In this document: positions 1 to 64,000 of the stretch, piece by piece | Layout of the letters: every line of letters starts with the position of its first letter | Position numbering within the stretch: the stretch's first letter is position 1 | NCBI RefSeq assembly: GCF_014193515.1 | Contig: NZ_BLXX01000001.1 | Coordinates: 434,001 to 498,000 of the forward strand | DNA from: Geomonas silvestris | GTDB taxonomy: Bacteria; Desulfobacterota; Desulfuromonadia; Geobacterales; Geobacteraceae | DNA: 64,000 bases | Reading direction: 5' to 3' | The notes under the pieces: model-generated | Told to the model about the DNA's origin: nothing | What the model saw: only the letters and a program-made list of their open reading frames with translations | The model's database searches: none | Made by a program: the position numbers and the translations under genes

Positions 1-90
1 CGCACAAATGAAAAGGCGGGGTGGTCCCTTCTGAGGAAACCGGAGCGGCGGGAGGCGCGAGGGGGCCTGGTGGGTTATTGAGGTGCGCGC

Positions 91-125
91 AAAAAAAGAC
101 GCCCGGTCCTGGTGGGCCGGGCGTC
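91..125 (-). terminator. Rho-independent terminator after the J-like gene
   Basis: A 9-bp GC-rich stem (98-106 paired with 117-125, 10-nt loop) is followed on the minus strand by seven T residues (91-97). It lies just downstream of the stop of the J-like gene and would end the cluster 1 transcript. Confidence 0.85.
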
Positions 126-152
126 GGCGGGTTTCTGCGCAGGTGCGGGGGC

Positions 153-722
153 CTACTTTGCTTGCAGGTTCTGCAGCGAGTCGAGCTCCGACGCGGGAGC
201 CTTGGCGGGGGCACTGCGGAAAGAGAGGAAGTAAAACGCAGCGCCCGCGAGGATGAGCAGGATCGCGTAAAGCAAGAGCATCTTCCTGGAGAACAGGGCC
301 TGCAGCAGCTTCTCGGCCGGGGTGTAGATGCGCGTCCGGCAGATCGGGCAGACCTGCAGTCCCGGCTTGATGAGGCCGTTACAGCGGGGGCAGTTGACCA
401 TCTTCTTCTTTTCGGCCACGGCCTGGTGCTGGGGGCGCTTGGCCTCCTGGGCGATCGCACCCTTTTTCTCGAAGTCCTTCTCGGCTGTCCGGTAGGTGAC
501 CGAGCCGCGGATCTTGTCGTACATCTCGGCGATCTGGTCCAGGCTCCGCTGAGCCTCGTTCCTGGTCGCGGGGTCCGGTTCGGAGAGCAGCTTGCGGTGC
601 CTGTCCGTCAGGACCTTGAAAACCTGCTCGATCTGCGCGGGCGACGCATCGAGCGGAATCCCCAGCGCCTGGTAACAAAGTACGACGTCGGTAAGTTCGT
701 TATCCTGTCCTTCAGTGCCCAT
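153..722 (-). CDS. J-domain-like zinc-ribbon membrane protein
   Basis: 189 residues. Residues 15-75 resemble a DnaJ-like helical bundle (YQALGIPLDASPAQIE, then repeated helices), but the HPD motif needed to stimulate DnaK is absent. Around residues 110-132 two CxxC pairs (CPRC, CPIC) form a likely zinc ribbon. A single membrane segment (about 148-168) follows, with a short Ala/Pro-rich tail. A GGAGGTG ribosome site about 8 nt before the ATG supports the start. It lies 96 bp after pilX of cluster 1 and precedes a strong terminator, so it may be co-transcribed with the pilin genes. A scaffold or chaperone-adaptor role at the membrane is only a guess; substrate unknown. Confidence 0.7.
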   Translation of the reverse strand: MGTEGQDNELTDVVLCYQALGIPLDASPAQIEQVFKVLTDRHRKLLSEPDPATRNEAQRSLDQIAEMYDKIRGSVTYRTAEKDFEKKGAIAQEAKRPQHQAVAEKKKMVNCPRCNGLIKPGLQVCPICRTRIYTPAEKLLQALFSRKMLLLYAILLILAGAAFYFLSFRSAPAKAPASELDSLQNLQAK

Positions 723-818
723 CCTGTCAGCACCTCCTTGTTCTGGGTTTCTAGTGGTTGTGCCACGGGAAACGCTACTGTTTTACCCTGAGGCTGTATC
801 TTTGAAGAACCTGCCGGC

Positions 819-1427
819 TCAGTACTCGTAAACGACCGACAGTTTTTTATCCGCCCCGGTTGCACCCTGCCCTTCAACTTCAATCGTATAGACGTAGTGC
901 TCGAGAGTCAGGGTTGTTCCCGCGCTCGACTCGGCAACGGCGCTGCCGATCAGCTGGTTACCGTTCGTGCCGCTGGCGAAAGGAACCCCAGGAACGGTGT
1001 CGACGATCTTCGAGTAGACAGTGTAAGAAGGTTTTTTCTTCTCATCTATCAGGTTGAACTTGATGTCAGGGGAGTTCTTTGGCGCGAAATCCTTGGAGCT
1101 AGAAGGACAAGCGGTCCATTTATCTGGCGAGAGCGTGAGTTTTTGCCTAAGACATGCGCTTGCCGCCAGTGACATGTTTAAATCGCGGTACTCTGATGCG
1201 ATCGTTGCGGTTGAAACGTTGTCGAACAGGCGCGGTACGAGATTTTTGGTGATGAGATCCACCCCACCGTACGTCGCCTCAGTCACGTTGCGATACGACG
1301 AGCGTGCAGTGTTTGCCTTTATGGACTGGTCCATTACTGTCCAAAGCCCAATGATGATGACCAGGATGATCAACGTCATCATGAGCGAGGTCACTAGGGC
1401 CATCCCTTTGTCATTCAGGTTTCGCAT
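819..1427 (-). CDS. PilX-like minor pilin, cluster 1
   Basis: 202 residues. The N-terminus (MRNLNDKGMALVTSLMM) matches the PilX N-terminal pattern: short basic leader, Gly, then a long hydrophobic helix to about residue 27. The glutamate at +5 typical of major pilins is not evident, as in other PilX/GspK-like proteins. It is expected to sit in the pilus-tip priming complex with PilV, PilW, FimT and PilY1. The start at 1427 is chosen over longer options because it has GAGG about 7 nt upstream and lies just after the pilW stop. The C-terminus (LSVVYEY) nearly matches that of the cluster 2 paralogue at 9912-10541 (LSVVYAY), so the two are homologous along their whole length. Confidence 0.82.
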   Translation of the reverse strand: MRNLNDKGMALVTSLMMTLIILVIIIGLWTVMDQSIKANTARSSYRNVTEATYGGVDLITKNLVPRLFDNVSTATIASEYRDLNMSLAASACLRQKLTLSPDKWTACPSSSKDFAPKNSPDIKFNLIDEKKKPSYTVYSKIVDTVPGVPFASGTNGNQLIGSAVAESSAGTTLTLEHYVYTIEVEGQGATGADKKLSVVYEY

Positions 1428-1443
1428 GTTAAGCCTCATGAGA

Positions 1444-2625
1444 TCACAAACTCGTCGGTCTGGCAGTGAAACGGTACAGTTTCCAGCGGTAGTGCTGGTA
1501 GTTCGGACCGGAGAGATCAATATACCGGGACAGACTTCCCAAAGACGTATCATCACCGATCAAAAGCGGTGTCGAAGGGTTGTTGAAAGACCTGTCGTAG
1601 ACACCGTCCTGGGCCAGGATGAATACCTTCACGACTTTCAGACTGCTGCGTACAAAGGCGGGATCTGAAGGGGACAAGGGATTGCCGGGGGACGTCGTGG
1701 TGCCGTTGGCGTTGCTCCAGGTGTCGACGACGTTGCTGCCGGAGGCGCCCGTGGCGTTCCAGCCAAGCACCACTTGCATGTCAGCGACACAGTCAAGGAG
1801 CGGAATCTGCGTCATGCTGCCGTCCGACTGGTTCAAAACCGTCTTGTAAAGAGTCCCTGCCCCCGGCGCACAGCTTTTGCTCATCTCCTGGGGGACCCGC
1901 TTAACCAGGTAGTCGACCCTGTTGAAAGGAGCCCTCGGAGTACTACTGCCAAGCCCGTAATAGTAGTAGACCTGTCCATTTGCCGTAGGGTGGTAGGTGC
2001 TGGCATATTTGCCGTCATCTCTATAGGTAAGAGCCCAACTTGTGGGGGTTGAGGTATCAAAGACCAACTTCCTGTCGAGATTGCCCGTACTGTAGACCTG
2101 TCTGAGGGTGATGACCTTGTCGACACCGTCGGAGAGCTTATCTTCACCCTTGGTCCAGATTTTTGCCGGGGTGGTGTAGTTCATATAGGACCACTTCTGC
2201 GCAGCTGACTCGGTACCAAGAGAAGTTCCCTTGATGGCGAGATAATCGGTCCCCGAGAGGATGATGGAGTTATCACCTTTGTCGAGGTCGTTATCCCCGA
2301 CCACCCCCCTGGGCACAGCTTTCCCAGCCGTGTCGTTATAGTCTGCTGCCAGAGTCCCCGCGGCCGCCTCGCTGAAACTGGGCGCGGTGTCCGCCAGCGT
2401 GTATAGCCCGTATCCCGCCTGCACGATGTCGTGCCGCAACATCTCCAGCCCAAGGACGCCATCGATGTTGCTCTCCTCGCTTTTGGCGATCACCGTCGAG
2501 GTATGCAGAGCGCTGTTGAACGATTTCCCGACCAAAGCGATCACCACCATGAACAACGCCATAGCGACCATGACTTCTGCCAGGGTGAAACCCTTCTGAC
2601 CCGATTTAGGGAATACCTTCACCAT
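1444..2625 (-). CDS. PilW-like minor pilin, cluster 1
   Basis: 393 residues. A class III prepilin leader (KSGQKGFTLAEVMVAMALF) gives PilD cleavage after Gly before Phe, with the conserved Glu at +5. The long C-terminal domain is typical of PilW/GspJ-like minor pilins. One stretch (CAPGAGTLYKTVLNQSDGSM, then a TQIPLLDCVADMQVV block) is also found in the cluster 2 PilW, so the two are paralogues. The start at 2625 is preferred because AAGGTG lies 6 nt upstream and the pilV stop at 2636 precedes it. It probably acts in the minor-pilin initiation complex under PilY1. Confidence 0.85.
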   Translation of the reverse strand: MVKVFPKSGQKGFTLAEVMVAMALFMVVIALVGKSFNSALHTSTVIAKSEESNIDGVLGLEMLRHDIVQAGYGLYTLADTAPSFSEAAAGTLAADYNDTAGKAVPRGVVGDNDLDKGDNSIILSGTDYLAIKGTSLGTESAAQKWSYMNYTTPAKIWTKGEDKLSDGVDKVITLRQVYSTGNLDRKLVFDTSTPTSWALTYRDDGKYASTYHPTANGQVYYYYGLGSSTPRAPFNRVDYLVKRVPQEMSKSCAPGAGTLYKTVLNQSDGSMTQIPLLDCVADMQVVLGWNATGASGSNVVDTWSNANGTTTSPGNPLSPSDPAFVRSSLKVVKVFILAQDGVYDRSFNNPSTPLLIGDDTSLGSLSRYIDLSGPNYQHYRWKLYRFTARPTSL

Positions 2626-2635
2626 CTTTTTCACC

Positions 2636-3049
2636 TTACTTGCCGTCATCAGCCACGACCGTCGACAGGTTGTGCTGGTACGACTTGTTCTTGTAGTGCC
2701 AGGTGACAATCACCCGGACCTGTTTCCCGCCAGTACCGTACCTGCTGACACTTTCCGTGACCGAGTAGTTGGAAAATCCCGCCCCCCTGAAGGCAGGAAT
2801 GACAAGTGCAGGCGAGGACGGATTCGTCGAGGTGTACTGGGAGAAACCCTTGGTCGCCCGCTCCTTGACAAGCACTTGATCGGCAATTTGTACGGCGCTG
2901 GTCCGCATCTTGTTGGTGACATTCATGGAAACCGAAAGGGCGACCATCTTCAAAAGGCCGAGGACCCCAACGGAAAGAATCAGGGTCGCGACCACAAACT
3001 CGATCAGGGTGAACCCGCCTTCGTCACCAGATGCTGCACGTAGAAACAT
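2636..3049 (-). CDS. PilV-like minor pilin, cluster 1
   Basis: 137 residues. The leader MFLRAASGDEGGFTLIEF has a G-F cleavage site and Glu at +5, followed by a hydrophobic helix (VVATLILSVGVLGLL). Length and position between fimT and pilW fit PilV/GspI. The start at 3049 has GGGAG about 9 nt upstream and overlaps the end of fimT by 26 bp, which suggests translational coupling. It belongs to the tip-priming complex with its neighbours. Confidence 0.84.
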   Translation of the reverse strand: MFLRAASGDEGGFTLIEFVVATLILSVGVLGLLKMVALSVSMNVTNKMRTSAVQIADQVLVKERATKGFSQYTSTNPSSPALVIPAFRGAGFSNYSVTESVSRYGTGGKQVRVIVTWHYKNKSYQHNLSTVVADDGK

Positions 3050-3545
3050 TGTCCATTCTCCCGATGTTGATTCTGGCGGCACCGACGACAACACAGTTAT
3101 TCCCACCCCCATAGGTAACCGGAGTTACTACCAGGGTCATGTTGCTGTTGGTACAGGTGGTACTGTCGGTCAGTCCGCTGGTCTGGAACTCGACGCAGTC
3201 AGAGGTGCCGCTGCTGAGCGTTGTAAGTGTGGTCCCCGTTTTTCTCTTCAGGACAAAGGGGTAGTTGGTCACCCGCACCAGGGTCCCCGCGGCGGTGCTC
3301 TCGTAGGGCGAGGTGTAGGTTTTGAACGTGGACTGCTGCGGCCCGAAAAACACGATGCTCCGTTTCTTCTGCTGTAAGGCGCCCAGCCGGATGTTCACCA
3401 GGTCCGCGTGAAGCTGCCTGGTCTGGCTCTTGATCTTCTCCTTGCTGTTGGTCTGGCTGAACCGAGGAATTGCTATGGCGGCCAGAATCCCGGCAATGAA
3501 AAGGGTAACGACTAACTCAACAATCGTGAAGCCGCGCGGGTTCAT
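3024..3545 (-). CDS. FimT/GspH-like minor pilin, cluster 1
   Basis: 173 residues. The N-terminus MNPRGFTIVELVVTLFIAGI is a canonical prepilin leader: G-F cleavage, Glu at +5, hydrophobic helix. The remainder fits the GspH/FimT beta-rich domain (R-I-N-I-G near the end). The ATG lies one base after the pilY1 TGA (TGACATG) and GGGAG is 7 nt upstream, so the pair is coupled. It is probably a minor pilin of the initiation complex; some FimT proteins also bind DNA, but nothing here decides that. Confidence 0.85.
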   Translation of the reverse strand: MNPRGFTIVELVVTLFIAGILAAIAIPRFSQTNSKEKIKSQTRQLHADLVNIRLGALQQKKRSIVFFGPQQSTFKTYTSPYESTAAGTLVRVTNYPFVLKRKTGTTLTTLSSGTSDCVEFQTSGLTDSTTCTNSNMTLVVTPVTYGGGNNCVVVGAARINIGRMDNVSTCSIW

Positions 3546-3546
3546 G

Positions 3547-6500
3547 TCAGCGCTCCCGGATATGGATGATCCGTTTGGACGGGAAATGGTTGGCATTGGA
3601 GGTCATCGACGGTTTGTCCTTAGGCGGCGTTCCCTTAAAGGCGGCGGTTTCACGACCGTTACTCAAGGTGAAGTCCTTGTTCAAATCCACCTGCTGGAAG
3701 GCTCCCGTGGAGAGCTGAATCAGGAGTTGCCCCAAAAGGCTCACGGGGGGAGCCGCGCCGGTGTTGTACTGCACCTCCCACACCGAGGTGGACCCGCCGT
3801 AACTGCAAACGTCGGTAGAGGGAGCAAAGGTCGAAAAGGTAACCATGCCGTTGTAGCTCGCGATGGGGTCCGTTACGACCCGCTTGGCGTAGCTCCCCGA
3901 CGGTGTGCCCAGGTTGATGAACCAACCGTCCTTACCGCTGGGAAGCGACGTCACCGGGTTGGTAGTCTGGTCCACCAAGGTACTGCCGGAAACACCGCTG
4001 GAGGTGCTGGTGGCGGCGATCTTCGTGGTGCAGGGGGTCGAGGTGCTGCCGCTGAAGGTGTCCGAGGCGGCATAGCAGGGCTCCTTGATGCCGAAGAGAG
4101 ACTGGATGTTGGTCTGGTCGTCCCCCTTGCTGTAGTACCTTCCGGTGCCGAAGTACAGCCACAGGTTGTGTGCCGTGATGTCCTGAAGCCGGGTCACCGC
4201 CGAGGTGACCGGGCCGATGTCGTCGATCACCGGGGAGATGCTCCAGTGAGAGGGATCCGGATCGTTGTAGGTCAATAGACGCAGCACCCCCCCCTTGTTC
4301 CACTGCGCGGGTGACTGGGTGAAATCGGCCTTGGTAAAGCCGATGTAGAGCGCATCGTCGCTGTAGTTGCCGGTCAGGCTCAGAGACTTCTTGTCGGCGT
4401 CGAGTCCCGATGCCGAGAGCGAGCCGCCGAAGGCAAAGCTCGGCATAGCGGCAACTTGCGTATGGATCGTCGACGAAGCGGCGTTCAAGGTGTGCCCCGA
4501 CGCCAGGTTGTTGAAGGTCCTCACGATGTTTCCCGTCTTCAGATCGAGGACGAAGATGGTCAAGGGGAGATCCGAGTTGCCGTAGAAGTTGCCGCCGGAG
4601 ATGGCACCGGTCGGGCCGGAGGCGAGGATCGCGAACCACTTGCCGTTGCGACGTGTCGGGTTGCTGGGGGTCTCACCGGGATCCTTGACCCTCATGATGG
4701 CGGGAGTCACCGTGGTAAAGCCCAGGCGCGGGTCGGTAAACTCCCACAAAAGCTGCGGGTAGCTGGAAGAATCGGTTCCGATCGTGCTCCCCGACGGCGA
4801 GGTGATGTCCAGGGCGAAGACCGACGAGTAGCCGAGGGTCGATGGGCCATTGGAGGCGGTGACGGGCACCCTCACAGCTTGGCTTTCGTACAGCTGGCCG
4901 CTTGCCGAGGTTTCGCTGACCAGCCCAGCCCCCGCGCAGGTAATCACCGTCGCGGTTACCGAGGTGATGGCGAAGGGGCCGGTGTTGCCTGCATTGGTGA
5001 AGCCGGAGGTGGTAAAGACCTTGCCGACGGTCCAGCCGTCGGTGAGGAAGCTGCCCGAGCTGCGGGTAAAGGTCTTGCCGCTGGCATTGACGGTGATGCT
5101 GGTGCTGGCGGTGGTGACCGGGTTTACGCGGGTGGCACCGCCCAGGCCCATGCTCCCGATCATGACCGTGCGCCAGCTGGTGCCGCCGCTGCCGCTCGTA
5201 TCGTAAGACAGGCTGTTGCCGCTCAGGGATGTCTTGAGAGCACAGGTCGAGTAGGTCGAGCTGTTGCAGTTTATGGCGGCGTCGCCGGTCACGTTGATGC
5301 TCACGTCGGCGATGATCGGCGTCGAGTCGAGGAAGTACATGTGGCTGTAGTTGGAGAGCGACAGGTACTGGAGGTACGGGAGGACGTTCTTCGGGACGAA
5401 GGCCCACAACTCCTTGCCGAGATCGCTGACCGCAGTGCCGTTGGCGTTTTTCAGTTCGGCCACCACATTCGTGGAGGTGCCGTTGAAGTTCGAACCGGTC
5501 TTGAAGGCGTGCAGCATCCCGTCGTTGGCACCCACGAAGGCCAGCCCGCGGGCGTTGTAGTCGCTCGAGCTGATGAACCTGGTGTAGGTCGTGTCCGAGT
5601 AACCCGAGGCAGGCGAGAGGTTGTAACTGTTCAGGCGCACCTCGGTGAGGATCTTGGGGGTCGAGTTGACGATGTCCCCAAGCTTCCAGGGTTGGGTGAA
5701 GGTCCCCGAGGTGCCGTTGCAGGTACTGGTCGTATAGCGCACCGTCCGGTTGCGGTAGGCGGTGTCGACGTCACTCCCCCTGGTGTACTTGATGACGTCG
5801 TAGGCCCCGGCGTTGCTCGTGACATCGAGGTAGGACTTAAGCTTCGACGTCGTGCTGCCGGAGGAGGCGGTGTCGTTGAAAGAGATCTTGGTCGCACTGG
5901 AAGCCGTCGGGTCGTTGGTGAAAATGACCCGGTCCGCCTCGCTCGTGCAGAACAGCTTGGTCCCCGCCTGCCACAAGGTCTTCACGTCGTCGGGATCGAC
6001 CTCGGACTGGAAGGTGGTCGAGTCCTTGGTACCGTCGCCGTTGGCGTCGTTGTAGAGCCGGACTTTGGTGTAGGTGCCGTCGAAGTTGAACTCGACGATC
6101 CTGTCCTGGGTGAGGTTCAACTTCATGTCGTTGACCGTGTCTTCCCTGATGGTCACGTGCTTCAGGGTCGGGTCGACGAAGTACCAGTAAGACTGCAGCT
6201 CGCCGAGCCAGGTCGCCTTGGTGTAGCTTTCGAAGGTCTTGATCGGGTAGAACATCGCCTGCAGCAGCTGCGAGCCGGCGTTGTCGTTGTTACCGAGGAT
6301 GGATGCCGCCGTACCGGACGAGATCCGCTCGAGGATGTCGTTGACCGCGTTGAGGATACTGGAGGCCACCTGGTCGCCGTCGGATGCCTCGAAGTAGTTG
6401 TAGGGAAGGTTCGTGTGCGGAACCGGGGAGGTGTCCCACTCCTTGCAGGTGACGGTCGAAGTGCTGTCCCAGCGCGTCGGGTCGTTGCATTCGGTCAGGG

Positions 6501-8469
6501 GGTTGTAGCTCACGTTAAGGCTGGTCGACCACCCTGTGGTATTGGTGACGGTTTTGTACCTGCCGGTCGAGCTGCTCGGGGGGGAAGTCGTGAACGGGTA
6601 CGGCAGGTTGTTTTTATCGATGTCGTTGAACCCACCGAAGATGGACAGGGTCTTCAGGGCGTTCTTGCCGGTGGTCGAGTCGTCGAGCAGGTAGATCCCG
6701 TAGGTGGTCACGTTCTGCTGGCCGGCCATGTTGGTATCGTACCCCGCGGCACTCGTGGTCCCGGTCTCGGGACGCAGGTCGTAGGTGCTGTTGCGGACAT
6801 GCATATCGTAGGCGACATAGGCGGGGTCGGATGCGTAGGTGGTATCCGGAGAGTTCCAGTCACCGTCGGTGGCGAGAATCACGAACGACTTGCGGCACGG
6901 GGTCGCGACGTTGCCCGAATCGTAGAAAGGATCGTAGGAGGCGTTCCCCTTGGTGGAAGTCCCCGAGCTCGGCCAGCCGCTGGGCATGCTGGCCACGCTC
7001 CTGATTCCGGTGCTGCTGTTGTCGCTTTGGAAGAACTTTTCCGCAGCGGTCATCGCCTGCCTGGTGTTGGTACCGCCGGTCGCCGGGAGCCTGTTGATGG
7101 CGTTTATGTAGTTGGACTGTGCCTGATTCTTGGTGGTATCGTACGTGGTCCCCCCGGCATTCGGTGCATAGGTTACCCCGTAGTCTGTACTGAAAAACGA
7201 TATCTCCATATCCGCCTTGTTGGCAGTCGAAGTCGGTCCCGTGTAGATGTATTGGATGGTTCCGGTGATGTCCGCGGGAGTGGAGGTCTTCACCCTCGTA
7301 TAGGCGTAGATCGTGTACTGGAGGAACGACCCGGTATTGTTGTTGGAATCGGTGAACAGAGTGTTCTCGTTTACCGTCAAGGTCGAGGCGGTTACCGAGG
7401 CGACGGTGAAGGTACCGTTGTTGCTGATGGAGCGAAACCCGGACGCCACGAGGGTCATGCCGGCGACCCACCCGTCGGAAACGAAACTGCCGCCGTCGGT
7501 CCGGGTGAAGGTCTTAGTCGACGCATTGATCGTCATGGTTTTACTGATGGTCTTCGCCAGAACCTGGCAACCGGCTGCTGCAGGAGTGTAGGTGATCTTG
7601 GTGAAGATGGCGTATTTGCCGGTCTCGGTAGTGCCAAGGTTGCCGTTCACCGTCATCTTGGTGGCTGTCAGCGCCGTAATGGTGAAAGTACCATCGTTGT
7701 TGGTGCTGATCGCGCTGGAGCTCGGCCTCGTGATCTGAACGGTGTCGCCAATTGCATACTTCGTGGTAAAGTCGCCGGAATATCGGGTGAACGACTCGTC
7801 ACTGGCATTAACGTCGACTTTGAGGTTCGAATCCGTGACGGTGGACGTCGTGGCGATGGTGTAGCTGGTACTGCTGATCTGCTCCTGCCCGGTCAGCGAG
7901 GAGGGGCCGGCATCGAACAGGCACTGCGTGGTCGACTCGGCGGCGATGCGGCCGGTGTTGAAGGAGTCGCCGGCTTCATGTTCCAGGACGTCGGTGCTCC
8001 CTGAAGCCACGCGCCCCCCGGTCAATACCTTGCGCAGGATATCCACCTTGTTCGAGGTGAGGTAGTTGAGCAGACGTCCCGAAACGCAACCGGATTGCCC
8101 GATGTGGTCGGTATTGGTGCAACTGGTGTTTTCGGTCCAGAAGCCGTTGGTGGGACTCATCCCGGTTGTCGTGGAGGTGTCGTACTGGTAGTACATGTCC
8201 TGCTTGAAGTACCCGTAGTAGCTGGTGCTCGAATTATAGGTCGAGGAGGTCTGTATGTACGGGTAGTAGTTCATCGACCCGGTGTAGTCGAGGACGAAGT
8301 GGATGTTCGGCTTGGCGTTCTGGGTCAGGTACGGAGGCTGGCAGGCGTAGTTGGCATTGCTCGCCCCGGAGTTTGACGAGCCGATGTTGTTCGCGGCCAG
8401 ACATTGCTGCCCACCGGATACCATCGACAGCGCCCAGACAAGTACCAAAGCAGGGATAATTTTTTTCAT
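3547..8469 (-). CDS. pilY1: PilY1-like pilus-tip protein, cluster 1
   Basis: 1640 residues. Signal peptide MKKIIPALVLVWALSMVSGG, then a von Willebrand A-like region whose metal site reads D-Y-T-G-S-M (about residue 65; usual form DxSxS), with later MIDAS motifs TGGTNTRQAM and ATDGDWN. The C-terminal half is a PilC-type beta-propeller. Just before it an EF-hand-like loop D-A-N-G-D-G-T-K-D fits the calcium site that controls pilus extension and retraction in PilY1. Three copies of a 55-residue module (FTR-x-G-x-F-x-x-D-G-W pattern ending in TVNE/TCAG-like strands) occur near residues 222-277, 317-372 and 1128-1185, the last inside the propeller. The start at 8469 has AAGGTG 5-6 nt upstream. It is the likely tip adhesin and assembly factor. 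Confidence 0.9.
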   Translation of the reverse strand: MKKIIPALVLVWALSMVSGGQQCLAANNIGSSNSGASNANYACQPPYLTQNAKPNIHFVLDYTGSMNYYPYIQTSSTYNSSTSYYGYFKQDMYYQYDTSTTTGMSPTNGFWTENTSCTNTDHIGQSGCVSGRLLNYLTSNKVDILRKVLTGGRVASGSTDVLEHEAGDSFNTGRIAAESTTQCLFDAGPSSLTGQEQISSTSYTIATTSTVTDSNLKVDVNASDESFTRYSGDFTTKYAIGDTVQITRPSSSAISTNNDGTFTITALTATKMTVNGNLGTTETGKYAIFTKITYTPAAAGCQVLAKTISKTMTINASTKTFTRTDGGSFVSDGWVAGMTLVASGFRSISNNGTFTVASVTASTLTVNENTLFTDSNNNTGSFLQYTIYAYTRVKTSTPADITGTIQYIYTGPTSTANKADMEISFFSTDYGVTYAPNAGGTTYDTTKNQAQSNYINAINRLPATGGTNTRQAMTAAEKFFQSDNSSTGIRSVASMPSGWPSSGTSTKGNASYDPFYDSGNVATPCRKSFVILATDGDWNSPDTTYASDPAYVAYDMHVRNSTYDLRPETGTTSAAGYDTNMAGQQNVTTYGIYLLDDSTTGKNALKTLSIFGGFNDIDKNNLPYPFTTSPPSSSTGRYKTVTNTTGWSTSLNVSYNPLTECNDPTRWDSTSTVTCKEWDTSPVPHTNLPYNYFEASDGDQVASSILNAVNDILERISSGTAASILGNNDNAGSQLLQAMFYPIKTFESYTKATWLGELQSYWYFVDPTLKHVTIREDTVNDMKLNLTQDRIVEFNFDGTYTKVRLYNDANGDGTKDSTTFQSEVDPDDVKTLWQAGTKLFCTSEADRVIFTNDPTASSATKISFNDTASSGSTTSKLKSYLDVTSNAGAYDVIKYTRGSDVDTAYRNRTVRYTTSTCNGTSGTFTQPWKLGDIVNSTPKILTEVRLNSYNLSPASGYSDTTYTRFISSSDYNARGLAFVGANDGMLHAFKTGSNFNGTSTNVVAELKNANGTAVSDLGKELWAFVPKNVLPYLQYLSLSNYSHMYFLDSTPIIADVSINVTGDAAINCNSSTYSTCALKTSLSGNSLSYDTSGSGGTSWRTVMIGSMGLGGATRVNPVTTASTSITVNASGKTFTRSSGSFLTDGWTVGKVFTTSGFTNAGNTGPFAITSVTATVITCAGAGLVSETSASGQLYESQAVRVPVTASNGPSTLGYSSVFALDITSPSGSTIGTDSSSYPQLLWEFTDPRLGFTTVTPAIMRVKDPGETPSNPTRRNGKWFAILASGPTGAISGGNFYGNSDLPLTIFVLDLKTGNIVRTFNNLASGHTLNAASSTIHTQVAAMPSFAFGGSLSASGLDADKKSLSLTGNYSDDALYIGFTKADFTQSPAQWNKGGVLRLLTYNDPDPSHWSISPVIDDIGPVTSAVTRLQDITAHNLWLYFGTGRYYSKGDDQTNIQSLFGIKEPCYAASDTFSGSTSTPCTTKIAATSTSSGVSGSTLVDQTTNPVTSLPSGKDGWFINLGTPSGSYAKRVVTDPIASYNGMVTFSTFAPSTDVCSYGGSTSVWEVQYNTGAAPPVSLLGQLLIQLSTGAFQQVDLNKDFTLSNGRETAAFKGTPPKDKPSMTSNANHFPSKRIIHIRER

Positions 8470-8514
8470 ACCGTCACCTTTTCCAAGTTCATTGCTCACT
8501 CGCCAACCCCGCCG

Positions 8515-9339
8515 TTACGGCGCCTTTTCAATCAGATTCTTAAGCTCTGCCGCATCCCGATAACCGGTTACCACAGCGCCATTGGGAAGTACCGTTGCCG
8601 GGGTAGCGACGATATCGTGCCGCCGGGCGTAAATGATAACCTCGTCGACCTCCTTGACGCCGGTCGGCCTCCCGGGGATGTAGATCTCCTGCCCCGCAAG
8701 GGCCTTTTCCAGCATGGTCCGGTTTTTGGAGTCCACGATGGAGCGCGCCTTGTCGTAGGCTCCCGGGTGTGCCGGCAACGGGTAGATGATCAGGTGGATG
8801 GCCAGATCGGGCGCCATCTTTTCGAGCTTCACCAACTCCTGGTACATCTTCGCGCAGTAGGGGCACTCGGGATCGATGAAGACGTACAGGTGCTTATTTC
8901 CTTTTGGATTGCCGATAACCAGGGCGTTTTGCAGCGGCAACGAGGCGGGATCGACCGAGGCGGCCTGGGCCATCCGGTGCGACTGGTCCTCGAACGCGGT
9001 CTGGGTGCGCAGCGTCTCCAGATCGACCACGATCCCCTGCATCAAGCGCTTCTTGGCGTAGTCGATGTAGATGGTCCCCTGTTTGCCGTCTTTCTCCACC
9101 AAGAGTTCAAAGAGCCCGGGCACCGGGGCCTGCCGGACCGCCTTTACCGTCCCCCCCAGCTTTTTAAGCAGCGACTCCGCTTCCTTTTCGGTCAGCTTGT
9201 GGCAGGCAGAGCACTCCCCTTCCCCCTGTGCCTTGGGAAAACCAGAGGCAGTTCCGGCAACAATCAGCAGGAGGACCTGCAAGAGAACGAGACAGAGGAT
9301 GTTCCCTGTCCAGGAACGTTTCACCAACAGATGGGTCAT
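8515..9339 (-). CDS. DsbC/DsbG-like disulfide isomerase with CxxCH motif
   Basis: 274 residues. N-terminal signal peptide or anchor (about residues 12-32), then C-S-A-C-H (CxxCH) near residue 43, a DsbC-like N-terminal domain, and a thioredoxin fold with active site C-P-Y-C (FIDPECPYCAKM) and cis-proline loop ATPATVLP. The role is probably oxidation or isomerisation of disulfides in the periplasm, plausibly in the pilins and PilY1 encoded downstream. CxxCH is the covalent heme-c attachment motif, so the protein may bind heme; the motif could instead be a second dithiol. The start at 9339 has GAGGAG 9 nt upstream. First gene of cluster 1, 45 bp before pilY1. Confidence 0.85.
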   Translation of the reverse strand: MTHLLVKRSWTGNILCLVLLQVLLLIVAGTASGFPKAQGEGECSACHKLTEKEAESLLKKLGGTVKAVRQAPVPGLFELLVEKDGKQGTIYIDYAKKRLMQGIVVDLETLRTQTAFEDQSHRMAQAASVDPASLPLQNALVIGNPKGNKHLYVFIDPECPYCAKMYQELVKLEKMAPDLAIHLIIYPLPAHPGAYDKARSIVDSKNRTMLEKALAGQEIYIPGRPTGVKEVDEVIIYARRHDIVATPATVLPNGAVVTGYRDAAELKNLIEKAP

Positions 9340-9430
9340 CGCGAACGGTCTCCTCGGCCAGCGGGGCTTCTGCAACTCCCTCCGCTGAGGCCTGGTGCTA
9401 AACCTGGGCGGGGAGAGGCTCCTACCTGTC

Positions 9431-9446
9431 AGCAAAGAGTGCACCA
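9431..9446 (-). promoter_or_regulatory. Candidate sigma-54 promoter for dsbC-pilY1 cluster 1
   Basis: On the minus strand the site reads TGGTGCACTCTTTGCT. The -24 TGG and -12 TTGCT match the consensus TGGCACG-N4-TTGCW with correct GG-to-GC spacing; positions 4, 5 and 7 do not match. It lies about 90 bp before the dsbC ATG. An NtrC-type activator is encoded close by at 18572-19954, which makes it plausible but unproven. Confidence 0.45.
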
Positions 9447-9689
9447 ACTTATCCCCCCGCATTACACTCGGGCAAGCCACCAGAAAATAGCAGGTTTTTG
9501 AAATGCCAGGTCGTGCTGCCGCCGGACCTACGCAATATTTGCATAGCGCAAACCCCAACTGTCTATGCAAAAAGGTTAAGGTAGACATCCGGAAACGCCG
9601 GACCAGGCAATCATTTCAGACATCTGGTGCGTCAGGGGCTTGCTTAAGAGAGGATGGGAGGTTCCGGGAACGTCGTGACCGCGATGCAG

Positions 9690-9794
9690 AAGCTCTTGAT
9701 CGCAATGTAGAAGCTCTTGATCGCAATGTAGAAGCTCTTGATCGCAATGCAGAAGCTCTTGATCGCGATTCACAGGCTCTTGATCGCGATGTAC
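9690..9794. repeat. 21-bp tandem repeat (minisatellite), five units
   Basis: Five consecutive 21-bp units based on aagctcttgatcgcaatgta plus g. The first two are identical; the last two have diverged (aaT to gaT, aaG to cac or agG). A partial copy precedes them at 9677-9689. Read on the plus strand the unit would encode a heptad EALDRNV; on the minus strand a Leu/His/Cys-rich heptad. Confidence 0.9.
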
Positions 9795-9852
9795 GAGTTG
9801 TGGAGCGTCTTTATCTGGAAAATGGTCGCGGCAGAAAAATCGTAGGGTGAAC

Positions 9853-9880
9853 AAAAAAAAGCCCGTCCTGAGACGGGCTT
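9853..9880 (-). terminator. Rho-independent terminator after pilin cluster 2
   Basis: A 9-bp stem (9859-9867 with 9872-9880, tetraloop) is followed on the minus strand by a run of eight T residues. It lies about 30 bp past the stop of the cluster 2 pilX and separates the clusters transcriptionally. Confidence 0.9.
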
Positions 9881-9911
9881 CGCGGTGGGGTGAGGCGGAA
9901 AGGGGCTGGAC

Positions 9912-10541
9912 TCAGTAGGCGTAGACCACCGAGAGGTTCGCCTTCTCTTTGGGGTTGGTGGCCTTTTCCCCTTGCACTTCGAGGGTGTAGATGTTGGGGG
10001 TGCGCATGGTCTGGGTGGCGGAACCGGCGCCTGCCACGCCGATGCCGCTGTCTAGGTAGTCGATGCCGCTGGCGTCGAGCAGTCCCACGCCGGTGGTGGT
10101 GTCGACGATCTTGGTGTAGACCTTGTACCCCTGCGAGCCGTTTTGGCCGGGAAGGGTGAAGGTGATGTCCGGCGACTGCTTCGGGTTGGTGGTCTTCATG
10201 GCCAGCCCGCTCCAATCCGCAGTGTTCTTGAACATCTTCTCCTTGAGCACATCCTTGTTGCCCAGGACCATGTCCAAACTGCCGCTTCCCCCGAAATCGG
10301 TAGCCAGCGACAGGTACCCTGAGGAGTAGTTGGAGAAGAGCCGGGGGATCACGGTCTTGGTCAGGAGGTCGGTGGCGCCGTAGGAGGCCTCGAGGGAACT
10401 GCGATACCTGGTCTGGGCCCCGGAGTTCTTGGTGGTGGCCAAAACGAAGTACAAAAGGGTCAGGATCATCGCCAGGCAGATCAGGGCGAACATCATCGAG
10501 ACCACCAAGGCGACCCCGTTCTCATTTTGCAGCTGTTTCAT
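9912..10541 (-). CDS. PilX-like minor pilin, cluster 2
   Basis: 209 residues. The N-terminus MKQLQNENGVALVVSMMFAL fits the PilX N-terminal family (short leader, then a helix to about residue 32). It is similar along its length to the cluster 1 PilX, including the motif YKVYTKIVDTTTGV (YTVYSKIVDTVPGV in cluster 1) and the terminal VVYxY. It is the last gene of cluster 2 before a strong terminator. Predicted role: tip-priming minor pilin, possibly matched to the cluster 2 PilY1. Confidence 0.83.
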   Translation of the reverse strand: MKQLQNENGVALVVSMMFALICLAMILTLLYFVLATTKNSGAQTRYRSSLEASYGATDLLTKTVIPRLFSNYSSGYLSLATDFGGSGSLDMVLGNKDVLKEKMFKNTADWSGLAMKTTNPKQSPDITFTLPGQNGSQGYKVYTKIVDTTTGVGLLDASGIDYLDSGIGVAGAGSATQTMRTPNIYTLEVQGEKATNPKEKANLSVVYAY

Positions 10542-10559
10542 AACAACGTCCCTTGCCAG

Positions 10560-11756
10560 TTAGAAGAGGTTCTTCGGGCGCACCACGATGGTGTGCACTT
10601 TCCACCGGTAGTTCTGCCAATCGCCGCCGATCTGGCTTTGCAGGTCGAATACTCTGCCCCTCAAGACACCGCCGAAGCTCTCCCCTACCGTGACGTAGCG
10701 CGAGGGATAGGTGTAGCCGCGGTCCTTCTTCCCCTCGTGGGAGAGCAGGTAGACCCTGATCTCGCGGACCTGGTTGCGGATGTCCTCGGCCGACTTGCCG
10801 CTCATGTCGGTGGCGTGGTCGTTCACGATGCCGGTCGCGGACAGCGAGGTATCCACGCCGAAGACCACCTGGAGATCGGCCACGCAGTCGAGCAGCGGGA
10901 TCTGCGTGAAGCTGCCGCTGGTGTGGCTCAAAATCGCCTTGTAGAGCACCCCGGTGCGCGGCGAGCACTCCGCGGGCATGCCGGAGGCCGGGGTCATCAC
11001 GTAGTAGTCGGCCCGGTTGAAGGGGGCGCTGAGATCGACGCCGTCGACCCCGTACACCTCGTAGGTATCGCCGTCGATGTGGTTCTGGGTGAGCGTCGAG
11101 AAATTGGAGAAGGTGGTGGAAAAGGCACCGGCTCCGCTCACCATGAGCTGCTGCGCAGGGGGCGTCGTGGTGAGCGAGTTTTTCACGACGATGACCCGGT
11201 CGGTGGCGGCAAGGTCGCGGCTTGCGTCCCCCCACTGCCGAACCGACCGGCCTCCGTTGGCGTAGGCGACGTTGGTCCACTTCTTCGCGGCGGGGTTGTT
11301 GCTGACCAGCATGGACTTGATCACCAGATACTTCGAGCCGTGCCCGTCGCTCCCCACGTTGAAGGCGGTATCCGCGCTTTGCACCGCCCGCGGCGCACTG
11401 GAGGGTGCGTCGTTAAAGGAGGTGACCCAGTTGGCCGCCGAACCTGGAGGCGTGGTGGCGGGCCAGAATCCGGCGGCGGGATAATCGGTCGTGGCGATCT
11501 GGGCCTCCTTGTAGGCGGAGCCGGAGATGCCGGTCACCGTCCAGGGGAGGCCGAAGCCCGCCTGCTTCAGGTCCGAGCGCAGCACCTCGAGCCCGACGAT
11601 GCTCTCCTGGAGCGTCTCGGCGGACTTGGACTGCTGGGCCGCGTGCTTGGCTATCGAATTGAACGAGTTGGCGGTGATCAGCATGATGGTCAAAAAGATC
11701 CCCATCGCCACCAGCACCTCGACCAGGGTGAAACCCCGGCTGTCGCGCAGATACAT
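10560..11756 (-). CDS. PilW-like minor pilin, cluster 2
   Basis: 398 residues. Prepilin leader MYLRDSRGFTLVEVLVAM with G-F cleavage and Glu at +5. The start at 11756 is preferred over the longer reading because AAGGA lies about 8 nt upstream and the leader is then short and basic. The C-terminal domain shares the FTQIPLLDCVADLQVV block and overall plan with the cluster 1 PilW. Expected in the minor-pilin initiation complex. Confidence 0.86.
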   Translation of the reverse strand: MYLRDSRGFTLVEVLVAMGIFLTIMLITANSFNSIAKHAAQQSKSAETLQESIVGLEVLRSDLKQAGFGLPWTVTGISGSAYKEAQIATTDYPAAGFWPATTPPGSAANWVTSFNDAPSSAPRAVQSADTAFNVGSDGHGSKYLVIKSMLVSNNPAAKKWTNVAYANGGRSVRQWGDASRDLAATDRVIVVKNSLTTTPPAQQLMVSGAGAFSTTFSNFSTLTQNHIDGDTYEVYGVDGVDLSAPFNRADYYVMTPASGMPAECSPRTGVLYKAILSHTSGSFTQIPLLDCVADLQVVFGVDTSLSATGIVNDHATDMSGKSAEDIRNQVREIRVYLLSHEGKKDRGYTYPSRYVTVGESFGGVLRGRVFDLQSQIGGDWQNYRWKVHTIVVRPKNLF

Positions 11757-11817
11757 TACGTTTTCCTTGTCAAAGTCTTGCGCTGCCACTGATTCCCAGC
11801 CTCAAGGGGGAAAGGGA

Positions 11818-12219
11818 TCAGGAGGGGGACTGGGACACCGTCGCGGTGACCCGGTTTTGATACTCGACCTGCTTGAAGGTCCATTTCACCGTCACCATGA
11901 GGAGCCTGGTGTCCGCGCCGAGGGGCGCGGTGGAACGCTCCACGGTGTAGCGCAGTCCCCCGCCGCGTACGGCGCTGCCCGCGGCAAACGAAGAGTAGCT
12001 CGCCGAGTAGGAATCGAACGATTTCCCCCTCAGCTCGTTCATGTACTTCTCGCCGAGGTACACCGCCTCCTCGCGCTCCTGGTTGCGCAGGTTGTGCTCT
12101 AAGGCGATGCCGATCGCCTGGAGCAGCCCGACCATGGCAACGATCATCACGACCAAGGCCACCATCATCTCGGTCAAGGTGAAGCCGGCGTTATCTTTGA
12201 GTAATGGCGGACACCTCAC
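11818..12219 (-). CDS. PilV-like minor pilin, cluster 2
   Basis: 133 residues. Leader MRCPPLLKDNAGFTLTEMMV with G-F cleavage and Glu at +5, then a hydrophobic helix. Its start overlaps the end of the upstream fimT by 29 bp, the same arrangement as in cluster 1, so coupling is conserved between the clusters. A short beta-rich tail ends in Q-S-P-S. Confidence 0.84.
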   Translation of the reverse strand: MRCPPLLKDNAGFTLTEMMVALVVMIVAMVGLLQAIGIALEHNLRNQEREEAVYLGEKYMNELRGKSFDSYSASYSSFAAGSAVRGGGLRYTVERSTAPLGADTRLLMVTVKWTFKQVEYQNRVTATVSQSPS

Positions 12220-12694
12220 AACTGGTTCCCCCCCTTTTTCCTAGTTTGATGCGCGCGGTCGATACCACGATGCTGTCGACGGCGCCGCTGGTAGTGCCGA
12301 GGCTGCCATCCGGGTCGATGCACAGCGGCAGGTCCGCCGTGCCGGTGTAGAGACCGGAGGCATCGAAGGTCACGGTGAGCGAGGTCCCCGCACTCCCCCA
12401 TTTGAACGGGTACTTAAACGGCTTCTTGGTGCTGATCGGCTGGACTCCGGCGCCGGTCTCGCTCGACGAGTAGACCGCAAAGCTCGACCCGGAGAAAACC
12501 ACGCTGCGCGCCCTCTTGGTGAAAAGCGCCTCGGCCCTGACCGACATCAGGTCGCTGAAGGTCTGCCTGGCCTGGGTCTCGACCCAGCTTTTTTTCTGCA
12601 TGCTGTTCCAGTTGGCCGTGGCGATCGACAGCAAGATGCCGATGATGGCAACCACCACGACCAGCTCGACGATGGTGAAGCCGTTGCGACGCAT
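12191..12694 (-). CDS. FimT/GspH-like minor pilin, cluster 2
   Basis: 167 residues. Very short leader MRRNGFTIVELVVVVAIIGI, G-F cleavage and Glu at +5. The beta-rich domain holds a R-I-K-L-G-K-R-G segment close to the C-terminus, matching the GspH/FimT plan. The ATG lies one base after the TGA of pilY1, as in cluster 1. Probable minor pilin of the initiation complex. Confidence 0.86.
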   Translation of the reverse strand: MRRNGFTIVELVVVVAIIGILLSIATANWNSMQKKSWVETQARQTFSDLMSVRAEALFTKRARSVVFSGSSFAVYSSSETGAGVQPISTKKPFKYPFKWGSAGTSLTVTFDASGLYTGTADLPLCIDPDGSLGTTSGAVDSIVVSTARIKLGKRGGTSCEVSAITQR

Positions 12695-12695
12695 G

Positions 12696-15600
12696 TCAGT
12701 GCTCCTGGATGTGCAGGATCTTCTTCACCGGCTTGTTGCTCGAGCTGCTGATGATCGGCGGCGCGTCAGAGGGCGGCTTTCCGGTCAGGGGCTGGGCCAT
12801 CCTGCGGTAGAGCTTGTCGGTGAAGGCAGTGGCGAGGTCGACTTCCTTGAACTCGCCGGTGGAGAGCTGGATGAGCGCCTTCCCGGTGAGCGCCCTCGAG
12901 GGGGGCGCATCGCCCGTGTCGTACTTCACCCCCCAGAGAAACGAATTACCGCCGTAGCCGCAGGCGTCCATGGTGGGCTCGAAGGTGGTGAAGTACACGG
13001 TGCCGTTTATCAGTGCCACGGTGTCGGTCACCAGGCGCTCGGCCCCGGCACTCGTGGTGTTGGCGTCCAGGTCGATGCGCCAGCCCGGGTCGCCCGAGGA
13101 GAGCGACGAGATGGAGCTGGTCTGGTTCACCAGGCTGCCGCTCAACTGGTCGGTGCAGTTCGCCTGGTGGTTTATGTAGTTGCCGATGTTCCCCTTGTTG
13201 TAGCAGGGCTCCTTCAACCCGAAGATCATCCGCGAGCCGCTGTAGTCGTCCAGGGCGATCGAATCGCGGAAGTAGTAGCGACCGGTGCCGGCGTAGAGCC
13301 AGAGGTTGCGGTTCTTCTTGTCCTGCAGCTTGGCGACCGCCACGGTGACCGGCCCGATCCCGTCCAGGATCTTGCTCCAGTGCCAGGCGTTCGCCACGTT
13401 GGCGTCGGTGGGGTCGCTCACCGGGTCGATCAGGATCCGCCCTACCCCGCCGTCGGTCCAGGAGTTCCCCGAGGAAGCCTTCTTGACGTAGCCCGTGTAC
13501 ACCGCGTCGTCTTGGTAGTTCCCGGTGGTCGTGGTGTCCCAGCGGTCGGTGTCGATCGCCCCGCCGATGAGCGAGCCGGAGAAGGCGTTCTGGAGCCCGG
13601 TGTCGATGGTCTTGATGAGCGCGCCGGTGCGCAGGTCGACCACGAAGTACTTGAGGTTCTGGTTGGAGCGCCCCAGGAACTGGTGCGACACCGTGTCGAT
13701 GGGACCGGTGGGGCCGGAACCGAAGATGGCGAACCACCTGCCGTTTTTCTGGGGTCCCCCCAGGCGAACGATGGCCGGGCCGCTGGTGGCAAAGCCCAGG
13801 TCGGGGTTGCTGAATTCCCATAAAAGCTGCGGGTTCGCGGGATCGGTTATGTCGAGCGCGAAGTAGGAGGAATAGCCAAGGGCCTTGCTGGTGTCGGCCG
13901 GGTCCGTCGTGGGAGTGGTCACCTTGTTGGTGGAGGAGCTCGCCGAGGAGGCGCCGCCGAGCCCCATGCCGCCGATCACGATGGTGCGCCAGGTGTTCAG
14001 GTTCGGGTCGAGGTTGCCGGCCGCGGTGGTGACCTTAAGGTTCGTCGGCTTGTCGCAGGTCCAGTAGTCGTCCTTGGTGCACCCCGTGATGTCGCCGATG
14101 GAGGCGTCCACCAGGAGGGTGCGGCCGTCCACGGCGTAGAGGTGCTGGTAGGCGGGATCCTGTGAGTACTTGAGGTACGGCAGGAACTGCTTCGGGATGA
14201 AGGCCCACTCCTCGCGTCCCAGGTTGGTCCCGGAAAGGGTCGCCTTGGTGAACCCGGACGGCTTCACGGAGAGGACCCCCAGGTTGAAGGCGTGCAGCAT
14301 CCCGTCGTTGGCCCCCACGTAGACCATGCCGCGGTTTTGGTACTGGTTGGACTCCACGAAGTACCGGTAGGACTGGTCGTTGTAGCCGCCGGGGGCGGTC
14401 AGGTTGTAGGTGCCGATGCGCACGGTGGACTGAACGCGCGGGGTCGAGGTGATGATGTCGCCCAGCTTCCAGACCCCGATCCCCTTGTCCCGGGGGTTCG
14501 TCACATAGGCCGAGGCCGCATCGGTGCTCACGGTGGCGGCCGGTATGGAGCCTATCTGCACGGTCCGGCTGCGCATGGTGCTGTCGCCGGGGAAGTCGAA
14601 GCCGTGCACGTACTTCATGATCTTCTGCGCGTCGGAGTTGTCTGCCGCCTGCAGGTAGGGCTGCAGGACACCCGAGTTGTCCGGGCTGCTCCAGGAGAAC
14701 TTCATGAGCCCGGTGCCGGAGACGGCGGTGCCGCCGGAGAGCGCGGGGGTGTAGATGGTGCGGGGGCTGGCGCTCAGGTCGCGGCTCCATAGGAGCTTCC
14801 CGGCGCGCCAGATGCTCTTCACCTGGTCCGGGTCGACGAGACCTCCCACGGTGACGTCGCCGGTACCGTTTCCGTCGCTGTCCTTGAAAAGCTGCACCAT
14901 GGTCCGGTTCGAGGCGGTGTCGAAGGTGAAACGGACCACGTTGTCGTTCACCAGGTTGAGCTTCAGGTCCCCGTCGCTGTCCTCGCGGATGGTCGAGTTG
15001 TTGATGTAGGGATCGATGTAGTACCAGAGGTTCTGCATCTCCCCGATCCAGTTGGCCGCGGTCTGGTTGTCGAAGATCTTCTTGGGATAGAAGACCGCCT
15101 GCATGATGTTGGCGCCGCTCCCCTCGGAGTTGCTGAGGATCGAGGCGGCGGTACCGGAGGCTGCCTTGGCGGCCACGTCGGTGAACACCGAGGTGAGTGC
15201 TGCCTTGAGGTCCTCGGGCTTGCTGGCGAGCTTGAGGGTGGTCCCGCCGTTGGCTGCCGTCTTGGTGAGCAGGGTGAGCGAGTTGCAGTCCCCCGAGGCG
15301 CCGTTTGCCTCGCCGTTGAACACCACGTAGCTCGTAAAGGAGTCACGGGCGTTGGCGGGAGCCGCGGTCGAGGCGCTGCCGCTCAGGCTGAAGGTGGCGA
15401 TGTTGCGGTTCTTGGCGATCCAGGACATGATCGCCACGTTGTTGTTGCCGCCGTAGTCGGCGCTCGAGCCGCTGGAGGCGCCGGTGCAGGCTACCTGGCT
15501 GATGCCGGCCTGGCTCGCGTACAGGCTTGCCAGCCCGCTCACCGTCGTGTTGCGGTCCGCGGTGGAGGAGCCGTCGCTGATCAAGAGCGTGTAGTTTTGC

Positions 15601-18176
15601 TGGCAGCGGTACTCCGAGGGGTTCAGGCTCTCGTTGAAGTCGATGGGGGGCGCGCTCGTGCCGTCGAACACGGTGCTCGTGGTGGAGAACGCGTTGAGCC
15701 TCAAGGCGGTGCGGCTCTTCCCTGCGTCGCTGCCGCTGGGGATCTGGGCGTAGTAGCCGATGGCGTTGTAGTACGCCTCGGCGAGCGGGGTCCAGGTGTT
15801 GGCCACGACGTCGTCGATGGCACGGGTCAGCGTGCCGGCGCCGTGAGCCCCGACATCGTCGGGGATGCAGGCCTGGTTCGAGCCGCTGCAGTTGTTCACC
15901 GTGGTGCAGACGGTGGTCCCCTTGGTGCCGCAGTAGTTGCTGAGGCAGCTCCCGCTCGAGCAGTCGCTGTCGACCAGGCAGGCGGCGCCGGTCATGGTGG
16001 AGCAGATGCCGCGGCCGATGGGGTAGATCACCTTGCCGCCGTCCAGGTTGCCGGTGCCGGCGTCTACGCAGCTTTTGTTGGCGCAGTCGGTGTTGCTGGT
16101 GCAGACCTGGCTCGTGCCGCTGCAGACCTTGGTGGCGAGGGCGCTCGCCAGTCCCGAGAGACTCTTCTCGGTCGCCGAGCCGAACTGGTTGAAGCTCATG
16201 GCCCCGAGCCGGATCTGGTTGCCGAATTGCTGCACGAGGCCGGCGGGGGGGGTCGCGGTGGCGAGCTTCACCCGCATCTTGCCGATGGGGGGACCCACCT
16301 GGGCCTCGACACCCACGCCGCTTATGATGGCGGGGAGGTTATCCGCCACCGTGGTGTCCGACGGCGCGTCGGTCGGGTCGGTGACGTTGGGGGTGGCCAT
16401 GTCGTTGCAGAACTGGGTGTGCGTCGCGATCATGTCCGCGGTGGTCGCGCTCGAACTGAGCACCCAGGCACCGGAGGAGTTCTGGGTGTAGTACTGCCCC
16501 TCGTAGGTGGCGCCGCACAAAAGGGCCGGGTTTCCCGGGGCGATCGCCTGGGGGCCACCCTGGCAGGTGTTCCCCGTCCCGCAGTCGGCGTCGATGCTGC
16601 AGGTCTGCAGGTGGTTGTTGGAGCAGGTCTTGAAGCTGCCGTAGACGTCGGAGCACTGCTGGTTCACCGTGTTGATGTCGTCGGTGCCGATGGCCTTCCC
16701 GTTTCTCAGCTGCCAGCAGGCCTGCATCGACTGCTGGAAGGAGACCTTGGTCTTCACCACCGCGGCTGAGGCGGGGAGCACGCAGGGGCCGGTGTAGTTG
16801 GCCACGCAGCTTCCGTAGTTGGGGGCGATGTTGGTGCAGGGGCCGTAGTCCGTGGAGCTCGCCGCGGTGTAGCCGATACAGGAAGCGGAGTAGGTGGTCC
16901 CCTTGTAGGTGTAGCTGCAGGGCGCGCTGCACGAGGTCGGGACCTTGTTGACCAGCCCCTGGGGGAGGTTCGGCGACCAGGTGCCGCAGGTGCCCATCTT
17001 GGCGACGGTGTCTATCTTGCAGCTGGCGGTGTCGGTAGCCCCGGTGCAGGAGAGGCTGTTTTTCAGCGAGCAGACGTTCTGGGCCGCCGGTTTGCAGGTG
17101 CTGTTGTCGCTCGTCCCGGTGCAGGAGAGGCCCGTGTTCAGGGTGCAGACGAAGCCGGTCTGGCTCTTGGCACTGTTGTAGACGCAGTCGGTCGAGGTGG
17201 TGCAGCTCTGGGTGGTGAGCTGCTGGCAGAATCCGCCGGTCGGCGAAGCGGAGGTAAGGCAGGAGGCGACGGTCTGCTTGATGTCGGCGTTCCCCCCGGT
17301 TGCCAGCGCGTTCACCGCGTTCTGGCAGTCGGAGTAGCGGTAGGCGTTGCCGGCAAAGAGGTTGATGTAGCTGGTGCCGCCGGTCGAGGGGGCCGAGGGG
17401 TTCAGCGTGTTGCCCGGGCCGCTTATGGTGAAGGTGACCCCCAGGGGGATGTTGTTGTCGTTGTCGGCGGTACCGGCGAAGTTCACGAAGTCGCCGGCCA
17501 GGGCGCTTTTCACGTACCCCTGCCCTACGCAGCCGCGCGACTCGGCGATGATCCCCGCCCCGTCCCACTTGCCGCCGGTCAGGATCTTCTTCTCGATGTC
17601 GAGCTTCGATGCGGTGAGCCAGTTGAGGTAGTTCCCCTTGGCGGCGAAGCGGGTGAGCGTGCCGGTGGAGGCGACGTACTGCACGCACATGGTGTTGGGG
17701 ATCGACTTCACCGTTTCGCCGCTTGCCCCCGGGCAGCCGTTGGCGAAATTGGCCAGCACCGCGAAATCCCCTTCCGAGAAGTTGGTGGCGCCGGAACGGT
17801 AGTAGTAATAGGTAGTGGGGTCGAAATAGCCGGTGTAGGTGTTGGCGTTACTGTAGGTCTCGTCGTAGCAGTAGTAAGGCTGGCGGTCGAAGACCGAGCA
17901 CCTGTCACCTGTCGTGGCGCAATCGGAATCGTACTGGCAGGTCTTGGTGGTCTCTATGGCGCAGTGTTTGAGCCCCTTGTCCACGAACGAGAGGTCGTAC
18001 ATACTGGCCGAGTTGTCGAGCAGCAAGAGCAGGTTGGGCTTGATGCTCGCCGTGATGAATGCCGGCGTTACGCAGTAATCGTTCCCCGGATCGGCGGAAG
18101 CGCTATGGGGCAGGCCCAAGAGGACCAGGGCGAGCAGGAAACCGTAACGCCTGTTTCTGACCGTGTGCCTGTTCAA
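12696..18176 (-). CDS. pilY1: PilY1-like pilus-tip protein with Cys-rich repeats, cluster 2
   Basis: 1826 residues from the TTG at 18176; a GTG at 18194 is the outer limit. TTG is preferred because GGGGGA lies about 7 nt upstream while the GTG has no ribosome site. Signal peptide (RYGFLLALVLLGLPHSASA), then a von Willebrand A-like domain with a perfect MIDAS LLDNSASM and later TWTPLAEAYY and LISDGSST. Between these parts sit at least six cysteine-rich segments of the type C-x-x-D-x-D-C-x-x-G-x-x-C (e.g. CQYDSDC, CSIDADC, CLVDSDC) that cluster 1 lacks. An EF-hand-like loop DSDGNGTGD precedes the PilC-type beta-propeller. The many cysteines imply dependence on periplasmic disulfide formation. 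Confidence 0.9.
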   Translation of the reverse strand: MNRHTVRNRRYGFLLALVLLGLPHSASADPGNDYCVTPAFITASIKPNLLLLLDNSASMYDLSFVDKGLKHCAIETTKTCQYDSDCATTGDRCSVFDRQPYYCYDETYSNANTYTGYFDPTTYYYYRSGATNFSEGDFAVLANFANGCPGASGETVKSIPNTMCVQYVASTGTLTRFAAKGNYLNWLTASKLDIEKKILTGGKWDGAGIIAESRGCVGQGYVKSALAGDFVNFAGTADNDNNIPLGVTFTISGPGNTLNPSAPSTGGTSYINLFAGNAYRYSDCQNAVNALATGGNADIKQTVASCLTSASPTGGFCQQLTTQSCTTSTDCVYNSAKSQTGFVCTLNTGLSCTGTSDNSTCKPAAQNVCSLKNSLSCTGATDTASCKIDTVAKMGTCGTWSPNLPQGLVNKVPTSCSAPCSYTYKGTTYSASCIGYTAASSTDYGPCTNIAPNYGSCVANYTGPCVLPASAAVVKTKVSFQQSMQACWQLRNGKAIGTDDINTVNQQCSDVYGSFKTCSNNHLQTCSIDADCGTGNTCQGGPQAIAPGNPALLCGATYEGQYYTQNSSGAWVLSSSATTADMIATHTQFCNDMATPNVTDPTDAPSDTTVADNLPAIISGVGVEAQVGPPIGKMRVKLATATPPAGLVQQFGNQIRLGAMSFNQFGSATEKSLSGLASALATKVCSGTSQVCTSNTDCANKSCVDAGTGNLDGGKVIYPIGRGICSTMTGAACLVDSDCSSGSCLSNYCGTKGTTVCTTVNNCSGSNQACIPDDVGAHGAGTLTRAIDDVVANTWTPLAEAYYNAIGYYAQIPSGSDAGKSRTALRLNAFSTTSTVFDGTSAPPIDFNESLNPSEYRCQQNYTLLISDGSSTADRNTTVSGLASLYASQAGISQVACTGASSGSSADYGGNNNVAIMSWIAKNRNIATFSLSGSASTAAPANARDSFTSYVVFNGEANGASGDCNSLTLLTKTAANGGTTLKLASKPEDLKAALTSVFTDVAAKAASGTAASILSNSEGSGANIMQAVFYPKKIFDNQTAANWIGEMQNLWYYIDPYINNSTIREDSDGDLKLNLVNDNVVRFTFDTASNRTMVQLFKDSDGNGTGDVTVGGLVDPDQVKSIWRAGKLLWSRDLSASPRTIYTPALSGGTAVSGTGLMKFSWSSPDNSGVLQPYLQAADNSDAQKIMKYVHGFDFPGDSTMRSRTVQIGSIPAATVSTDAASAYVTNPRDKGIGVWKLGDIITSTPRVQSTVRIGTYNLTAPGGYNDQSYRYFVESNQYQNRGMVYVGANDGMLHAFNLGVLSVKPSGFTKATLSGTNLGREEWAFIPKQFLPYLKYSQDPAYQHLYAVDGRTLLVDASIGDITGCTKDDYWTCDKPTNLKVTTAAGNLDPNLNTWRTIVIGGMGLGGASSASSSTNKVTTPTTDPADTSKALGYSSYFALDITDPANPQLLWEFSNPDLGFATSGPAIVRLGGPQKNGRWFAIFGSGPTGPIDTVSHQFLGRSNQNLKYFVVDLRTGALIKTIDTGLQNAFSGSLIGGAIDTDRWDTTTTGNYQDDAVYTGYVKKASSGNSWTDGGVGRILIDPVSDPTDANVANAWHWSKILDGIGPVTVAVAKLQDKKNRNLWLYAGTGRYYFRDSIALDDYSGSRMIFGLKEPCYNKGNIGNYINHQANCTDQLSGSLVNQTSSISSLSSGDPGWRIDLDANTTSAGAERLVTDTVALINGTVYFTTFEPTMDACGYGGNSFLWGVKYDTGDAPPSRALTGKALIQLSTGEFKEVDLATAFTDKLYRRMAQPLTGKPPSDAPPIISSSSNKPVKKILHIQEH

Positions 18177-18194
18177 GAAAGTATCCCCCTTCAC

Positions 18195-18571
18195 AAGGTA
18201 CCAACGCGCATCCCGCCCGGCTCGACCGTTGACAGAACCAGGTGGAGGAAACGCAACGAGCTGTAGTATTTCACTGACACATTCTCAGTAAAATCGAGCC
18301 GGATGGTACTAGTACAATACATTACAAATAGCGAGCAGAATCCCTAGAACACTTACAAACGCTTGCGCAGTTTTTAGAACACACAATTACTGGACGCAAA
18401 TAAATTGATCCGTCATTTCGCGGGACAAGATATCACAAAGGAATACGTAAAATCCATGCCTTTGTCTTTTAGAAGGGATAAAAACGAGAGGATAATTGGA
18501 AGGATGCACTACTTTTTACATCTAGTTCAGCAATCGGTGCGAATAGAGTAAGCATTTCCCTGATTCAAAGC
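18195..18571. other. Promoter region of pilin cluster 2
   Basis: About 377 bp, clearly more AT-rich than the flanking genes. It must contain the promoter of the cluster 2 pilY1 (minus strand). I find no convincing sigma-54 element (best is AGGGATTCTGCTCGCT, poor) and no recognisable cyclic-dinucleotide riboswitch. Nothing else is identified. Confidence 0.5.
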
Positions 18572-19954
<1,383 letters not shown>

Positions 19955-19956
19955 CT

Positions 19957-21471
19957 TCAGGCACCTTCCTGCGTACTTTTGTTCCGTTGCGCGCCCGGCA
20001 CCGGGACCGCCGACGGCCCGCGCACCGGAATCCGGTACACGAAGCGGCTCCCCTTCCCGAGGGCACTCTGCACGGTGATCCTGCCGCCGCACGATTCCGC
20101 GATGCGCGCCACGATGGCGAGCCCCAGCCCGGTCCCCTTCCCCGGCTCCTTGGTGGTGAAGAAGGGATCGAAGACCCGCGAGAGCTGTTCGGGCGGCATC
20201 CCCTCGCCGTTGTCGATCACCTCGACGAGCACCTCGTCCCCTTCCAGGCGCCCCTTGAGCCAGAGGTCGCCCCCCTTGGGCATGGCGTCGCGGGCGTTCA
20301 TGATGAGGTTGATGAGCACCTGCTGCAACTGGTGCGGATCGGCAGCGAACCGGGGGACTGCCGGATCGACCTCGACCCGGACCCGGAGAAACTTCAGGGC
20401 ACCATGCGCCTGCAAGAGCTCGACGGTCTTCTCGATGAGCTCCTTGAGGGCCACCTCTTCGTGCAGCACCCCCTTGGGGCGGGCGTAGTCCAGCAGGCCA
20501 CGCACGATCCGGTCGATGCGGCGCGACTCCTCGGCGATGCGGCGCAGGTAATCGGCCTTTTCGGGATCTTCGGCCAGCTCGTCCGAAAGGATGCCGGTGT
20601 ACCCCATGATGGCCGCAAGCGGGGTGCCGATCTCGTGGGCCATGCCGGCGGCCAGAAGCCCGACCGAGGCCATCTTTTCGGAACGGATGGTTTCGTTGCG
20701 CGCCTCCAGGATCTCCTGGTTGGCCTGGTTCAGGGAGGCGACCTTCTCCTCGACCTCCTCGCGCTTGCGCCCCAGGGCCAGCACCATGGTGTTGTAGGCG
20801 TGGCAGAGCTCGGAGATCTCGCTGCTCCCCGGGACGTGCACGAGACCGCTCAGGTCGCCGGCCTCGATGCGCCGCGTCATGCTCACCAGGCGCCTGATCG
20901 GCGTCACCACCGCGCGGGACAAAAGGTAGGAGCCCAAAAGGAGCAGGAGCAAGAAGTCGAGCACGAAGTAGCAGAGCATGAGCCGGCGCGAGGTTTTCAG
21001 CCGCTCCTGTTCGGCAGCCAGCGACACCGTCAGGCGCGCGGCGCCGATCACCGTGCCGTTTTCGGTAATGGGGGTGTTGAAGCGGAGGAACTGGCCGTCC
21101 GGCGAGATCTGGGAGCTCTCGTGCGCCGTGTGCAGGGCGGTGATGAGCGGAGCATCCGGCTCGCCCGGGTCCGATATTTTCAGGACCGGGCGGGCCGTGT
21201 TATCGATGACGGTGAGCCCGCCGAAGCTCTTGTCGCTGTCGAGCAGGGCCAGGTACTTCCCGGCCGGCGTTGCCGGGCCCGGCAGCCCAAGCGGCCGCGG
21301 CAGGAGTTCCACGATGGCGCCCAGCTGCAGCTTGCCCGCGTCGCGCTTCAGGGCGATGAGGTCGTTCTCCGAGGTCTTGAACCAGATAAGGGAAAGCAGA
21401 AGCCAGGTGAGCACCAAAAGGCAGCTCAAGGCGGAGAGGATGTAAAAGGTGAGGCTGAAACGAAGGGTCAA
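19957..21471 (-). CDS. Membrane sensor histidine kinase, PilS/NtrB-like
   Basis: 504 residues. The start is a TTG at 21471 with GAGG 5 nt upstream; it overlaps the pilD stop as TTGA, so translation is coupled. Membrane segments at about 10-32 and 165-190 flank a periplasmic sensor region. HAMP follows, then a HisKA domain with H-box MAHEIGTPLAAIMGY, and an ATPase domain with N-box NLIMNARDAM, G1 DNGEGMP, F-box DPFFTTK and G2 GTGLGLAI. It is the likely partner of the regulator 2 bp downstream. The ligand is unknown. Confidence 0.88.
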   Translation of the reverse strand: MTLRFSLTFYILSALSCLLVLTWLLLSLIWFKTSENDLIALKRDAGKLQLGAIVELLPRPLGLPGPATPAGKYLALLDSDKSFGGLTVIDNTARPVLKISDPGEPDAPLITALHTAHESSQISPDGQFLRFNTPITENGTVIGAARLTVSLAAEQERLKTSRRLMLCYFVLDFLLLLLLGSYLLSRAVVTPIRRLVSMTRRIEAGDLSGLVHVPGSSEISELCHAYNTMVLALGRKREEVEEKVASLNQANQEILEARNETIRSEKMASVGLLAAGMAHEIGTPLAAIMGYTGILSDELAEDPEKADYLRRIAEESRRIDRIVRGLLDYARPKGVLHEEVALKELIEKTVELLQAHGALKFLRVRVEVDPAVPRFAADPHQLQQVLINLIMNARDAMPKGGDLWLKGRLEGDEVLVEVIDNGEGMPPEQLSRVFDPFFTTKEPGKGTGLGLAIVARIAESCGGRITVQSALGKGSRFVYRIPVRGPSAVPVPGAQRNKSTQEGA

Positions 21472-22241
21472 TTGATCCTCAAGTACCACCCGATGATCTC
21501 CCTGCCGAAGAAGATGAAGAGCAGCGCCCCGCTGGCCAGGAAGGGGCCGAAGGGAATCGCCAGGGTGGAATCCTTCTTCTGCACCAGCATGAGCGTCACG
21601 CCGATCAGGGAACCGAGCAGTGAACCCGCGAAGATGATGAAGAGCACCGCCTTCCACCCCAGGAAGGCGCCGAGCATCGCCATGAGCTTGATGTCTCCGC
21701 CGCCCATCCCGTCTTTCTTGGCGACCGCCTGGTAGGCGTACGCCACCAAAAGCAGCGAGCCGCCGCCGGCCAGGATGCCGATCAGGGAGTTGAGCCAGCC
21801 GAAACCGGTGATAAACGAGCTGAGAAAACCGACGGCGATGCCGGGGAGCGAGATCACGTCAGGGATGATCTGGTGCTCGAGGTCGATGAAGGTGATCACC
21901 ACCAGCGCCGAGCAGAGCACGAAAAGGACCGCAAACCCAAGGCCCAGCCCGAACTTGAGGAACAGGGCGAGGGTGAGCGCACCGTTTAAGAACTCGACCA
22001 GCGGGTACTGCGGCGAGATCTTGGTTCCGCACTGACGGCAGGCGCCGCGCAAGAGAAGGTAGCTCAGGATCGGGATGTTGTCGTACCAGCGGATCTTGTA
22101 GTCGCAGTTTTGGCAGTGCGAGGGGGGAAACACAACCGACTCGCCCTCGGGGAGGCGATAGATGCAGACGTTGAGAAAGGAGCCGACCACCGCGCCAAAG
22201 ACAAAGGCGATGATGCCAAGAACAGTAATGGGAGCAATCAA
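21468..22241 (-). CDS. pilD: Type IV prepilin peptidase / N-methyltransferase
   Basis: 257 residues from a TTG at 22241, which has GAGG 6 nt upstream; an ATG at 22307 is an alternative. Inner-membrane aspartic protease that removes leaders from class III prepilins such as the ten minor pilins encoded here, and N-methylates the new N-terminus. Seen: GSFLNVCIYRLP, a four-cysteine zinc motif (CQNC ... CRQC, about residues 55-85), and the catalytic aspartates in ITFIDLEHQIIPD and GMGGGDIKLM. About eight membrane segments. First gene of a three-gene unit with the kinase and regulator. Confidence 0.93.
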   Translation of the reverse strand: MIAPITVLGIIAFVFGAVVGSFLNVCIYRLPEGESVVFPPSHCQNCDYKIRWYDNIPILSYLLLRGACRQCGTKISPQYPLVEFLNGALTLALFLKFGLGLGFAVLFVLCSALVVITFIDLEHQIIPDVISLPGIAVGFLSSFITGFGWLNSLIGILAGGGSLLLVAYAYQAVAKKDGMGGGDIKLMAMLGAFLGWKAVLFIIFAGSLLGSLIGVTLMLVQKKDSTLAIPFGPFLASGALLFIFFGREIIGWYLRIN

Positions 22242-22433
22242 CGAAAACCTCGCAAGCGCGCGTGAATACCCGGCAAATCGCACCGGAGTGCGCGGGCTGA
22301 CAGGCATTATACAGAAAGCACCAATCATTTCATAGGAATAATGACAGAAGCGGGTAGGAGCGGGAACGGCTGCGCCTCCTGCAGTGTAGACTCTCCCGGT
22401 CCCCAGGAAGAACCTTCTCAAGGGTGACTTCGG

Positions 22434-22473
22434 AAAAACAAAGGCCGCCGTCTCCTCTTGGGAAACGGCGGCC
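22434..22473 (-). terminator. Rho-independent terminator after valS
   Basis: A 9-bp GC-rich stem (22443-22451 with 22465-22473) is followed on the minus strand by a T-rich run (22434-22442). It is 31 bp past the valS stop and separates valS from the pilD unit. Confidence 0.85.
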
Positions 22474-22503
22474 TCGCTCATCCTGCCATCTGCTGCCTTA
22501 GCG

Positions 22504-25170
22504 CTACTTCAGGCGCTGGATCTTCACCAGGTTCTCTTCCAAAAGCCGCTTCTTGTTGACGAAGTCGGCAATCTTCTCGCGCTCCTTCTCCACCACGTCG
22601 GCAGGGGCGCGCTCGATGAAGCTCGGGTTCTCCAGCTTCTTGGTGAGGAACTCGATGTCCTTGTCGATCTTGGCGATCTCCTTGTTGAGGCGCTTCTCCT
22701 CTTCCTCGACGTTCACGAGCCCCTTGAGCGGCACGATGATCTCGACGTCGCCGGCCACCTGCAGCGAGGCCTCGGCCGGGCGCTCGATCCCCTGCCCTAT
22801 CGCCAGGTCGGAGAGACGCGCGAGGCTCATCACGTACACCTCGTTGCGTTTCAAGAGCGCGAGGCTCTCGGCGGAGCCGCAGTCGAGGATGGCGGCGATC
22901 TGCTTGCTCGGCGCCACTTCCATCTCGCCGCGGATGTTGCGGATCCCCTTGATGACGTCCATCACCAGCTCCATCTCGGCCGCGGCACCGGCAAACTCGG
23001 CCCAGGCAGCATGCGGGGTCGGGAAGTCGGCGACCATGATGGAAGCGGCCCGGCCCTGAAGCGCAGGCAGCGCCTGCCAGATCTCCTCGGTGATGAACGG
23101 CATGAACGGATGCAACAGGCGCAAGAGGTTCTCGAGCACCAGCCAGAGCACGTACTTCGCGCTCGCCTGACGGTCGGCGTCACCCTTGTAGAGGTCGTCC
23201 TTGGCAAGCTCGATGTACCAGTCGCAGAACTCGCTCCAGGTGAAGCGGTACAGGTCGCTCGCCGCCTCGTTGAACTTATAGGAGGTGAGCCCCTCGTCCA
23301 CCATGCGCGCCACCTCGTTCAGGCGGTACAGGATCCAGCGGTCCGCGTTGGAAAGCTTGAGCTGCGAGAGCTCGATGCCCGCCGGATCGAACCCTTCCAG
23401 GTTCATCATGGCGAAGCGCGAGGCGTTCCAGATCTTGTTGGCGAAGTTGCGGTAGCCGGCGATCCGCTCCTCGGCGAGCTTCACGTCGCGCCCCTGGGCC
23501 GCGAAGGCTGCCAAGGTGAAGCGGAAGGCGTCGGTGCCGTAGGCGTCGATCACGGTCAAAGGATCGATAACGTTCCCCTTGGACTTGGACATCTTCTGCC
23601 CCTGGGCGTCGCGCACCAGGGCGTGGATGTAGACGTCGGTGAAGGGGACCTCGTCCATGAAGTGCAGCCCCATCATCATCATGCGGGCCACCCAGAAGAA
23701 GAGGATGTCGAAGCCGGTGATGAGGCAGGAGGTCGGGTAGAAAGAGGCCAGCTCCGGGGTCTTCTCCGGCCACCCCAGGGTCGAGAAGGGCCACAGGGCG
23801 GAGGAGAACCAGGTGTCCAGCACGTCGGTCTCCTGGCGGATCTCGTCGGAGCCGCAGCTGGCGCAGGTCGTCGGGTCTTCCTTGGCGACGGTGATGTGAC
23901 CGCAGTGGTCGCAGTACCAGGCCGGGATCCGGTGCCCCCACCAGATCTGGCGCGAGATGCACCAGTCGCGGATGTTCTCCATCCAGTCGTAGTAGGTGTT
24001 CTCCCACTGGGCCGGGACGATCTTGGTCTTGCCGTCTTTCACGGCCGCCAGGGCGCGCTCGGCCAGGGGCCCCACCTTCACGTACCACTGAAGCGACATG
24101 TACGGCTCGACTACGGTCTTGCAGCGGTAGCAGCCACCCACCGACAGGGCGTGATCCTGGATCTTTTCCAGAAGCCCCTGGGCCTCGAGGTCGGCCACCA
24201 CCTGCTTGCGGGCGGCGAAGCGGTCCATCCCCTCGTACTGCTTGCCGGCGGCGTTCACCACGCCGGATTCGTCGAAGACGTTGATGCGGTCCAAGTTGTG
24301 GCGCACGCCCATCTCGAAGTCGTTGAAGTCATGCGCCGGGGTGATCTTCACCACACCGGTGCCGAACTCCATGTCCACGTAGTCGTCGGCGATGACCGGG
24401 ATCTCGCGGTTCACCAGGGGGAGCAGCACCTTCTTGCCCACCAGGTGGCTGTAGCGCTCGTCGGCCGGGTTCACCGCCACGGCGGTGTCGCCCAGCATGG
24501 TCTCCGGGCGGGTGGTAGCCACGATGACGTACTCGTCGGTTCCCACGACCGGGTAGCGCAGGTGCCAGAGGTTACCCGCCTTGTCCTCGTGCTCCACCTC
24601 GATGTCCGAGAGCGCGGTGTGGCAGCGCGGGCACCAGTTGATGAGCCGGTTGTCGCGGTAGATGAGCTTCTCGTCGTAGAGGCGCACGAACACCTCGCGC
24701 ACCGCCTTGGAGAGGCCGGCGTCCATGGTGAAGCGCTCGCGCTCCCAGTCGCAGGAGGCGCCCAGGCGCTTCAGCTGGCCGATGATCTGGCCTCCCGACT
24801 CACCCTTCCACTGCCAGACCCGCTCGATGAAGGCCTCGCGCCCCAGTTCGAAGCGGTCCTTCCCTTCGGCCGCCAGTTGGCGCTCCACCACGTTCTGGGT
24901 GGCGATGCCGGCGTGGTCGGTCCCCGGCATCCAGAGCACGTTGTAGCCGCTCATCCGCTTCCAGCGCACCAGGATGTCCTGCAGGGTGTTGTTGAGCGCG
25001 TGCCCCATGTGCAAGACGCCGGTGATATTGGGAGGCGGGATGACGATACTGTACGAGGGCTTCTCGTTGGGGACCGTGGCATGAAAATACCCCTCGCGCT
25101 CCCACACCCCGTACCAACGGTCTTCCACGCTCTTCGGCTCGTAGACTTTTTCCAGCTCTTTGTTTGCCAT
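22504..25170 (-). CDS. valS: Valyl-tRNA synthetase
   Basis: 888 residues, a normal length. It charges tRNA-Val with valine and edits mischarged threonine. Class I signature HIGH-type motif PPPNITGVLHMGHALN near residue 45 and KMSKSKGNVIDP near residue 530 are both intact. The CP1 editing domain and the C-terminal coiled coil (tRNA arm; VEEEEKRLNKEIAKIDKDIEF) are present. The start MANKELEKVYEP is typical of the family. Single-gene unit with its own terminator. Confidence 0.97.
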   Translation of the reverse strand: MANKELEKVYEPKSVEDRWYGVWEREGYFHATVPNEKPSYSIVIPPPNITGVLHMGHALNNTLQDILVRWKRMSGYNVLWMPGTDHAGIATQNVVERQLAAEGKDRFELGREAFIERVWQWKGESGGQIIGQLKRLGASCDWERERFTMDAGLSKAVREVFVRLYDEKLIYRDNRLINWCPRCHTALSDIEVEHEDKAGNLWHLRYPVVGTDEYVIVATTRPETMLGDTAVAVNPADERYSHLVGKKVLLPLVNREIPVIADDYVDMEFGTGVVKITPAHDFNDFEMGVRHNLDRINVFDESGVVNAAGKQYEGMDRFAARKQVVADLEAQGLLEKIQDHALSVGGCYRCKTVVEPYMSLQWYVKVGPLAERALAAVKDGKTKIVPAQWENTYYDWMENIRDWCISRQIWWGHRIPAWYCDHCGHITVAKEDPTTCASCGSDEIRQETDVLDTWFSSALWPFSTLGWPEKTPELASFYPTSCLITGFDILFFWVARMMMMGLHFMDEVPFTDVYIHALVRDAQGQKMSKSKGNVIDPLTVIDAYGTDAFRFTLAAFAAQGRDVKLAEERIAGYRNFANKIWNASRFAMMNLEGFDPAGIELSQLKLSNADRWILYRLNEVARMVDEGLTSYKFNEAASDLYRFTWSEFCDWYIELAKDDLYKGDADRQASAKYVLWLVLENLLRLLHPFMPFITEEIWQALPALQGRAASIMVADFPTPHAAWAEFAGAAAEMELVMDVIKGIRNIRGEMEVAPSKQIAAILDCGSAESLALLKRNEVYVMSLARLSDLAIGQGIERPAEASLQVAGDVEIIVPLKGLVNVEEEEKRLNKEIAKIDKDIEFLTKKLENPSFIERAPADVVEKEREKIADFVNKKRLLEENLVKIQRLK

Positions 25171-25245
25171 CTGCCTTACCTCTTTTTGAATAACCGGATC
25201 GACCTGTTGCCGTGCCGCTACCGCACCGGGGCTGCCGGTTGATGC

Positions 25246-25264
25246 GGGCGAATCATCATTCGCG
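25246..25264. repeat. Short palindromic intergenic repeat, copy 1
   Basis: The sequence gggcgaatcatcattcgcg, with arms around a CATC centre, is repeated about 100 bp away at 25349-25368. It is REP-like, in the leader of valS. Confidence 0.6.
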
Positions 25265-25348
25265 GGGTTCAGGTCGATCGGTTTAGTGAGAATGTGCGCT
25301 TCGACGGGTACAGCGAAAACCTATCAGCAGTCGCCTTATGAAGTGTAG

Positions 25349-25368
25349 GGGCGAATCATCATTCGCCC
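25349..25368. repeat. Short palindromic intergenic repeat, copy 2
   Basis: Perfect 8-bp arms (gggcgaat / attcgccc) flank CATC. Same core as copy 1. Both are in the gap between valS and the receiver-protein terminator. Confidence 0.65.
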
Positions 25369-25420
25369 GGTGCGCCCGCAGGCGCAGACCTCTCATTCCA
25401 GGCGGCTCCCGAAAACACCA

Positions 25421-25451
25421 TAAAAAAAGGGGATCGGAAAATCCCCTTTTG
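25421..25451 (-). terminator. Rho-independent terminator after the receiver protein
   Basis: A 10-bp stem (25425-25434 with 25441-25450) with a T run on the minus strand, 27 bp past the stop of the gene at 25478-26776. A-rich arms on both sides mean it may work in both directions. Confidence 0.88.
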
Positions 25452-25477
25452 AGACGGGTGCCGCGGGACCGGCGGGA

Positions 25478-26776
25478 TTACCCCTTGAGACCGGCCTTGA
25501 GCTTTCTGATCTCTTCCTTGATGATCGTCTCGGCCAGATCCGGCACCACTTCCCAGACGATGCGCTCGATGACCTCGCGGGAGACCTTGGAAAGCGCCGC
25601 CACCAGGTCGGCTTCGCTCAGGGCCACCGCACCCGCTGCCGGGGCAGCAGGCGCTGCAGCTGCGGCCGGAGCAGCAGATGCCGCTTGGAGCGCCGCTGCC
25701 GGTTCGGGCTCGAAGGCTGCCGCAGCCTGGAACTCGGCCTGGGGCTCGACGGGAGCCGCCTGGGGCGCCGGCTTGATCGGTGCGGAAACGGTCTCGGCCG
25801 GAGCGCTCTCTTCCGGCTCGAAGGAGAACGGCTCTTCTACCGGGAAGTTGAAGGGATCGGGCTGGACCGCGCTCGGAACCTGCTCGTTGAGGTCGCCGAA
25901 GCTGAAGAGCTGCTCGGGCGAGGCTTGCTCGACCGGAGTCGCGATGCTGTCCAGGTCGAGGGCAGGACCGGTTTCGAGGATGTCTTCGTCATCCTCGAAA
26001 TTGAAGAGCTCCGCTTCGAACTGCGGCTCGACAATGCCGACCTCGACGGGCTCCACGGCGGCTGCGGCCGGGGTGGCAACCTCTTCGAGGTCGAAAGCCC
26101 CCCACAGGTCGTCGTCCGGGGTCGCTTCCAGAACAGCTTCCAGGACGGGTGCCTGCGGCTCGGCGGGAGCGGCCGCGGCAGGAGCCTGCGGCGCAGCGGG
26201 GGCCATAGGTTCGGCTGCGGCAGCGGGCGCTGCGAAGAAGGCTTGGGCCTCGAAAACAGGTGCAGCCGCAGGAGCCGGGGCAACGGGCGCCGAGACATCC
26301 AGCGAAGAGAGATCACCCCAGAGTTCCTCAGCGGCGGCAGCGTCTACCGCAGCGGTAGCGGGAGCGGCGGCGGGTGCGGCGACCGGGGCACTCGGCCGGT
26401 TCTTGCCCAGTTCCAGGAGTTCCTTCACCCGGTCGATGAGCTGCTGCGATTCAAACGGCTTGGTGATGGAGGAGTCGGCACCGCACTCGCGCGCCTTCGC
26501 CTCGTCGAACGGCTCGAACGCGCCGATCAGCAACAGGATGGGAGTGCCGGCCAGCGCAGGGTCGCGCCGGATCTCGGCACAGACCTCGTAGCCGGACTTG
26601 CCGGGCATCAGGGCGTCGACCAGCATGATGTCCGGGCGCATCTCGCGTGCCTTATCCAGGGCCGCGACGCCGTTGTCCACGACGGTCAGCTCGAACAACT
26701 CCTCATTGGCAAAGATGATCGCCACGACCTTTTGTATGGTGATGCTGTCATCTGCCAGGAGCAGTCTCTTGCCCAT
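25478..26776 (-). CDS. Receiver-domain protein with long Ala/Pro/Glu linker
   Basis: 432 residues. N-terminal receiver (1-122): ADDSITIQ acidic patch, phospho-Asp in IMLVDALMPGKSG, Lys in TKPF; the usual switch Thr/Ser region reads LLIGAF. Residues about 125-380 are low-complexity, rich in Ala, Pro and Glu, probably disordered. The last 45 residues (SREVIERIVWEVVPDLAETI) form an amphipathic helical domain. No DNA-binding or enzymatic output domain is seen. The layout recalls RomR-like or FrzS-like polarity proteins of Deltaproteobacteria; that is an analogy, not an identification. Single-gene unit with a strong terminator. Confidence 0.8.
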   Translation of the reverse strand: MGKRLLLADDSITIQKVVAIIFANEELFELTVVDNGVAALDKAREMRPDIMLVDALMPGKSGYEVCAEIRRDPALAGTPILLLIGAFEPFDEAKARECGADSSITKPFESQQLIDRVKELLELGKNRPSAPVAAPAAAPATAAVDAAAAEELWGDLSSLDVSAPVAPAPAAAPVFEAQAFFAAPAAAAEPMAPAAPQAPAAAAPAEPQAPVLEAVLEATPDDDLWGAFDLEEVATPAAAAVEPVEVGIVEPQFEAELFNFEDDEDILETGPALDLDSIATPVEQASPEQLFSFGDLNEQVPSAVQPDPFNFPVEEPFSFEPEESAPAETVSAPIKPAPQAAPVEPQAEFQAAAAFEPEPAAALQAASAAPAAAAAPAAPAAGAVALSEADLVAALSKVSREVIERIVWEVVPDLAETIIKEEIRKLKAGLKG

Positions 26777-26885
26777 CTATCCCTCCTCCGCTTGATCTTC
26801 GTTTTCTAGCCTGTTTAGAGACAAAAATGGTCGCAAAAAGCTAACATACCCGCGGCTAACCTGTCAAGGTTTTTACCCTTTCCGA

Positions 26886-28031
26886 TTAATCCGCCATCAT
26901 GGAAGCGGCCATCTCGCGCAGTTCCGCGGGGAGCCCGAAAAGTTCGGCGGCCAAGGTGGAAAGCTCGCCGCGCAACCTGCTGAAGTCGTGGACCTTCTTG
27001 TAGTCGAGCCGCGCCGACAGAAGCACCACGAAGGTGTCGGAGACCGGGTCGATCCAGATCGAGGATCCCGAGTACCCGGTGTGACCGAAGGAGACCCGGG
27101 AGAACTTCTCCCCCCGCGGCGAGGAGTACGGCGAGGCGATGTCCCAGCCAAGGCCGCGCACCACCTCGCCGCCGCGCGAGAAGTAGGGGGCCGTCATCTG
27201 GTCCACGGTGCGCTGCGCCAGGACCCGCCTCCCCTCAAGGCTTCCCCCCCCGAGCATCATCCGGCAAAAGCGCGCCAGGTCGTGAGCCGTCGAGAAGAGT
27301 CCGGCGTGCCCGGCCACACCTCCCAACTGGCGCGCCAGGTAATCCTGCACCTCGCCGGTCAGCACCCGGTCCTCGCAGACCGTAGAGGAGCAGCGCTCCC
27401 GGTTTTTCGGGTTGAAGCCGGTGTTGACCATCCCCAGCGGCTGGTAGAACGAGGCGTGACTGTAGAGGTCGAGGCCGGCCCCGGTGGCGCGGCGGGTCAG
27501 TTCGGCGAGCAGGATGAAGTTGAGGTCGGCGTACTTGAAGCGGCTCCCCACCTCCCCTTTCAGCTTCTGGGCGGCGGCCCCCTCGATGGCGCTTTTCAGG
27601 GCGCTGCCGGAGACCAGCGGAATATCGTCGAGACCCGAGGTGTGGGTGAGCAGGTTCAGCACCCGGATCTCGTCCTTGCCGTGCCCCACGAACTCGGGGA
27701 ACCACTTGGTGAGCGGGTCGAGCAGCGAGATGCGTCCCTCCTCGGCGAGCTTCAGCACCGCCGGGGTGGTGGCGACCACTTTGGTGAGCGAGGCGACGTC
27801 GAAGACCGTGTCGACGGTCATGGCGCGCGCCTCCGGGGCAGCGCCCACCCGGCCGTAGGCGCGTTCGAAGAGCACCCGGTCGTGGCTGCCGATCAGGACC
27901 ACGGCTCCGGCCACCAGGTTGCGCGCCATGGCGTCGGCGACCAGGGCGTCGATCCGGGCCGTGTCGGCCGCAAAACAGCTACTTGCCAGGGAGATCGCGA
28001 GAAAAAAGAGGAGACTTCTGAAATAAAGCAT
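26886..28031 (-). CDS. Beta-lactamase-fold serine hydrolase (class C / esterase type)
   Basis: 381 residues. Signal peptide (about 1-21, ending SSCFAAD). Catalytic SxxK as S-L-T-K in FDVASLTKVVATTP (about residue 75). The YxN position reads Y-A-D (FKYADLNFILL), and the KTG-equivalent is HTG (GHTGYSGSSIW). The YxN change argues for an esterase or peptidase rather than a beta-lactamase. Substrate unknown; periplasmic location follows from the leader. It lies downstream of a DUF2914 gene on the same strand. Confidence 0.85.
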   Translation of the reverse strand: MLYFRSLLFFLAISLASSCFAADTARIDALVADAMARNLVAGAVVLIGSHDRVLFERAYGRVGAAPEARAMTVDTVFDVASLTKVVATTPAVLKLAEEGRISLLDPLTKWFPEFVGHGKDEIRVLNLLTHTSGLDDIPLVSGSALKSAIEGAAAQKLKGEVGSRFKYADLNFILLAELTRRATGAGLDLYSHASFYQPLGMVNTGFNPKNRERCSSTVCEDRVLTGEVQDYLARQLGGVAGHAGLFSTAHDLARFCRMMLGGGSLEGRRVLAQRTVDQMTAPYFSRGGEVVRGLGWDIASPYSSPRGEKFSRVSFGHTGYSGSSIWIDPVSDTFVVLLSARLDYKKVHDFSRLRGELSTLAAELFGLPAELREMAASMMAD

Positions 28032-28154
28032 GTCGTGCCTGGGGGAGGATCCGTGCTGCGGCGGGAGTTGGGGCGCCGCGCGGTAGTGGCTGCGCGCGCG
28101 GCGCCGGTCCCGGTGGTGGTTGACGTTGAAGCGGGAGGAAAGCGTGTGCGGGGA

Positions 28155-28562
28155 TCAGTTCACCCTGAAGCTCACCGACTTGAGGACGGTGCCGTCGGCG
28201 TCCAGCGCTTCGCAGCGCCACTCGCCGGACTGGCCCTTCTCCATCCCCTTGCGGCTGTAGGTGCGCCAGTGCGACCCTTTGACCGGCATGGTGTCTTCGG
28301 CCACCTGCTCGTCGTTTATGTACCAGACGTGCTTGATGGTGGTGTCGGTACCGGCCGGGGCGCTGATCCGGGTAAAGCAGTAGAGCGCCTTGACCGAGGA
28401 CGAGGAGATCCGGCGCACCGAATCGATCGGGTTTCCCTTCACGATCTTCGTGGTGACCGCCATCTCGGTGATCTTCAGATCGCTCGCCAGCGCGGGTGCC
28501 TGGCTGATGACGATGAGCAGGAGTGCCGCACTCAGCGCGCCAAGAAACCTGGAATGAATCAT
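28155..28562 (-). CDS. Secreted DUF2914-family protein
   Basis: 135 residues. Signal peptide (1-27, ALLLIVISQAPALA|SD). The mature part matches the DUF2914 pattern: alternating beta strands with YCFTRI, HVWYINDEQVAE and SGEWRCEALDADGTVL. Family function is unknown; members are periplasmic beta-sandwich proteins. It sits 59 bp after argJ on the same strand. Confidence 0.75.
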   Translation of the reverse strand: MIHSRFLGALSAALLLIVISQAPALASDLKITEMAVTTKIVKGNPIDSVRRISSSSVKALYCFTRISAPAGTDTTIKHVWYINDEQVAEDTMPVKGSHWRTYSRKGMEKGQSGEWRCEALDADGTVLKSVSFRVN

Positions 28563-28621
28563 CTATCCCTCCAGCAATCAAGTTACGGGGCAAGGCCCGA
28601 TCACATCAAAGCTACAGCCGA

Positions 28622-29803
28622 TCAGGTCCGGTAGTCGGCGTTGATCCGGACATAGTCGTAGGAGAGGTCGCTCGTATAGACGGCGGCCTCCGCGGAGCCC
28701 AGGTGCAGGTCCACGGTCACGGTGAACTCGGGGCGCTTCAGCACCTCGGTCCCGTCGGCCTCGGCGCTCCCACCGGCGAAGACGCCGTTTTTGGCCATGA
28801 CCACGTCGTCGAAGCGGATCTCGACCCGGTCCTGGTCCACCTGCACCCCCGCGTACCCCACCGCCGCGATGATCCTCCCCCAGTTGGCGTCCTGCCCGAA
28901 GAAGGCGGTTTTCACCAAAAGCGAGTTGGCGATGGAGAGGGCGGTTTTCTTGGCCTCGGCAAGGCTGTGCGCGCCGCGCACCTTGACGGTGACGAACTTG
29001 GTGGCACCCTCGCCGTCTTTGACGATCAGCCTGGCGAGCGAGAGCGTGACCTCTTTCAAAAGGGAGAGGAACTCGGCCGCTTCGGGGGTCCCCTCCTTGA
29101 TCAGCAGGTTTCCGGCGGCGCCGTTGGCGATGATGAGCGCGGTGTCGTTGGTCGACATGTCGCCGTCCACGGTGATCGAGTTGAAGGAAGCCTCGATCGC
29201 CTCGCCGAAGGCCTTGCGCAAGAACGTCGGCTCGACGGCGGCATCGGTCACCAGGAAGGAGAGCATGGTCGCCATGTTGGGCTGGATCATCCCGGCCCCC
29301 TTGGCGACCCCCTCGATCTGGTAGCTCACCCCGCCGGCCTGGCCGGTGCGGCGCTCAAGCTTCGCGAAGGTGTCGGTGGTCATGATGGCGGCGGCCACGT
29401 CTTCGAGGCAGCCGTGGTCCAGGGCGTCCACCAGCGGCTGGATCCCGGCCTTGAAGCGCTCCATGGGGAGCGGCTGGCCGATGACGCCGGTGGAGGCGAT
29501 CAGGAGTTCCTCGTCGGGGAGCCCCAGCGCCTCGGCGGTGCGCCGGCCGCAGGAAAGGGCGTCGCGCATCCCCTGCTCGCCGGTGCAGGCGTTGGCGTTG
29601 CCGCTATTGACCAGCACCGCGCGGGCGATGCCGTTTTTGGCCCGCTCGCGGGAGAGGATAACGGGTGCCGCCTGCACCTTGTTGGTGGTGAAAACGGCCG
29701 CAACCTGGGCGGGTGTGTCGGAAAAAACGAGCGCCAGGTCGCGGCGCCCGGGCTTTTTAATGGCCGCTTCGACAGCGGCAAAGCGGAAACCTTTAAGTGT
29801 CAT
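28622..29803 (-). CDS. argJ: Glutamate N-acetyltransferase / amino-acid acetyltransferase
   Basis: 393 residues. ArgJ moves the acetyl group from N-acetylornithine to glutamate (cyclic arginine pathway) and in bifunctional forms also uses acetyl-CoA. The self-cleavage site is visible as KGAGMIQPNMATMLSFL, cut before the Thr that becomes the nucleophile. Other motifs: NSGNANACTG near residue 70 and DGDMSTNDTALI. Full length. It follows secA on the same strand after a short repeat-rich gap. Confidence 0.96.
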   Translation of the reverse strand: MTLKGFRFAAVEAAIKKPGRRDLALVFSDTPAQVAAVFTTNKVQAAPVILSRERAKNGIARAVLVNSGNANACTGEQGMRDALSCGRRTAEALGLPDEELLIASTGVIGQPLPMERFKAGIQPLVDALDHGCLEDVAAAIMTTDTFAKLERRTGQAGGVSYQIEGVAKGAGMIQPNMATMLSFLVTDAAVEPTFLRKAFGEAIEASFNSITVDGDMSTNDTALIIANGAAGNLLIKEGTPEAAEFLSLLKEVTLSLARLIVKDGEGATKFVTVKVRGAHSLAEAKKTALSIANSLLVKTAFFGQDANWGRIIAAVGYAGVQVDQDRVEIRFDDVVMAKNGVFAGGSAEADGTEVLKRPEFTVTVDLHLGSAEAAVYTSDLSYDYVRINADYRT

Positions 29804-29828
29804 GTAAAAACCTCCTGCACATGCTCAT

Positions 29829-29873
29829 CCGACCGATCAGACGGATCGGTCGGATCAGTCCGATCGGGTCCGG
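29829..29873. repeat. GATC-rich imperfect tandem/palindromic repeat
   Basis: Four imperfect copies of a CGGATCGGTC-like unit lie between secA and argJ. The run can form several small hairpins. On the minus strand it lies after a T-run that follows the secA stop, so it could form part of a weak terminator or attenuator before argJ. Confidence 0.6.
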
Positions 29874-29899
29874 CAAAAAAACTAGCCGGCCAGCGGCAC

Positions 29900-32791
<2,892 letters not shown>

Positions 32792-33000
32792 CTATAAAAT
32801 CTCCTTAGAATTTATAAAAGGGATGTAAAAACAGGGTAACCTACCACACAAGTGAAAATCGCTCAATAGAAAAGGCGCCCAGCCGTCCCTGCTTACGGCG
32901 GCGCCCCGCGCTCGAGCTTCCTCATTATACATGAAACGCATAACGGTTTCTTGCATTAATGGGAGGCTCTCCCTATAATGGCCGGCTTGAGGAGAAGACC

Positions 33001-34038
33001 GTGCCAGCCACTACCCCTTTTAGCCCAGAACTGCTCGACAGCCACCTGCCCGTCGACGTCCGCACCCCGCTCGAGTTCGCCGAGGACCACCTCCCCGGAG
33101 CCATCAACGTCCCCCTTTTGACCAACGAGGAGCGGGTCGAGATCGGCATCCTGCACAAGCACGACGGCCCTCCCGCCGCCCGCAAGCGCGGCCTGGAGCT
33201 TACCGCCCACCGCTTTCCGGAGATGGTGGCGACCATAGCCCAGGCAGCCCAGGGGAGGCCGGTGCTGGTCTACTGCTGGCGCGGCGGCCTGCGCAGCAAG
33301 ACCGTGACCTCGATACTCGACCTGACCGGGCACAAGGCCGTGCAGCTCGTCGGCGGCTATAAGAGCTTCCGCAACCAGGTCGCCGCATACTTCACCCCCT
33401 TCCTTCCTCCGGCGCCGCTCGTGGTCCTGCACGGCATGACCGGGATCGGCAAGACCACCCTCTTGCAGAAGCTTCAGGAAAAAGGGGAGTCGGTGATCGA
33501 CCTGGAGGGGCTTGCCTGCCATCGCGGCTCCGCCTTCGGACAGTTGGGGCTCACCCAGAACCTGACCCAGAAGCGCTTCGAGACCCTCTTGTGGGACGTC
33601 TTCCGTAGGGTCCCCGGCGGCCGCCCGCTCTTCCTCGAGGGAGAGAGCGAGCGGATCGGGCGCGTGTCGCTCCCCGGCGACCTCTACCAGAAGATGGCCG
33701 CGGGGGTCCGGGTCTGGTGCTCGGCCGATTTGGAAACGCGGGTGGACCGGCTCATCGAGGAGTACGGCAAGCTCGAGTACCGGGAGGAGATGGCGGCGGC
33801 CCTGCAGCGGATCCGCAAGAAGCTTGGTGGGGTGAAGTGCGAGGAGTTGGCGGGGCACCTGGAGCGCTGGGACCTCAGGCCCTTCATGAGGGGGCTCGTG
33901 CTCGATTACTACGACAAGGTCTACTACAAAAACCGCGACTGGGAGGGGGACTTCGAGCTGGTCCTGGAGGAGTTCGACTCAGCGGCGGACGAACTGGTGC
34001 GGGAGTCGGCAAGGCTCACCGCCCAGACAAACGGTTAG
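33001..34038 (+). CDS. mnmH: tRNA 2-selenouridine synthase
   Basis: 345 residues from GTG at 33001, which has GAGGAG 6 nt upstream. MnmH/SelU converts 2-thiouridine to 2-selenouridine at the wobble position of tRNAs for Lys, Glu and Gln, through a geranylated intermediate. N-terminal rhodanese domain with the active cysteine in YCWRGGLRS (about residue 82), then a P-loop domain with Walker A GMTGIGKTTL. It implies a selenophosphate supply encoded outside the window. It is divergent from secA and isolated. Confidence 0.93.
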   Translation: MPATTPFSPELLDSHLPVDVRTPLEFAEDHLPGAINVPLLTNEERVEIGILHKHDGPPAARKRGLELTAHRFPEMVATIAQAAQGRPVLVYCWRGGLRSKTVTSILDLTGHKAVQLVGGYKSFRNQVAAYFTPFLPPAPLVVLHGMTGIGKTTLLQKLQEKGESVIDLEGLACHRGSAFGQLGLTQNLTQKRFETLLWDVFRRVPGGRPLFLEGESERIGRVSLPGDLYQKMAAGVRVWCSADLETRVDRLIEEYGKLEYREEMAAALQRIRKKLGGVKCEELAGHLERWDLRPFMRGLVLDYYDKVYYKNRDWEGDFELVLEEFDSAADELVRESARLTAQTNG

Positions 34039-34162
34039 CCACGGAGACACGGAGCAGACGGAGAGAACCTTAAGACGTTGCCAGTGGCGAAGGGCCGTCT
34101 CGGCTGGTCCTCTTCATGTGGTTTATGGCCTTTCTCCGTGACCTCCGTGCCTTCGTGGCAGA
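34038..34162. repeat. MITE-like element with about 29-bp inverted ends
   Basis: The left end (34038-34067) and the reverse complement of the right end (34134-34162) agree at most positions over about 28 bp (gccacg..g.cacggag pattern). The inner 65 bp is unrelated. No ORF inside. It lies immediately after the mnmH stop, converging with the next gene. Confidence 0.65.
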
Positions 34163-34169
34163 ACGTCTT

Positions 34170-35054
34170 TTATCCTTTACGCCTGACCCGGAACTTCTGC
34201 ACCAGCTCCACCGGGTGGTAGCTAAGCTTCGCCTGCCGCAAGGAGAGCTCGCCCAGGTCCTGCTCCCGGTTCACGAACTCGCACCCCAGAAAAAGCAGCC
34301 GGCAGAACTCCCGGTCCACCAACTGGTACAACCCCTCCATGAAAAGGTCCGCCTTCTCGAAGTGGCAAACCGCCGTGTTACGGTTCAAAAGCTCCCCCAG
34401 GGCAAACCCCTTCACCTCCCCTTCCACCAAAACCACGATTCCCGCAAGCCCCAGCTCCCGGTAGAGCCTGAGCGCTTCCGCCGCCCCCTCCACCTCGCGC
34501 TCGAGCGTGCTCGGCCCCATCGAGGTCCTGATCCGCTGCCACTCGTCGAGGACCTTTAACGCCCCCTCCAGGTACTTTTCCTCGTAAGCCTCGACCGAAT
34601 AGCGGTGGCGCACCGCGAAGTAGTTCACCCGATTTTTCTTCTTGTGGTAGTTCTTGCCGGTAAGCTCGGCCATCTCCTGGCGCAGGTGCAGGTAGTCGAA
34701 GTTGTCGCGGTCCTCGATCACCTCGAGCCCGTCCCAGGTGGGGAAGTGGCACTCCAAAAAGCCCTGGTCCGCACCGTAGAGGGTACGGCCCGCGTTGATC
34801 AGGGTGCGGGCTGCCGCAGCGCGGTCGCCGGAAAACGGGGGGAGAAAGTAGGGAGTCCCGTCCCAGCCGCACCCGAGGGCCACCACCGAGTTCCCCACCC
34901 GGGTGAGCCGGTAGTCGTGCACCAACCGGAAGAGGTACAGGTTCGCGAAGGTGAGCTCGGAGACGCGCGGCTGCAGTTCCCACAAAAGGGGGTCAAGCTC
35001 GGCCTTGTCCTCCAAAAGCAGCGCTCTGGACTCGGGATAGCGGGGTATTTCCAT
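34170..35054 (-). CDS. DUF2156 family GNAT-like protein
   Basis: 294 residues. It matches the DUF2156 family related to the C-terminal domain of lysyl-phosphatidylglycerol synthases: N-terminal LTFANLYLFR and TPYFLPPF motifs, central GKNYHKKKNRVNYF, and a C-terminal GNAT-like core (EGEVKGFALGELL, FEKADLFMEGLYQLVDREFC, NREQDLGELSLRQAK). No membrane segments, so it is not a lipid flippase-synthase; a soluble aminoacyl- or acyl-transferase is likely. GAGGTG lies about 9 nt before the ATG. Substrate unknown. Confidence 0.82.
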   Translation of the reverse strand: MEIPRYPESRALLLEDKAELDPLLWELQPRVSELTFANLYLFRLVHDYRLTRVGNSVVALGCGWDGTPYFLPPFSGDRAAAARTLINAGRTLYGADQGFLECHFPTWDGLEVIEDRDNFDYLHLRQEMAELTGKNYHKKKNRVNYFAVRHRYSVEAYEEKYLEGALKVLDEWQRIRTSMGPSTLEREVEGAAEALRLYRELGLAGIVVLVEGEVKGFALGELLNRNTAVCHFEKADLFMEGLYQLVDREFCRLLFLGCEFVNREQDLGELSLRQAKLSYHPVELVQKFRVRRKG

Positions 35055-35419
35055 GATGCTTCACCTCGGCAGCAGGTTCTCGTGCAGGAATAACGAGGGA
35101 CGGCAGACGGGGCCAGCGACAGAAGCGCCAATGGTCCCGACACCTTCCGGGTCCGCCCGTCTGACAGTACCAGCTTTTGCGGCAACAGAGAAAAGAAATT
35201 TAAGGCATACCAGCCCCGCGCGCCACCCCCCTGCGCTTTTTTTGCAGATTTGCGAAAAAGCTCTGGCGTTTTACCCGTGCCCTGAGCTAATATCCCGTTT
35301 ACGCTATGCGTGGAATCTCATGAGCCCCCTTTCCCGCCATGCCGATTCCCCTCCAGCCCTCCGGCAGCCGTTTCCCGAACCTCAAGCGCAGCATGAACCG
35401 ACGCCTGTAAAGGATCCCG
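35055..35419. other. Divergent promoter region before the Cache kinase
   Basis: About 365 bp between the DUF2156 gene (minus) and the kinase (plus). It holds one copy of the TTTTGCA-type palindrome (35239-35259) and a possible -10 TAATAT at about 35288. No good sigma-54 element (TGGAATCTCATGAGCC at 35311 has GG and GC only). Confidence 0.5.
35239..35259. promoter_or_regulatory. TTTTGCA-N4-type palindrome before the kinase gene
   Basis: Reads TTTTTGCA-GATT-TGCGAAAAA, an imperfect copy of the palindrome repeated three times before the sigma-54 promoter at 39210. It is about 170 bp upstream of the kinase gene, which suggests autoregulation by the regulator encoded at 37461-38855. Confidence 0.6.
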
Positions 35420-37384
35420 ATGCAAAGCCTCTTCAGCTACGTGAACAACCTGAAACTGCGCTGGAAGATGATGGTGCTGGTGCTCCCCTTGGTGACCATC
35501 CCTATCTTCATCGTGGGCGGGGTCATCGGCTACATCTCCACCAAACAGGCCTACCTCGGGATCACCCAGACCAGTAAGGACGACCTGGGGCACATGGCCG
35601 ACTTCACGCTGGACCTTTTGAACTCCCACTACCAGCAGTTCCAGGTCTACAAGCAGGACAAAGAGAAGAGCTTCAACCAGGAGCTCGCGACCCTTACCGA
35701 CCTCTCCTACCAGGTGCTCGAGTCGCAGCAGCGCCAGGTGCGCCAGGGACGCATCGACCTCGCCACCGCGCGCCGGGAAGCCCACAACGCCCTGGTCAAG
35801 GTGAACGTCGGGAAAACCGGCTACATCTACGCCATGAACAGCAAGGGCGACCTCATGGTGCACGTCGCCATGGAGGGGAGAAACGTCTTCGACAGCCGCG
35901 ACGAAAGCGGCCGCTACTTCATCCGGGAGATGTGCGAGAAGGCGGTGCGCTCCAAGCCGGGCGAGGTGCTCTACATCGTCTACCCCTGGAAAAACGCGGC
36001 GCTGGGAGACAAGGTCCTGCGCAAGAAGGTCGTTGCCTACCGCTACTTCCCCGAATGGGACTGGATCATCGCGGCCGGCGGCTACCTGGAGGAGACCTAC
36101 GACGACGTCGATTTCGAACGGCGCTCTTTCGCCGCCCTAAAGGAGAAGATCAAGAGCAAGAAGGTGGGGAAGACCGGGTACATCTTCTGCCTGGACACCG
36201 CCGGCAACTTCATGATCCACCCCACCGGGGAAGGGAAGAACTTCCTCAAGGCGACCGACACCAACGGCAACCACTTCATCGAGGAGATGTGCAAGACCAG
36301 GAGCGGCTGGATCCGCTACCCCTGGAAAAATACCGGCGACCCGGCGCCGCGCATGAAGATCGTGCGCTACGAGTACTTCCAGCCCTGGAACTGGATCGTC
36401 GCCGTCGGTTCCTACGAGGACGAGTTCTACGAGGAGGCCAACGCCATCAAGGGGCGCATCATGGAGAGCATGGTGGTGCTCACCATCTTCGTCTCCATCC
36501 TGGCCATGATCATGGTGTTTCTGGCCGCGCGGGTCTTCACCGACCCGATCGCCGACATGATGACCGTGATCCGCAAGGTGAAACAGGGGCGCCTGGACGA
36601 GCGGATCGAGGTAACCACCAACGACGAGTTGGGGGAGCTGGCCACCGCCTTCAACCGGATGACCGCCATCATCAAGCACAACAAGGAACTCGAGGCGAAC
36701 CTGGCGCAGCAGGGAAAGATGGCGTCGCTCGGGGTCCTCTCCTCGGGAGTCGCGCACGAGATCAACAATCCCTTGGGCGTCATCCTGGGCTACGCCGGGT
36801 ACATCGAGGGGAAGATCGGGCCGGACGACCCGAACTACAAGTACATCCACGAGATAAAGCGCGAGAGCAAACGGTGCAAGAAGATCGTCCAGGATCTTCT
36901 GAGTTACGCCCGCACGCCTCAACCGGTGCTCGAGGAGACCAACATCAACCAACTCCTGGACCAGATCGTCGATTTCGCGGCGAACCACACCGACATGCAC
37001 CACGTCTCGGTGCACAAGGAGTTCGATCCCTCGCTCCCGGTCATCATGGTGGACGGCGACCAGTTGCGCCAGGTGGCGATCAACCTGATCCTCAATGCCG
37101 GCGCCGCCATGCAGAAAGGGGGCAAGTTGGTGGTCTCTTCAAGCCTCGGCGTGGACGGCAGCGTAAGCCTCAGGTTCAGCGACAACGGCGGCGGCATCCC
37201 GGCCGAGCACATGGAGAAGATCTTCGAGCCGTTTTTCACCACCAAGGTGAAAGGGACCGGCCTGGGGCTCGCCATCACCCGGCAGATCATCGAGCAGCAC
37301 CACGGCAAGATCGAGATCCGCAGTGTGGTCGGCGAGGGTACCACCGTCGAGGTGCGCCTTCCCATCAACCGCGACGCCTACTGA
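35420..37384 (+). CDS. Double-Cache sensor histidine kinase
   Basis: 654 residues. Membrane segment 16-40, then two tandem Cache-type sensor units, each marked by the same motif: [19 protein letters not shown] (about 134) and [19 protein letters not shown] (about 250). Second membrane segment 350-372, HAMP, HisKA with H-box [15 protein letters not shown] (about 444), ATPase with N-box [11 protein letters not shown]1 DNGGGIP, F-box FEPFFTTK and G2 GTGLGLAI. Cache domains usually bind small metabolites outside the cell (acids, amino acids). It is followed 76 bp later by an NtrC-type regulator, its likely partner. The position upstream of acetate-type transporter genes suggests sensing of a carboxylate, but this is inference. 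Confidence 0.9.
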
Positions 37385-37460
37385 TTCCTGGCGTCACAGC
37401 CGGTACGCCCCCGAACTCAACACCTACAGAACGACTTTCGACCTTACGAGGTAAGCCGAC

Positions 37461-38855
37461 GTGACCGCTCAAAAAAGAATCATGGTAGTCGACAACGAGG
37501 AGGGGCTGTGCCGCATGATGGAGGCGGTACTCTCCGACAACGGTTACGCGGTGACCGCGCACACCCGCTCCTTCGAGGCGGCCGAGTCGTTTCAGGCGGG
37601 GCAGTGGGACCTGGTGGTGACCGACATCAAGATGCCGGGGATGGACGGGCTGGAACTGCTGCAGCGCGTGAAGCAGAAGGACCCCGGCATCCCGGTCATC
37701 ATGGTCACCGCCTACGCGACGGTGGAGATGTCGATCCAGGCCTTGAGGAAAGGGGCCTACGACATGCTCACCAAGCCGTTCGAGCCCGAGGAACTCCTCT
37801 ACCGGGTCAAGAACGCCCTGCAGCACACCAAACTGATCGAGGAAAACCGCGAACTGCGCGAGGAACTGGTGGGGCGGTTCCACTTCGAGAACATCATCGG
37901 CGCCTCGAAGGGGCTCAAGGAAGTTTTGGAGAAGGTGGAAAAGATCACGGTGCGCGACACCTCGGTCCTGGTCACCGGGGAATCGGGAACCGGGAAGGAA
38001 CTGATCGCCCAGGCGATCCACTACAACTCCCCCCGCAAGGACAAGAAGTTCGTGGCGATCAACTGCGGCGCCCTCCCCGCTTCGCTTCTGGAGAGCGAAC
38101 TCTTCGGCTACCGCAAGGGGGCCTTCACCGGCGCGGCCGAGAACCGGCGTGGCCTTCTGGAGACCGCGGACGGCGGAACGCTCTTTCTCGACGAGGTGGG
38201 GAACCTTCCCATGACGGTGCAGAAGACCCTGCTGCGTTTCCTTCAGGAACAGACCTTCAACCGCCTCGGCGACCCAACCCCCACCAAGGTCGACGTCCGG
38301 GTGCTCTCGGCAACCAACGCCGACCTGAAGCTGGCTGTCAAGGCGGGGGAGTTCCGCGAGGACCTCTACTACCGGCTCAACGTGGTGAACATCCAGCTCC
38401 CTCCCTTGAGGGAACGCCGCGACGACATCCCGCTTCTCGCTGCGCACTTCATCAACCTGCAGAATCAGAAGTTCGGCATCCAGGTCCGGGGGCTCGACCA
38501 GCAGGCCCACGAGGCGGCCATCAACTACGGCTGGCCGGGCAACATACGGCAGCTGCGCAACGTCATCGAGGCGTCGATGGCCATGGAAGGCAGCAGCTAC
38601 ATCACGCTGCCGGTGCTCTCCCAGTTCATCGAGGTAGCAACGCCTGAGAGCGAGACGGAACTCCACACCGGCGACGAGGGAGATTACAACAAGGCGCTAT
38701 CCCGCTTTGAGACCGAGTACCTGCGGGCGCTTTTGCGCAAGAACAACGGCAACGTCGAAGCTGCCGCCAAAGAAGCCGGCACCAACATGGCGACCATCTA
38801 CCGAAAGATCAAGAAATACAGCATCAGGAAGGACGAGTATAACGCCGCCGGTTGA
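37461..38855 (+). CDS. NtrC-family sigma-54 response regulator
   Basis: 464 residues from GTG at 37461 with GAGG about 9 nt upstream. Receiver (5-120) with VVDNEEG (second acid of the pair is Asn here), phospho-Asp in VVTDIKMPGMDG and Lys in TKPFEPEE. AAA+ domain (145-380) with Walker A GESGTGKE, intact GAFTGA loop and Walker B TLFLDEVGNL. Fis-type helix-turn-helix at the end (GNVEAAAKEAGTNMATIYRKIKKY). It probably binds the palindromes at 35239, 38923, 38955 and 39094 and activates the sigma-54 promoter at 39210. Confidence 0.92.
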   Translation: MTAQKRIMVVDNEEGLCRMMEAVLSDNGYAVTAHTRSFEAAESFQAGQWDLVVTDIKMPGMDGLELLQRVKQKDPGIPVIMVTAYATVEMSIQALRKGAYDMLTKPFEPEELLYRVKNALQHTKLIEENRELREELVGRFHFENIIGASKGLKEVLEKVEKITVRDTSVLVTGESGTGKELIAQAIHYNSPRKDKKFVAINCGALPASLLESELFGYRKGAFTGAAENRRGLLETADGGTLFLDEVGNLPMTVQKTLLRFLQEQTFNRLGDPTPTKVDVRVLSATNADLKLAVKAGEFREDLYYRLNVVNIQLPPLRERRDDIPLLAAHFINLQNQKFGIQVRGLDQQAHEAAINYGWPGNIRQLRNVIEASMAMEGSSYITLPVLSQFIEVATPESETELHTGDEGDYNKALSRFETEYLRALLRKNNGNVEAAAKEAGTNMATIYRKIKKYSIRKDEYNAAG

Positions 38856-38874
38856 CCAGCCGCACTCCCGCCAA

Positions 38875-38902
38875 AGAGCCCGCGTTCCGGGCTCTTTTTT
38901 TG
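38875..38902 (+). terminator. Rho-independent terminator after the response regulator
   Basis: An 8-bp stem (38875-38882 with 38888-38895, 5-nt loop) followed by seven T residues. It is 20 bp after the regulator stop, so the cysteine-rich protein operon downstream needs its own promoter. Confidence 0.92.
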
Positions 38903-38922
38903 CCCGCCCCAGACTGCCCTCC

Positions 38923-38940
38923 TTTTGCAATGCTGCAAAA
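38923..38940. promoter_or_regulatory. Upstream activator palindrome, site 1
   Basis: Perfect palindrome TTTTGCA-ATGC-TGCAAAA. Its centre is 32 bp from that of site 2 (three helical turns), the usual layout for NtrC-type dimers bound side by side. About 300 bp upstream of the predicted sigma-54 start site. Confidence 0.75.
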
Positions 38941-38954
38941 ATCGTCATTGCGCC

Positions 38955-38972
38955 ATTTGCACATCTGCAAAT
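38955..38972. promoter_or_regulatory. Upstream activator palindrome, site 2
   Basis: Perfect palindrome ATTTGCA-CATC-TGCAAAT with the same 4-bp spacer as site 1. About 270 bp upstream of the predicted start site. Confidence 0.75.
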
Positions 38973-39093
38973 CTCGCCTGAATCAACCCGACGCCCACGA
39001 TAACCTACTGTAACAAAAATAGTTTCTATGATCCCAGCCCTGCCGCCACGCCAGCATACTGCAAGGCATTCTTAGGAAACTCTTCCGGTCAAC

Positions 39094-39111
39094 TTTTGCG
39101 AATTTGCAAAT
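39094..39111. promoter_or_regulatory. Upstream activator palindrome, site 3
   Basis: TTTTGCG-AATT-TGCAAAT, one arm with G for A. Same 4-bp spacer. About 130 bp upstream of the predicted start site, an ideal distance for a sigma-54 enhancer. Confidence 0.7.
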
Positions 39112-39209
39112 TCGCATGAAGCAGGACCTATGCTTTCTGAGCGCTCTCAACCAACCAACCGTACAGAATCAGGGCGCTTTTCCGTGCCACCCCCAACGTT
39201 CTCATCGTT

Positions 39210-39225
39210 TGGTACGGTCGTTGCT
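39210..39225 (+). promoter_or_regulatory. Sigma-54 promoter of the Cys-rich protein operon
   Basis: TGGTACGGTCGTTGCT matches the consensus TGGCACG-N4-TTGCW at all defined positions except one (T for C at position 4). GG-to-GC spacing is exact. It lies 66 bp upstream of the ATG at 39291 and downstream of three activator palindromes. Confidence 0.82.
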
Positions 39226-39290
39226 GATGTAGGCCCGTCACCTTTTTTGGTCAGGTATTTCCGCAGTGGATACAAAGGGGTCGAGGTCTT

Positions 39291-39488
39291 ATGCCCAAAG
39301 ATACCGTCTGCCCTTTTTACGGCATTAACGATGATTACTGCGACGTGGGATGCGGCTACATCTCCCCCCACGACGTGAAGCAGATTATCAGTTTCTGCAG
39401 CTGCCGCCACCAGGAATGCCTGAAGTACCGGGAACTCTCCGACCGATTCCCGATTGCAGCGATGGAATCCGGGCTCTGCGCGGTATGA
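39291..39488 (+). CDS. Small cysteine-rich protein, unknown function
   Basis: 65 residues with seven cysteines (7, 17, 21, 36, 38, 43, 63), including C-x3-C at 17-21 and C-x-C at 36-38, plus His 27 and 40. No signal peptide or membrane segment, so it is probably cytoplasmic and could hold an iron-sulfur cluster or zinc. GAGG lies just upstream of the ATG. It is the first gene behind the sigma-54 promoter at 39210. I do not recognise a named family. It could be a redox sensor or a partner of the membrane proteins that follow. Confidence 0.75.
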   Translation: MPKDTVCPFYGINDDYCDVGCGYISPHDVKQIISFCSCRHQECLKYRELSDRFPIAAMESGLCAV

Positions 39489-39582
39489 CGGTACCGCACG
39501 GGGCGGCTGGTTGCGGCGACGGCCGCACCAGCCCGGCTTCCCACCTCTTGACGTTTTTGTCCTGTGCCCGGGGAGAACGGCG

Positions 39583-39834
39583 ATGAGCGAAAAAGAACTG
39601 GAACTGCTGGCCCGCATCGAAGAACTGGAGAGGCACACCTGGCGCAACAGTGCCATCCTGCGTGCGGTTGCCATGGTGGCCTGCACGGCGTTAGTCGGGA
39701 TCGTGGTGGCCTCCGGCATCGCCGCCGGCGGCCGCGGCAGCCACTGGTCCGGCCCCGCCTGGAACACCATGTGGCTCTACGGCCTCTTCGCGGCCAACGC
39801 GGTATCCATGTTCTGGACCACCCACAGGGAGTAA
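39583..39834 (+). CDS. Small two-helix membrane protein, unknown function
   Basis: 83 residues. Charged, probably coiled-coil N-terminus (MSEKELELLARIEELERHTW), then two membrane segments (about 26-47 and 63-80) joined by a Gly-rich loop. Start supported by GGGGAGA about 8 nt upstream. It lies 94 bp after the cysteine-rich gene and 78 bp before a larger membrane protein on the same strand, so all three are probably one transcript. No family recognised; size and topology resemble small accessory subunits of transporters. Confidence 0.68.
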   Translation: MSEKELELLARIEELERHTWRNSAILRAVAMVACTALVGIVVASGIAAGGRGSHWSGPAWNTMWLYGLFAANAVSMFWTTHRE

Positions 39835-39912
39835 CCCTCTAAGTCCCTCAACGGGGAACATACCGATTCCAGAGACGGCGCCCGAAGGCCCGCACCAGGA
39901 GAAGAACGATCC

Positions 39913-40962
39913 ATGCCGATGAAACTATCGAACGTGATGCTCTTGCTGGTTGTGGTAACCATCTGCGCCGTTTTCTCGTTGCGGATCTTCCAGGGGATCG
40001 ACGAGATGATGGGAGACCAGTATTGGGTGGTCGACACCACCCAGGGAGACCACGGCTGGTACGCCATGGGACTGCTCCCCTGCGTCGCCAAGGTCCCCAA
40101 GGACGTAGTAAAGGCCGCGAACAGCAACCCCGCCGCTCCCGCCAAGTACCTGATCTACGCGCAAAACGGCGACTTCGCCGGCAACACGGTCTACGGCATC
40201 TCCCTGGGAATCCCGCTCATCATGTACTTGATCTGGTTTGCCTGCATCCTCGGGTTCCCGGACCGGGTCGACCCCTATCTCCTGCCGCGGCGGATCTTCA
40301 CCACTACCGTGATCATCATCTGCTCTATCATCGTCAACCTGTTCCTGATGCGGGTAGCCGCCGACTTTGCCCGCGACCCCATGTCGCGTATCGCCAACGT
40401 CGCCGGTACCCAGGCCTCGCTCCTCTTCCACAGTGCAGGAATCTGGTTCGCCATCCTTTTCTCCGCCTTGGGCACCACCAACCACAGCGCCCGCGAGTCG
40501 CGCGCCCCCGACAGCCGCAACTGGCAGACCCAGGCGAACGAGAAATTCAACTGGATGTTCCTGCTTTTGCTCGGCGCGACGCTCCTCGAGGTCTGCCTGG
40601 TGCAGAGCCGGTTGGCGCTGCCCGATGCCGCCTTGGATTACGCACTGTGGCTCATGGCGGTCGTGATCTTCATGCGCATGTTCGGCTTCTCTCCCAAATA
40701 CTGGATAAAACGCGCCCGGGGTATCGCGATTGCGCTCACCGGAACCTTTTGTACCCTCCCCATCTTCTACCTCCTGGAGCGGGCCACCGGAACCCTGGGC
40801 GCCGGCTTCGCGTCCCCCATTCTGGCTGCGACTCACGGCCCGGAGAACGCCAACATAGGCCTGTCGCTCATGCTTTCCATCTACCTCATCTTCTGGATGG
40901 AATTTGCCGCGGCTATCAGGAGAAATGGCCCGGTACGCCCTCTGGCTGGGAGCAGGGGCTGA
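39913..40962 (+). CDS. Polytopic membrane protein, unknown function
   Basis: 349 residues with about eight hydrophobic segments (approximately 7-25, 96-115, 126-148, 165-185, 208-226, 232-250, 265-283, 318-338). Between segments 1 and 2 lies a probable extracytoplasmic loop (DQYWVVDTTQGDHGWYAMGL and following). AGGAGA lies about 10 nt before the ATG. No transporter or enzyme signature is recognised. Third gene of the sigma-54 unit; product may import or sense the signal read by the Cache kinase, but this is only context. Confidence 0.72.
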   Translation: MPMKLSNVMLLLVVVTICAVFSLRIFQGIDEMMGDQYWVVDTTQGDHGWYAMGLLPCVAKVPKDVVKAANSNPAAPAKYLIYAQNGDFAGNTVYGISLGIPLIMYLIWFACILGFPDRVDPYLLPRRIFTTTVIIICSIIVNLFLMRVAADFARDPMSRIANVAGTQASLLFHSAGIWFAILFSALGTTNHSARESRAPDSRNWQTQANEKFNWMFLLLLGATLLEVCLVQSRLALPDAALDYALWLMAVVIFMRMFGFSPKYWIKRARGIAIALTGTFCTLPIFYLLERATGTLGAGFASPILAATHGPENANIGLSLMLSIYLIFWMEFAAAIRRNGPVRPLAGSRG

Positions 40963-41347
40963 TTCAGTCCCCGGCGCTGTTTTATTTCCGTTCGCCGCAC
41001 CCTCTGCACACCAGCAACGCAGCCCCCAAAAGCCTCACCCCGCACCCCATTACTACGCAATCATAAACCAAAGTTCTACAAATTTCGTACTGCAACGAGA
41101 CCACCTCACATTCCCGGACTAAAACGCTGTCGCAAAGATTCCCGCCTCATCACGTCCTACAAGGCGCCCGAATAGGTCAGAAGTTGCCTCACATCTAACA
41201 CTCCCACCCACCGGCAGTCGCTGCAGTCTCCTCGGGAGAATTCTCCCCGACAGGGCACCTGCCCCCCCCACTAGAGCCGCACAAAAGCGCCATCGCAGGT
41301 TCTGGTTCCCATCCAAGCGGCTATTATTTTTGGGGATAATTTACATT

Positions 41348-41363
41348 TAACCGGAACCGGTTA
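41348..41363. promoter_or_regulatory. Palindrome TAACCGG-AA-CCGGTTA
   Basis: Perfect 7-bp arms around AA in an AT-rich stretch. It is probably an operator of unknown regulator, 550 bp upstream of the DUF485 gene. Confidence 0.5.
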
Positions 41364-41656
41364 TCATTAGCAATAATGAGCCTCGGTTTTTATGAAAGCA
41401 CCGGACACTCAATTATGCGACACTGTTTTGTATACATTTTCGTGACTTTACAACGCTGTAACACATTCCGGCCAGGAACCTCCGCGCATCCCGGGCCGAA
41501 AAAATTATTTCGGAGAAAAGCCGAATATTATCCGTATTTTCGCGCTATTATGGCGAACCAGATTGAGGCCTTTTGGAACTAAATTGTTTGCGTTTGTTTA
41601 AAACGGTGTTTATTTTTTGTTGTGGTTTACGAAATCTTGTGGTACAAGAAAAACAT

Positions 41657-41706
41657 CGGAAGCCTCAGAAACGGGTCAAACCCGGGTTCGAAACGCCTCC
41701 GATAGA
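41657..41706. other. Nested inverted repeats, possible RNA structure
   Basis: Outer arms ATCGGA and TCCGAT enclose a near-palindrome TCAAACCCGGGTTCGA (one mismatch) and a CGGGT-CAA-ACCCG hairpin option. It could be a structured leader or an operator pair. The TTCGAA motif recalls a tRNA T-loop but no tRNA fold is possible in this span. Confidence 0.4.
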
Positions 41707-41730
41707 ACAACACCTTCATCGAAACATACT

Positions 41731-41779
41731 GTTTTGACTACCTTTCGGCAATCGTAACGTTTGTCAAAACAGCTTGACA
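41731..41779. promoter_or_regulatory. TGTCAA/TTGACA operator cluster before the acetate permease
   Basis: TGTCAA-AACAGC-TTGACA (41762-41779) is a perfect 18-bp dyad. In addition GTTTTGAC (41731) and GTCAAAAC (41763) form an inverted pair 32 bp apart. The TTGACA also looks like a -35 box, though no good -10 follows. This probably binds a regulator of the permease operon 140 bp downstream. Confidence 0.55.
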
Positions 41780-41916
41780 TTTTTTCAGACGCAGCAAATC
41801 AGAACCGTTTACCAAAAAACAAAATGACGAAAGGGGGATCTATCGAGAACTGAACCACGTGGGCGGGACGCCGCTCAGACAACCGGGCATCTTTACCAAG
41901 AAAGGAGTGACAAACC

Positions 41917-42228
41917 ATGGCAGAGAAAAAGTACGATTGGTCGGCAATCGCCAAGAACCCCAAATTTGTGGAACTGCACCACAAGAAAACCGCCTTCCTC
42001 TTCGGGTGGTGGATCTTCTCGTGCGTCTACTACTTCCTCCTCCCGATCGGAGCGGCCTACACGCCCGGGATCTTCAAAGTGAAGATCATCGGTGCCGTCA
42101 ACTTCGGCTACCTGTTCGCCCTGTCCCAGTTTTTTGTCTCCTGGGGTTTGGCTCTTTACTATGCACACGTAGCCAACAAGGACTTCGACCGCCTGACCAG
42201 GGAACTGATCGACGAATTACATCTCTAA
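41917..42228 (+). CDS. DUF485 small subunit of an acetate-type symporter
   Basis: 103 residues. It matches DUF485 (YjcH-type): soluble N-terminus, then two membrane segments (about 25-47 and 60-82) with FxFGWWIFSCVYYFLLP and YLFALSQFFVSWGLALYYAHVANKDFDRL. Family members are always next to the ActP-type symporter and assist it. AAAGGAG precedes the ATG by about 9 nt. It is 19 bp before the symporter gene. Confidence 0.92.
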   Translation: MAEKKYDWSAIAKNPKFVELHHKKTAFLFGWWIFSCVYYFLLPIGAAYTPGIFKVKIIGAVNFGYLFALSQFFVSWGLALYYAHVANKDFDRLTRELIDELHL

Positions 42229-42247
42229 CGTAAAGGAGGGATAGGAC

Positions 42248-44242
42248 ATGACCATGAAGAAGATCATCATCGCCGCTTCGCTGGCACTCTCCGTCGCCGC
42301 CGTCGCCTTTGCCGAAGAGAGCAAGGCGCCTGCAGGCGCTCCGGGTGGCACACCGGCCGCGAGCGCACCGGCCGCCTCGACCACCCCCGCAGCCCCCGTC
42401 ATGAAGGTAGAGACTGCCCAGCCCGCCGGCCCCGCGGCCGCGGCTCCGGCCGCTCCCAAGAAAAAGGAGCTCAAGGCTGACCGTACCATCACCATCTCGA
42501 TGTTCGCGATCATCATCGGGATCACCATGGCCGTCGTGGTCTGGGCCGCCAAGCAGACCAAGTCTGCCTCCGACTTCTACGCCGCGGGCGGCGGCATCAC
42601 CGGCACCCAGAACGGTTGGGCCATCGCCGGCGACTACATGTCGGCCGCGTCCTTCCTGGGCATATCCGGCCTGATCTCGCTCTACGGCTACGACGGGTTC
42701 ATGTACTCGGTCGGCTGGCTGGTGGCCTACATCACGGTGCTCCTCATCGTGGCGGAACCCTGCCGCAACGCCGGCAAGTACACCCTGGGCGACATCCTCT
42801 CCTTCAGGACCTCGCCCAAGCCGGTGCGCGCCTTCGCCGCCATCTCCACCGTGTCGGTCTCCACCTTCTACCTCACCGCCCAGATGGTTGGTGCCGGTAA
42901 ACTGATGGCCCTCTTGGTCGGCATCCCCTACAAGACTTCCATCATCGGCGTCGGCATCCTCATGGTAGGCTACGTCGTCTTCGGCGGCATGGTCGCCACC
43001 ACCTGGGTTCAGATCATCAAGGCGGGCCTGCTCATGTCGGGTGCCTTCCTGCTCTCCTTCCTGGTCATGATGAAGGCAGGCTTCAACCCGATCGGCTTCT
43101 TCGACCAGATCGTCGCCAATCCGGACATCCAGGACCACGTCTCCAAGCTGGTCCTCAAAGACGGCGTCATCCTGGCTGGCATGGACGCAGGGCAGCGCTT
43201 CCTGGAGCCGGGCCTCTACCTTAAGAACCCGCTGGACCAGATCTCCCTGGGTATGGCCCTCGTGCTCGGCACCGCCGGCATGCCGCACATCCTGATGCGC
43301 TTTTTCACCGTGCCGACCGCACAGGCTGCCCGCAAGTCCGTCATCATCGCCATGTTCATCATCGGCGGCTTCTACGTGCTGACCACCCTCTTGGGCTTCG
43401 GCGCCGCCATCAACCTGACCCCGCAGGGGATCACCGCCGTCGACCCGGGCGGCAACATGGCAACCCTCATGCTGGCACAGCAGATGGGCGCCGAAATCGC
43501 ACCGGTCCTGGGCGACCTGTTCCTGGCCTTCCTGTGCGCCGTCGCCTTCGCAACCATCCTCGCCGTGGTATCCGGCCTGGTTCTGGCAGCTTCCGCAGCC
43601 ATCGCGCACGACATCTACGTGAACGTGATCAAGGACGGCCACGCCGACCAGCACGAGCAGGTTCGCGCCGCCCGCATCACCTCCTTCGTAGTCGGCGCCT
43701 GCGGCATCGTGATCGGCATCGCAGCCGAGAAGCAGAACGTTGCCCACCTGGTGGCGCTCGCCTTCGCTGTGGCCGCCTCCGGGAACCTCCCGGTCGTGGT
43801 ACTGTCGCTCTTCTGGCGTAAGTTCAACACCGCCGGCGTCATCTCCGGCCTGGTGGTCGGCACCGTCGCATCGATCGCCCTCGTGATGGTCTCCCCGAAC
43901 ATGACCTATCCGAAGGTGGAGGCCGCCAAGGCCCACAAGGTCGTAGTCGCCATGGAGAAGAAGATGGCCTCCCTGGCTCCGGGCGCCACCCTCCCGGAGA
44001 AGGACCTGAAGGCGCTTGAGAAGGCCCGCAAGGACGAGAAGCAGGACGGCACCTCCATCGTCGGCCTGGACAAGCCGCTGTTCACCCTGAAGAACCCGGG
44101 CATCGTCTCGATCCCGCTCGGCTTCATGGCCGCCCTCCTGGGCGCGCTCGCCTTCCCGAGCCGCCGCTCCGAGGAGATGTTCGACGAGGTATACGTCCGT
44201 CAGAACACCGGCCTTGGTATGGCCAAGGCGGTAGAACACTAA
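42248..44242 (+). CDS. actP: Sodium:solute symporter, acetate permease (ActP) type
   Basis: 664 residues, longer than the roughly 550 of typical ActP. Signal-like leader (MTMKKIIIAASLALSVAAVAFA), then an unusual Ala/Pro-rich stretch (about residues 25-78), then the sodium-solute symporter fold with GTQNGWAIAGDYMSAASFLG, the sodium-site region and about 13 membrane segments. Another charged insert of about 55 residues (near 560-615) precedes the last segments. It imports acetate or a similar short monocarboxylate with a cation. Perfect AAAGGAGGGA ribosome site. Coupled with the DUF485 gene; followed by a strong terminator. Confidence 0.9.
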   Translation: MTMKKIIIAASLALSVAAVAFAEESKAPAGAPGGTPAASAPAASTTPAAPVMKVETAQPAGPAAAAPAAPKKKELKADRTITISMFAIIIGITMAVVVWAAKQTKSASDFYAAGGGITGTQNGWAIAGDYMSAASFLGISGLISLYGYDGFMYSVGWLVAYITVLLIVAEPCRNAGKYTLGDILSFRTSPKPVRAFAAISTVSVSTFYLTAQMVGAGKLMALLVGIPYKTSIIGVGILMVGYVVFGGMVATTWVQIIKAGLLMSGAFLLSFLVMMKAGFNPIGFFDQIVANPDIQDHVSKLVLKDGVILAGMDAGQRFLEPGLYLKNPLDQISLGMALVLGTAGMPHILMRFFTVPTAQAARKSVIIAMFIIGGFYVLTTLLGFGAAINLTPQGITAVDPGGNMATLMLAQQMGAEIAPVLGDLFLAFLCAVAFATILAVVSGLVLAASAAIAHDIYVNVIKDGHADQHEQVRAARITSFVVGACGIVIGIAAEKQNVAHLVALAFAVAASGNLPVVVLSLFWRKFNTAGVISGLVVGTVASIALVMVSPNMTYPKVEAAKAHKVVVAMEKKMASLAPGATLPEKDLKALEKARKDEKQDGTSIVGLDKPLFTLKNPGIVSIPLGFMAALLGALAFPSRRSEEMFDEVYVRQNTGLGMAKAVEH

Positions 44243-44268
44243 TAAAAGCTCGTTCGATCTGCTATCAT

Positions 44269-44295
44269 GGGGAAGGGAAACCTTCCCCTTTTTTT
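44269..44295 (+). terminator. Rho-independent terminator after the acetate symporter
   Basis: Perfect 8-bp stem (44269-44276 with 44281-44288), GAAA tetraloop and seven T residues, 27 bp past the symporter stop. Confidence 0.93.
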
Positions 44296-44307
44296 ATCGG
44301 AGCAGTC

Positions 44308-45525
44308 ATGCCCCCGCACTCTCCTCCCCCACCGCTTGCCGAAAGCGACCTGATCCAGGGTCTCATGGACCGGGTGCACGCCTTTTTGCCGCTATTGGAC
44401 CTGTCCGAGATGACCCCGCTCCTCGAAGGAATCCGCGCAACCGCCCAACAGGAACTCGCCCAACTGCGCAGCTTCTCGAGTAGGGAAGCCGATCTCCTGG
44501 GAGCCATACCGGGCACCGGGAGCTACACCGAACTCCTCGCCCTGCACGAGGAACTGAACCACCTGGAGATGGAGCGTTTCCTGCGCTTCTTCTCGGTCCC
44601 CGCCCTGCACGAAAACTGCACCCACTACCGCGACCTCTTGGCCCGCCGGGCCCAGGAGCTGGTGCTCCGCGAGATGCCGACGTGCGCCCCCCTCCCCTTC
44701 GCGCTGATCAGCATGGGGAGCGACGGCCGCGAGGAGCAGACCCTCATCACCGACCAGGATTACCTGATCGTCTACGGCGACGGCGGCGACGACGAAGCCG
44801 ACGCCTGGTTTCGGGACTACGCCCTGATCCTCGTGGAGCGGTTGGCCGAGATCGGCTTCAAGAAGTGCACCGGCGGCATCATGCCCTCCAACGACAACTG
44901 GCGGGGGTCGCTCTCCCAGTGGCAGCGCCGCCTGCTCTCCATCGTGCGCTACGAGTGCGAGGACATGGGGAAGAACCTCATGGACCTGATCGTCATCTCC
45001 GACGCGCGCTACGTGGCCGGAGACCTGGCGCTGGCCGACGAGCTGGTGAATCGGATCCGCTCCCTGGGGCAGGACTACTTCATCGCGCTCTGGGGGATGG
45101 CCAAGGCCGCCACCGAGATGCGCCTCGCCCTCGGTTTCCTGAAACGGATCTGGACCGAGGGGAGCGGCGAGCACAAGGGCGAGTTCAACCTGAAGCTCTT
45201 GGCCTGGGCCCCCTTGGTCATGAACGTGCGCATCCTGGCCATCAACCAGGGGATCCCGGCCACCTCCACGGTGCGGCGCATCGAGCACCTGCAGCGCGAG
45301 AGGAGCCTCTCCCAGGCGACCGCGCAGGGGCTCATCGAGGCCTATCGGATCCTCACCAAGCACCGCATCCTTTTGCAGGTGAAGGTCATCAAGGGGATCC
45401 AAAGCGACGCCTACCACCTGAACCCGTACACCCTGGACAAGGACGAACGCGAGCGGGTGCGCCAGGCCCTTTTGCTCATCGAAGAGCTGCAGAAGATCAT
45501 CCACACCAACTTCTCGATCATGTAG
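44308..45525 (+). CDS. DUF294 nucleotidyltransferase-like signalling protein
   Basis: 405 residues. An N-terminal helical region is followed at about residue 135 by a nucleotidyltransferase fold: SMGSDGREEQTLITDQDYLIVY, with the G-S turn and D-x-D metal-binding acids intact. C-terminal DUF294_C-type helical domain. No CBS or cyclic-nucleotide domain is attached, unlike many family members. Such proteins resemble GlnD and are thought to modify or sense partner proteins. It begins 13 bp after the terminator of the acetate symporter and precedes a second symporter, so it may control one or both. ATCGGAG lies before the ATG. Confidence 0.85.
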   Translation: MPPHSPPPPLAESDLIQGLMDRVHAFLPLLDLSEMTPLLEGIRATAQQELAQLRSFSSREADLLGAIPGTGSYTELLALHEELNHLEMERFLRFFSVPALHENCTHYRDLLARRAQELVLREMPTCAPLPFALISMGSDGREEQTLITDQDYLIVYGDGGDDEADAWFRDYALILVERLAEIGFKKCTGGIMPSNDNWRGSLSQWQRRLLSIVRYECEDMGKNLMDLIVISDARYVAGDLALADELVNRIRSLGQDYFIALWGMAKAATEMRLALGFLKRIWTEGSGEHKGEFNLKLLAWAPLVMNVRILAINQGIPATSTVRRIEHLQRERSLSQATAQGLIEAYRILTKHRILLQVKVIKGIQSDAYHLNPYTLDKDERERVRQALLLIEELQKIIHTNFSIM

Positions 45526-45528
45526 CGA

Positions 45529-45560
45529 GAGCTCCCTTCTGCGGGGAGCCGCTCCTTTTT
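45529..45560 (+). terminator. Possible terminator after the DUF294 gene
   Basis: A 6-7 bp stem (GCTCCC with GGGAGC) followed six bases later by five T residues. Weaker than the others in the window; transcription may read through to the DUF4212 gene. Confidence 0.4.
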
Positions 45561-45633
45561 CGCCTTCACCCGCGCCGGCGCCTGTGCTATGCTGCCCCGC
45601 ACACGTAGGCAGGACACCGACAGGAGGGAGATC

Positions 45634-45957
45634 ATGAGCCGCCAGGACCCGCGCTACCACGTCAACCTGTTCCGCCCCAAAGAGGGACACATGAAGGATG
45701 AGGTTCTCATCATCCTCATCGTCCTCATCGGTTGGGCGGTCGTCACCTTCGGGTTCCAGATCCTTTTGGCGTTCAGCCGCGGCAGGGGGATCGGCGACCT
45801 CCTGACCGGGCTCACCCTGTTCGGGCTCCCGCTGCACTTCTGGTTCACCGGTCAGTTTCTCCCGCTTTGGTTCATCATCCTCTGCCTGGTGTTCAACGTG
45901 TACATCGACCGGATCACCGCCTACCACAGCCGCAAGAGGGATCGCACCTATGAATGA
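45634..45957 (+). CDS. DUF4212 small subunit of a sodium/solute symporter
   Basis: 107 residues. N-terminal RYHVNLFRPKEGHMKDE, two membrane segments (about 22-44 and 60-90) with HFWFTGQFLPLWFIILCLVFNVYIDRI, matching the DUF4212 / symporter small-subunit family. The start at 45634 has AGGAGGGA about 6 nt upstream. It overlaps the next symporter gene by 8 bp, the usual arrangement of this pair. Confidence 0.88.
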   Translation: MSRQDPRYHVNLFRPKEGHMKDEVLIILIVLIGWAVVTFGFQILLAFSRGRGIGDLLTGLTLFGLPLHFWFTGQFLPLWFIILCLVFNVYIDRITAYHSRKRDRTYE

Positions 45958-47470
45958 CTCCCAGTGGACCATCGGCATCGTCATCCTGGTCCTGGTCTCC
46001 TTCATCCTGGTGGGGCTCAAGCAGAAGGCGCGCGAGAGCATGGAGTACGGCTTCGGGGGGCGCTACACGGGACGCATCGGGGGGGGAGCCGCCATCGCCA
46101 GCAACTGGATGAGCGCGGCAAGCCTCATGGGGCTCGCCGGCCTCATCTACCTAAACGGCTACCAGGCGCTCGCCTACGTGGCGGGGTGGACGGGGGGGTA
46201 CGTGCTTTTGCTGGTGCTTTTGGCCAGCCAGATCCGGCGCTTTGGCAAGTTCACCGCCCCGGATTTCGTGGGTGAGCGCTACGGATCGCCGGCGGCGCGC
46301 TTTCTCACCGCCGTCATCTGCATCGCCATCTCGGTGATCTACTGCGTGGCCCAGTTCAAGGGGATCGGGATGATCTTCTCGTTCCTCTTCGGGATCGACT
46401 ACCGGCACGGGGTGATCTACGGCGGGCTCGCGGTGATCTCCTACCTGGTGCTCTCCGGCGCGCTCGGTGTGCCGCGCAACCAGCAGCTTCTCTACTTCGT
46501 GATCATCACCTCTTTCATCGTGCCGCTCATGTGGCTCGCCCACCGGCTCGGGTACTTCTGGCTCCTCCCCCAGTTCAGCTACGGCGAGGCGGTGGGCGAT
46601 CTGGCCCGCCAGTATAGAATCGACTTCGCCGCCCCCTTTAACTCGGGGAGCGTCTACGAGTGGTGCGCCCTCTGTTTCACCCTCATGGTGGGGACCGCGG
46701 GCCTTCCCCACGTGCTGTCGCGCTTCTACACGGTTCCCAACCTGCGCGACGCGCGCTGGAGCGTGGTCTGGGGGCTCTTCTTCATCGCGCTCGTCTACTG
46801 GTCGGCGCCGGCCTATGCGGTCTTCGGCAAGCTGATCGAGGCGCGCATGGGGCACGTGCTCCCGCCGGCGGCGGCCCGCAGCATGGCAGACATCATCGTC
46901 TTGAAGACCGCGGTCCTCTCCGGTGTGCCGGGATGGCTTGCGGGTATCCTGGCGGCCGGCGCGCTCTCCGCGGCCTTCTTCACCGTGGCAGGGCTCCTGA
47001 TGACCGGGGCCGCCTCGGTCTCCTTCGATCTCTACTACCGGGTCTTCCACCCCCAGGCGAGCGAACTCTCCCGCATGAAGGTGGCCAAGGGCGCCACCCT
47101 GGCCCTTGGCGGGATCGTGCTCCTTTTGGCGCTCAACCCGCCGGGGCTCATCGCGGAGATCACCGCAGTCGCCTTTGCCCTGGCCGGCAACACCATCTTC
47201 CCCTTGCTGCTCCTGGGGATCTGGTGGGGCCGCGCCAACGACGACGGCGCCGTGGCCGGCATGCTGGTCGGCGTGGTCTGCACCTTCGCCCAGCCGCTCT
47301 TCGGCTCGCTCTCCCCCACGGTGGCCGCACTCTTCCCGCTCACCTCCTCGGCCCTGTGCGGCGCCCCTCTGGTGATCCTGGTGATGATCGCGGTAAGCCT
47401 CGCCACGCCACCCCCGCCGGAGCAGATGCGGCGCTTCCTGGCGAGCGAGGTGCACGGGCACCTGGGCTGA
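45950..47470 (+). CDS. Sodium/solute symporter (VC_2705-like, DUF4212-linked)
   Basis: 506 residues with about 13 membrane segments of the sodium-solute symporter family (IASNWMSAASLMGLAGLIYLNGY near residue 48, GTAGLPHVLSRFYTVP near 250). The DUF4212 partner upstream defines the subfamily; substrates are probably small organic acids. It is coupled to the small subunit by an 8-bp overlap. A repeat element and a degenerate DUF294-like gene follow. Confidence 0.9.
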   Translation: MNDSQWTIGIVILVLVSFILVGLKQKARESMEYGFGGRYTGRIGGGAAIASNWMSAASLMGLAGLIYLNGYQALAYVAGWTGGYVLLLVLLASQIRRFGKFTAPDFVGERYGSPAARFLTAVICIAISVIYCVAQFKGIGMIFSFLFGIDYRHGVIYGGLAVISYLVLSGALGVPRNQQLLYFVIITSFIVPLMWLAHRLGYFWLLPQFSYGEAVGDLARQYRIDFAAPFNSGSVYEWCALCFTLMVGTAGLPHVLSRFYTVPNLRDARWSVVWGLFFIALVYWSAPAYAVFGKLIEARMGHVLPPAAARSMADIIVLKTAVLSGVPGWLAGILAAGALSAAFFTVAGLLMTGAASVSFDLYYRVFHPQASELSRMKVAKGATLALGGIVLLLALNPPGLIAEITAVAFALAGNTIFPLLLLGIWWGRANDDGAVAGMLVGVVCTFAQPLFGSLSPTVAALFPLTSSALCGAPLVILVMIAVSLATPPPPEQMRRFLASEVHGHLG

Positions 47471-47473
47471 AAA

Positions 47474-47676
47474 CCAGGTCGAGGTCGGGGTTGAGGTCGA
47501 GAAACGGCGCGCGACAGCGCCGGAAGAGCGCGGGTAGCTGCGAGGCGAGGAGCAGGTCAAGGGTCAACAGAACTGTGAGATGAATGGAGCTTGCAGAGGA
47601 AAGGGCAGGAGGTTCCGGCTGTCATCGAGGACGCCGGCGGGTTCACGGTCTTCCCTCAACCTTAACCTCTACCTGG
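47474..47676. repeat. MITE-like element with 23-bp terminal inverted repeats
   Basis: The ends 47474-47496 and 47654-47676 are inverted repeats matching at 20 of 23 positions. The element is 203 bp, codes for nothing, and fills the whole gap between the symporter and the next gene. Its right end contains the GGAG ribosome site of that gene. Confidence 0.7.
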
Positions 47677-47686
47677 AGTGGTGCTT

Positions 47687-48952
47687 ATGCCGATGCTGCT
47701 GGGAACCAAAGGAAGCGACGTCCTCTCCTGGCGGGCCAGCGCGGAGTTGTTGGCCGGGCTGAAGGACGCGTTGGGCCGGCACGGGGAGCAAAACCCGGCG
47801 CAGTCGGCCGAGTCGGTTCTGGAGCGTTTCATCGCGGCCCTGGACCAGGAGCTCGGCTTCGACAGGCGGCTCGACGCCGAAACCGCGGCCCTGGACCGGG
47901 ACCTCGCCGCAGCTGCCACGGCTGCCGACCTGCTCCTCACTGCCGGCCGTTTCCGCGACACGATCTCCAGCCATTTCAAGAGACGCCGCTCCGTGCTCGC
48001 ACTGTGCGGCCTGTGCAACACCCTGCACGACCGCCTGGTGTTCCGTGCCGTCCAACTCACTCAAGAGCGCCTGAGTGCCCTCGGGCGGGGCGGGGCTTCC
48101 CCCTGCACCCTCCTGGTCTCCGGCGACCGGGGCCGGGGCGAGAGCACCCTCTTCTCCCGCAACCGCTACTACCTCTTGCACGACGGCTCCCCGCGCCCGG
48201 AAGAGTTCCGGCGCCCACTCGAAGGGCTTTTCCAGGAGCTCGGCCTGGTCGACCCGGAGCGCCCCCTCTGGCACGGCTCCCTCAAGGAATGGCAGGCCCA
48301 GTTCGCCCCCTCCGCCGCACATCCCGCAACGCCCCCCGAGGAGTTCCTCGCCGCCCTCCCGCCGTTTGCAGCCCCCGAAAAGGGTGCAGCGCCGCCGTGG
48401 GCCGAACGTGACTGGCTGATCGGCCTTGCCGACCTGGGTTACCTGTGGGGGAGCGAGCAGGTGGCGGCTCGGGCCCTGGAAGTCGCGGGTGCTGCGCTTC
48501 TGGCCGAGCGCGGCAGCGACTCCTTCCTGCAGGTCGCCCGCCGCGGCATAGCCCAGCCGCTCGCAGTGGGACGTTTCGGCCGCTGGCGCCTGGAGCGCAG
48601 CGGGGAGCGGCGCGCCCTGCTCGACCTCAAGCGCTACGCCCTGGACCCCTTGCAGGGCTCACTGCGCATCCTCGCCCTGGCGGCAGGGTCGACGCAGACC
48701 GGGAGCGTAGCGCGTCTCACCTTTCTTCTGGAGCGGGGGATCCTGGATGTTGATCTGGCGGGTCGGCTGCTTAACGGTTACCAGTGCATCATGCAGCTCA
48801 AGGTACTCCTGGAGATCCGCGGCGCGCGCAACGGGCTGTTTTTGAACCCCGAGGAGTTCAGCGAGGAGACCGAGGCGCGCTTTCGCAGCGCCCTGGACGC
48901 CGTGCTCGGGCTGCAGAAACTGGGCTACCAGTTCCTCATCGGGCCGGTGTAG
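47687..48952 (+). CDS. Degenerate DUF294-like protein, probably inactive
   Basis: 421 residues from the ATG at 47687 (GGAG about 8 nt upstream). Similar in plan to the DUF294 protein at 44308-45525: helical N-terminus, central nucleotidyltransferase-like region and the helical C-terminus with LNGYQCIMQLKVLLEIRG. But the active-site block reads SGDRGRGESTLFSRNRYYLL where the paralogue has SMGSDGREEQTLITDQDYLIVY: the G-S turn and both metal-binding acids are gone, while the later W-x-G-S-L-x-E-W-Q element remains. It is probably a pseudo-enzyme that binds a partner or the active paralogue. Confidence 0.72.
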   Translation: MPMLLGTKGSDVLSWRASAELLAGLKDALGRHGEQNPAQSAESVLERFIAALDQELGFDRRLDAETAALDRDLAAAATAADLLLTAGRFRDTISSHFKRRRSVLALCGLCNTLHDRLVFRAVQLTQERLSALGRGGASPCTLLVSGDRGRGESTLFSRNRYYLLHDGSPRPEEFRRPLEGLFQELGLVDPERPLWHGSLKEWQAQFAPSAAHPATPPEEFLAALPPFAAPEKGAAPPWAERDWLIGLADLGYLWGSEQVAARALEVAGAALLAERGSDSFLQVARRGIAQPLAVGRFGRWRLERSGERRALLDLKRYALDPLQGSLRILALAAGSTQTGSVARLTFLLERGILDVDLAGRLLNGYQCIMQLKVLLEIRGARNGLFLNPEEFSEETEARFRSALDAVLGLQKLGYQFLIGPV

Positions 48953-48963
48953 GGGAAACCGCC

Positions 48964-49761
48964 ATGCGTATCTCCATCTCGGCCGGGACGCTGTTCATCT
49001 TTCCGCTGGAAAAGGTCTTCGAGATCGCGGCGGAGGTGGGCTTCGACGGCGTGGAGCTGGTGGTCAACCAGGAATTCCAGAAGGTGAACTGCCGGCGCCT
49101 GATCGAGCGCCTGGCGAAGACGCATCCCATCCTCTCCATGCACGCCCCCTTCATGCCGCTGGACGGCTGGGGGAGCCCGAGCGATTCGCTGAAGCGCTCG
49201 GTGGAGCTCGCCGGGGAGTGCGGCATCCCCCTGGTGAACTTCCATCCCCCTTCATGGCTCGGGTTCGAGCTGGGCTACTGGCGCTGGCTGCACCGGATCG
49301 GGGATTTTCAACAAGAGATCGGGGGAGACCGGGTGACGCTTACCCTGGAGAACATGCCCTGGACCGGCAAGTACCGGATCAACGGCTACATCCTCTCGGA
49401 CACCCGCAAGATGATCGACTTCCTCGAGGCCCACAACGTCTATCTCACCTTCGACTGCACGCACATGGGGTCGGGTCGGGCGAACTTCATCAACGACTTC
49501 TACCTGTTCTACAACTCCGGGCGGATCCGCAACATCCATTTCTCGGACTACGGGCACGGCCGGCAGCATCTGCTGCCCGGGCACGGCATCCTCCCCCTCA
49601 CCCGCTTTTTGAACCACCTGAGGAACACCGACTACAACGACACAGTGACCCTCGAACTCTCCCCCCACGAGTTCCCCAAGGGAGAACAGATCATCATCGA
49701 GAGCCTGAAGGAGATCCTCGCCTACCTGAGGGCGGAGACCGAGCGCCCCGCTACCCCCTGA
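48964..49761 (+). CDS. TIM-barrel sugar isomerase/endonuclease IV-like protein
   Basis: 265 residues. Matches the xylose-isomerase-like TIM barrel superfamily: MRISISAGTLFIFPLEKVFEIA start, FDGVELVVN, SMHAPF, LENMPW, DCTHMGSGR and ELSPHEF carry the His/Glu/Asp metal ligands. The substrate is not predictable. It starts 11 bp after the degenerate DUF294 gene, so the two are probably co-transcribed. Its 3' end overlaps the convergent UspA gene by 11 bp. Confidence 0.85.
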   Translation: MRISISAGTLFIFPLEKVFEIAAEVGFDGVELVVNQEFQKVNCRRLIERLAKTHPILSMHAPFMPLDGWGSPSDSLKRSVELAGECGIPLVNFHPPSWLGFELGYWRWLHRIGDFQQEIGGDRVTLTLENMPWTGKYRINGYILSDTRKMIDFLEAHNVYLTFDCTHMGSGRANFINDFYLFYNSGRIRNIHFSDYGHGRQHLLPGHGILPLTRFLNHLRNTDYNDTVTLELSPHEFPKGEQIIIESLKEILAYLRAETERPATP

Positions 49762-50206
49762 CCACGTAGACCGAACACTTCGCGTCGCGCACCACCTTGT
49801 GCGACACGCTCCCCAAAAGCTTTCGTTTCAAGAATCCCTTGCCGGTGCTGCCGATCACGATCACGTCGATCTCCTCGCGCTCGGCATAGTGCAGGAGTTC
49901 CTGCGCAGGGTCGCCGTAGACCACCGCGGTCTCCAAAGGGACCCCCATCTCGCCGGCGATCTTCTCGATCACGAAGAAGATCCGCTCCTTCAACTCGGCC
50001 CACTGCACCTGCTCGGTGATCGGGCGGTTCGGGACGAAGTCGGTAAAGGTGCTGCGCGGCGCGTTGGGGAGCACCAGGAGTCCGTAGACCTTGCTCTTGA
50101 ACTGACTCGGGATCCCCGCGGCAAAACGGACCGCCTCCTCCGCGGCCTTGTCCGAAAGCGGGGAACCGTCTACAGCCACCAGGATTTTCTTGCGCAGGTT
50201 GAGCAT
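49751..50206 (-). CDS. Universal stress protein, UspA family
   Basis: 151 residues from the ATG at 50206 (GAGGAC about 8 nt upstream; longer readings lack support). Start MLNLRKKILVAVDGSPLSDKA and the ATP-binding motif G-S-T-G-K-G then GSVSHKVV are intact. UspA proteins bind ATP and help survival under stress. The gene tail overlaps the convergent TIM-barrel gene by 11 bp. It follows two regulator genes on the same strand. Confidence 0.93.
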   Translation of the reverse strand: MLNLRKKILVAVDGSPLSDKAAEEAVRFAAGIPSQFKSKVYGLLVLPNAPRSTFTDFVPNRPITEQVQWAELKERIFFVIEKIAGEMGVPLETAVVYGDPAQELLHYAEREEIDVIVIGSTGKGFLKRKLLGSVSHKVVRDAKCSVYVVRG

Positions 50207-50352
50207 CGACGTGTCCTCTTGGCTAGGTGGAACACCTTGGGTGGGGTGAGCGAAAAACGGCTTCACTATAAAACATGTCCCTTTATTTTTCAAACAGGTA
50301 ATTGCGAGACGGGGGTGGTGATAGGTGGGGGGCAAACGGGGGAAGCGGGAAG

Positions 50353-50380
50353 GCTGTGCTGCCGTAAGCGGCAGCACAGC
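50353..50380 (-). terminator. Strong hairpin after the NarL-type regulator
   Basis: A perfect 12-bp stem (50353-50364 with 50369-50380) and a 4-nt loop, 17 bp past the regulator stop. No T-run follows, so it may be a Rho-dependent or mRNA-stabilising hairpin. Confidence 0.55.
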
Positions 50381-50396
50381 GCCGGTGCGGCATGGC

Positions 50397-51035
50397 CTAG
50401 TCGGCCAGCCCGTGCTTGATGGCGTACTTGATCAGCTCCGCGTTGTTGGAGAGCTTCAACTTGGTGAGTACCCGGGAGCGGTAGGTGCTCACGGTCTTGA
50501 TGCTCAGCGAGAGTTCGTCGGCGATCTGGGACGGGGTCTTGCCGGAGCCGATCATGCGCAGGAACTGCGCCTCGCGGCTGGAGAGCGCATCGTGGGGGAG
50601 CGCCCCCTTGTCGAGGCCGGAGCCGAGGTGCACCGCCACGGTCTCTGCGAGCGAGGGGCTTATGTAGCGCCCGCCGGCGAGCACCTTCTGCACGGCAGCC
50701 TCGATCTCCTCGCTGGCACTCTCCTTGGTGAGGTAGCCGCAGGCACCCAGGCTCAGGGCCCGGATCGCGTAGTCTTCTTCGGGGTACATGCTGAGCATCA
50801 CCACCGGCAGCGCAGGCTGCTCGCGGTTCAACTGCTTCAGGACGTCGAGACCGCTGCGCCCGGGAAGCGAGATATCCAGTAGCACCATGTCATACTTGCG
50901 CGACGCCACCTTCTTAAGCGCCTCTTCCCCGTTGGACGCCTCGTCGCAGCTGATGCCCAGGTGGGTATCCTCGAGGCTGCGGATCACCCCTTTGCGCAAG
51001 ATGGCATGGTCGTCGACTATCAAAATGGTATGCAT
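50397..51035 (-). CDS. NarL/FixJ-family response regulator, copy 1
   Basis: 212 residues. Receiver (1-120) with VDDHAILRK, phospho-Asp in VLLDISLPGRSG and Lys in LTKES; LuxR-type helix-turn-helix (150-205; SLSIKTVSTYRSRVLTKL). It closely resembles copy 2 (51206-51844), 170 bp upstream on the same strand. The likely partner is the kinase at 51845-53296. Confidence 0.92.
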   Translation of the reverse strand: MHTILIVDDHAILRKGVIRSLEDTHLGISCDEASNGEEALKKVASRKYDMVLLDISLPGRSGLDVLKQLNREQPALPVVMLSMYPEEDYAIRALSLGACGYLTKESASEEIEAAVQKVLAGGRYISPSLAETVAVHLGSGLDKGALPHDALSSREAQFLRMIGSGKTPSQIADELSLSIKTVSTYRSRVLTKLKLSNNAELIKYAIKHGLAD

Positions 51036-51205
51036 AAGTTCTATCCTCTCTTAAAGGCTCGAGTTCGGCCGACCTAAGATGGAAGCGTGGTCGCGGTCGG
51101 CCTTTTCATGACCCTCCCATGAATACCACCCCTGGCAGCAAAAGTGAATCAGAGCTAAGCGGTTTTTAGGGGTGAAATCTGCGAAGCCCACCGTAAGAAA
51201 AAAGC

Positions 51206-51844
51206 CTACTCCTCGGGGTGCTGCGTGACCCAGTAGCCGATCAACTCCGCGTTACTGCGCAGGTGCAGCTTTTCCAGGACCCGGCTGCGCACCGTGCTGA
51301 TCGTCTTGACGCTGAGCGAGAGTTCGTTGGCAATCTCGTTGGTGGACCTCCCCGCCGCCAGCAGGGAAACGAACTGACACTCCCGGTCGGAGAGTTGCCG
51401 GTGCAAGGGGGCATCCTGGGGCTCCTCCACGAGCGCTTCGGCCAACAGGTCCGCCTGGCTCGGGGTGATGTAACGGCCACCACCAAGGACCTTCTCGGCG
51501 GCAGCCTGCAACTCCTCGGCGGCACTCCCCTTGTTAAGGTAGCCGGCGGCGCCGCCGCGCAGAGCGCGCACGGCGTAGTGCTCCTCGGGGTACATGCTGA
51601 GAACCAGAACGGGGAGCTTTGGGTGCAACCGCCGCAGCTGTTTCAGGAGGTCCAGTCCGTTGCGGCCGGGGAGCGATAGGTCCAGCAGCACCATGTCAAA
51701 GGGGTGGGAGGCAATCCGGTCCAGCGCCTCGGCCCCCGTGGCGGCCTCCTCGATGGCGACGGGCATCGGCAAGAGGTCCTGCAAAAGTCGGATGATCCCG
51801 AGGCGGACGATGGCGTGGTCTTCGACGATGAGAATCTGTTTCAC
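51206..51844 (-). CDS. NarL/FixJ-family response regulator, copy 2
   Basis: 212 residues from GTG at 51844, placed directly after the kinase stop, with GGAGG 4 nt upstream. Receiver with VEDHAIVRLG, phospho-Asp in VLLDLSLPGRNG, Lys in LNKGS; LuxR-type helix-turn-helix (SLSVKTISTVRSRVLEKLHL). It is the cognate regulator of the coupled kinase. Similarity to copy 1 suggests recent duplication. Confidence 0.93.
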   Translation of the reverse strand: MKQILIVEDHAIVRLGIIRLLQDLLPMPVAIEEAATGAEALDRIASHPFDMVLLDLSLPGRNGLDLLKQLRRLHPKLPVLVLSMYPEEHYAVRALRGGAAGYLNKGSAAEELQAAAEKVLGGGRYITPSQADLLAEALVEEPQDAPLHRQLSDRECQFVSLLAAGRSTNEIANELSLSVKTISTVRSRVLEKLHLRSNAELIGYWVTQHPEE

Positions 51845-53296
51845 CTAGCCTCCATCTTCGACCCGGAGCACCGGGTCAATCGGGATCGTGAGGGTTACCG
51901 TGGTACCTCTGCCGGGGCGGCCGGTGATTTCCAGCTCCCCCTGGCACAGCCTCGCGCGCTCCTGCATCCCCATCACGCCGTAGGCCGTGGTCGAGCCGAC
52001 CTCTTCCGGCGAGATCCCCGCACCGTTGTCCGCGATCTCGAGTTCGAGGTACCCCTCGCCGAAGTACAGCGAGACCTCAACCAAGGTAGCATGCGCGTGG
52101 CGCAGGATGTTGGTCATGGCCTCCTGGAAGATGCGCATCACGGCCGTCGCGATCTTTCCGTCCAGGGGGGCGGCTCCCTCGGACGACGAATAGCGGCACT
52201 CGATGCCGCTACGCTTGCGGAACTGGCGTACCTGCCACTCGATCGCCGCGACCAGGCCCAGGTTGTCCAAAAGCGGCGGGCGCAATTCCGCGGTGATGTG
52301 CTGCGCCTTGGCAATCAGGTAGTCGAGCCCCTTGCGCATCTCGGCCAGGCGCTCCTTGAGCTCGGGGTGCTGCTGCATGACCCGGTTCTGGATCCAGGAA
52401 AGGTCCAGTTTGAGCGCCGTGAGGCTCTGCCCCACCTCGTCGTGGATCTCGCGGGAGATCGCCAGACGTTCCTGCTCGCGCGCCGTCTCCAGGTGCGCGT
52501 TCAGGTCGCTCATCTTCTCGTGCAGCCGGCTCAGGTCATCCTGGGTCTTCTTCTGATCGGTGATGTCGCGTACGGTGCCGATCAGCCGGAGCGGCTTGCC
52601 GCTGGCGTCGTAGCTGGGGCGGCCGTTGTCGCTCATCCAGCGCACCTCACCGTCGGGCCGCACCACCCGGAACTCGGCAAGGTAGTCGCTGTGGCCAGCT
52701 ATGGAGCGTTCGACCGCCTGCAAGACCCGGGGCAGATCGTCCGGGTGCAGCATCTTGATCAGGCTGTTCACGGTGCCGTCGAAGTTGGCAGCACCGTGCA
52801 TGGCCAGGCACTGGGGGGACCAGTAAACGGTATGGTTCTGCAGGTCCCATTCCCACACCCCCATATGGGAGGCGTTCAGGGCGATGTTGAGCCGTTCCTC
52901 GCTGCTGCGCAGCGCTGCCTCGGCCTGTTTCAGGGCCGAGATGTCACGCCCCACCGCCTGCACCTCGACCAGACGCCCCTGCCCGTCGAAGTAGCCCCGG
53001 TTTACGAACTGGAACCAGTGTACGGCACCGGTTCCCGAGTAGACGCGGTTTTCCACCACCACCACGGGATTATCCGGAGCCAGGGTGGCCAGTTTGGCCT
53101 CGACCATCGGGATGTCTTCGGCGTAGGCCACCGGTTGCCACTTGCTGCCCAGCAGTTCCTCGCTCGTTTTCCCGAAGAACCGACAGTAGACCTCGTTTAC
53201 GAAGACGTAGATGCCGTCGGCGCTGAAGCGGCTTATGACCTCGGTGAGGTCCTCGACGACGTGACGGTAACGGTCCTCGTCCTGTGAACACTTCAT
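51845..53296 (-). CDS. PAS-PAS histidine kinase, NarX/DegS type
   Basis: 483 residues from ATG at 53296 (GAGGT about 7 nt upstream). Two PAS units (about 10-130 and 135-265), a short coiled coil, then HisKA_3 with the phospho-His in AISREIHDEVGQSLTALKLDL (about residue 290) and an ATPase with EAMTNILRHAHA and GVMGMQERA. No membrane segments, so it senses a cytoplasmic signal. It is translationally coupled to the regulator that follows. Confidence 0.92.
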   Translation of the reverse strand: MKCSQDEDRYRHVVEDLTEVISRFSADGIYVFVNEVYCRFFGKTSEELLGSKWQPVAYAEDIPMVEAKLATLAPDNPVVVVENRVYSGTGAVHWFQFVNRGYFDGQGRLVEVQAVGRDISALKQAEAALRSSEERLNIALNASHMGVWEWDLQNHTVYWSPQCLAMHGAANFDGTVNSLIKMLHPDDLPRVLQAVERSIAGHSDYLAEFRVVRPDGEVRWMSDNGRPSYDASGKPLRLIGTVRDITDQKKTQDDLSRLHEKMSDLNAHLETAREQERLAISREIHDEVGQSLTALKLDLSWIQNRVMQQHPELKERLAEMRKGLDYLIAKAQHITAELRPPLLDNLGLVAAIEWQVRQFRKRSGIECRYSSSEGAAPLDGKIATAVMRIFQEAMTNILRHAHATLVEVSLYFGEGYLELEIADNGAGISPEEVGSTTAYGVMGMQERARLCQGELEITGRPGRGTTVTLTIPIDPVLRVEDGG

Positions 53297-53618
53297 GCGG
53301 TACCTCGACTGACTGCCAAAGAGCGGAAGGAGGCCCGAAAACCGGCTCTCAGGACTCCCCCACGTTCTCATGTGTTCCTTCAAAGTAGCACAAACTTCAC
53401 TGGTATACAACCTGCACCTTTCTTACAAAAGCAGTCATCCTATTAGAACCATTGGTACTTCAGTCGTCCGAAGGTCTTTCCGGGTATTCCCCGAGGAGTA
53501 CATTGGAACCGCACCGGGACCAGGAGCCCCGCACAAGCCACCTGCGCAAGAAAGGCCATGATTTGTCCGGGAGAATCGGCTATACTGCCGCCGCGGCCAT
53601 CTCCGCCCAGGACGTCCC
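53297..53618. other. Divergent promoter region, PAS kinase / ACT regulator
   Basis: 322 bp between the PAS kinase (minus) and the ACT-sigma-54 regulator (plus). A possible minus-strand sigma-70 element (TTTTGT, 17 bp, TATACC) lies at about 53409-53437. No strong repeats or riboswitch. Confidence 0.4.
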
Positions 53619-55202
<1,584 letters not shown>

Positions 55203-55278
55203 CGTGCCACTGGTTCGCTTTCTTGCCACTTGATAACATATCGTATTTACACGTATCCCTGTACTTAAGCTTCCGCAC

Positions 55279-55296
55279 TGGCACGTTTTCGTGCCA
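55279..55296. promoter_or_regulatory. Operator 2 of the ald control region
   Basis: Perfect palindrome TGGCACG-TTTT-CGTGCCA, same arms and 4-bp spacer as operator 1, centres 87 bp apart. It lies about 175 bp upstream of the predicted start site, a normal enhancer distance. Confidence 0.78.
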
Positions 55297-55436
55297 TACA
55301 CGGCTCTTTCGCAGCTCCCCTGTGCCCTGCCGCCCGCGGGGAAAGCTCCTGCATCCTCTGAAAAATCCGTTATATTTTGGTCGTTTGCACCGCTTCACCT
55401 GCGGCGCCCTGCCGAGCCGGACCAAACGTGCCTGTT

Positions 55437-55452
55437 TGGCATCCGTCTTGTA
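55437..55452 (+). promoter_or_regulatory. Sigma-54 promoter candidate for alanine dehydrogenase
   Basis: TGGCATCCGTCTTGTA matches TGGCACG-N4-TTGCW in TGGCA and TTG with exact spacing; the C of the -12 GC is T. It is 65 bp before the GTG start of ald and follows both operators. Confidence 0.6.
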
Positions 55453-55516
55453 AATAGGAGTTCCCAGAGATGACAGCCCCCCACGGGGCAATTCCAGTGA
55501 AGAAGGAGAAGCGATC

Positions 55517-56641
55517 GTGATCGTCGGGATTTTGAAGGAGATTAAAACCGAAGAAAACAGGGTTTCCATGACGCCGGCCGGTGTCGAGGTGATGACCGCC
55601 AAAGGTCACCAGGTACTTGTCGAGTCGCTTGCCGGCGTGGGGAGCGGGTTCAGCAACGAGGCCTACCAGGCAGCCGGCGCCGAGATCGTGGCGGGCGCAG
55701 CCGAGGTCTACGCGCGTTCCGAGATGGTGATGCACGTAAAAGAGCCCCAGCCCAGCGAGTACGAGCTGATCCGTCCCGGCCAGATCGTCTTTACCTATTT
55801 TCACTTCGCGGCCGGCGAAGAGCTCACCCGCGCCATGCTGAAGACCGGCGCCATCGCCATCGCCTACGAGACCATCGTGGACGCCGACAACACGCTGCCG
55901 CTGCTCACCCCGATGAGCGAAGTGGCCGGCCGGATGGCAGCGCAGCAGGCTGCCAAGTACTCCGAGCGGGCCCAGGGCGGGCGCGGTATCCTCTTGGGGG
56001 GCGTCCCGGGTGTGCCGCCCGCCAACGTCCTGGTCATCGGCGGCGGCGTGGTGGGCACCCATGCGGCGCAGATGGCCTGCGGCCTGGGCGCCAAGGTCTA
56101 CCTCCTGGACACCAACCTGAACCGCCTGCGCCACCTCTCCGAGGTGATGCCCAAGAACTGCTTCCCGATGATGTCGTCGCCGGCCACCATCCGTGACCTG
56201 GTGCAGCAGGCCGACGTGGTGATCGGCGCGGTCCTGGTGCACGGCGCGAAGGCCCCCAAACTGGTGACACGCGAGATGCTGAAGACTATGAAGAAGGGCG
56301 CCGTGCTGGTGGACGTCGCCATCGACCAGGGGGGGTGCTTCGAGACCTCGCGTCCGACCACCCACACCGCCCCGACCTACGAAGTGGAAGGCATCCTGCA
56401 CTACTGCGTCGCCAACATGCCCGGTGCGGTGCCCCTCACCTCGACCGTGGCGCTCACCAACGCCACCCTCCCCTACGCGGCCGCCATCGCTGCCGAAGAC
56501 TGGCGCGAGGTGGTGCGCAAAACCCCCGGGATCCGGGCCGGCGTCAACGTGGCCTGCGGCAAGGTGACCTACCAGGGGGTCGCGGAGGCCTTCGGCCTCG
56601 AGTACACCCCGGTCGACCAGCTGCTCATCTCCATCCCTTAA
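55517..56641 (+). CDS. ald: Alanine dehydrogenase
   Basis: 374 residues from GTG at 55517 with AAGGAGAAG upstream. It catalyses NAD-dependent interconversion of alanine with pyruvate and ammonia. Seen: [22 protein letters not shown], Lys in [12 protein letters not shown], Rossmann motif [12 protein letters not shown] (about 172), catalytic region [20 protein letters not shown]. Length normal. Controlled probably by the ACT-sigma-54 regulator just upstream. Confidence 0.97.
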
Positions 56642-56665
56642 TTCCGCTAACGCCACTCAAACGGC

Positions 56666-56704
56666 AACAGGTGCGCCCTCTCCCCGCGAGGGGGCGCACC
56701 TGTT
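56666..56704. terminator. Long hairpin between ald and the phosphatase gene
   Basis: A 13-bp perfect stem (56666-56678 with 56692-56704), 24 bp after ald. No long T-run on either strand; likely a bidirectional barrier between convergent genes. Confidence 0.6.
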
Positions 56705-56782
56705 CGCCGCTCACCTTTTCACCGCATCTCCTCTCCAAGTGCAGGTCTGACCTCGAACTCCCAGCGCCTTATGAGGGCACAG

Positions 56783-56815
56783 AAAAACCCCTGCACCATG
56801 GTGGGGGACAGGGGT
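56783..56815 (-). terminator. Rho-independent terminator after the inositol monophosphatase gene
   Basis: A 7-bp stem (56787-56793 with 56809-56815) followed on the minus strand by a run of T residues. It is 32 bp after the stop. Confidence 0.7.
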
Positions 56816-56846
56816 CATTCCGCGCGGCAACCCTTGCGTCCTTTCT

Positions 56847-57668
56847 TCAGTCAGGCCGGGCAGCGCGCGCCCGCGTCAGGGCCTCGAGCATCTCGTCGTG
56901 GATCGCACCGTTACTGGCCAGGATCCGGTGATCGTACACGGTGTATCCCTCTCCCCCCTGGTTGGTGACCCGCCCACCGGCCTCGGTGACCAACAGCGTG
57001 CCGGCCGCCACATCCCAGGGCTTCAACTTCACCTCCCAATAGCCGTCGAGCCTTCCGGCCGCGACATAGGCCAGATCGAGCGCCGCGGCACCGGCACGAC
57101 GCACCCCGCGCGCCGCCAGCTGCAGCTCGACGAAGTTCCCGAAGTTGTTCTCGTTGTCCCGGGCGACATCGTAGGGAAATCCGGTCGCCACCAAGGCACG
57201 CCTGAGGGGGGAACGGCTGGAAACCCGTATCGGTCGGCCGTTCAAAAACGCCCCTCCCCCTTTCACCGCCGTGAACAGTTCGTCCATCATGCAGTGGTAG
57301 ATCACCCCGAGCACTACAGCCCCCTGGAACTCCAAGGCTATCGAGACGCAGAACCAAGGGAACCCGTGCGCGAAGTTGGTGGTGCCGTCCAGGGGGTCGA
57401 TGATCCACTTGTAGGGGGAATCGCCCCGCTGGAACCCCTCCTCCTCGGCAAGAAAACTGTGTCCCGGGAACGCGGCCGCCAGCTGCGAGACGATCAGCTC
57501 CTCGCAGGCGCGATCCACCTCGGTCACCAGGTCGATCTCCCCCTTGAAGTCCACGGCGAAATCGCTCCAGAGGCGACTTTTCTGCAGCCTGCCCGCCTCT
57601 TGGGCCGCGGCCTTTGCTGTCTTAAGAAATTGCTCAAGTTCCTGCTCGGTCGGCATCTGATACTCCAT
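56847..57668 (-). CDS. suhB: Inositol-1-monophosphatase family protein
   Basis: 273 residues from the ATG at 57668, which overlaps the upstream stop (TGATG), so translation is coupled. Metal-site motifs are intact: FLAEEEGF (Glu), WIIDPLDGTTNFAHGFPWFCVS and WDVAAGTLLVTEAGG. It removes phosphate from inositol monophosphate or similar sugars; some homologues act in RNA processing. It is co-transcribed with the ferritin-like gene before it. Confidence 0.93.
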   Translation of the reverse strand: MEYQMPTEQELEQFLKTAKAAAQEAGRLQKSRLWSDFAVDFKGEIDLVTEVDRACEELIVSQLAAAFPGHSFLAEEEGFQRGDSPYKWIIDPLDGTTNFAHGFPWFCVSIALEFQGAVVLGVIYHCMMDELFTAVKGGGAFLNGRPIRVSSRSPLRRALVATGFPYDVARDNENNFGNFVELQLAARGVRRAGAAALDLAYVAAGRLDGYWEVKLKPWDVAAGTLLVTEAGGRVTNQGGEGYTVYDHRILASNGAIHDEMLEALTRARAARPD

Positions 57669-58138
57669 CAGTTTTTCTGTAGATCCTGCGCGTCCTCCGG
57701 TAGCGTCTCCAGGAGCTCGCGCATCTGCTCGAGCAGGGTGAAGTGCATCTCGTCGTCCGCGGCTATCCTCAGGTAGAGTTCCTTCTCCCAGAGCTGCGTT
57801 GCCTCGCGCGCCAGTTGGCCGTAAAGCCGCACGCTGGCGGCTTCGAAATCCATTGCGCGGCTTACGCAAACCAGTTCGTCATCCAGCTGCTCCAGCCCGG
57901 AGAGCTGCACCGCGAGGCTGCGCAGGATGAAGCGCGCCCCGTCGAGGGTGCGGGACTGGTCCAGGTCGACCACGACCCCGTCCTGCTGAGCTTTGAGGGC
58001 TTCGGCATGCCGCTGCTCGTCCTCGGAGAGGAGGGCGAAGATCCCTGCAACCCCGGGGAGACCGACCGCGGTCTGGCACCCCTCGTAGTAACCTCTCCCC
58101 CCGCCAGTCTTTCGGAGCACCACGTCACGTAATTCCAT
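57668..58138 (-). CDS. Ferritin-like/rubrerythrin-like diiron protein
   Basis: 156 residues, mostly helical. Helix motifs of a ferritin-like bundle are seen: LSEDEQRHAEAL (ExxRH), DFEAASVRLYGQLA and ADDEMHFTLLEQM (DExxH), the expected diiron ligands. No rubredoxin domain. It could scavenge peroxide or store iron; function unproven. Upstream of and coupled to the inositol monophosphatase gene. Confidence 0.75.
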   Translation of the reverse strand: MELRDVVLRKTGGGRGYYEGCQTAVGLPGVAGIFALLSEDEQRHAEALKAQQDGVVVDLDQSRTLDGARFILRSLAVQLSGLEQLDDELVCVSRAMDFEAASVRLYGQLAREATQLWEKELYLRIAADDEMHFTLLEQMRELLETLPEDAQDLQKN

Positions 58139-58423
58139 ACGCCCTCCCGATGCGAAGATTTGCGGCTGGAAAACAGTACCAGAAAATCTGTCAAATTCAA
58201 AAAGAGGCCGAAAAAACTGGATCAGGGCGACAGCTGAGACAATGGTGCAGGACCGGCCTCAGACTATCCATCGGGGAGGTAGCAATAAGAAGGGTGTTCT
58301 GCCAGATCGGGCAGGCATTGTGAGTGTGGCGTCCCGGGAGAAGACTCACCTTTTGGCTGGCTCAGCAGGTCCGAAACATCTGCCGCGGCAGAGGCACCCG
58401 GAACGGTTAAGACCGGCCGGACG
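58139..58423. other. Structured intergenic region before the ferritin-like gene
   Basis: About 285 bp between the amt terminator and the ferritin-like gene (both minus). It contains several stems: GAGGCCG/CGGCCTC enclosing 58204-58257, CTGCC-agatc-GGGCAG at 58299-58314, and GTGAGT/ACTCAC around 58320-58350. The minus strand has a good -35 (TTGACA) without a clear -10. It matches no riboswitch class that I can recall. Confidence 0.45.
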
Positions 58424-58458
58424 AAAAAACGGGAGGGATCCCGAAGGCCCCTCCCGTT
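58424..58458 (-). terminator. Rho-independent terminator after amt
   Basis: A 10-bp stem (58428-58437 with 58449-58458) followed on the minus strand by T residues. It is 28 bp after the amt stop. Confidence 0.9.
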
Positions 58459-58485
58459 GGTAACAGCCTCGTGATGGCGACTGTT

Positions 58486-60060
58486 TTAGTTGTACGCGGT
58501 CTCGGAGTGCTGGGTCTGGTCGAGGCCCATGATCTCGTCTTCCTTCTCGACACGGAAGCCGATGGTCATCTTGATCGCGAAGCCGATGATGAAGGTGACC
58601 ACCACCGCGTAGGCTGCCGCGGCGCCGACTGCGATCAGCTGAATGACGAACTGTTTGCCGTTGCCGGAGGTGAGGCCGGTGGCGCCGACGGTGGCGAAGA
58701 CGCCGGTCAGGATGGCGCCGGTGGTGCCGCCGATACCGTGCACGCCGAAGGCATCCAGGGAGTCGTCGTACTTAAGCTTGGCCTTCAGCATCACGCCGCC
58801 ATAGCAGACCAGGCCGCCGGCGATCCCCATCAGGATGGCAGCACCCGGCTGCACGAAGCCGGCGGCGGGGGTGATGACGACCAGGCCGGCCACTACGCCG
58901 GAGCCGAAGCCGAGTGCGGAGGGTTTGCCGGCGTGGATCCACTCGGCGATCATCCAGGTGAGACCTGCCACCGCCGGGGCCACCATGGTGGTGGTGAAGG
59001 CGAGGCCGGCCAGGCCGCCTGCGGCGTCGGAGCAGTTCGGGCCGACGATGGCGGAACCTGCGTTGAAGCCGAACCAGCCGAACCAGAGGATGCCCACGCC
59101 GATCAGGGTCAAGGGGAGGCTGTGCGGAGCCATGCGTTCCTGCGGGAAGCCGTGGCGCTTGCCGAGGAAGAAGAGGATGACCAGTGCCGAAATACCGGAA
59201 GAGAGGTGTACGACGGTGCCGCCGGCGAAGTCGAGGGCCCCGAGCTTGAAGAGCCAGCCGTCGCTCATCCAGACCCAGTGCGCGATCGGGTCGTAGACCA
59301 GGGTGGTCCAGAGCAGCACGAAGACGCAGTAGGCGGAGAACTTGATGCGCTCGGCAAGGGCGCCCGACACCAGCGCCACGGTGATCATGGCGAACATGCA
59401 CTGGTACATGGAGAAGACGAACTCGGGGATGGCGCCCGGCTCGGTCGGCACGTTCTGGAACAGCGCGTAGACCGGGTTGCCGTCCTTGAAGGTGATGAGC
59501 CCGTTGAGCATCGCCTTACTCAGGTTACCCAGCAGCCCGTGCCCCAGGTCCGGAGCAAAGGCCAGCGAGTAGCCGATGATCACCCACTGCACCCCGACGA
59601 TCCCCATGGCGACCATGGAGTGCATCATGGTGGAGAGCACGTTTTTCGAGCGGACCATGCCGCCGTAGAACAGGGCGAGGCCGGGGGTCATGAAGAGAAC
59701 CAGTGCGGCGGAGACCAGCATCCAGGCGGTGTCGCCGGTATTGAGGACCGGGTCGACGTTCTTGGGAGCGGCGGCCGGAGCCCCCGGAGCCGGGGCGGCA
59801 ACCGCAGCAGCCGGAGCAGCGGCCGGTGCGCCGGCTGCCGGGGCCACTGCAGGGGCGGCCGGGGCCTGGGCCGGAGCGGCAGCGGCAGCGGGTGCTGCCG
59901 CTGCGGGAGCCGCCTTCTCTTCGGCCTGGGCCAGCAGCGGAGCCGCCACCAGGCAGGCCAAGAGCGCGAACTTGGAAAGGGAACGGACCATGTTACCGCT
60001 TACAGAAGCGGTGCCTCCTGCCATCCGGGCAGCCACATTGCGGATACCTCTTCGTATCAT
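58486..60060 (-). CDS. amt: Ammonium transporter with Ala/Pro-rich N-terminal extension
   Basis: 524 residues from the ATG at 60060 (AGGAGA about 8 nt upstream). A long signal peptide (to about residue 46, LVAAPLLAQA) and an Ala/Pro-rich stretch (about 47-100) come before the Amt domain, which has 11 membrane segments with DTAWMLVSAALVLFMTPGLALFYGGMVR and the twin-histidine region. It imports ammonium. Co-transcribed with and 51 bp after the PII gene, the usual partner that blocks it when nitrogen is ample. Confidence 0.95.
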   Translation of the reverse strand: MIRRGIRNVAARMAGGTASVSGNMVRSLSKFALLACLVAAPLLAQAEEKAAPAAAAPAAAAAPAQAPAAPAVAPAAGAPAAAPAAAVAAPAPGAPAAAPKNVDPVLNTGDTAWMLVSAALVLFMTPGLALFYGGMVRSKNVLSTMMHSMVAMGIVGVQWVIIGYSLAFAPDLGHGLLGNLSKAMLNGLITFKDGNPVYALFQNVPTEPGAIPEFVFSMYQCMFAMITVALVSGALAERIKFSAYCVFVLLWTTLVYDPIAHWVWMSDGWLFKLGALDFAGGTVVHLSSGISALVILFFLGKRHGFPQERMAPHSLPLTLIGVGILWFGWFGFNAGSAIVGPNCSDAAGGLAGLAFTTTMVAPAVAGLTWMIAEWIHAGKPSALGFGSGVVAGLVVITPAAGFVQPGAAILMGIAGGLVCYGGVMLKAKLKYDDSLDAFGVHGIGGTTGAILTGVFATVGATGLTSGNGKQFVIQLIAVGAAAAYAVVVTFIIGFAIKMTIGFRVEKEDEIMGLDQTQHSETAYN

Positions 60061-60111
60061 TGTCTTCTCTCCTATAGGGATTTTTTCTGGTTCGAAAAAA
60101 CGGTGATTGAA

Positions 60112-60498
<387 letters not shown>

Positions 60499-60500
60499 TT

Positions 60501-60516
60501 AGCATGTGGCGTGCCA
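60501..60516 (-). promoter_or_regulatory. Sigma-54 promoter of glnB-amt
   Basis: On the minus strand TGGCACGCCACATGCT matches TGGCACG-N4-TTGCW at every defined position but one (A for T). It is 51 bp upstream of the glnB ATG. Nitrogen-limitation control by NtrC is expected, from established knowledge of this operon type. Confidence 0.88.
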
Positions 60517-60659
60517 GAATAAAAAACCGCGGCATTGTCATAACTTAGGCGACACCCTCCCCACCGTGCGAGGTTTCGTGCACATTTTAAAGGCAGGGAG
60601 TTGCCTCGAAAGGCAGGGGATAGCGGATTTTTTAGGCTGAGGTTTTTTCAGGTGAGGGG

Positions 60660-60705
60660 AAAAAAGACCGGTGCAGCCGGCAGGGGAGCGGGTCCCCCTG
60701 CGGCT
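60660..60705 (-). terminator. Probable terminator after the GGDEF-EAL gene
   Basis: An 11-bp stem with one bulge (60675-60686 with 60695-60705) directly after the stop; a run of six T residues follows nine bases later on the minus strand. Confidence 0.45.
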
Positions 60706-60706
60706 G

Positions 60707-62839
60707 TCAGGCGCCTGCGGAGCAGGAGCTCAAGCTGGTCAACATGGGGGGGATGGCCTCCGGGGGGAGCGGCCGGCTGAACAGGTACCCCTGGTAGGTG
60801 TCGCAGCCGTGGCTCACCAGGAACTCGAGTTGGGCCGTAGTCTCGACCCCCTCGGCGATCACCTGCAGCTTCAGGGTGTGCGCCATCTCTATGGTGGCCA
60901 GGGTAATGGCGGCGTCGTCGGGGTCGGTGGTGATGTCGTTTATGAAGGTCCGGTCGATCTTCAGGACGTCAAGGGGGAAGCGCTTCAAATAGGAGAGCGA
61001 GGAGAAGCCGGTGCCGAAATCGTCGATGGCCAGGCGCACCCCCATCTCTTTCAGGGCGGTCAGGGTCTTCACGGTCTTCTCGGTGTGGGCCATGAGTACC
61101 CCTTCGGTGAGTTCCAGCTCCAAAAGCCCCGGGTCGAGTCCGGTCTGCTCCAGTACCGAGGTGACCGTGTCCAAGAGGTCGTTCTTCAAGAAGTGCTGCC
61201 CCGAGATGTTGAGCGCCAGGGTGACGGGGGGGAGCCCCGAGTCGAGCCAGGCCCTGTGCTGCCGGCAGGCCGCGAGCATCATCCACTGGTCGATCTGGAT
61301 CACGAGGCCGATCTCCTCGGCCAGCGCCAGGAAGCGCCCCGGCTCCACGATCCCCAGCTCGCGGCTGTTCCAGCGCACCAGGGCTTCCACCCCGACCACC
61401 TCCCCGGTCCGCGCGCAGACCTGGGGCTGGTAGTACACCGTGAACTCCTCGTCCTTCAAGGCCTTGTGCAGCTGGCTCTCCAGGATGATCCGCTCCAGGG
61501 CCTTGGCGTTCATCGACTCGTCGTAGATCTGGTAGCCGTTTCGCCCCTGTTCCTTGGCCTGGTACATGGCCCCGTCGGCATTTCTGATCAGGTCGCTCGC
61601 CGTGCAGGCGTCGAAGGGGTAGAGGCTGATGCCGATCGAGGTGGAGAGGAAGACCTCCTGCCCTTCCAGCGAGTAGGGGAGCGAGATCGCCTCGAGGATG
61701 CGCCGGGCCACCTTGGCGACGTCCTGGAAGTGGTCGATGTCGGAGAGCATGATGGTGAACTCGTCCCCCCCAAGGCGCGAGACCAGTGACGGGGGTCCCT
61801 CGTCCTCGCCGCGGGCCAGGCAGTCGCTGCGCCTGACGCAGCGCAGCAGGCGGTCCGCCACGTCCTGCAACAGGCGGTCCCCCACCCCGTGCCCGAGGGT
61901 GTCGTTCACCAGCTTGAAGCGGTCCAGGTCGAGGAAGAGCACCGCCAAGAGCCGGTCGTTGCGGTTCGCGAAGACCAGCGCCTGCTCGAGCTGCTGCAGG
62001 AAAAAGCGCCGGTTGGGGAGCCCGGTGAGTGCGTCGTAGTAGGCCAAAAGCCTGATCTGCTCCTCGGCGTGCTTTCGCTCGGTGATGTCCTGGATCGTGC
62101 CGGTGAGCGATACCGGGTTCCCCTCGTGGTCGAGCACCGTGACCAGCTCGGCGTGCAGGGTGCGCTCCACGGCGTCGTCCAAGAGGATCCGGTAGTCGAA
62201 GCTCAAAGGGGCGCGCCTCGCTATGGCGTCCTGCAGGGAGCTCTGCACGAAGCTGCGGTCCAGCTGGTGCACCGGGTCGAGGATCGGGTTCACAAGCCGC
62301 GCCCGCTCCGTACAGCAGATGTTGTAGACCTCCTCGGAGCAGTGGATCTCCCCGGTGTTCAGGTCCCACTCCCAGGAGCCTATGTGCGCGAGGCTCTGGG
62401 CGTGCGCGAGCCCCTCGCGGCTCTCCCGGAGCTGTTCCAGCGCCGTACTGGCCCTCAGCATGTAGTTGACCCGGTAGCGCAGGATGTGCCAGTTGATCGG
62501 CTTGGTGATGAAATCGGTGGCGCCGGCCTCGTAGGCGCAGTTGATGGACTCGAGGTCGTCCAGGCCGGTCATCATGAGCACCGGGGTGTCGCGACCGGTC
62601 AGGGTGCGCCGAATCGCGCTGCAGACCGAGAAACCGTCGATCCCCGGCATCACCACGTCGAGCAGGATGATGTCGGGACGGCTCTCCTCGAAGGTCTTGA
62701 GCGCCTCCTCGCCGCTGCCGGCGTCGCGCACCGCGTATCCCGAGTGCTCCAGGGTCTCCCTGGCCAAGAGCCGCACCGCGTGGTCGTCGTCCACCACCAT
62801 CACCAACGGGGTCGCCCGTTTGATCTTCCTGGTCAGCAT
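60707..62839 (-). CDS. Response regulator REC-PAS-GGDEF-EAL (c-di-GMP turnover)
   Basis: 710 residues. Receiver (10-130; VDDDHAV, phospho-Asp in IILLDVVMPGIDG, Lys in TKPI), PAS (155-255), GGDEF (265-430) with the GGDEF signature intact, and EAL (445-700) with VEALVRW, DDFGTGFSSLSYLKRFPLDVLKID and EGVETTAQ. Both synthase and phosphodiesterase motifs are present; the net activity cannot be read from sequence. Its start overlaps the hybrid kinase gene by 7 bp, so it is the probable end of that phosphorelay. Confidence 0.94.
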   Translation of the reverse strand: MLTRKIKRATPLVMVVDDDHAVRLLARETLEHSGYAVRDAGSGEEALKTFEESRPDIILLDVVMPGIDGFSVCSAIRRTLTGRDTPVLMMTGLDDLESINCAYEAGATDFITKPINWHILRYRVNYMLRASTALEQLRESREGLAHAQSLAHIGSWEWDLNTGEIHCSEEVYNICCTERARLVNPILDPVHQLDRSFVQSSLQDAIARRAPLSFDYRILLDDAVERTLHAELVTVLDHEGNPVSLTGTIQDITERKHAEEQIRLLAYYDALTGLPNRRFFLQQLEQALVFANRNDRLLAVLFLDLDRFKLVNDTLGHGVGDRLLQDVADRLLRCVRRSDCLARGEDEGPPSLVSRLGGDEFTIMLSDIDHFQDVAKVARRILEAISLPYSLEGQEVFLSTSIGISLYPFDACTASDLIRNADGAMYQAKEQGRNGYQIYDESMNAKALERIILESQLHKALKDEEFTVYYQPQVCARTGEVVGVEALVRWNSRELGIVEPGRFLALAEEIGLVIQIDQWMMLAACRQHRAWLDSGLPPVTLALNISGQHFLKNDLLDTVTSVLEQTGLDPGLLELELTEGVLMAHTEKTVKTLTALKEMGVRLAIDDFGTGFSSLSYLKRFPLDVLKIDRTFINDITTDPDDAAITLATIEMAHTLKLQVIAEGVETTAQLEFLVSHGCDTYQGYLFSRPLPPEAIPPMLTSLSSCSAGA

Positions 62840-64000
62840 AGTGCGCCTCCCTGCAGGGCCTCGCGTACCATCCGGTACTCCTCTTCTACCTGCAAAAGCA
62901 AGGGGAGCGCCCCCTCGGTAGAGCCGGCGCGCCCCAGCGTCTCAAGTTCCAGGCAGACGTCGGCAAGGCGCAGGGCCCCGAGGTTCGCGCTGCTCGACTT
63001 GAAGCTGTGCGCCGCCGCCTTGAGCTTCTCGGGGTCCTTGCCCGATTCCGCCTCGCGCAAGGTCTGCAGCAGCGTGGGGGTGCTGGAGAGGTAGAAGTCC
63101 ACCACCTTGCGCAGCACCTCCTTGCCGCGCTCGCCGGGGAGCATCTTGATCATCTCGATGGCGCCGCTGTTGTGGTCCCGGCTGATCGGCCCGTCGTCCG
63201 GCACCGCGGCCGAGCTCTTCAGGTGCCGGCGCATGACCCGGGAGAGCTCGTCCCGGCTGAACGGCTTCGAGAGGTAATCGTCGGCCCCGGAGGCGAGGCA
63301 GTTTTCGCGGTCCCCCTTCATGGCGAAGGCGGTCAGCATGACGACCGGCAGGCGCCTTCCGGCGCGGCTCCGCGCAGCGCTGCCGGCGCAGAGCTCCCCT
63401 GCCTCACCGACCACGGCCGCGCCGCCTGGTTTCCCACCCGCAGCCTCCCACTCCCTGATGCGCCGGGTTGCCTCCAGGCCGTCGAGCTCGGGCATCTGGC
63501 AGTCCATGAACACCAGGTCGTAGCGGGTTCGGCGCACGCAGTCCAGGGCCGCCAGCCCGTCCTGGGCCAGATCCACGCTGCACCCAAGGCTCTCCAGCAT
63601 GCCGCGCCCCACCTCCTGGTTCACCTGGTTGTCCTCGACCAGGAGCACCTGGGGCGCCCGCTTCGGGGCCCCCTCGGCGGCGCCCGCTTCGGCTTCCGGT
63701 TCCATCCCCAGGGCCCTGGCCAGCGTGGCGTAGAGCCCCTTGAGCGGCAAGGGGCGGGAGAGCGCGGCCGCCACCCCGGTTTCGCGCTCCAAGAGCTCGC
63801 GGCGTGGCTTGCGGTCGTCGGCCAAGAGGACCAGGCGCAGGGAGCGCCCTGCCGGCAGCGCTCGCACCGAGGCGGCCAGTTCCAGCCCGTCCGCCCCCCC
63901 CGGCACCTCGTCGATGATCACCAGGTCAAAGGGGGCCGCCACCACCCGGCACAGGGCACGGGAGGGATCCTCCACCCGCTCGGCGTCGATCCCCCAGCCG
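62833..64000 (-). CDS. C-terminal part of a hybrid histidine kinase (REC-REC-Hpt), partial
   Basis: The reading frame is open to the window end, so the kinase and sensor parts lie outside. Seen part (about 389 residues): a first receiver with an Asp in FDLVIIDEVPGGADG, a second receiver with VLLVEDNQVNQ, VFMDCQMPELDG and SKPF, and an Hpt domain with the phospho-His in AAAHSFKSSSANLG. The second receiver carries an insertion of about 28 residues (Gly/Ala-rich) before its LPVVMLTA strand. It overlaps the downstream REC-PAS-GGDEF-EAL gene by 7 bp. Confidence 0.9.
   Translation of the reverse strand, partial: GWGIDAERVEDPSRALCRVVAAPFDLVIIDEVPGGADGLELAASVRALPAGRSLRLVLLADDRKPRRELLERETGVAAALSRPLPLKGLYATLARALGMEPEAEAGAAEGAPKRAPQVLLVEDNQVNQEVGRGMLESLGCSVDLAQDGLAALDCVRRTRYDLVFMDCQMPELDGLEATRRIREWEAAGGKPGGAAVVGEAGELCAGSAARSRAGRRLPVVMLTAFAMKGDRENCLASGADDYLSKPFSRDELSRVMRRHLKSSAAVPDDGPISRDHNSGAIEMIKMLPGERGKEVLRKVVDFYLSSTPTLLQTLREAESGKDPEKLKAAAHSFKSSSANLGALRLADVCLELETLGRAGSTEGALPLLLQVEEEYRMVREALQGGALC

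Follow-up and report, generated by a model that had tools for sequence, protein, structure and literature searches.

The locus raised the question of whether a sensor histidine kinase gene, the NtrC-type regulator gene beside it and several copies of the palindrome TTTTGCA-N4-TGCAAAA ahead of a predicted sigma-54 promoter belong to one regulatory circuit, and what such a circuit would sense and control. Taken together, the kinase, the regulator, the palindromes and the promoter very probably form a two-component circuit that works through sigma-54 and responds to small monocarboxylates, and whose best reading from sequence is AtoSC-like. At the level of titles and abstract openings, nothing recognisable as this motif or regulon was found in the open-licence literature.

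The window (the whole 64-kb stretch of DNA analysed) was searched for TTTTGCA-N4-TGCAAAA with up to 3 mismatches, using 100 dinucleotide shuffles as control. The four copies with a 4-bp spacer claimed in the first-pass annotation were recovered with 0–2 mismatches (Table 1), the first of them starting at 35240, one base from the 35239 given there, and the claimed 32-bp step between two copies (38923 to 38955) was right. These 4 matches compared with a shuffle mean of 0.97, and 4 or more were reached in 2/100 shuffles, a marginal count that, taken alone, is too weak to decide, and relatives were therefore needed. The sequence TGGTACGGTCGTTGCT at 39210–39225, earlier called a near-consensus sigma-54 promoter, was the window's only zero-mismatch match to TGGYAYRNNNNTTGCW (tolerating one mismatch raised the count to 4, against an expected 1.95) and was kept in relatives; the call was confirmed. 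Repeated upstream operators and a −24/−12 promoter with GG-N10-GC, the NtrC-type layout, were both present.

Table 1. Features of the locus, in window coordinates.
Feature	Position	Strand	Basis or remark
Palindromic operator upstream of kinase gene (putative)	35240..35257	+	1 mismatch
Sigma-70-like promoter of kinase–regulator operon (TGGCGT, 18 bp, TAATAT)	35264..35293	+	by eye, from stacked upstream regions of 25 loci
Sensor histidine kinase	35420..37384	+	Pfam dCache_2, HAMP, HisKA, HATPase_c; hydropathy
NtrC-type response regulator	37461..38855	+	REC (PF00072), sigma-54 AAA+ (PF00158), HTH_8 (PF02954), all above cut-off
Intrinsic terminator (likely) after regulator gene	38873..38901	+	10-pair stem then T run
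Distal operator 1 (putative)	38923..38940	+	0 mismatches; aligned half-sites kept in 34 loci
Distal operator 2 (putative), 32 bp from operator 1	38955..38972	+	2 mismatches; half-sites kept
Proximal operator (putative)	39094..39111	+	2 mismatches; aligned half-sites kept
Sigma-54 promoter (predicted), TGGTACG-N4-TTGCT	39210..39225	+	expected start near 39236; conserved in 34/34 loci
Target gene 1, 65-aa cysteine-rich protein	39291..39488	+	no known family
Target gene 2, 83-aa protein, one predicted TM segment	39583..39834	+	no known family
Target gene 3, 349-aa polytopic membrane protein	39913..40962	+	no known family

Among relatives, 2–3 palindromes were found downstream of the regulator orthologue in 34/34 loci (reversed control, 0/34), with three recognised operators in 29 loci and two in 5 (up to 2 mismatches); locus counts across relatives are inflated by relatedness. 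The sigma-54 site was the best-scoring of the next 1000 bp at every locus, and lay 91–125 bp downstream of the last recognised operator in 32/34. Mean column identity over the 34 loci was 0.935 for half-sites, 0.49 for spacers and 0.44 for other columns, and reached 0.956 for the sigma-54 core columns of the alignment. The operators, and the promoter at 39210–39225, were accepted because they are conserved. The first-pass annotation had stated that absence of the motif upstream of orthologous operons would refute the circuit; motif and sigma-54 promoter were present there in 34/34 loci. The alternative that the palindromes arose by chance or serve a structural purpose, and are not operators, could appeal to the 2 shuffles equalling the window count, and to the modest genome-wide excess at 2 mismatches given below, but the spacers drift while the half-sites stay conserved, the spacing to the sigma-54 site is conserved, and the same arrangement precedes unrelated genes; this explanation is given almost no credence, and at the level of alignment the relatives settle the palindromes as real elements.

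A search of the entire 5.1-Mb genome for the core TTTGCA-N4-TGCAAA, allowing at most 1 mismatch, gave 9 places: 4 in the window, 1 at C1:622430, 3 at C7:31516-31666 and 1 at C3:71402. Sigma-54 sites were found at the C1 and C7 loci; the single C3 motif had none, was taken as chance and was rejected as a regulon site. At up to 2 mismatches the core gave 93 places, compared with 68 for the reversed pattern, and isolated 2-mismatch sites therefore mean little. Paired motifs were also sought in viral contigs, with 3 hits; judged by eye, the ORFs looked phage-like in L260 and over the initial 3 kb of L261.

On the kinase side, 25/29 loci had a palindrome (up to 2 mismatches) in the 300 bp preceding the kinase gene (reversed control, 0/29). 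No sigma-54 site accompanied it, the best score nearby being 14.5 here and at most 17.0 over the 29 loci, compared with 20.9 at the target. Because such a site is absent nearby and a sigma-70-like promoter lies downstream of the palindrome, this operator probably serves autoregulation of another type. Between the regulator gene and the first downstream palindrome, the stem at 38873–38901 folded at −15.9 kcal/mol (z −3.36), and was not among the matches of a pattern-based terminator scan.

The regulator was found in 101/141 genomes of the order. Its intact GAFTGA loop and Fis-type HTH, as first described, were borne out by Pfam and by the orthologues, 48/48 of which kept the loop. The recognition helix AGxNMATIYRKx[KR]KY was exact in 33/48 orthologues, the other 15 all reading N[MV]xTxYRK, and MATIYRK occurred in 0/23 loci of other enhancer-binding proteins from six genomes. 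Gene 3 and the regulator were both present in 96 of the 141 genomes, gene 3 alone in 9, the regulator alone in 5 and neither in 31 (Fisher 4.7e-18, relatedness ignored). Exact motifs numbered 252 in the 101 regulator-bearing genomes (reversed control, 9), and 18 in the 31 genomes with neither gene (control, 3). At least one exact motif was present in 12 of these 31, among them G035 (3), G036 (1) and G086 (5), where the best regulator match was 42–43% identical; the lactate-transporter promoters of G035 and G036 still carried the motif. Assembly gaps might account for the missing regulator in G035 (90% complete) and G086 (94%), and hardly for that in G036 (99%). At regulator loci in more distant families, the motif (up to 1 mismatch) was absent in 11/15, two of these being short contig ends, and stood at a lactate transporter in 3/15 and beside a gene 1 copy in 1/15.

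These results bear on whether, in a genuine circuit, the palindromes are instead bound by a different enhancer-binding protein encoded in this genome, with the neighbouring pair regulating something else. Candidates exist (31 other matches of this kind at E ≤ 1e-70), motifs persist in some genomes lacking a regulator match, and the motif is missing from most of the distant regulator loci. Against this, the motif adjoins the regulator in 34/34 loci, gene 3, regulator and motif co-occur across genomes, three genomes of genus g27 have the pair near a motif-bearing lactate transporter instead, and the recognition helix is kept among orthologues and not in the 23 other loci, which makes binding by another protein quite improbable. 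From synteny, co-occurrence and the conserved recognition helix, we strongly infer that this regulator is the one that binds the motif.

The conserved target, as judged from these loci, is the operon of three genes (65, 83 and 349 aa). Gene 1 was present in 32 of the 33 further loci, and in the remaining one the contig stops short of it; gene 3 was present in 105/141 genomes of the order. Upstream of gene 3, at 76 loci with at least 1100 bp of upstream sequence (partly overlapping the 34 regulator loci), the motif (up to 1 mismatch) was found in 72 (reversed control, 0), a sigma-54 site in 73 and both in 71; where no regulator was in the locus, motif and sigma-54 site were still present in 36/41. 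The three proteins gave no match in a PHROG search, solved structures gave none for the 349-aa protein at E up to 10, and AlphaFold2 models of it were poor (mean pLDDT 44.5 with 17 sequences, 50.8 with 46). The acetate-permease cluster from 41917 onward was rejected as a direct target, a motif-free 954-bp gap lying before it. Within this genus, and in a single further one (L051), it followed the operon; in the remaining family loci examined, some of them short, it was not found downstream, although L060, L061 and L066 had parts of it upstream. On this comparison, it is not a conserved part of the target.

The same motif and sigma-54 elements preceded an L-lactate transporter in this genome and an acetate transporter in relatives. 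For the lactate transporter of regulator-bearing genomes, the motif was found in 28/28 examined (up to 2 mismatches; control, 2/28) and in 27/28 at up to 1 mismatch (control, 0), with a sigma-54 site in 27/28; for the acetate transporter the counts were 17/17 and 16/17, with a sigma-54 site in 17/17 (control, 0/17). Family scores were 407 bits for SfMCT (cut-off 320), 142 for AceTr_1 (cut-off 50) and 153 for the GSU0071 family (cut-off 99). At GSU0071-family loci of three relatives (L156, L158, L161) the motif was present, with no sigma-54 site scoring 18.4 or more. The earlier account of one complete circuit was largely supported, motif and sigma-54 promoter being present in 34/34 loci, and had to be amended in that the kinase-side site lacks a sigma-54 promoter and more than one locus is involved: on motif evidence, the circuit is a small regulon rather than a single locus. 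The three-gene membrane operon, highly conserved, is probably tied to monocarboxylate use. A tentative reading, possible but short of probable, is that it encodes a membrane system of a new kind, for the uptake or handling of small monocarboxylates such as acetate; if true, a membrane system found across the Geobacter order would be under common control of this circuit with known lactate and acetate transporters.

The kinase's dCache_2 domain is flanked on both sides by predicted TM segments. Compared with solved structures, the sensor domain gave four matches at E ≤ 1e-4, including PscD (5G4Y/5G4Z) and Adeh_3718 (4K08), whose four hydrogen-bonding residues are also present in this kinase. The carboxylate contacts Tyr, His, Tyr, Trp and Lys were kept in both Cache modules of 38/38 kinases, and the other of the two acetate-stacking Trp was replaced by Phe or Tyr in all 38. 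By alignment, the modules thus retain most of the residues that contact the ligand in acetate- or propionate-bound structures, and from these pocket residues and the nature of the target genes we infer a C2–C3 carboxylate ligand. Another signal, such as carboxylate starvation or a different small molecule, with the acid transporters as part of a wider response, would suit a main target of no known family or function and a motif that also precedes a GSU0071-family gene, but the pocket residues of both modules match acetate and propionate binders, and motif and promoter recur at two unrelated monocarboxylate transporters; such a signal is considered rather unlikely.

On the carboxylate reading, the dCache kinase would sense periplasmic acetate, propionate, pyruvate or lactate and, as the pairing of the genes suggests, phosphorylate the adjoining regulator. 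The regulator would bind the adjacent pair of palindromes, about three helical turns apart, and the one nearer the promoter, and its GAFTGA AAA+ domain would activate sigma-54 polymerase to switch on the operon at 39291–40962. Away from this locus, it would also drive the genome's SfMCT-type L-lactate transporter and a GSU0071-family gene, as well as the AceTr acetate transporter of relatives, while the single operator beside the sigma-70-like promoter may adjust kinase–regulator expression up or down. The likely role of the circuit is to sense small organic acids and to induce genes for acid uptake along with the three-gene set; as compared here, the sensor-and-switch pair, docking sites and promoter are conserved across the Geobacter group. 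Geobacter-type metal reducers use acetate and lactate as electron donors; acetate is described as a primary one in soils and sediments, and lactate was used in media of the same study (PMC2725144). An operator, a promoter and a ligand class that can be tested are now proposed for a regulator present in 101/141 genomes of the order.

Among known sensors, PscD and Adeh_3718 are single-Cache chemoreceptors with two stacking Trp, whereas here a tandem Cache sits on a histidine kinase and one of the two is Phe or Tyr. DVU3023 of Desulfovibrio vulgaris, by its published description, is likewise a sigma-54 response regulator with lactate permeases among its targets, which differ in including lactate–pyruvate oxidation genes (PMC3333781, PMC4641369). 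AtoS–AtoC/atoDAEB of E. coli MG1655 has the same order of kinase, regulator, TGCA-containing inverted sites, sigma-54-like promoter and target operon, the kinase not adjoining the regulator in 4/34 of our loci, all of genus g6. AtoS and AtoC are also the best NCBIfam models for the kinase and regulator, with equivalog cut-offs missed (247.2 of 646 bits and 450.6 of 714 bits, respectively); the regulator is 41% identical to its E. coli counterpart, and the kinase is alike in its catalytic half only. The recognition helix of AtoC differs, its site is described as 20-bp as opposed to TTTTGCA-N4-TGCAAAA here (PMC3118216), and the target genes are different. The ato operon includes a short-chain fatty acid transporter, and the described AtoC targets include yjcH, linked to acetate transport (PMC3118216).

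Pattern searching of the window recovered the four palindromes of the form TTTTGCA-N4-TGCAAAA claimed by the first-pass annotation, the first starting at 35240 and not at 35239. Taken by itself, the number of palindromes in the window is barely above chance (2 of 100 shuffles equal it), and single sites with two mismatches are frequent across the genome (93, versus 68 for the reversed control pattern). Three further sigma-54-like sites with one mismatch each (window 9431-9446, 53401-53416 and 60501-60516) are about as many as chance predicts. The kinase carries dCache_2, HAMP, HisKA and HATPase_c domains, and the regulator REC, sigma-54 AAA+ and HTH_8 domains; a stem followed by a T run lies 3' of the regulator gene, so the downstream genes would probably require their own promoter.

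Elements of the candidate circuit in the window
Feature	Position	Basis
Palindrome 1	35240-35257	pattern search of window
Palindrome 2	38923-38940	pattern search of window
Palindrome 3	38955-38972	pattern search of window
Palindrome 4	39094-39111	pattern search of window
Sigma-54 site TGGTACGGTCGTTGCT	39210-39225	sole mismatch-free match in window to the sigma-54 consensus used

In 34 of 48 family genomes, the regulator has a single match (E ≤ 1e-120), at 75–100% identity and with two matches partial; in this genome, the runner-up reaches 43% identity. All 34 loci (the window and 33 others) were compared, counts over these related genomes being inflated by kinship. At least two palindromes (≤2 mismatches) were found within 700 bp 3' of the regulator in 34/34 loci (three in 29, two in 5), the reversed control was found there in 0/34, and the top sigma-54 site in the following 1000 bp was strong in every locus, using a score, weights and thresholds devised for this analysis. 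The search beside regulator orthologues that had been proposed beforehand thus favoured the motif, and the sigma-54 promoter predicted by the first-pass annotation recurred in the same loci. The last recognised palindrome lies 91–125 bp upstream of the sigma-54 site in 32 loci; the two exceptions have a proximal palindrome with more than two mismatches. In an alignment of this gap, with gaps scored as non-identity, mean column identity was 0.935 for half-sites (36 columns), 0.49 for spacers (12), 0.44 for other columns (306), and 0.956 for the sigma-54 core. Conserved half-sites around variable spacers are an operator signature at the sequence level, and the palindromes are read as putative operators on this contrast.

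A complete kinase gene lies 18–962 bp upstream of the regulator in 29 of the 34 loci; in four others, all of genus g6, it is more distant and only partly inside the stretch compared, and one contig begins within the regulator. The claimed palindrome before the kinase is present (≤300 bp upstream, ≤2 mismatches) in 25/29 loci, with the control in 0/29, but a strong sigma-54 site near it was found in none of the 29 (14.5 in the window, maximum 17.0, versus 20.9 at the target). Instead, a sigma-70-like promoter (TGGCGT, 18 bp, TAATAT in the window), conserved as judged by eye, follows it by a few bases, and on these grounds the kinase-side palindrome likely serves autoregulation of a type differing from the target operators.

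All the other loci but one (32/33) have genes of 65, 83 and 349 aa 3' of the promoter (in the exception, the contig stops before all three; gene 3 is partial in another locus). None of the three proteins matched Pfam or NCBIfam above cut-off, or PHROG; hydropathy shows about eight hydrophobic segments in the 349-aa protein. Searched with gene 3, named genome contigs (partly from the genomes of the 34 loci) gave 92 loci, the best 80 of which include Geomonas, Citrifermentans, Geotalea, Trichlorobacter and Pelotalea. Among these best 80, 76 have at least 1100 bp upstream, and 72 of them carried the motif (≤1 mismatch), 73 a sigma-54 site and 71 both, with no control match; motif and sigma-54 site were present in 36 of the 41 loci, again among the best 80 of 92, that have no regulator in the locus. 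For comparison, 10 of 160 coding segments, each 400 bp long, reached this sigma-54 score. Downstream of the operon (window 41917-47470) are DUF485, an ActP-like sodium/solute symporter, a DUF294 nucleotidyltransferase and a second SSF symporter, a cluster found in this genus and in one locus of another genus (L051); no motif was found upstream of it in the window.

The motif also marks other promoters. In this genome, upstream of an MFS transporter that passes the NCBIfam cut-off for SfMCT, an L-lactate transporter, there are three palindromes (one mismatch each) with a sigma-54 site, and a GSU0071-family gene has two palindromes (one and two mismatches) and a sigma-54 site ahead of it; at three relatives' GSU0071-family loci, the motif is present and a sigma-54 site above threshold is absent. 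For the MFS gene, 30 of 32 family matches were compared. In the 28 from regulator-bearing genomes, at least two motifs (≤2 mismatches) were present in 28/28 (at least one control match in 2/28), a motif with ≤1 mismatch in 27/28 (control 0) and a sigma-54 site in 27/28; in two genomes without a regulator match, the motif was present in both and the sigma-54 site in one. A PAS histidine kinase gene (6835-9381 of L002, the lactate-transporter locus of this genome) is divergent from the transporter, and one relative's transporter (G014:C1:1322944-1323660) matches residues 195-432 only, as if truncated. The acetate transporter AceTr has no match in this genome; in relatives, it is preceded by at least two motifs (≤2 mismatches) in 17/17, a motif with ≤1 mismatch in 16/17, a sigma-54 site in 17/17 and the control in 0/17. 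Six distant AceTr homologues (44–52% identity) from genomes without the regulator had the motif in 0/6 and a sigma-54-like site in 1/6.

Across the order, gene 3 (E ≤ 1e-50) occurs in 105 and the regulator (E ≤ 1e-140) in 101 of 141 genomes: both in 96, gene 3 alone in 9, the regulator alone in 5 and neither in 31 (Fisher 4.7e-18, treating genomes as independent despite kinship). The 101 regulator-bearing genomes together contain 252 exact core motifs (TTTGCA-N4-TGCAAA; reversed control 9; zero motifs in 7), and the 31 genomes with neither gene contain 18 (control 3; at least one motif in 12). Retention of motifs in several genomes without a regulator match counts against the circuit, as does the lack of the motif next to the kinase–regulator pair at most distant regulator loci: among 15 from more distant families, it was absent (≤1 mismatch) from 11, beside a gene 1 copy in one and at a lactate transporter in three. 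These last, all from genus g27 (to which a record labelled Trichlorobacter lovleyi also belongs), have the kinase gene ~1–3 kb from the transporter. In a single more distant genome, a 65-aa gene copy with motif and sigma-54 site adjoins the regulator (L243, 5038-5214), and gene 3 is on a separate contig.

The sensor matched solved structures of Cache chemoreceptors (4K08, 2QHK, 4EXO and 5G4Y; E ≤ 1e-4). Acetate bound to Adeh_3718 (4K08; PMC3831638) is contacted by Tyr94, Trp96, His107, Tyr147, Trp149 and Lys160, and equivalent residues serve PscD (5G4Y; PMC5062169) in binding glycolate, acetate, propionate and pyruvate. Both Cache modules retain two Tyr, His, the second Trp and one Lys in 38/38 kinases, the distal-module Lys being picked by eye from two neighbours, one of them invariant; the first Trp is replaced by Phe or Tyr in all 38.

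The gene layout is that of E. coli atoSC-atoDAEB, and AtoC and AtoS are the top-scoring models for regulator and kinase. However, both proteins fall short of the AtoC and AtoS cut-offs, the regulator is 41% identical to AtoC, and its recognition helix and putative operator are unlike those of AtoC. By analogy, the circuit would be AtoSC-like in its working, yet it lies outside the AtoSC class.
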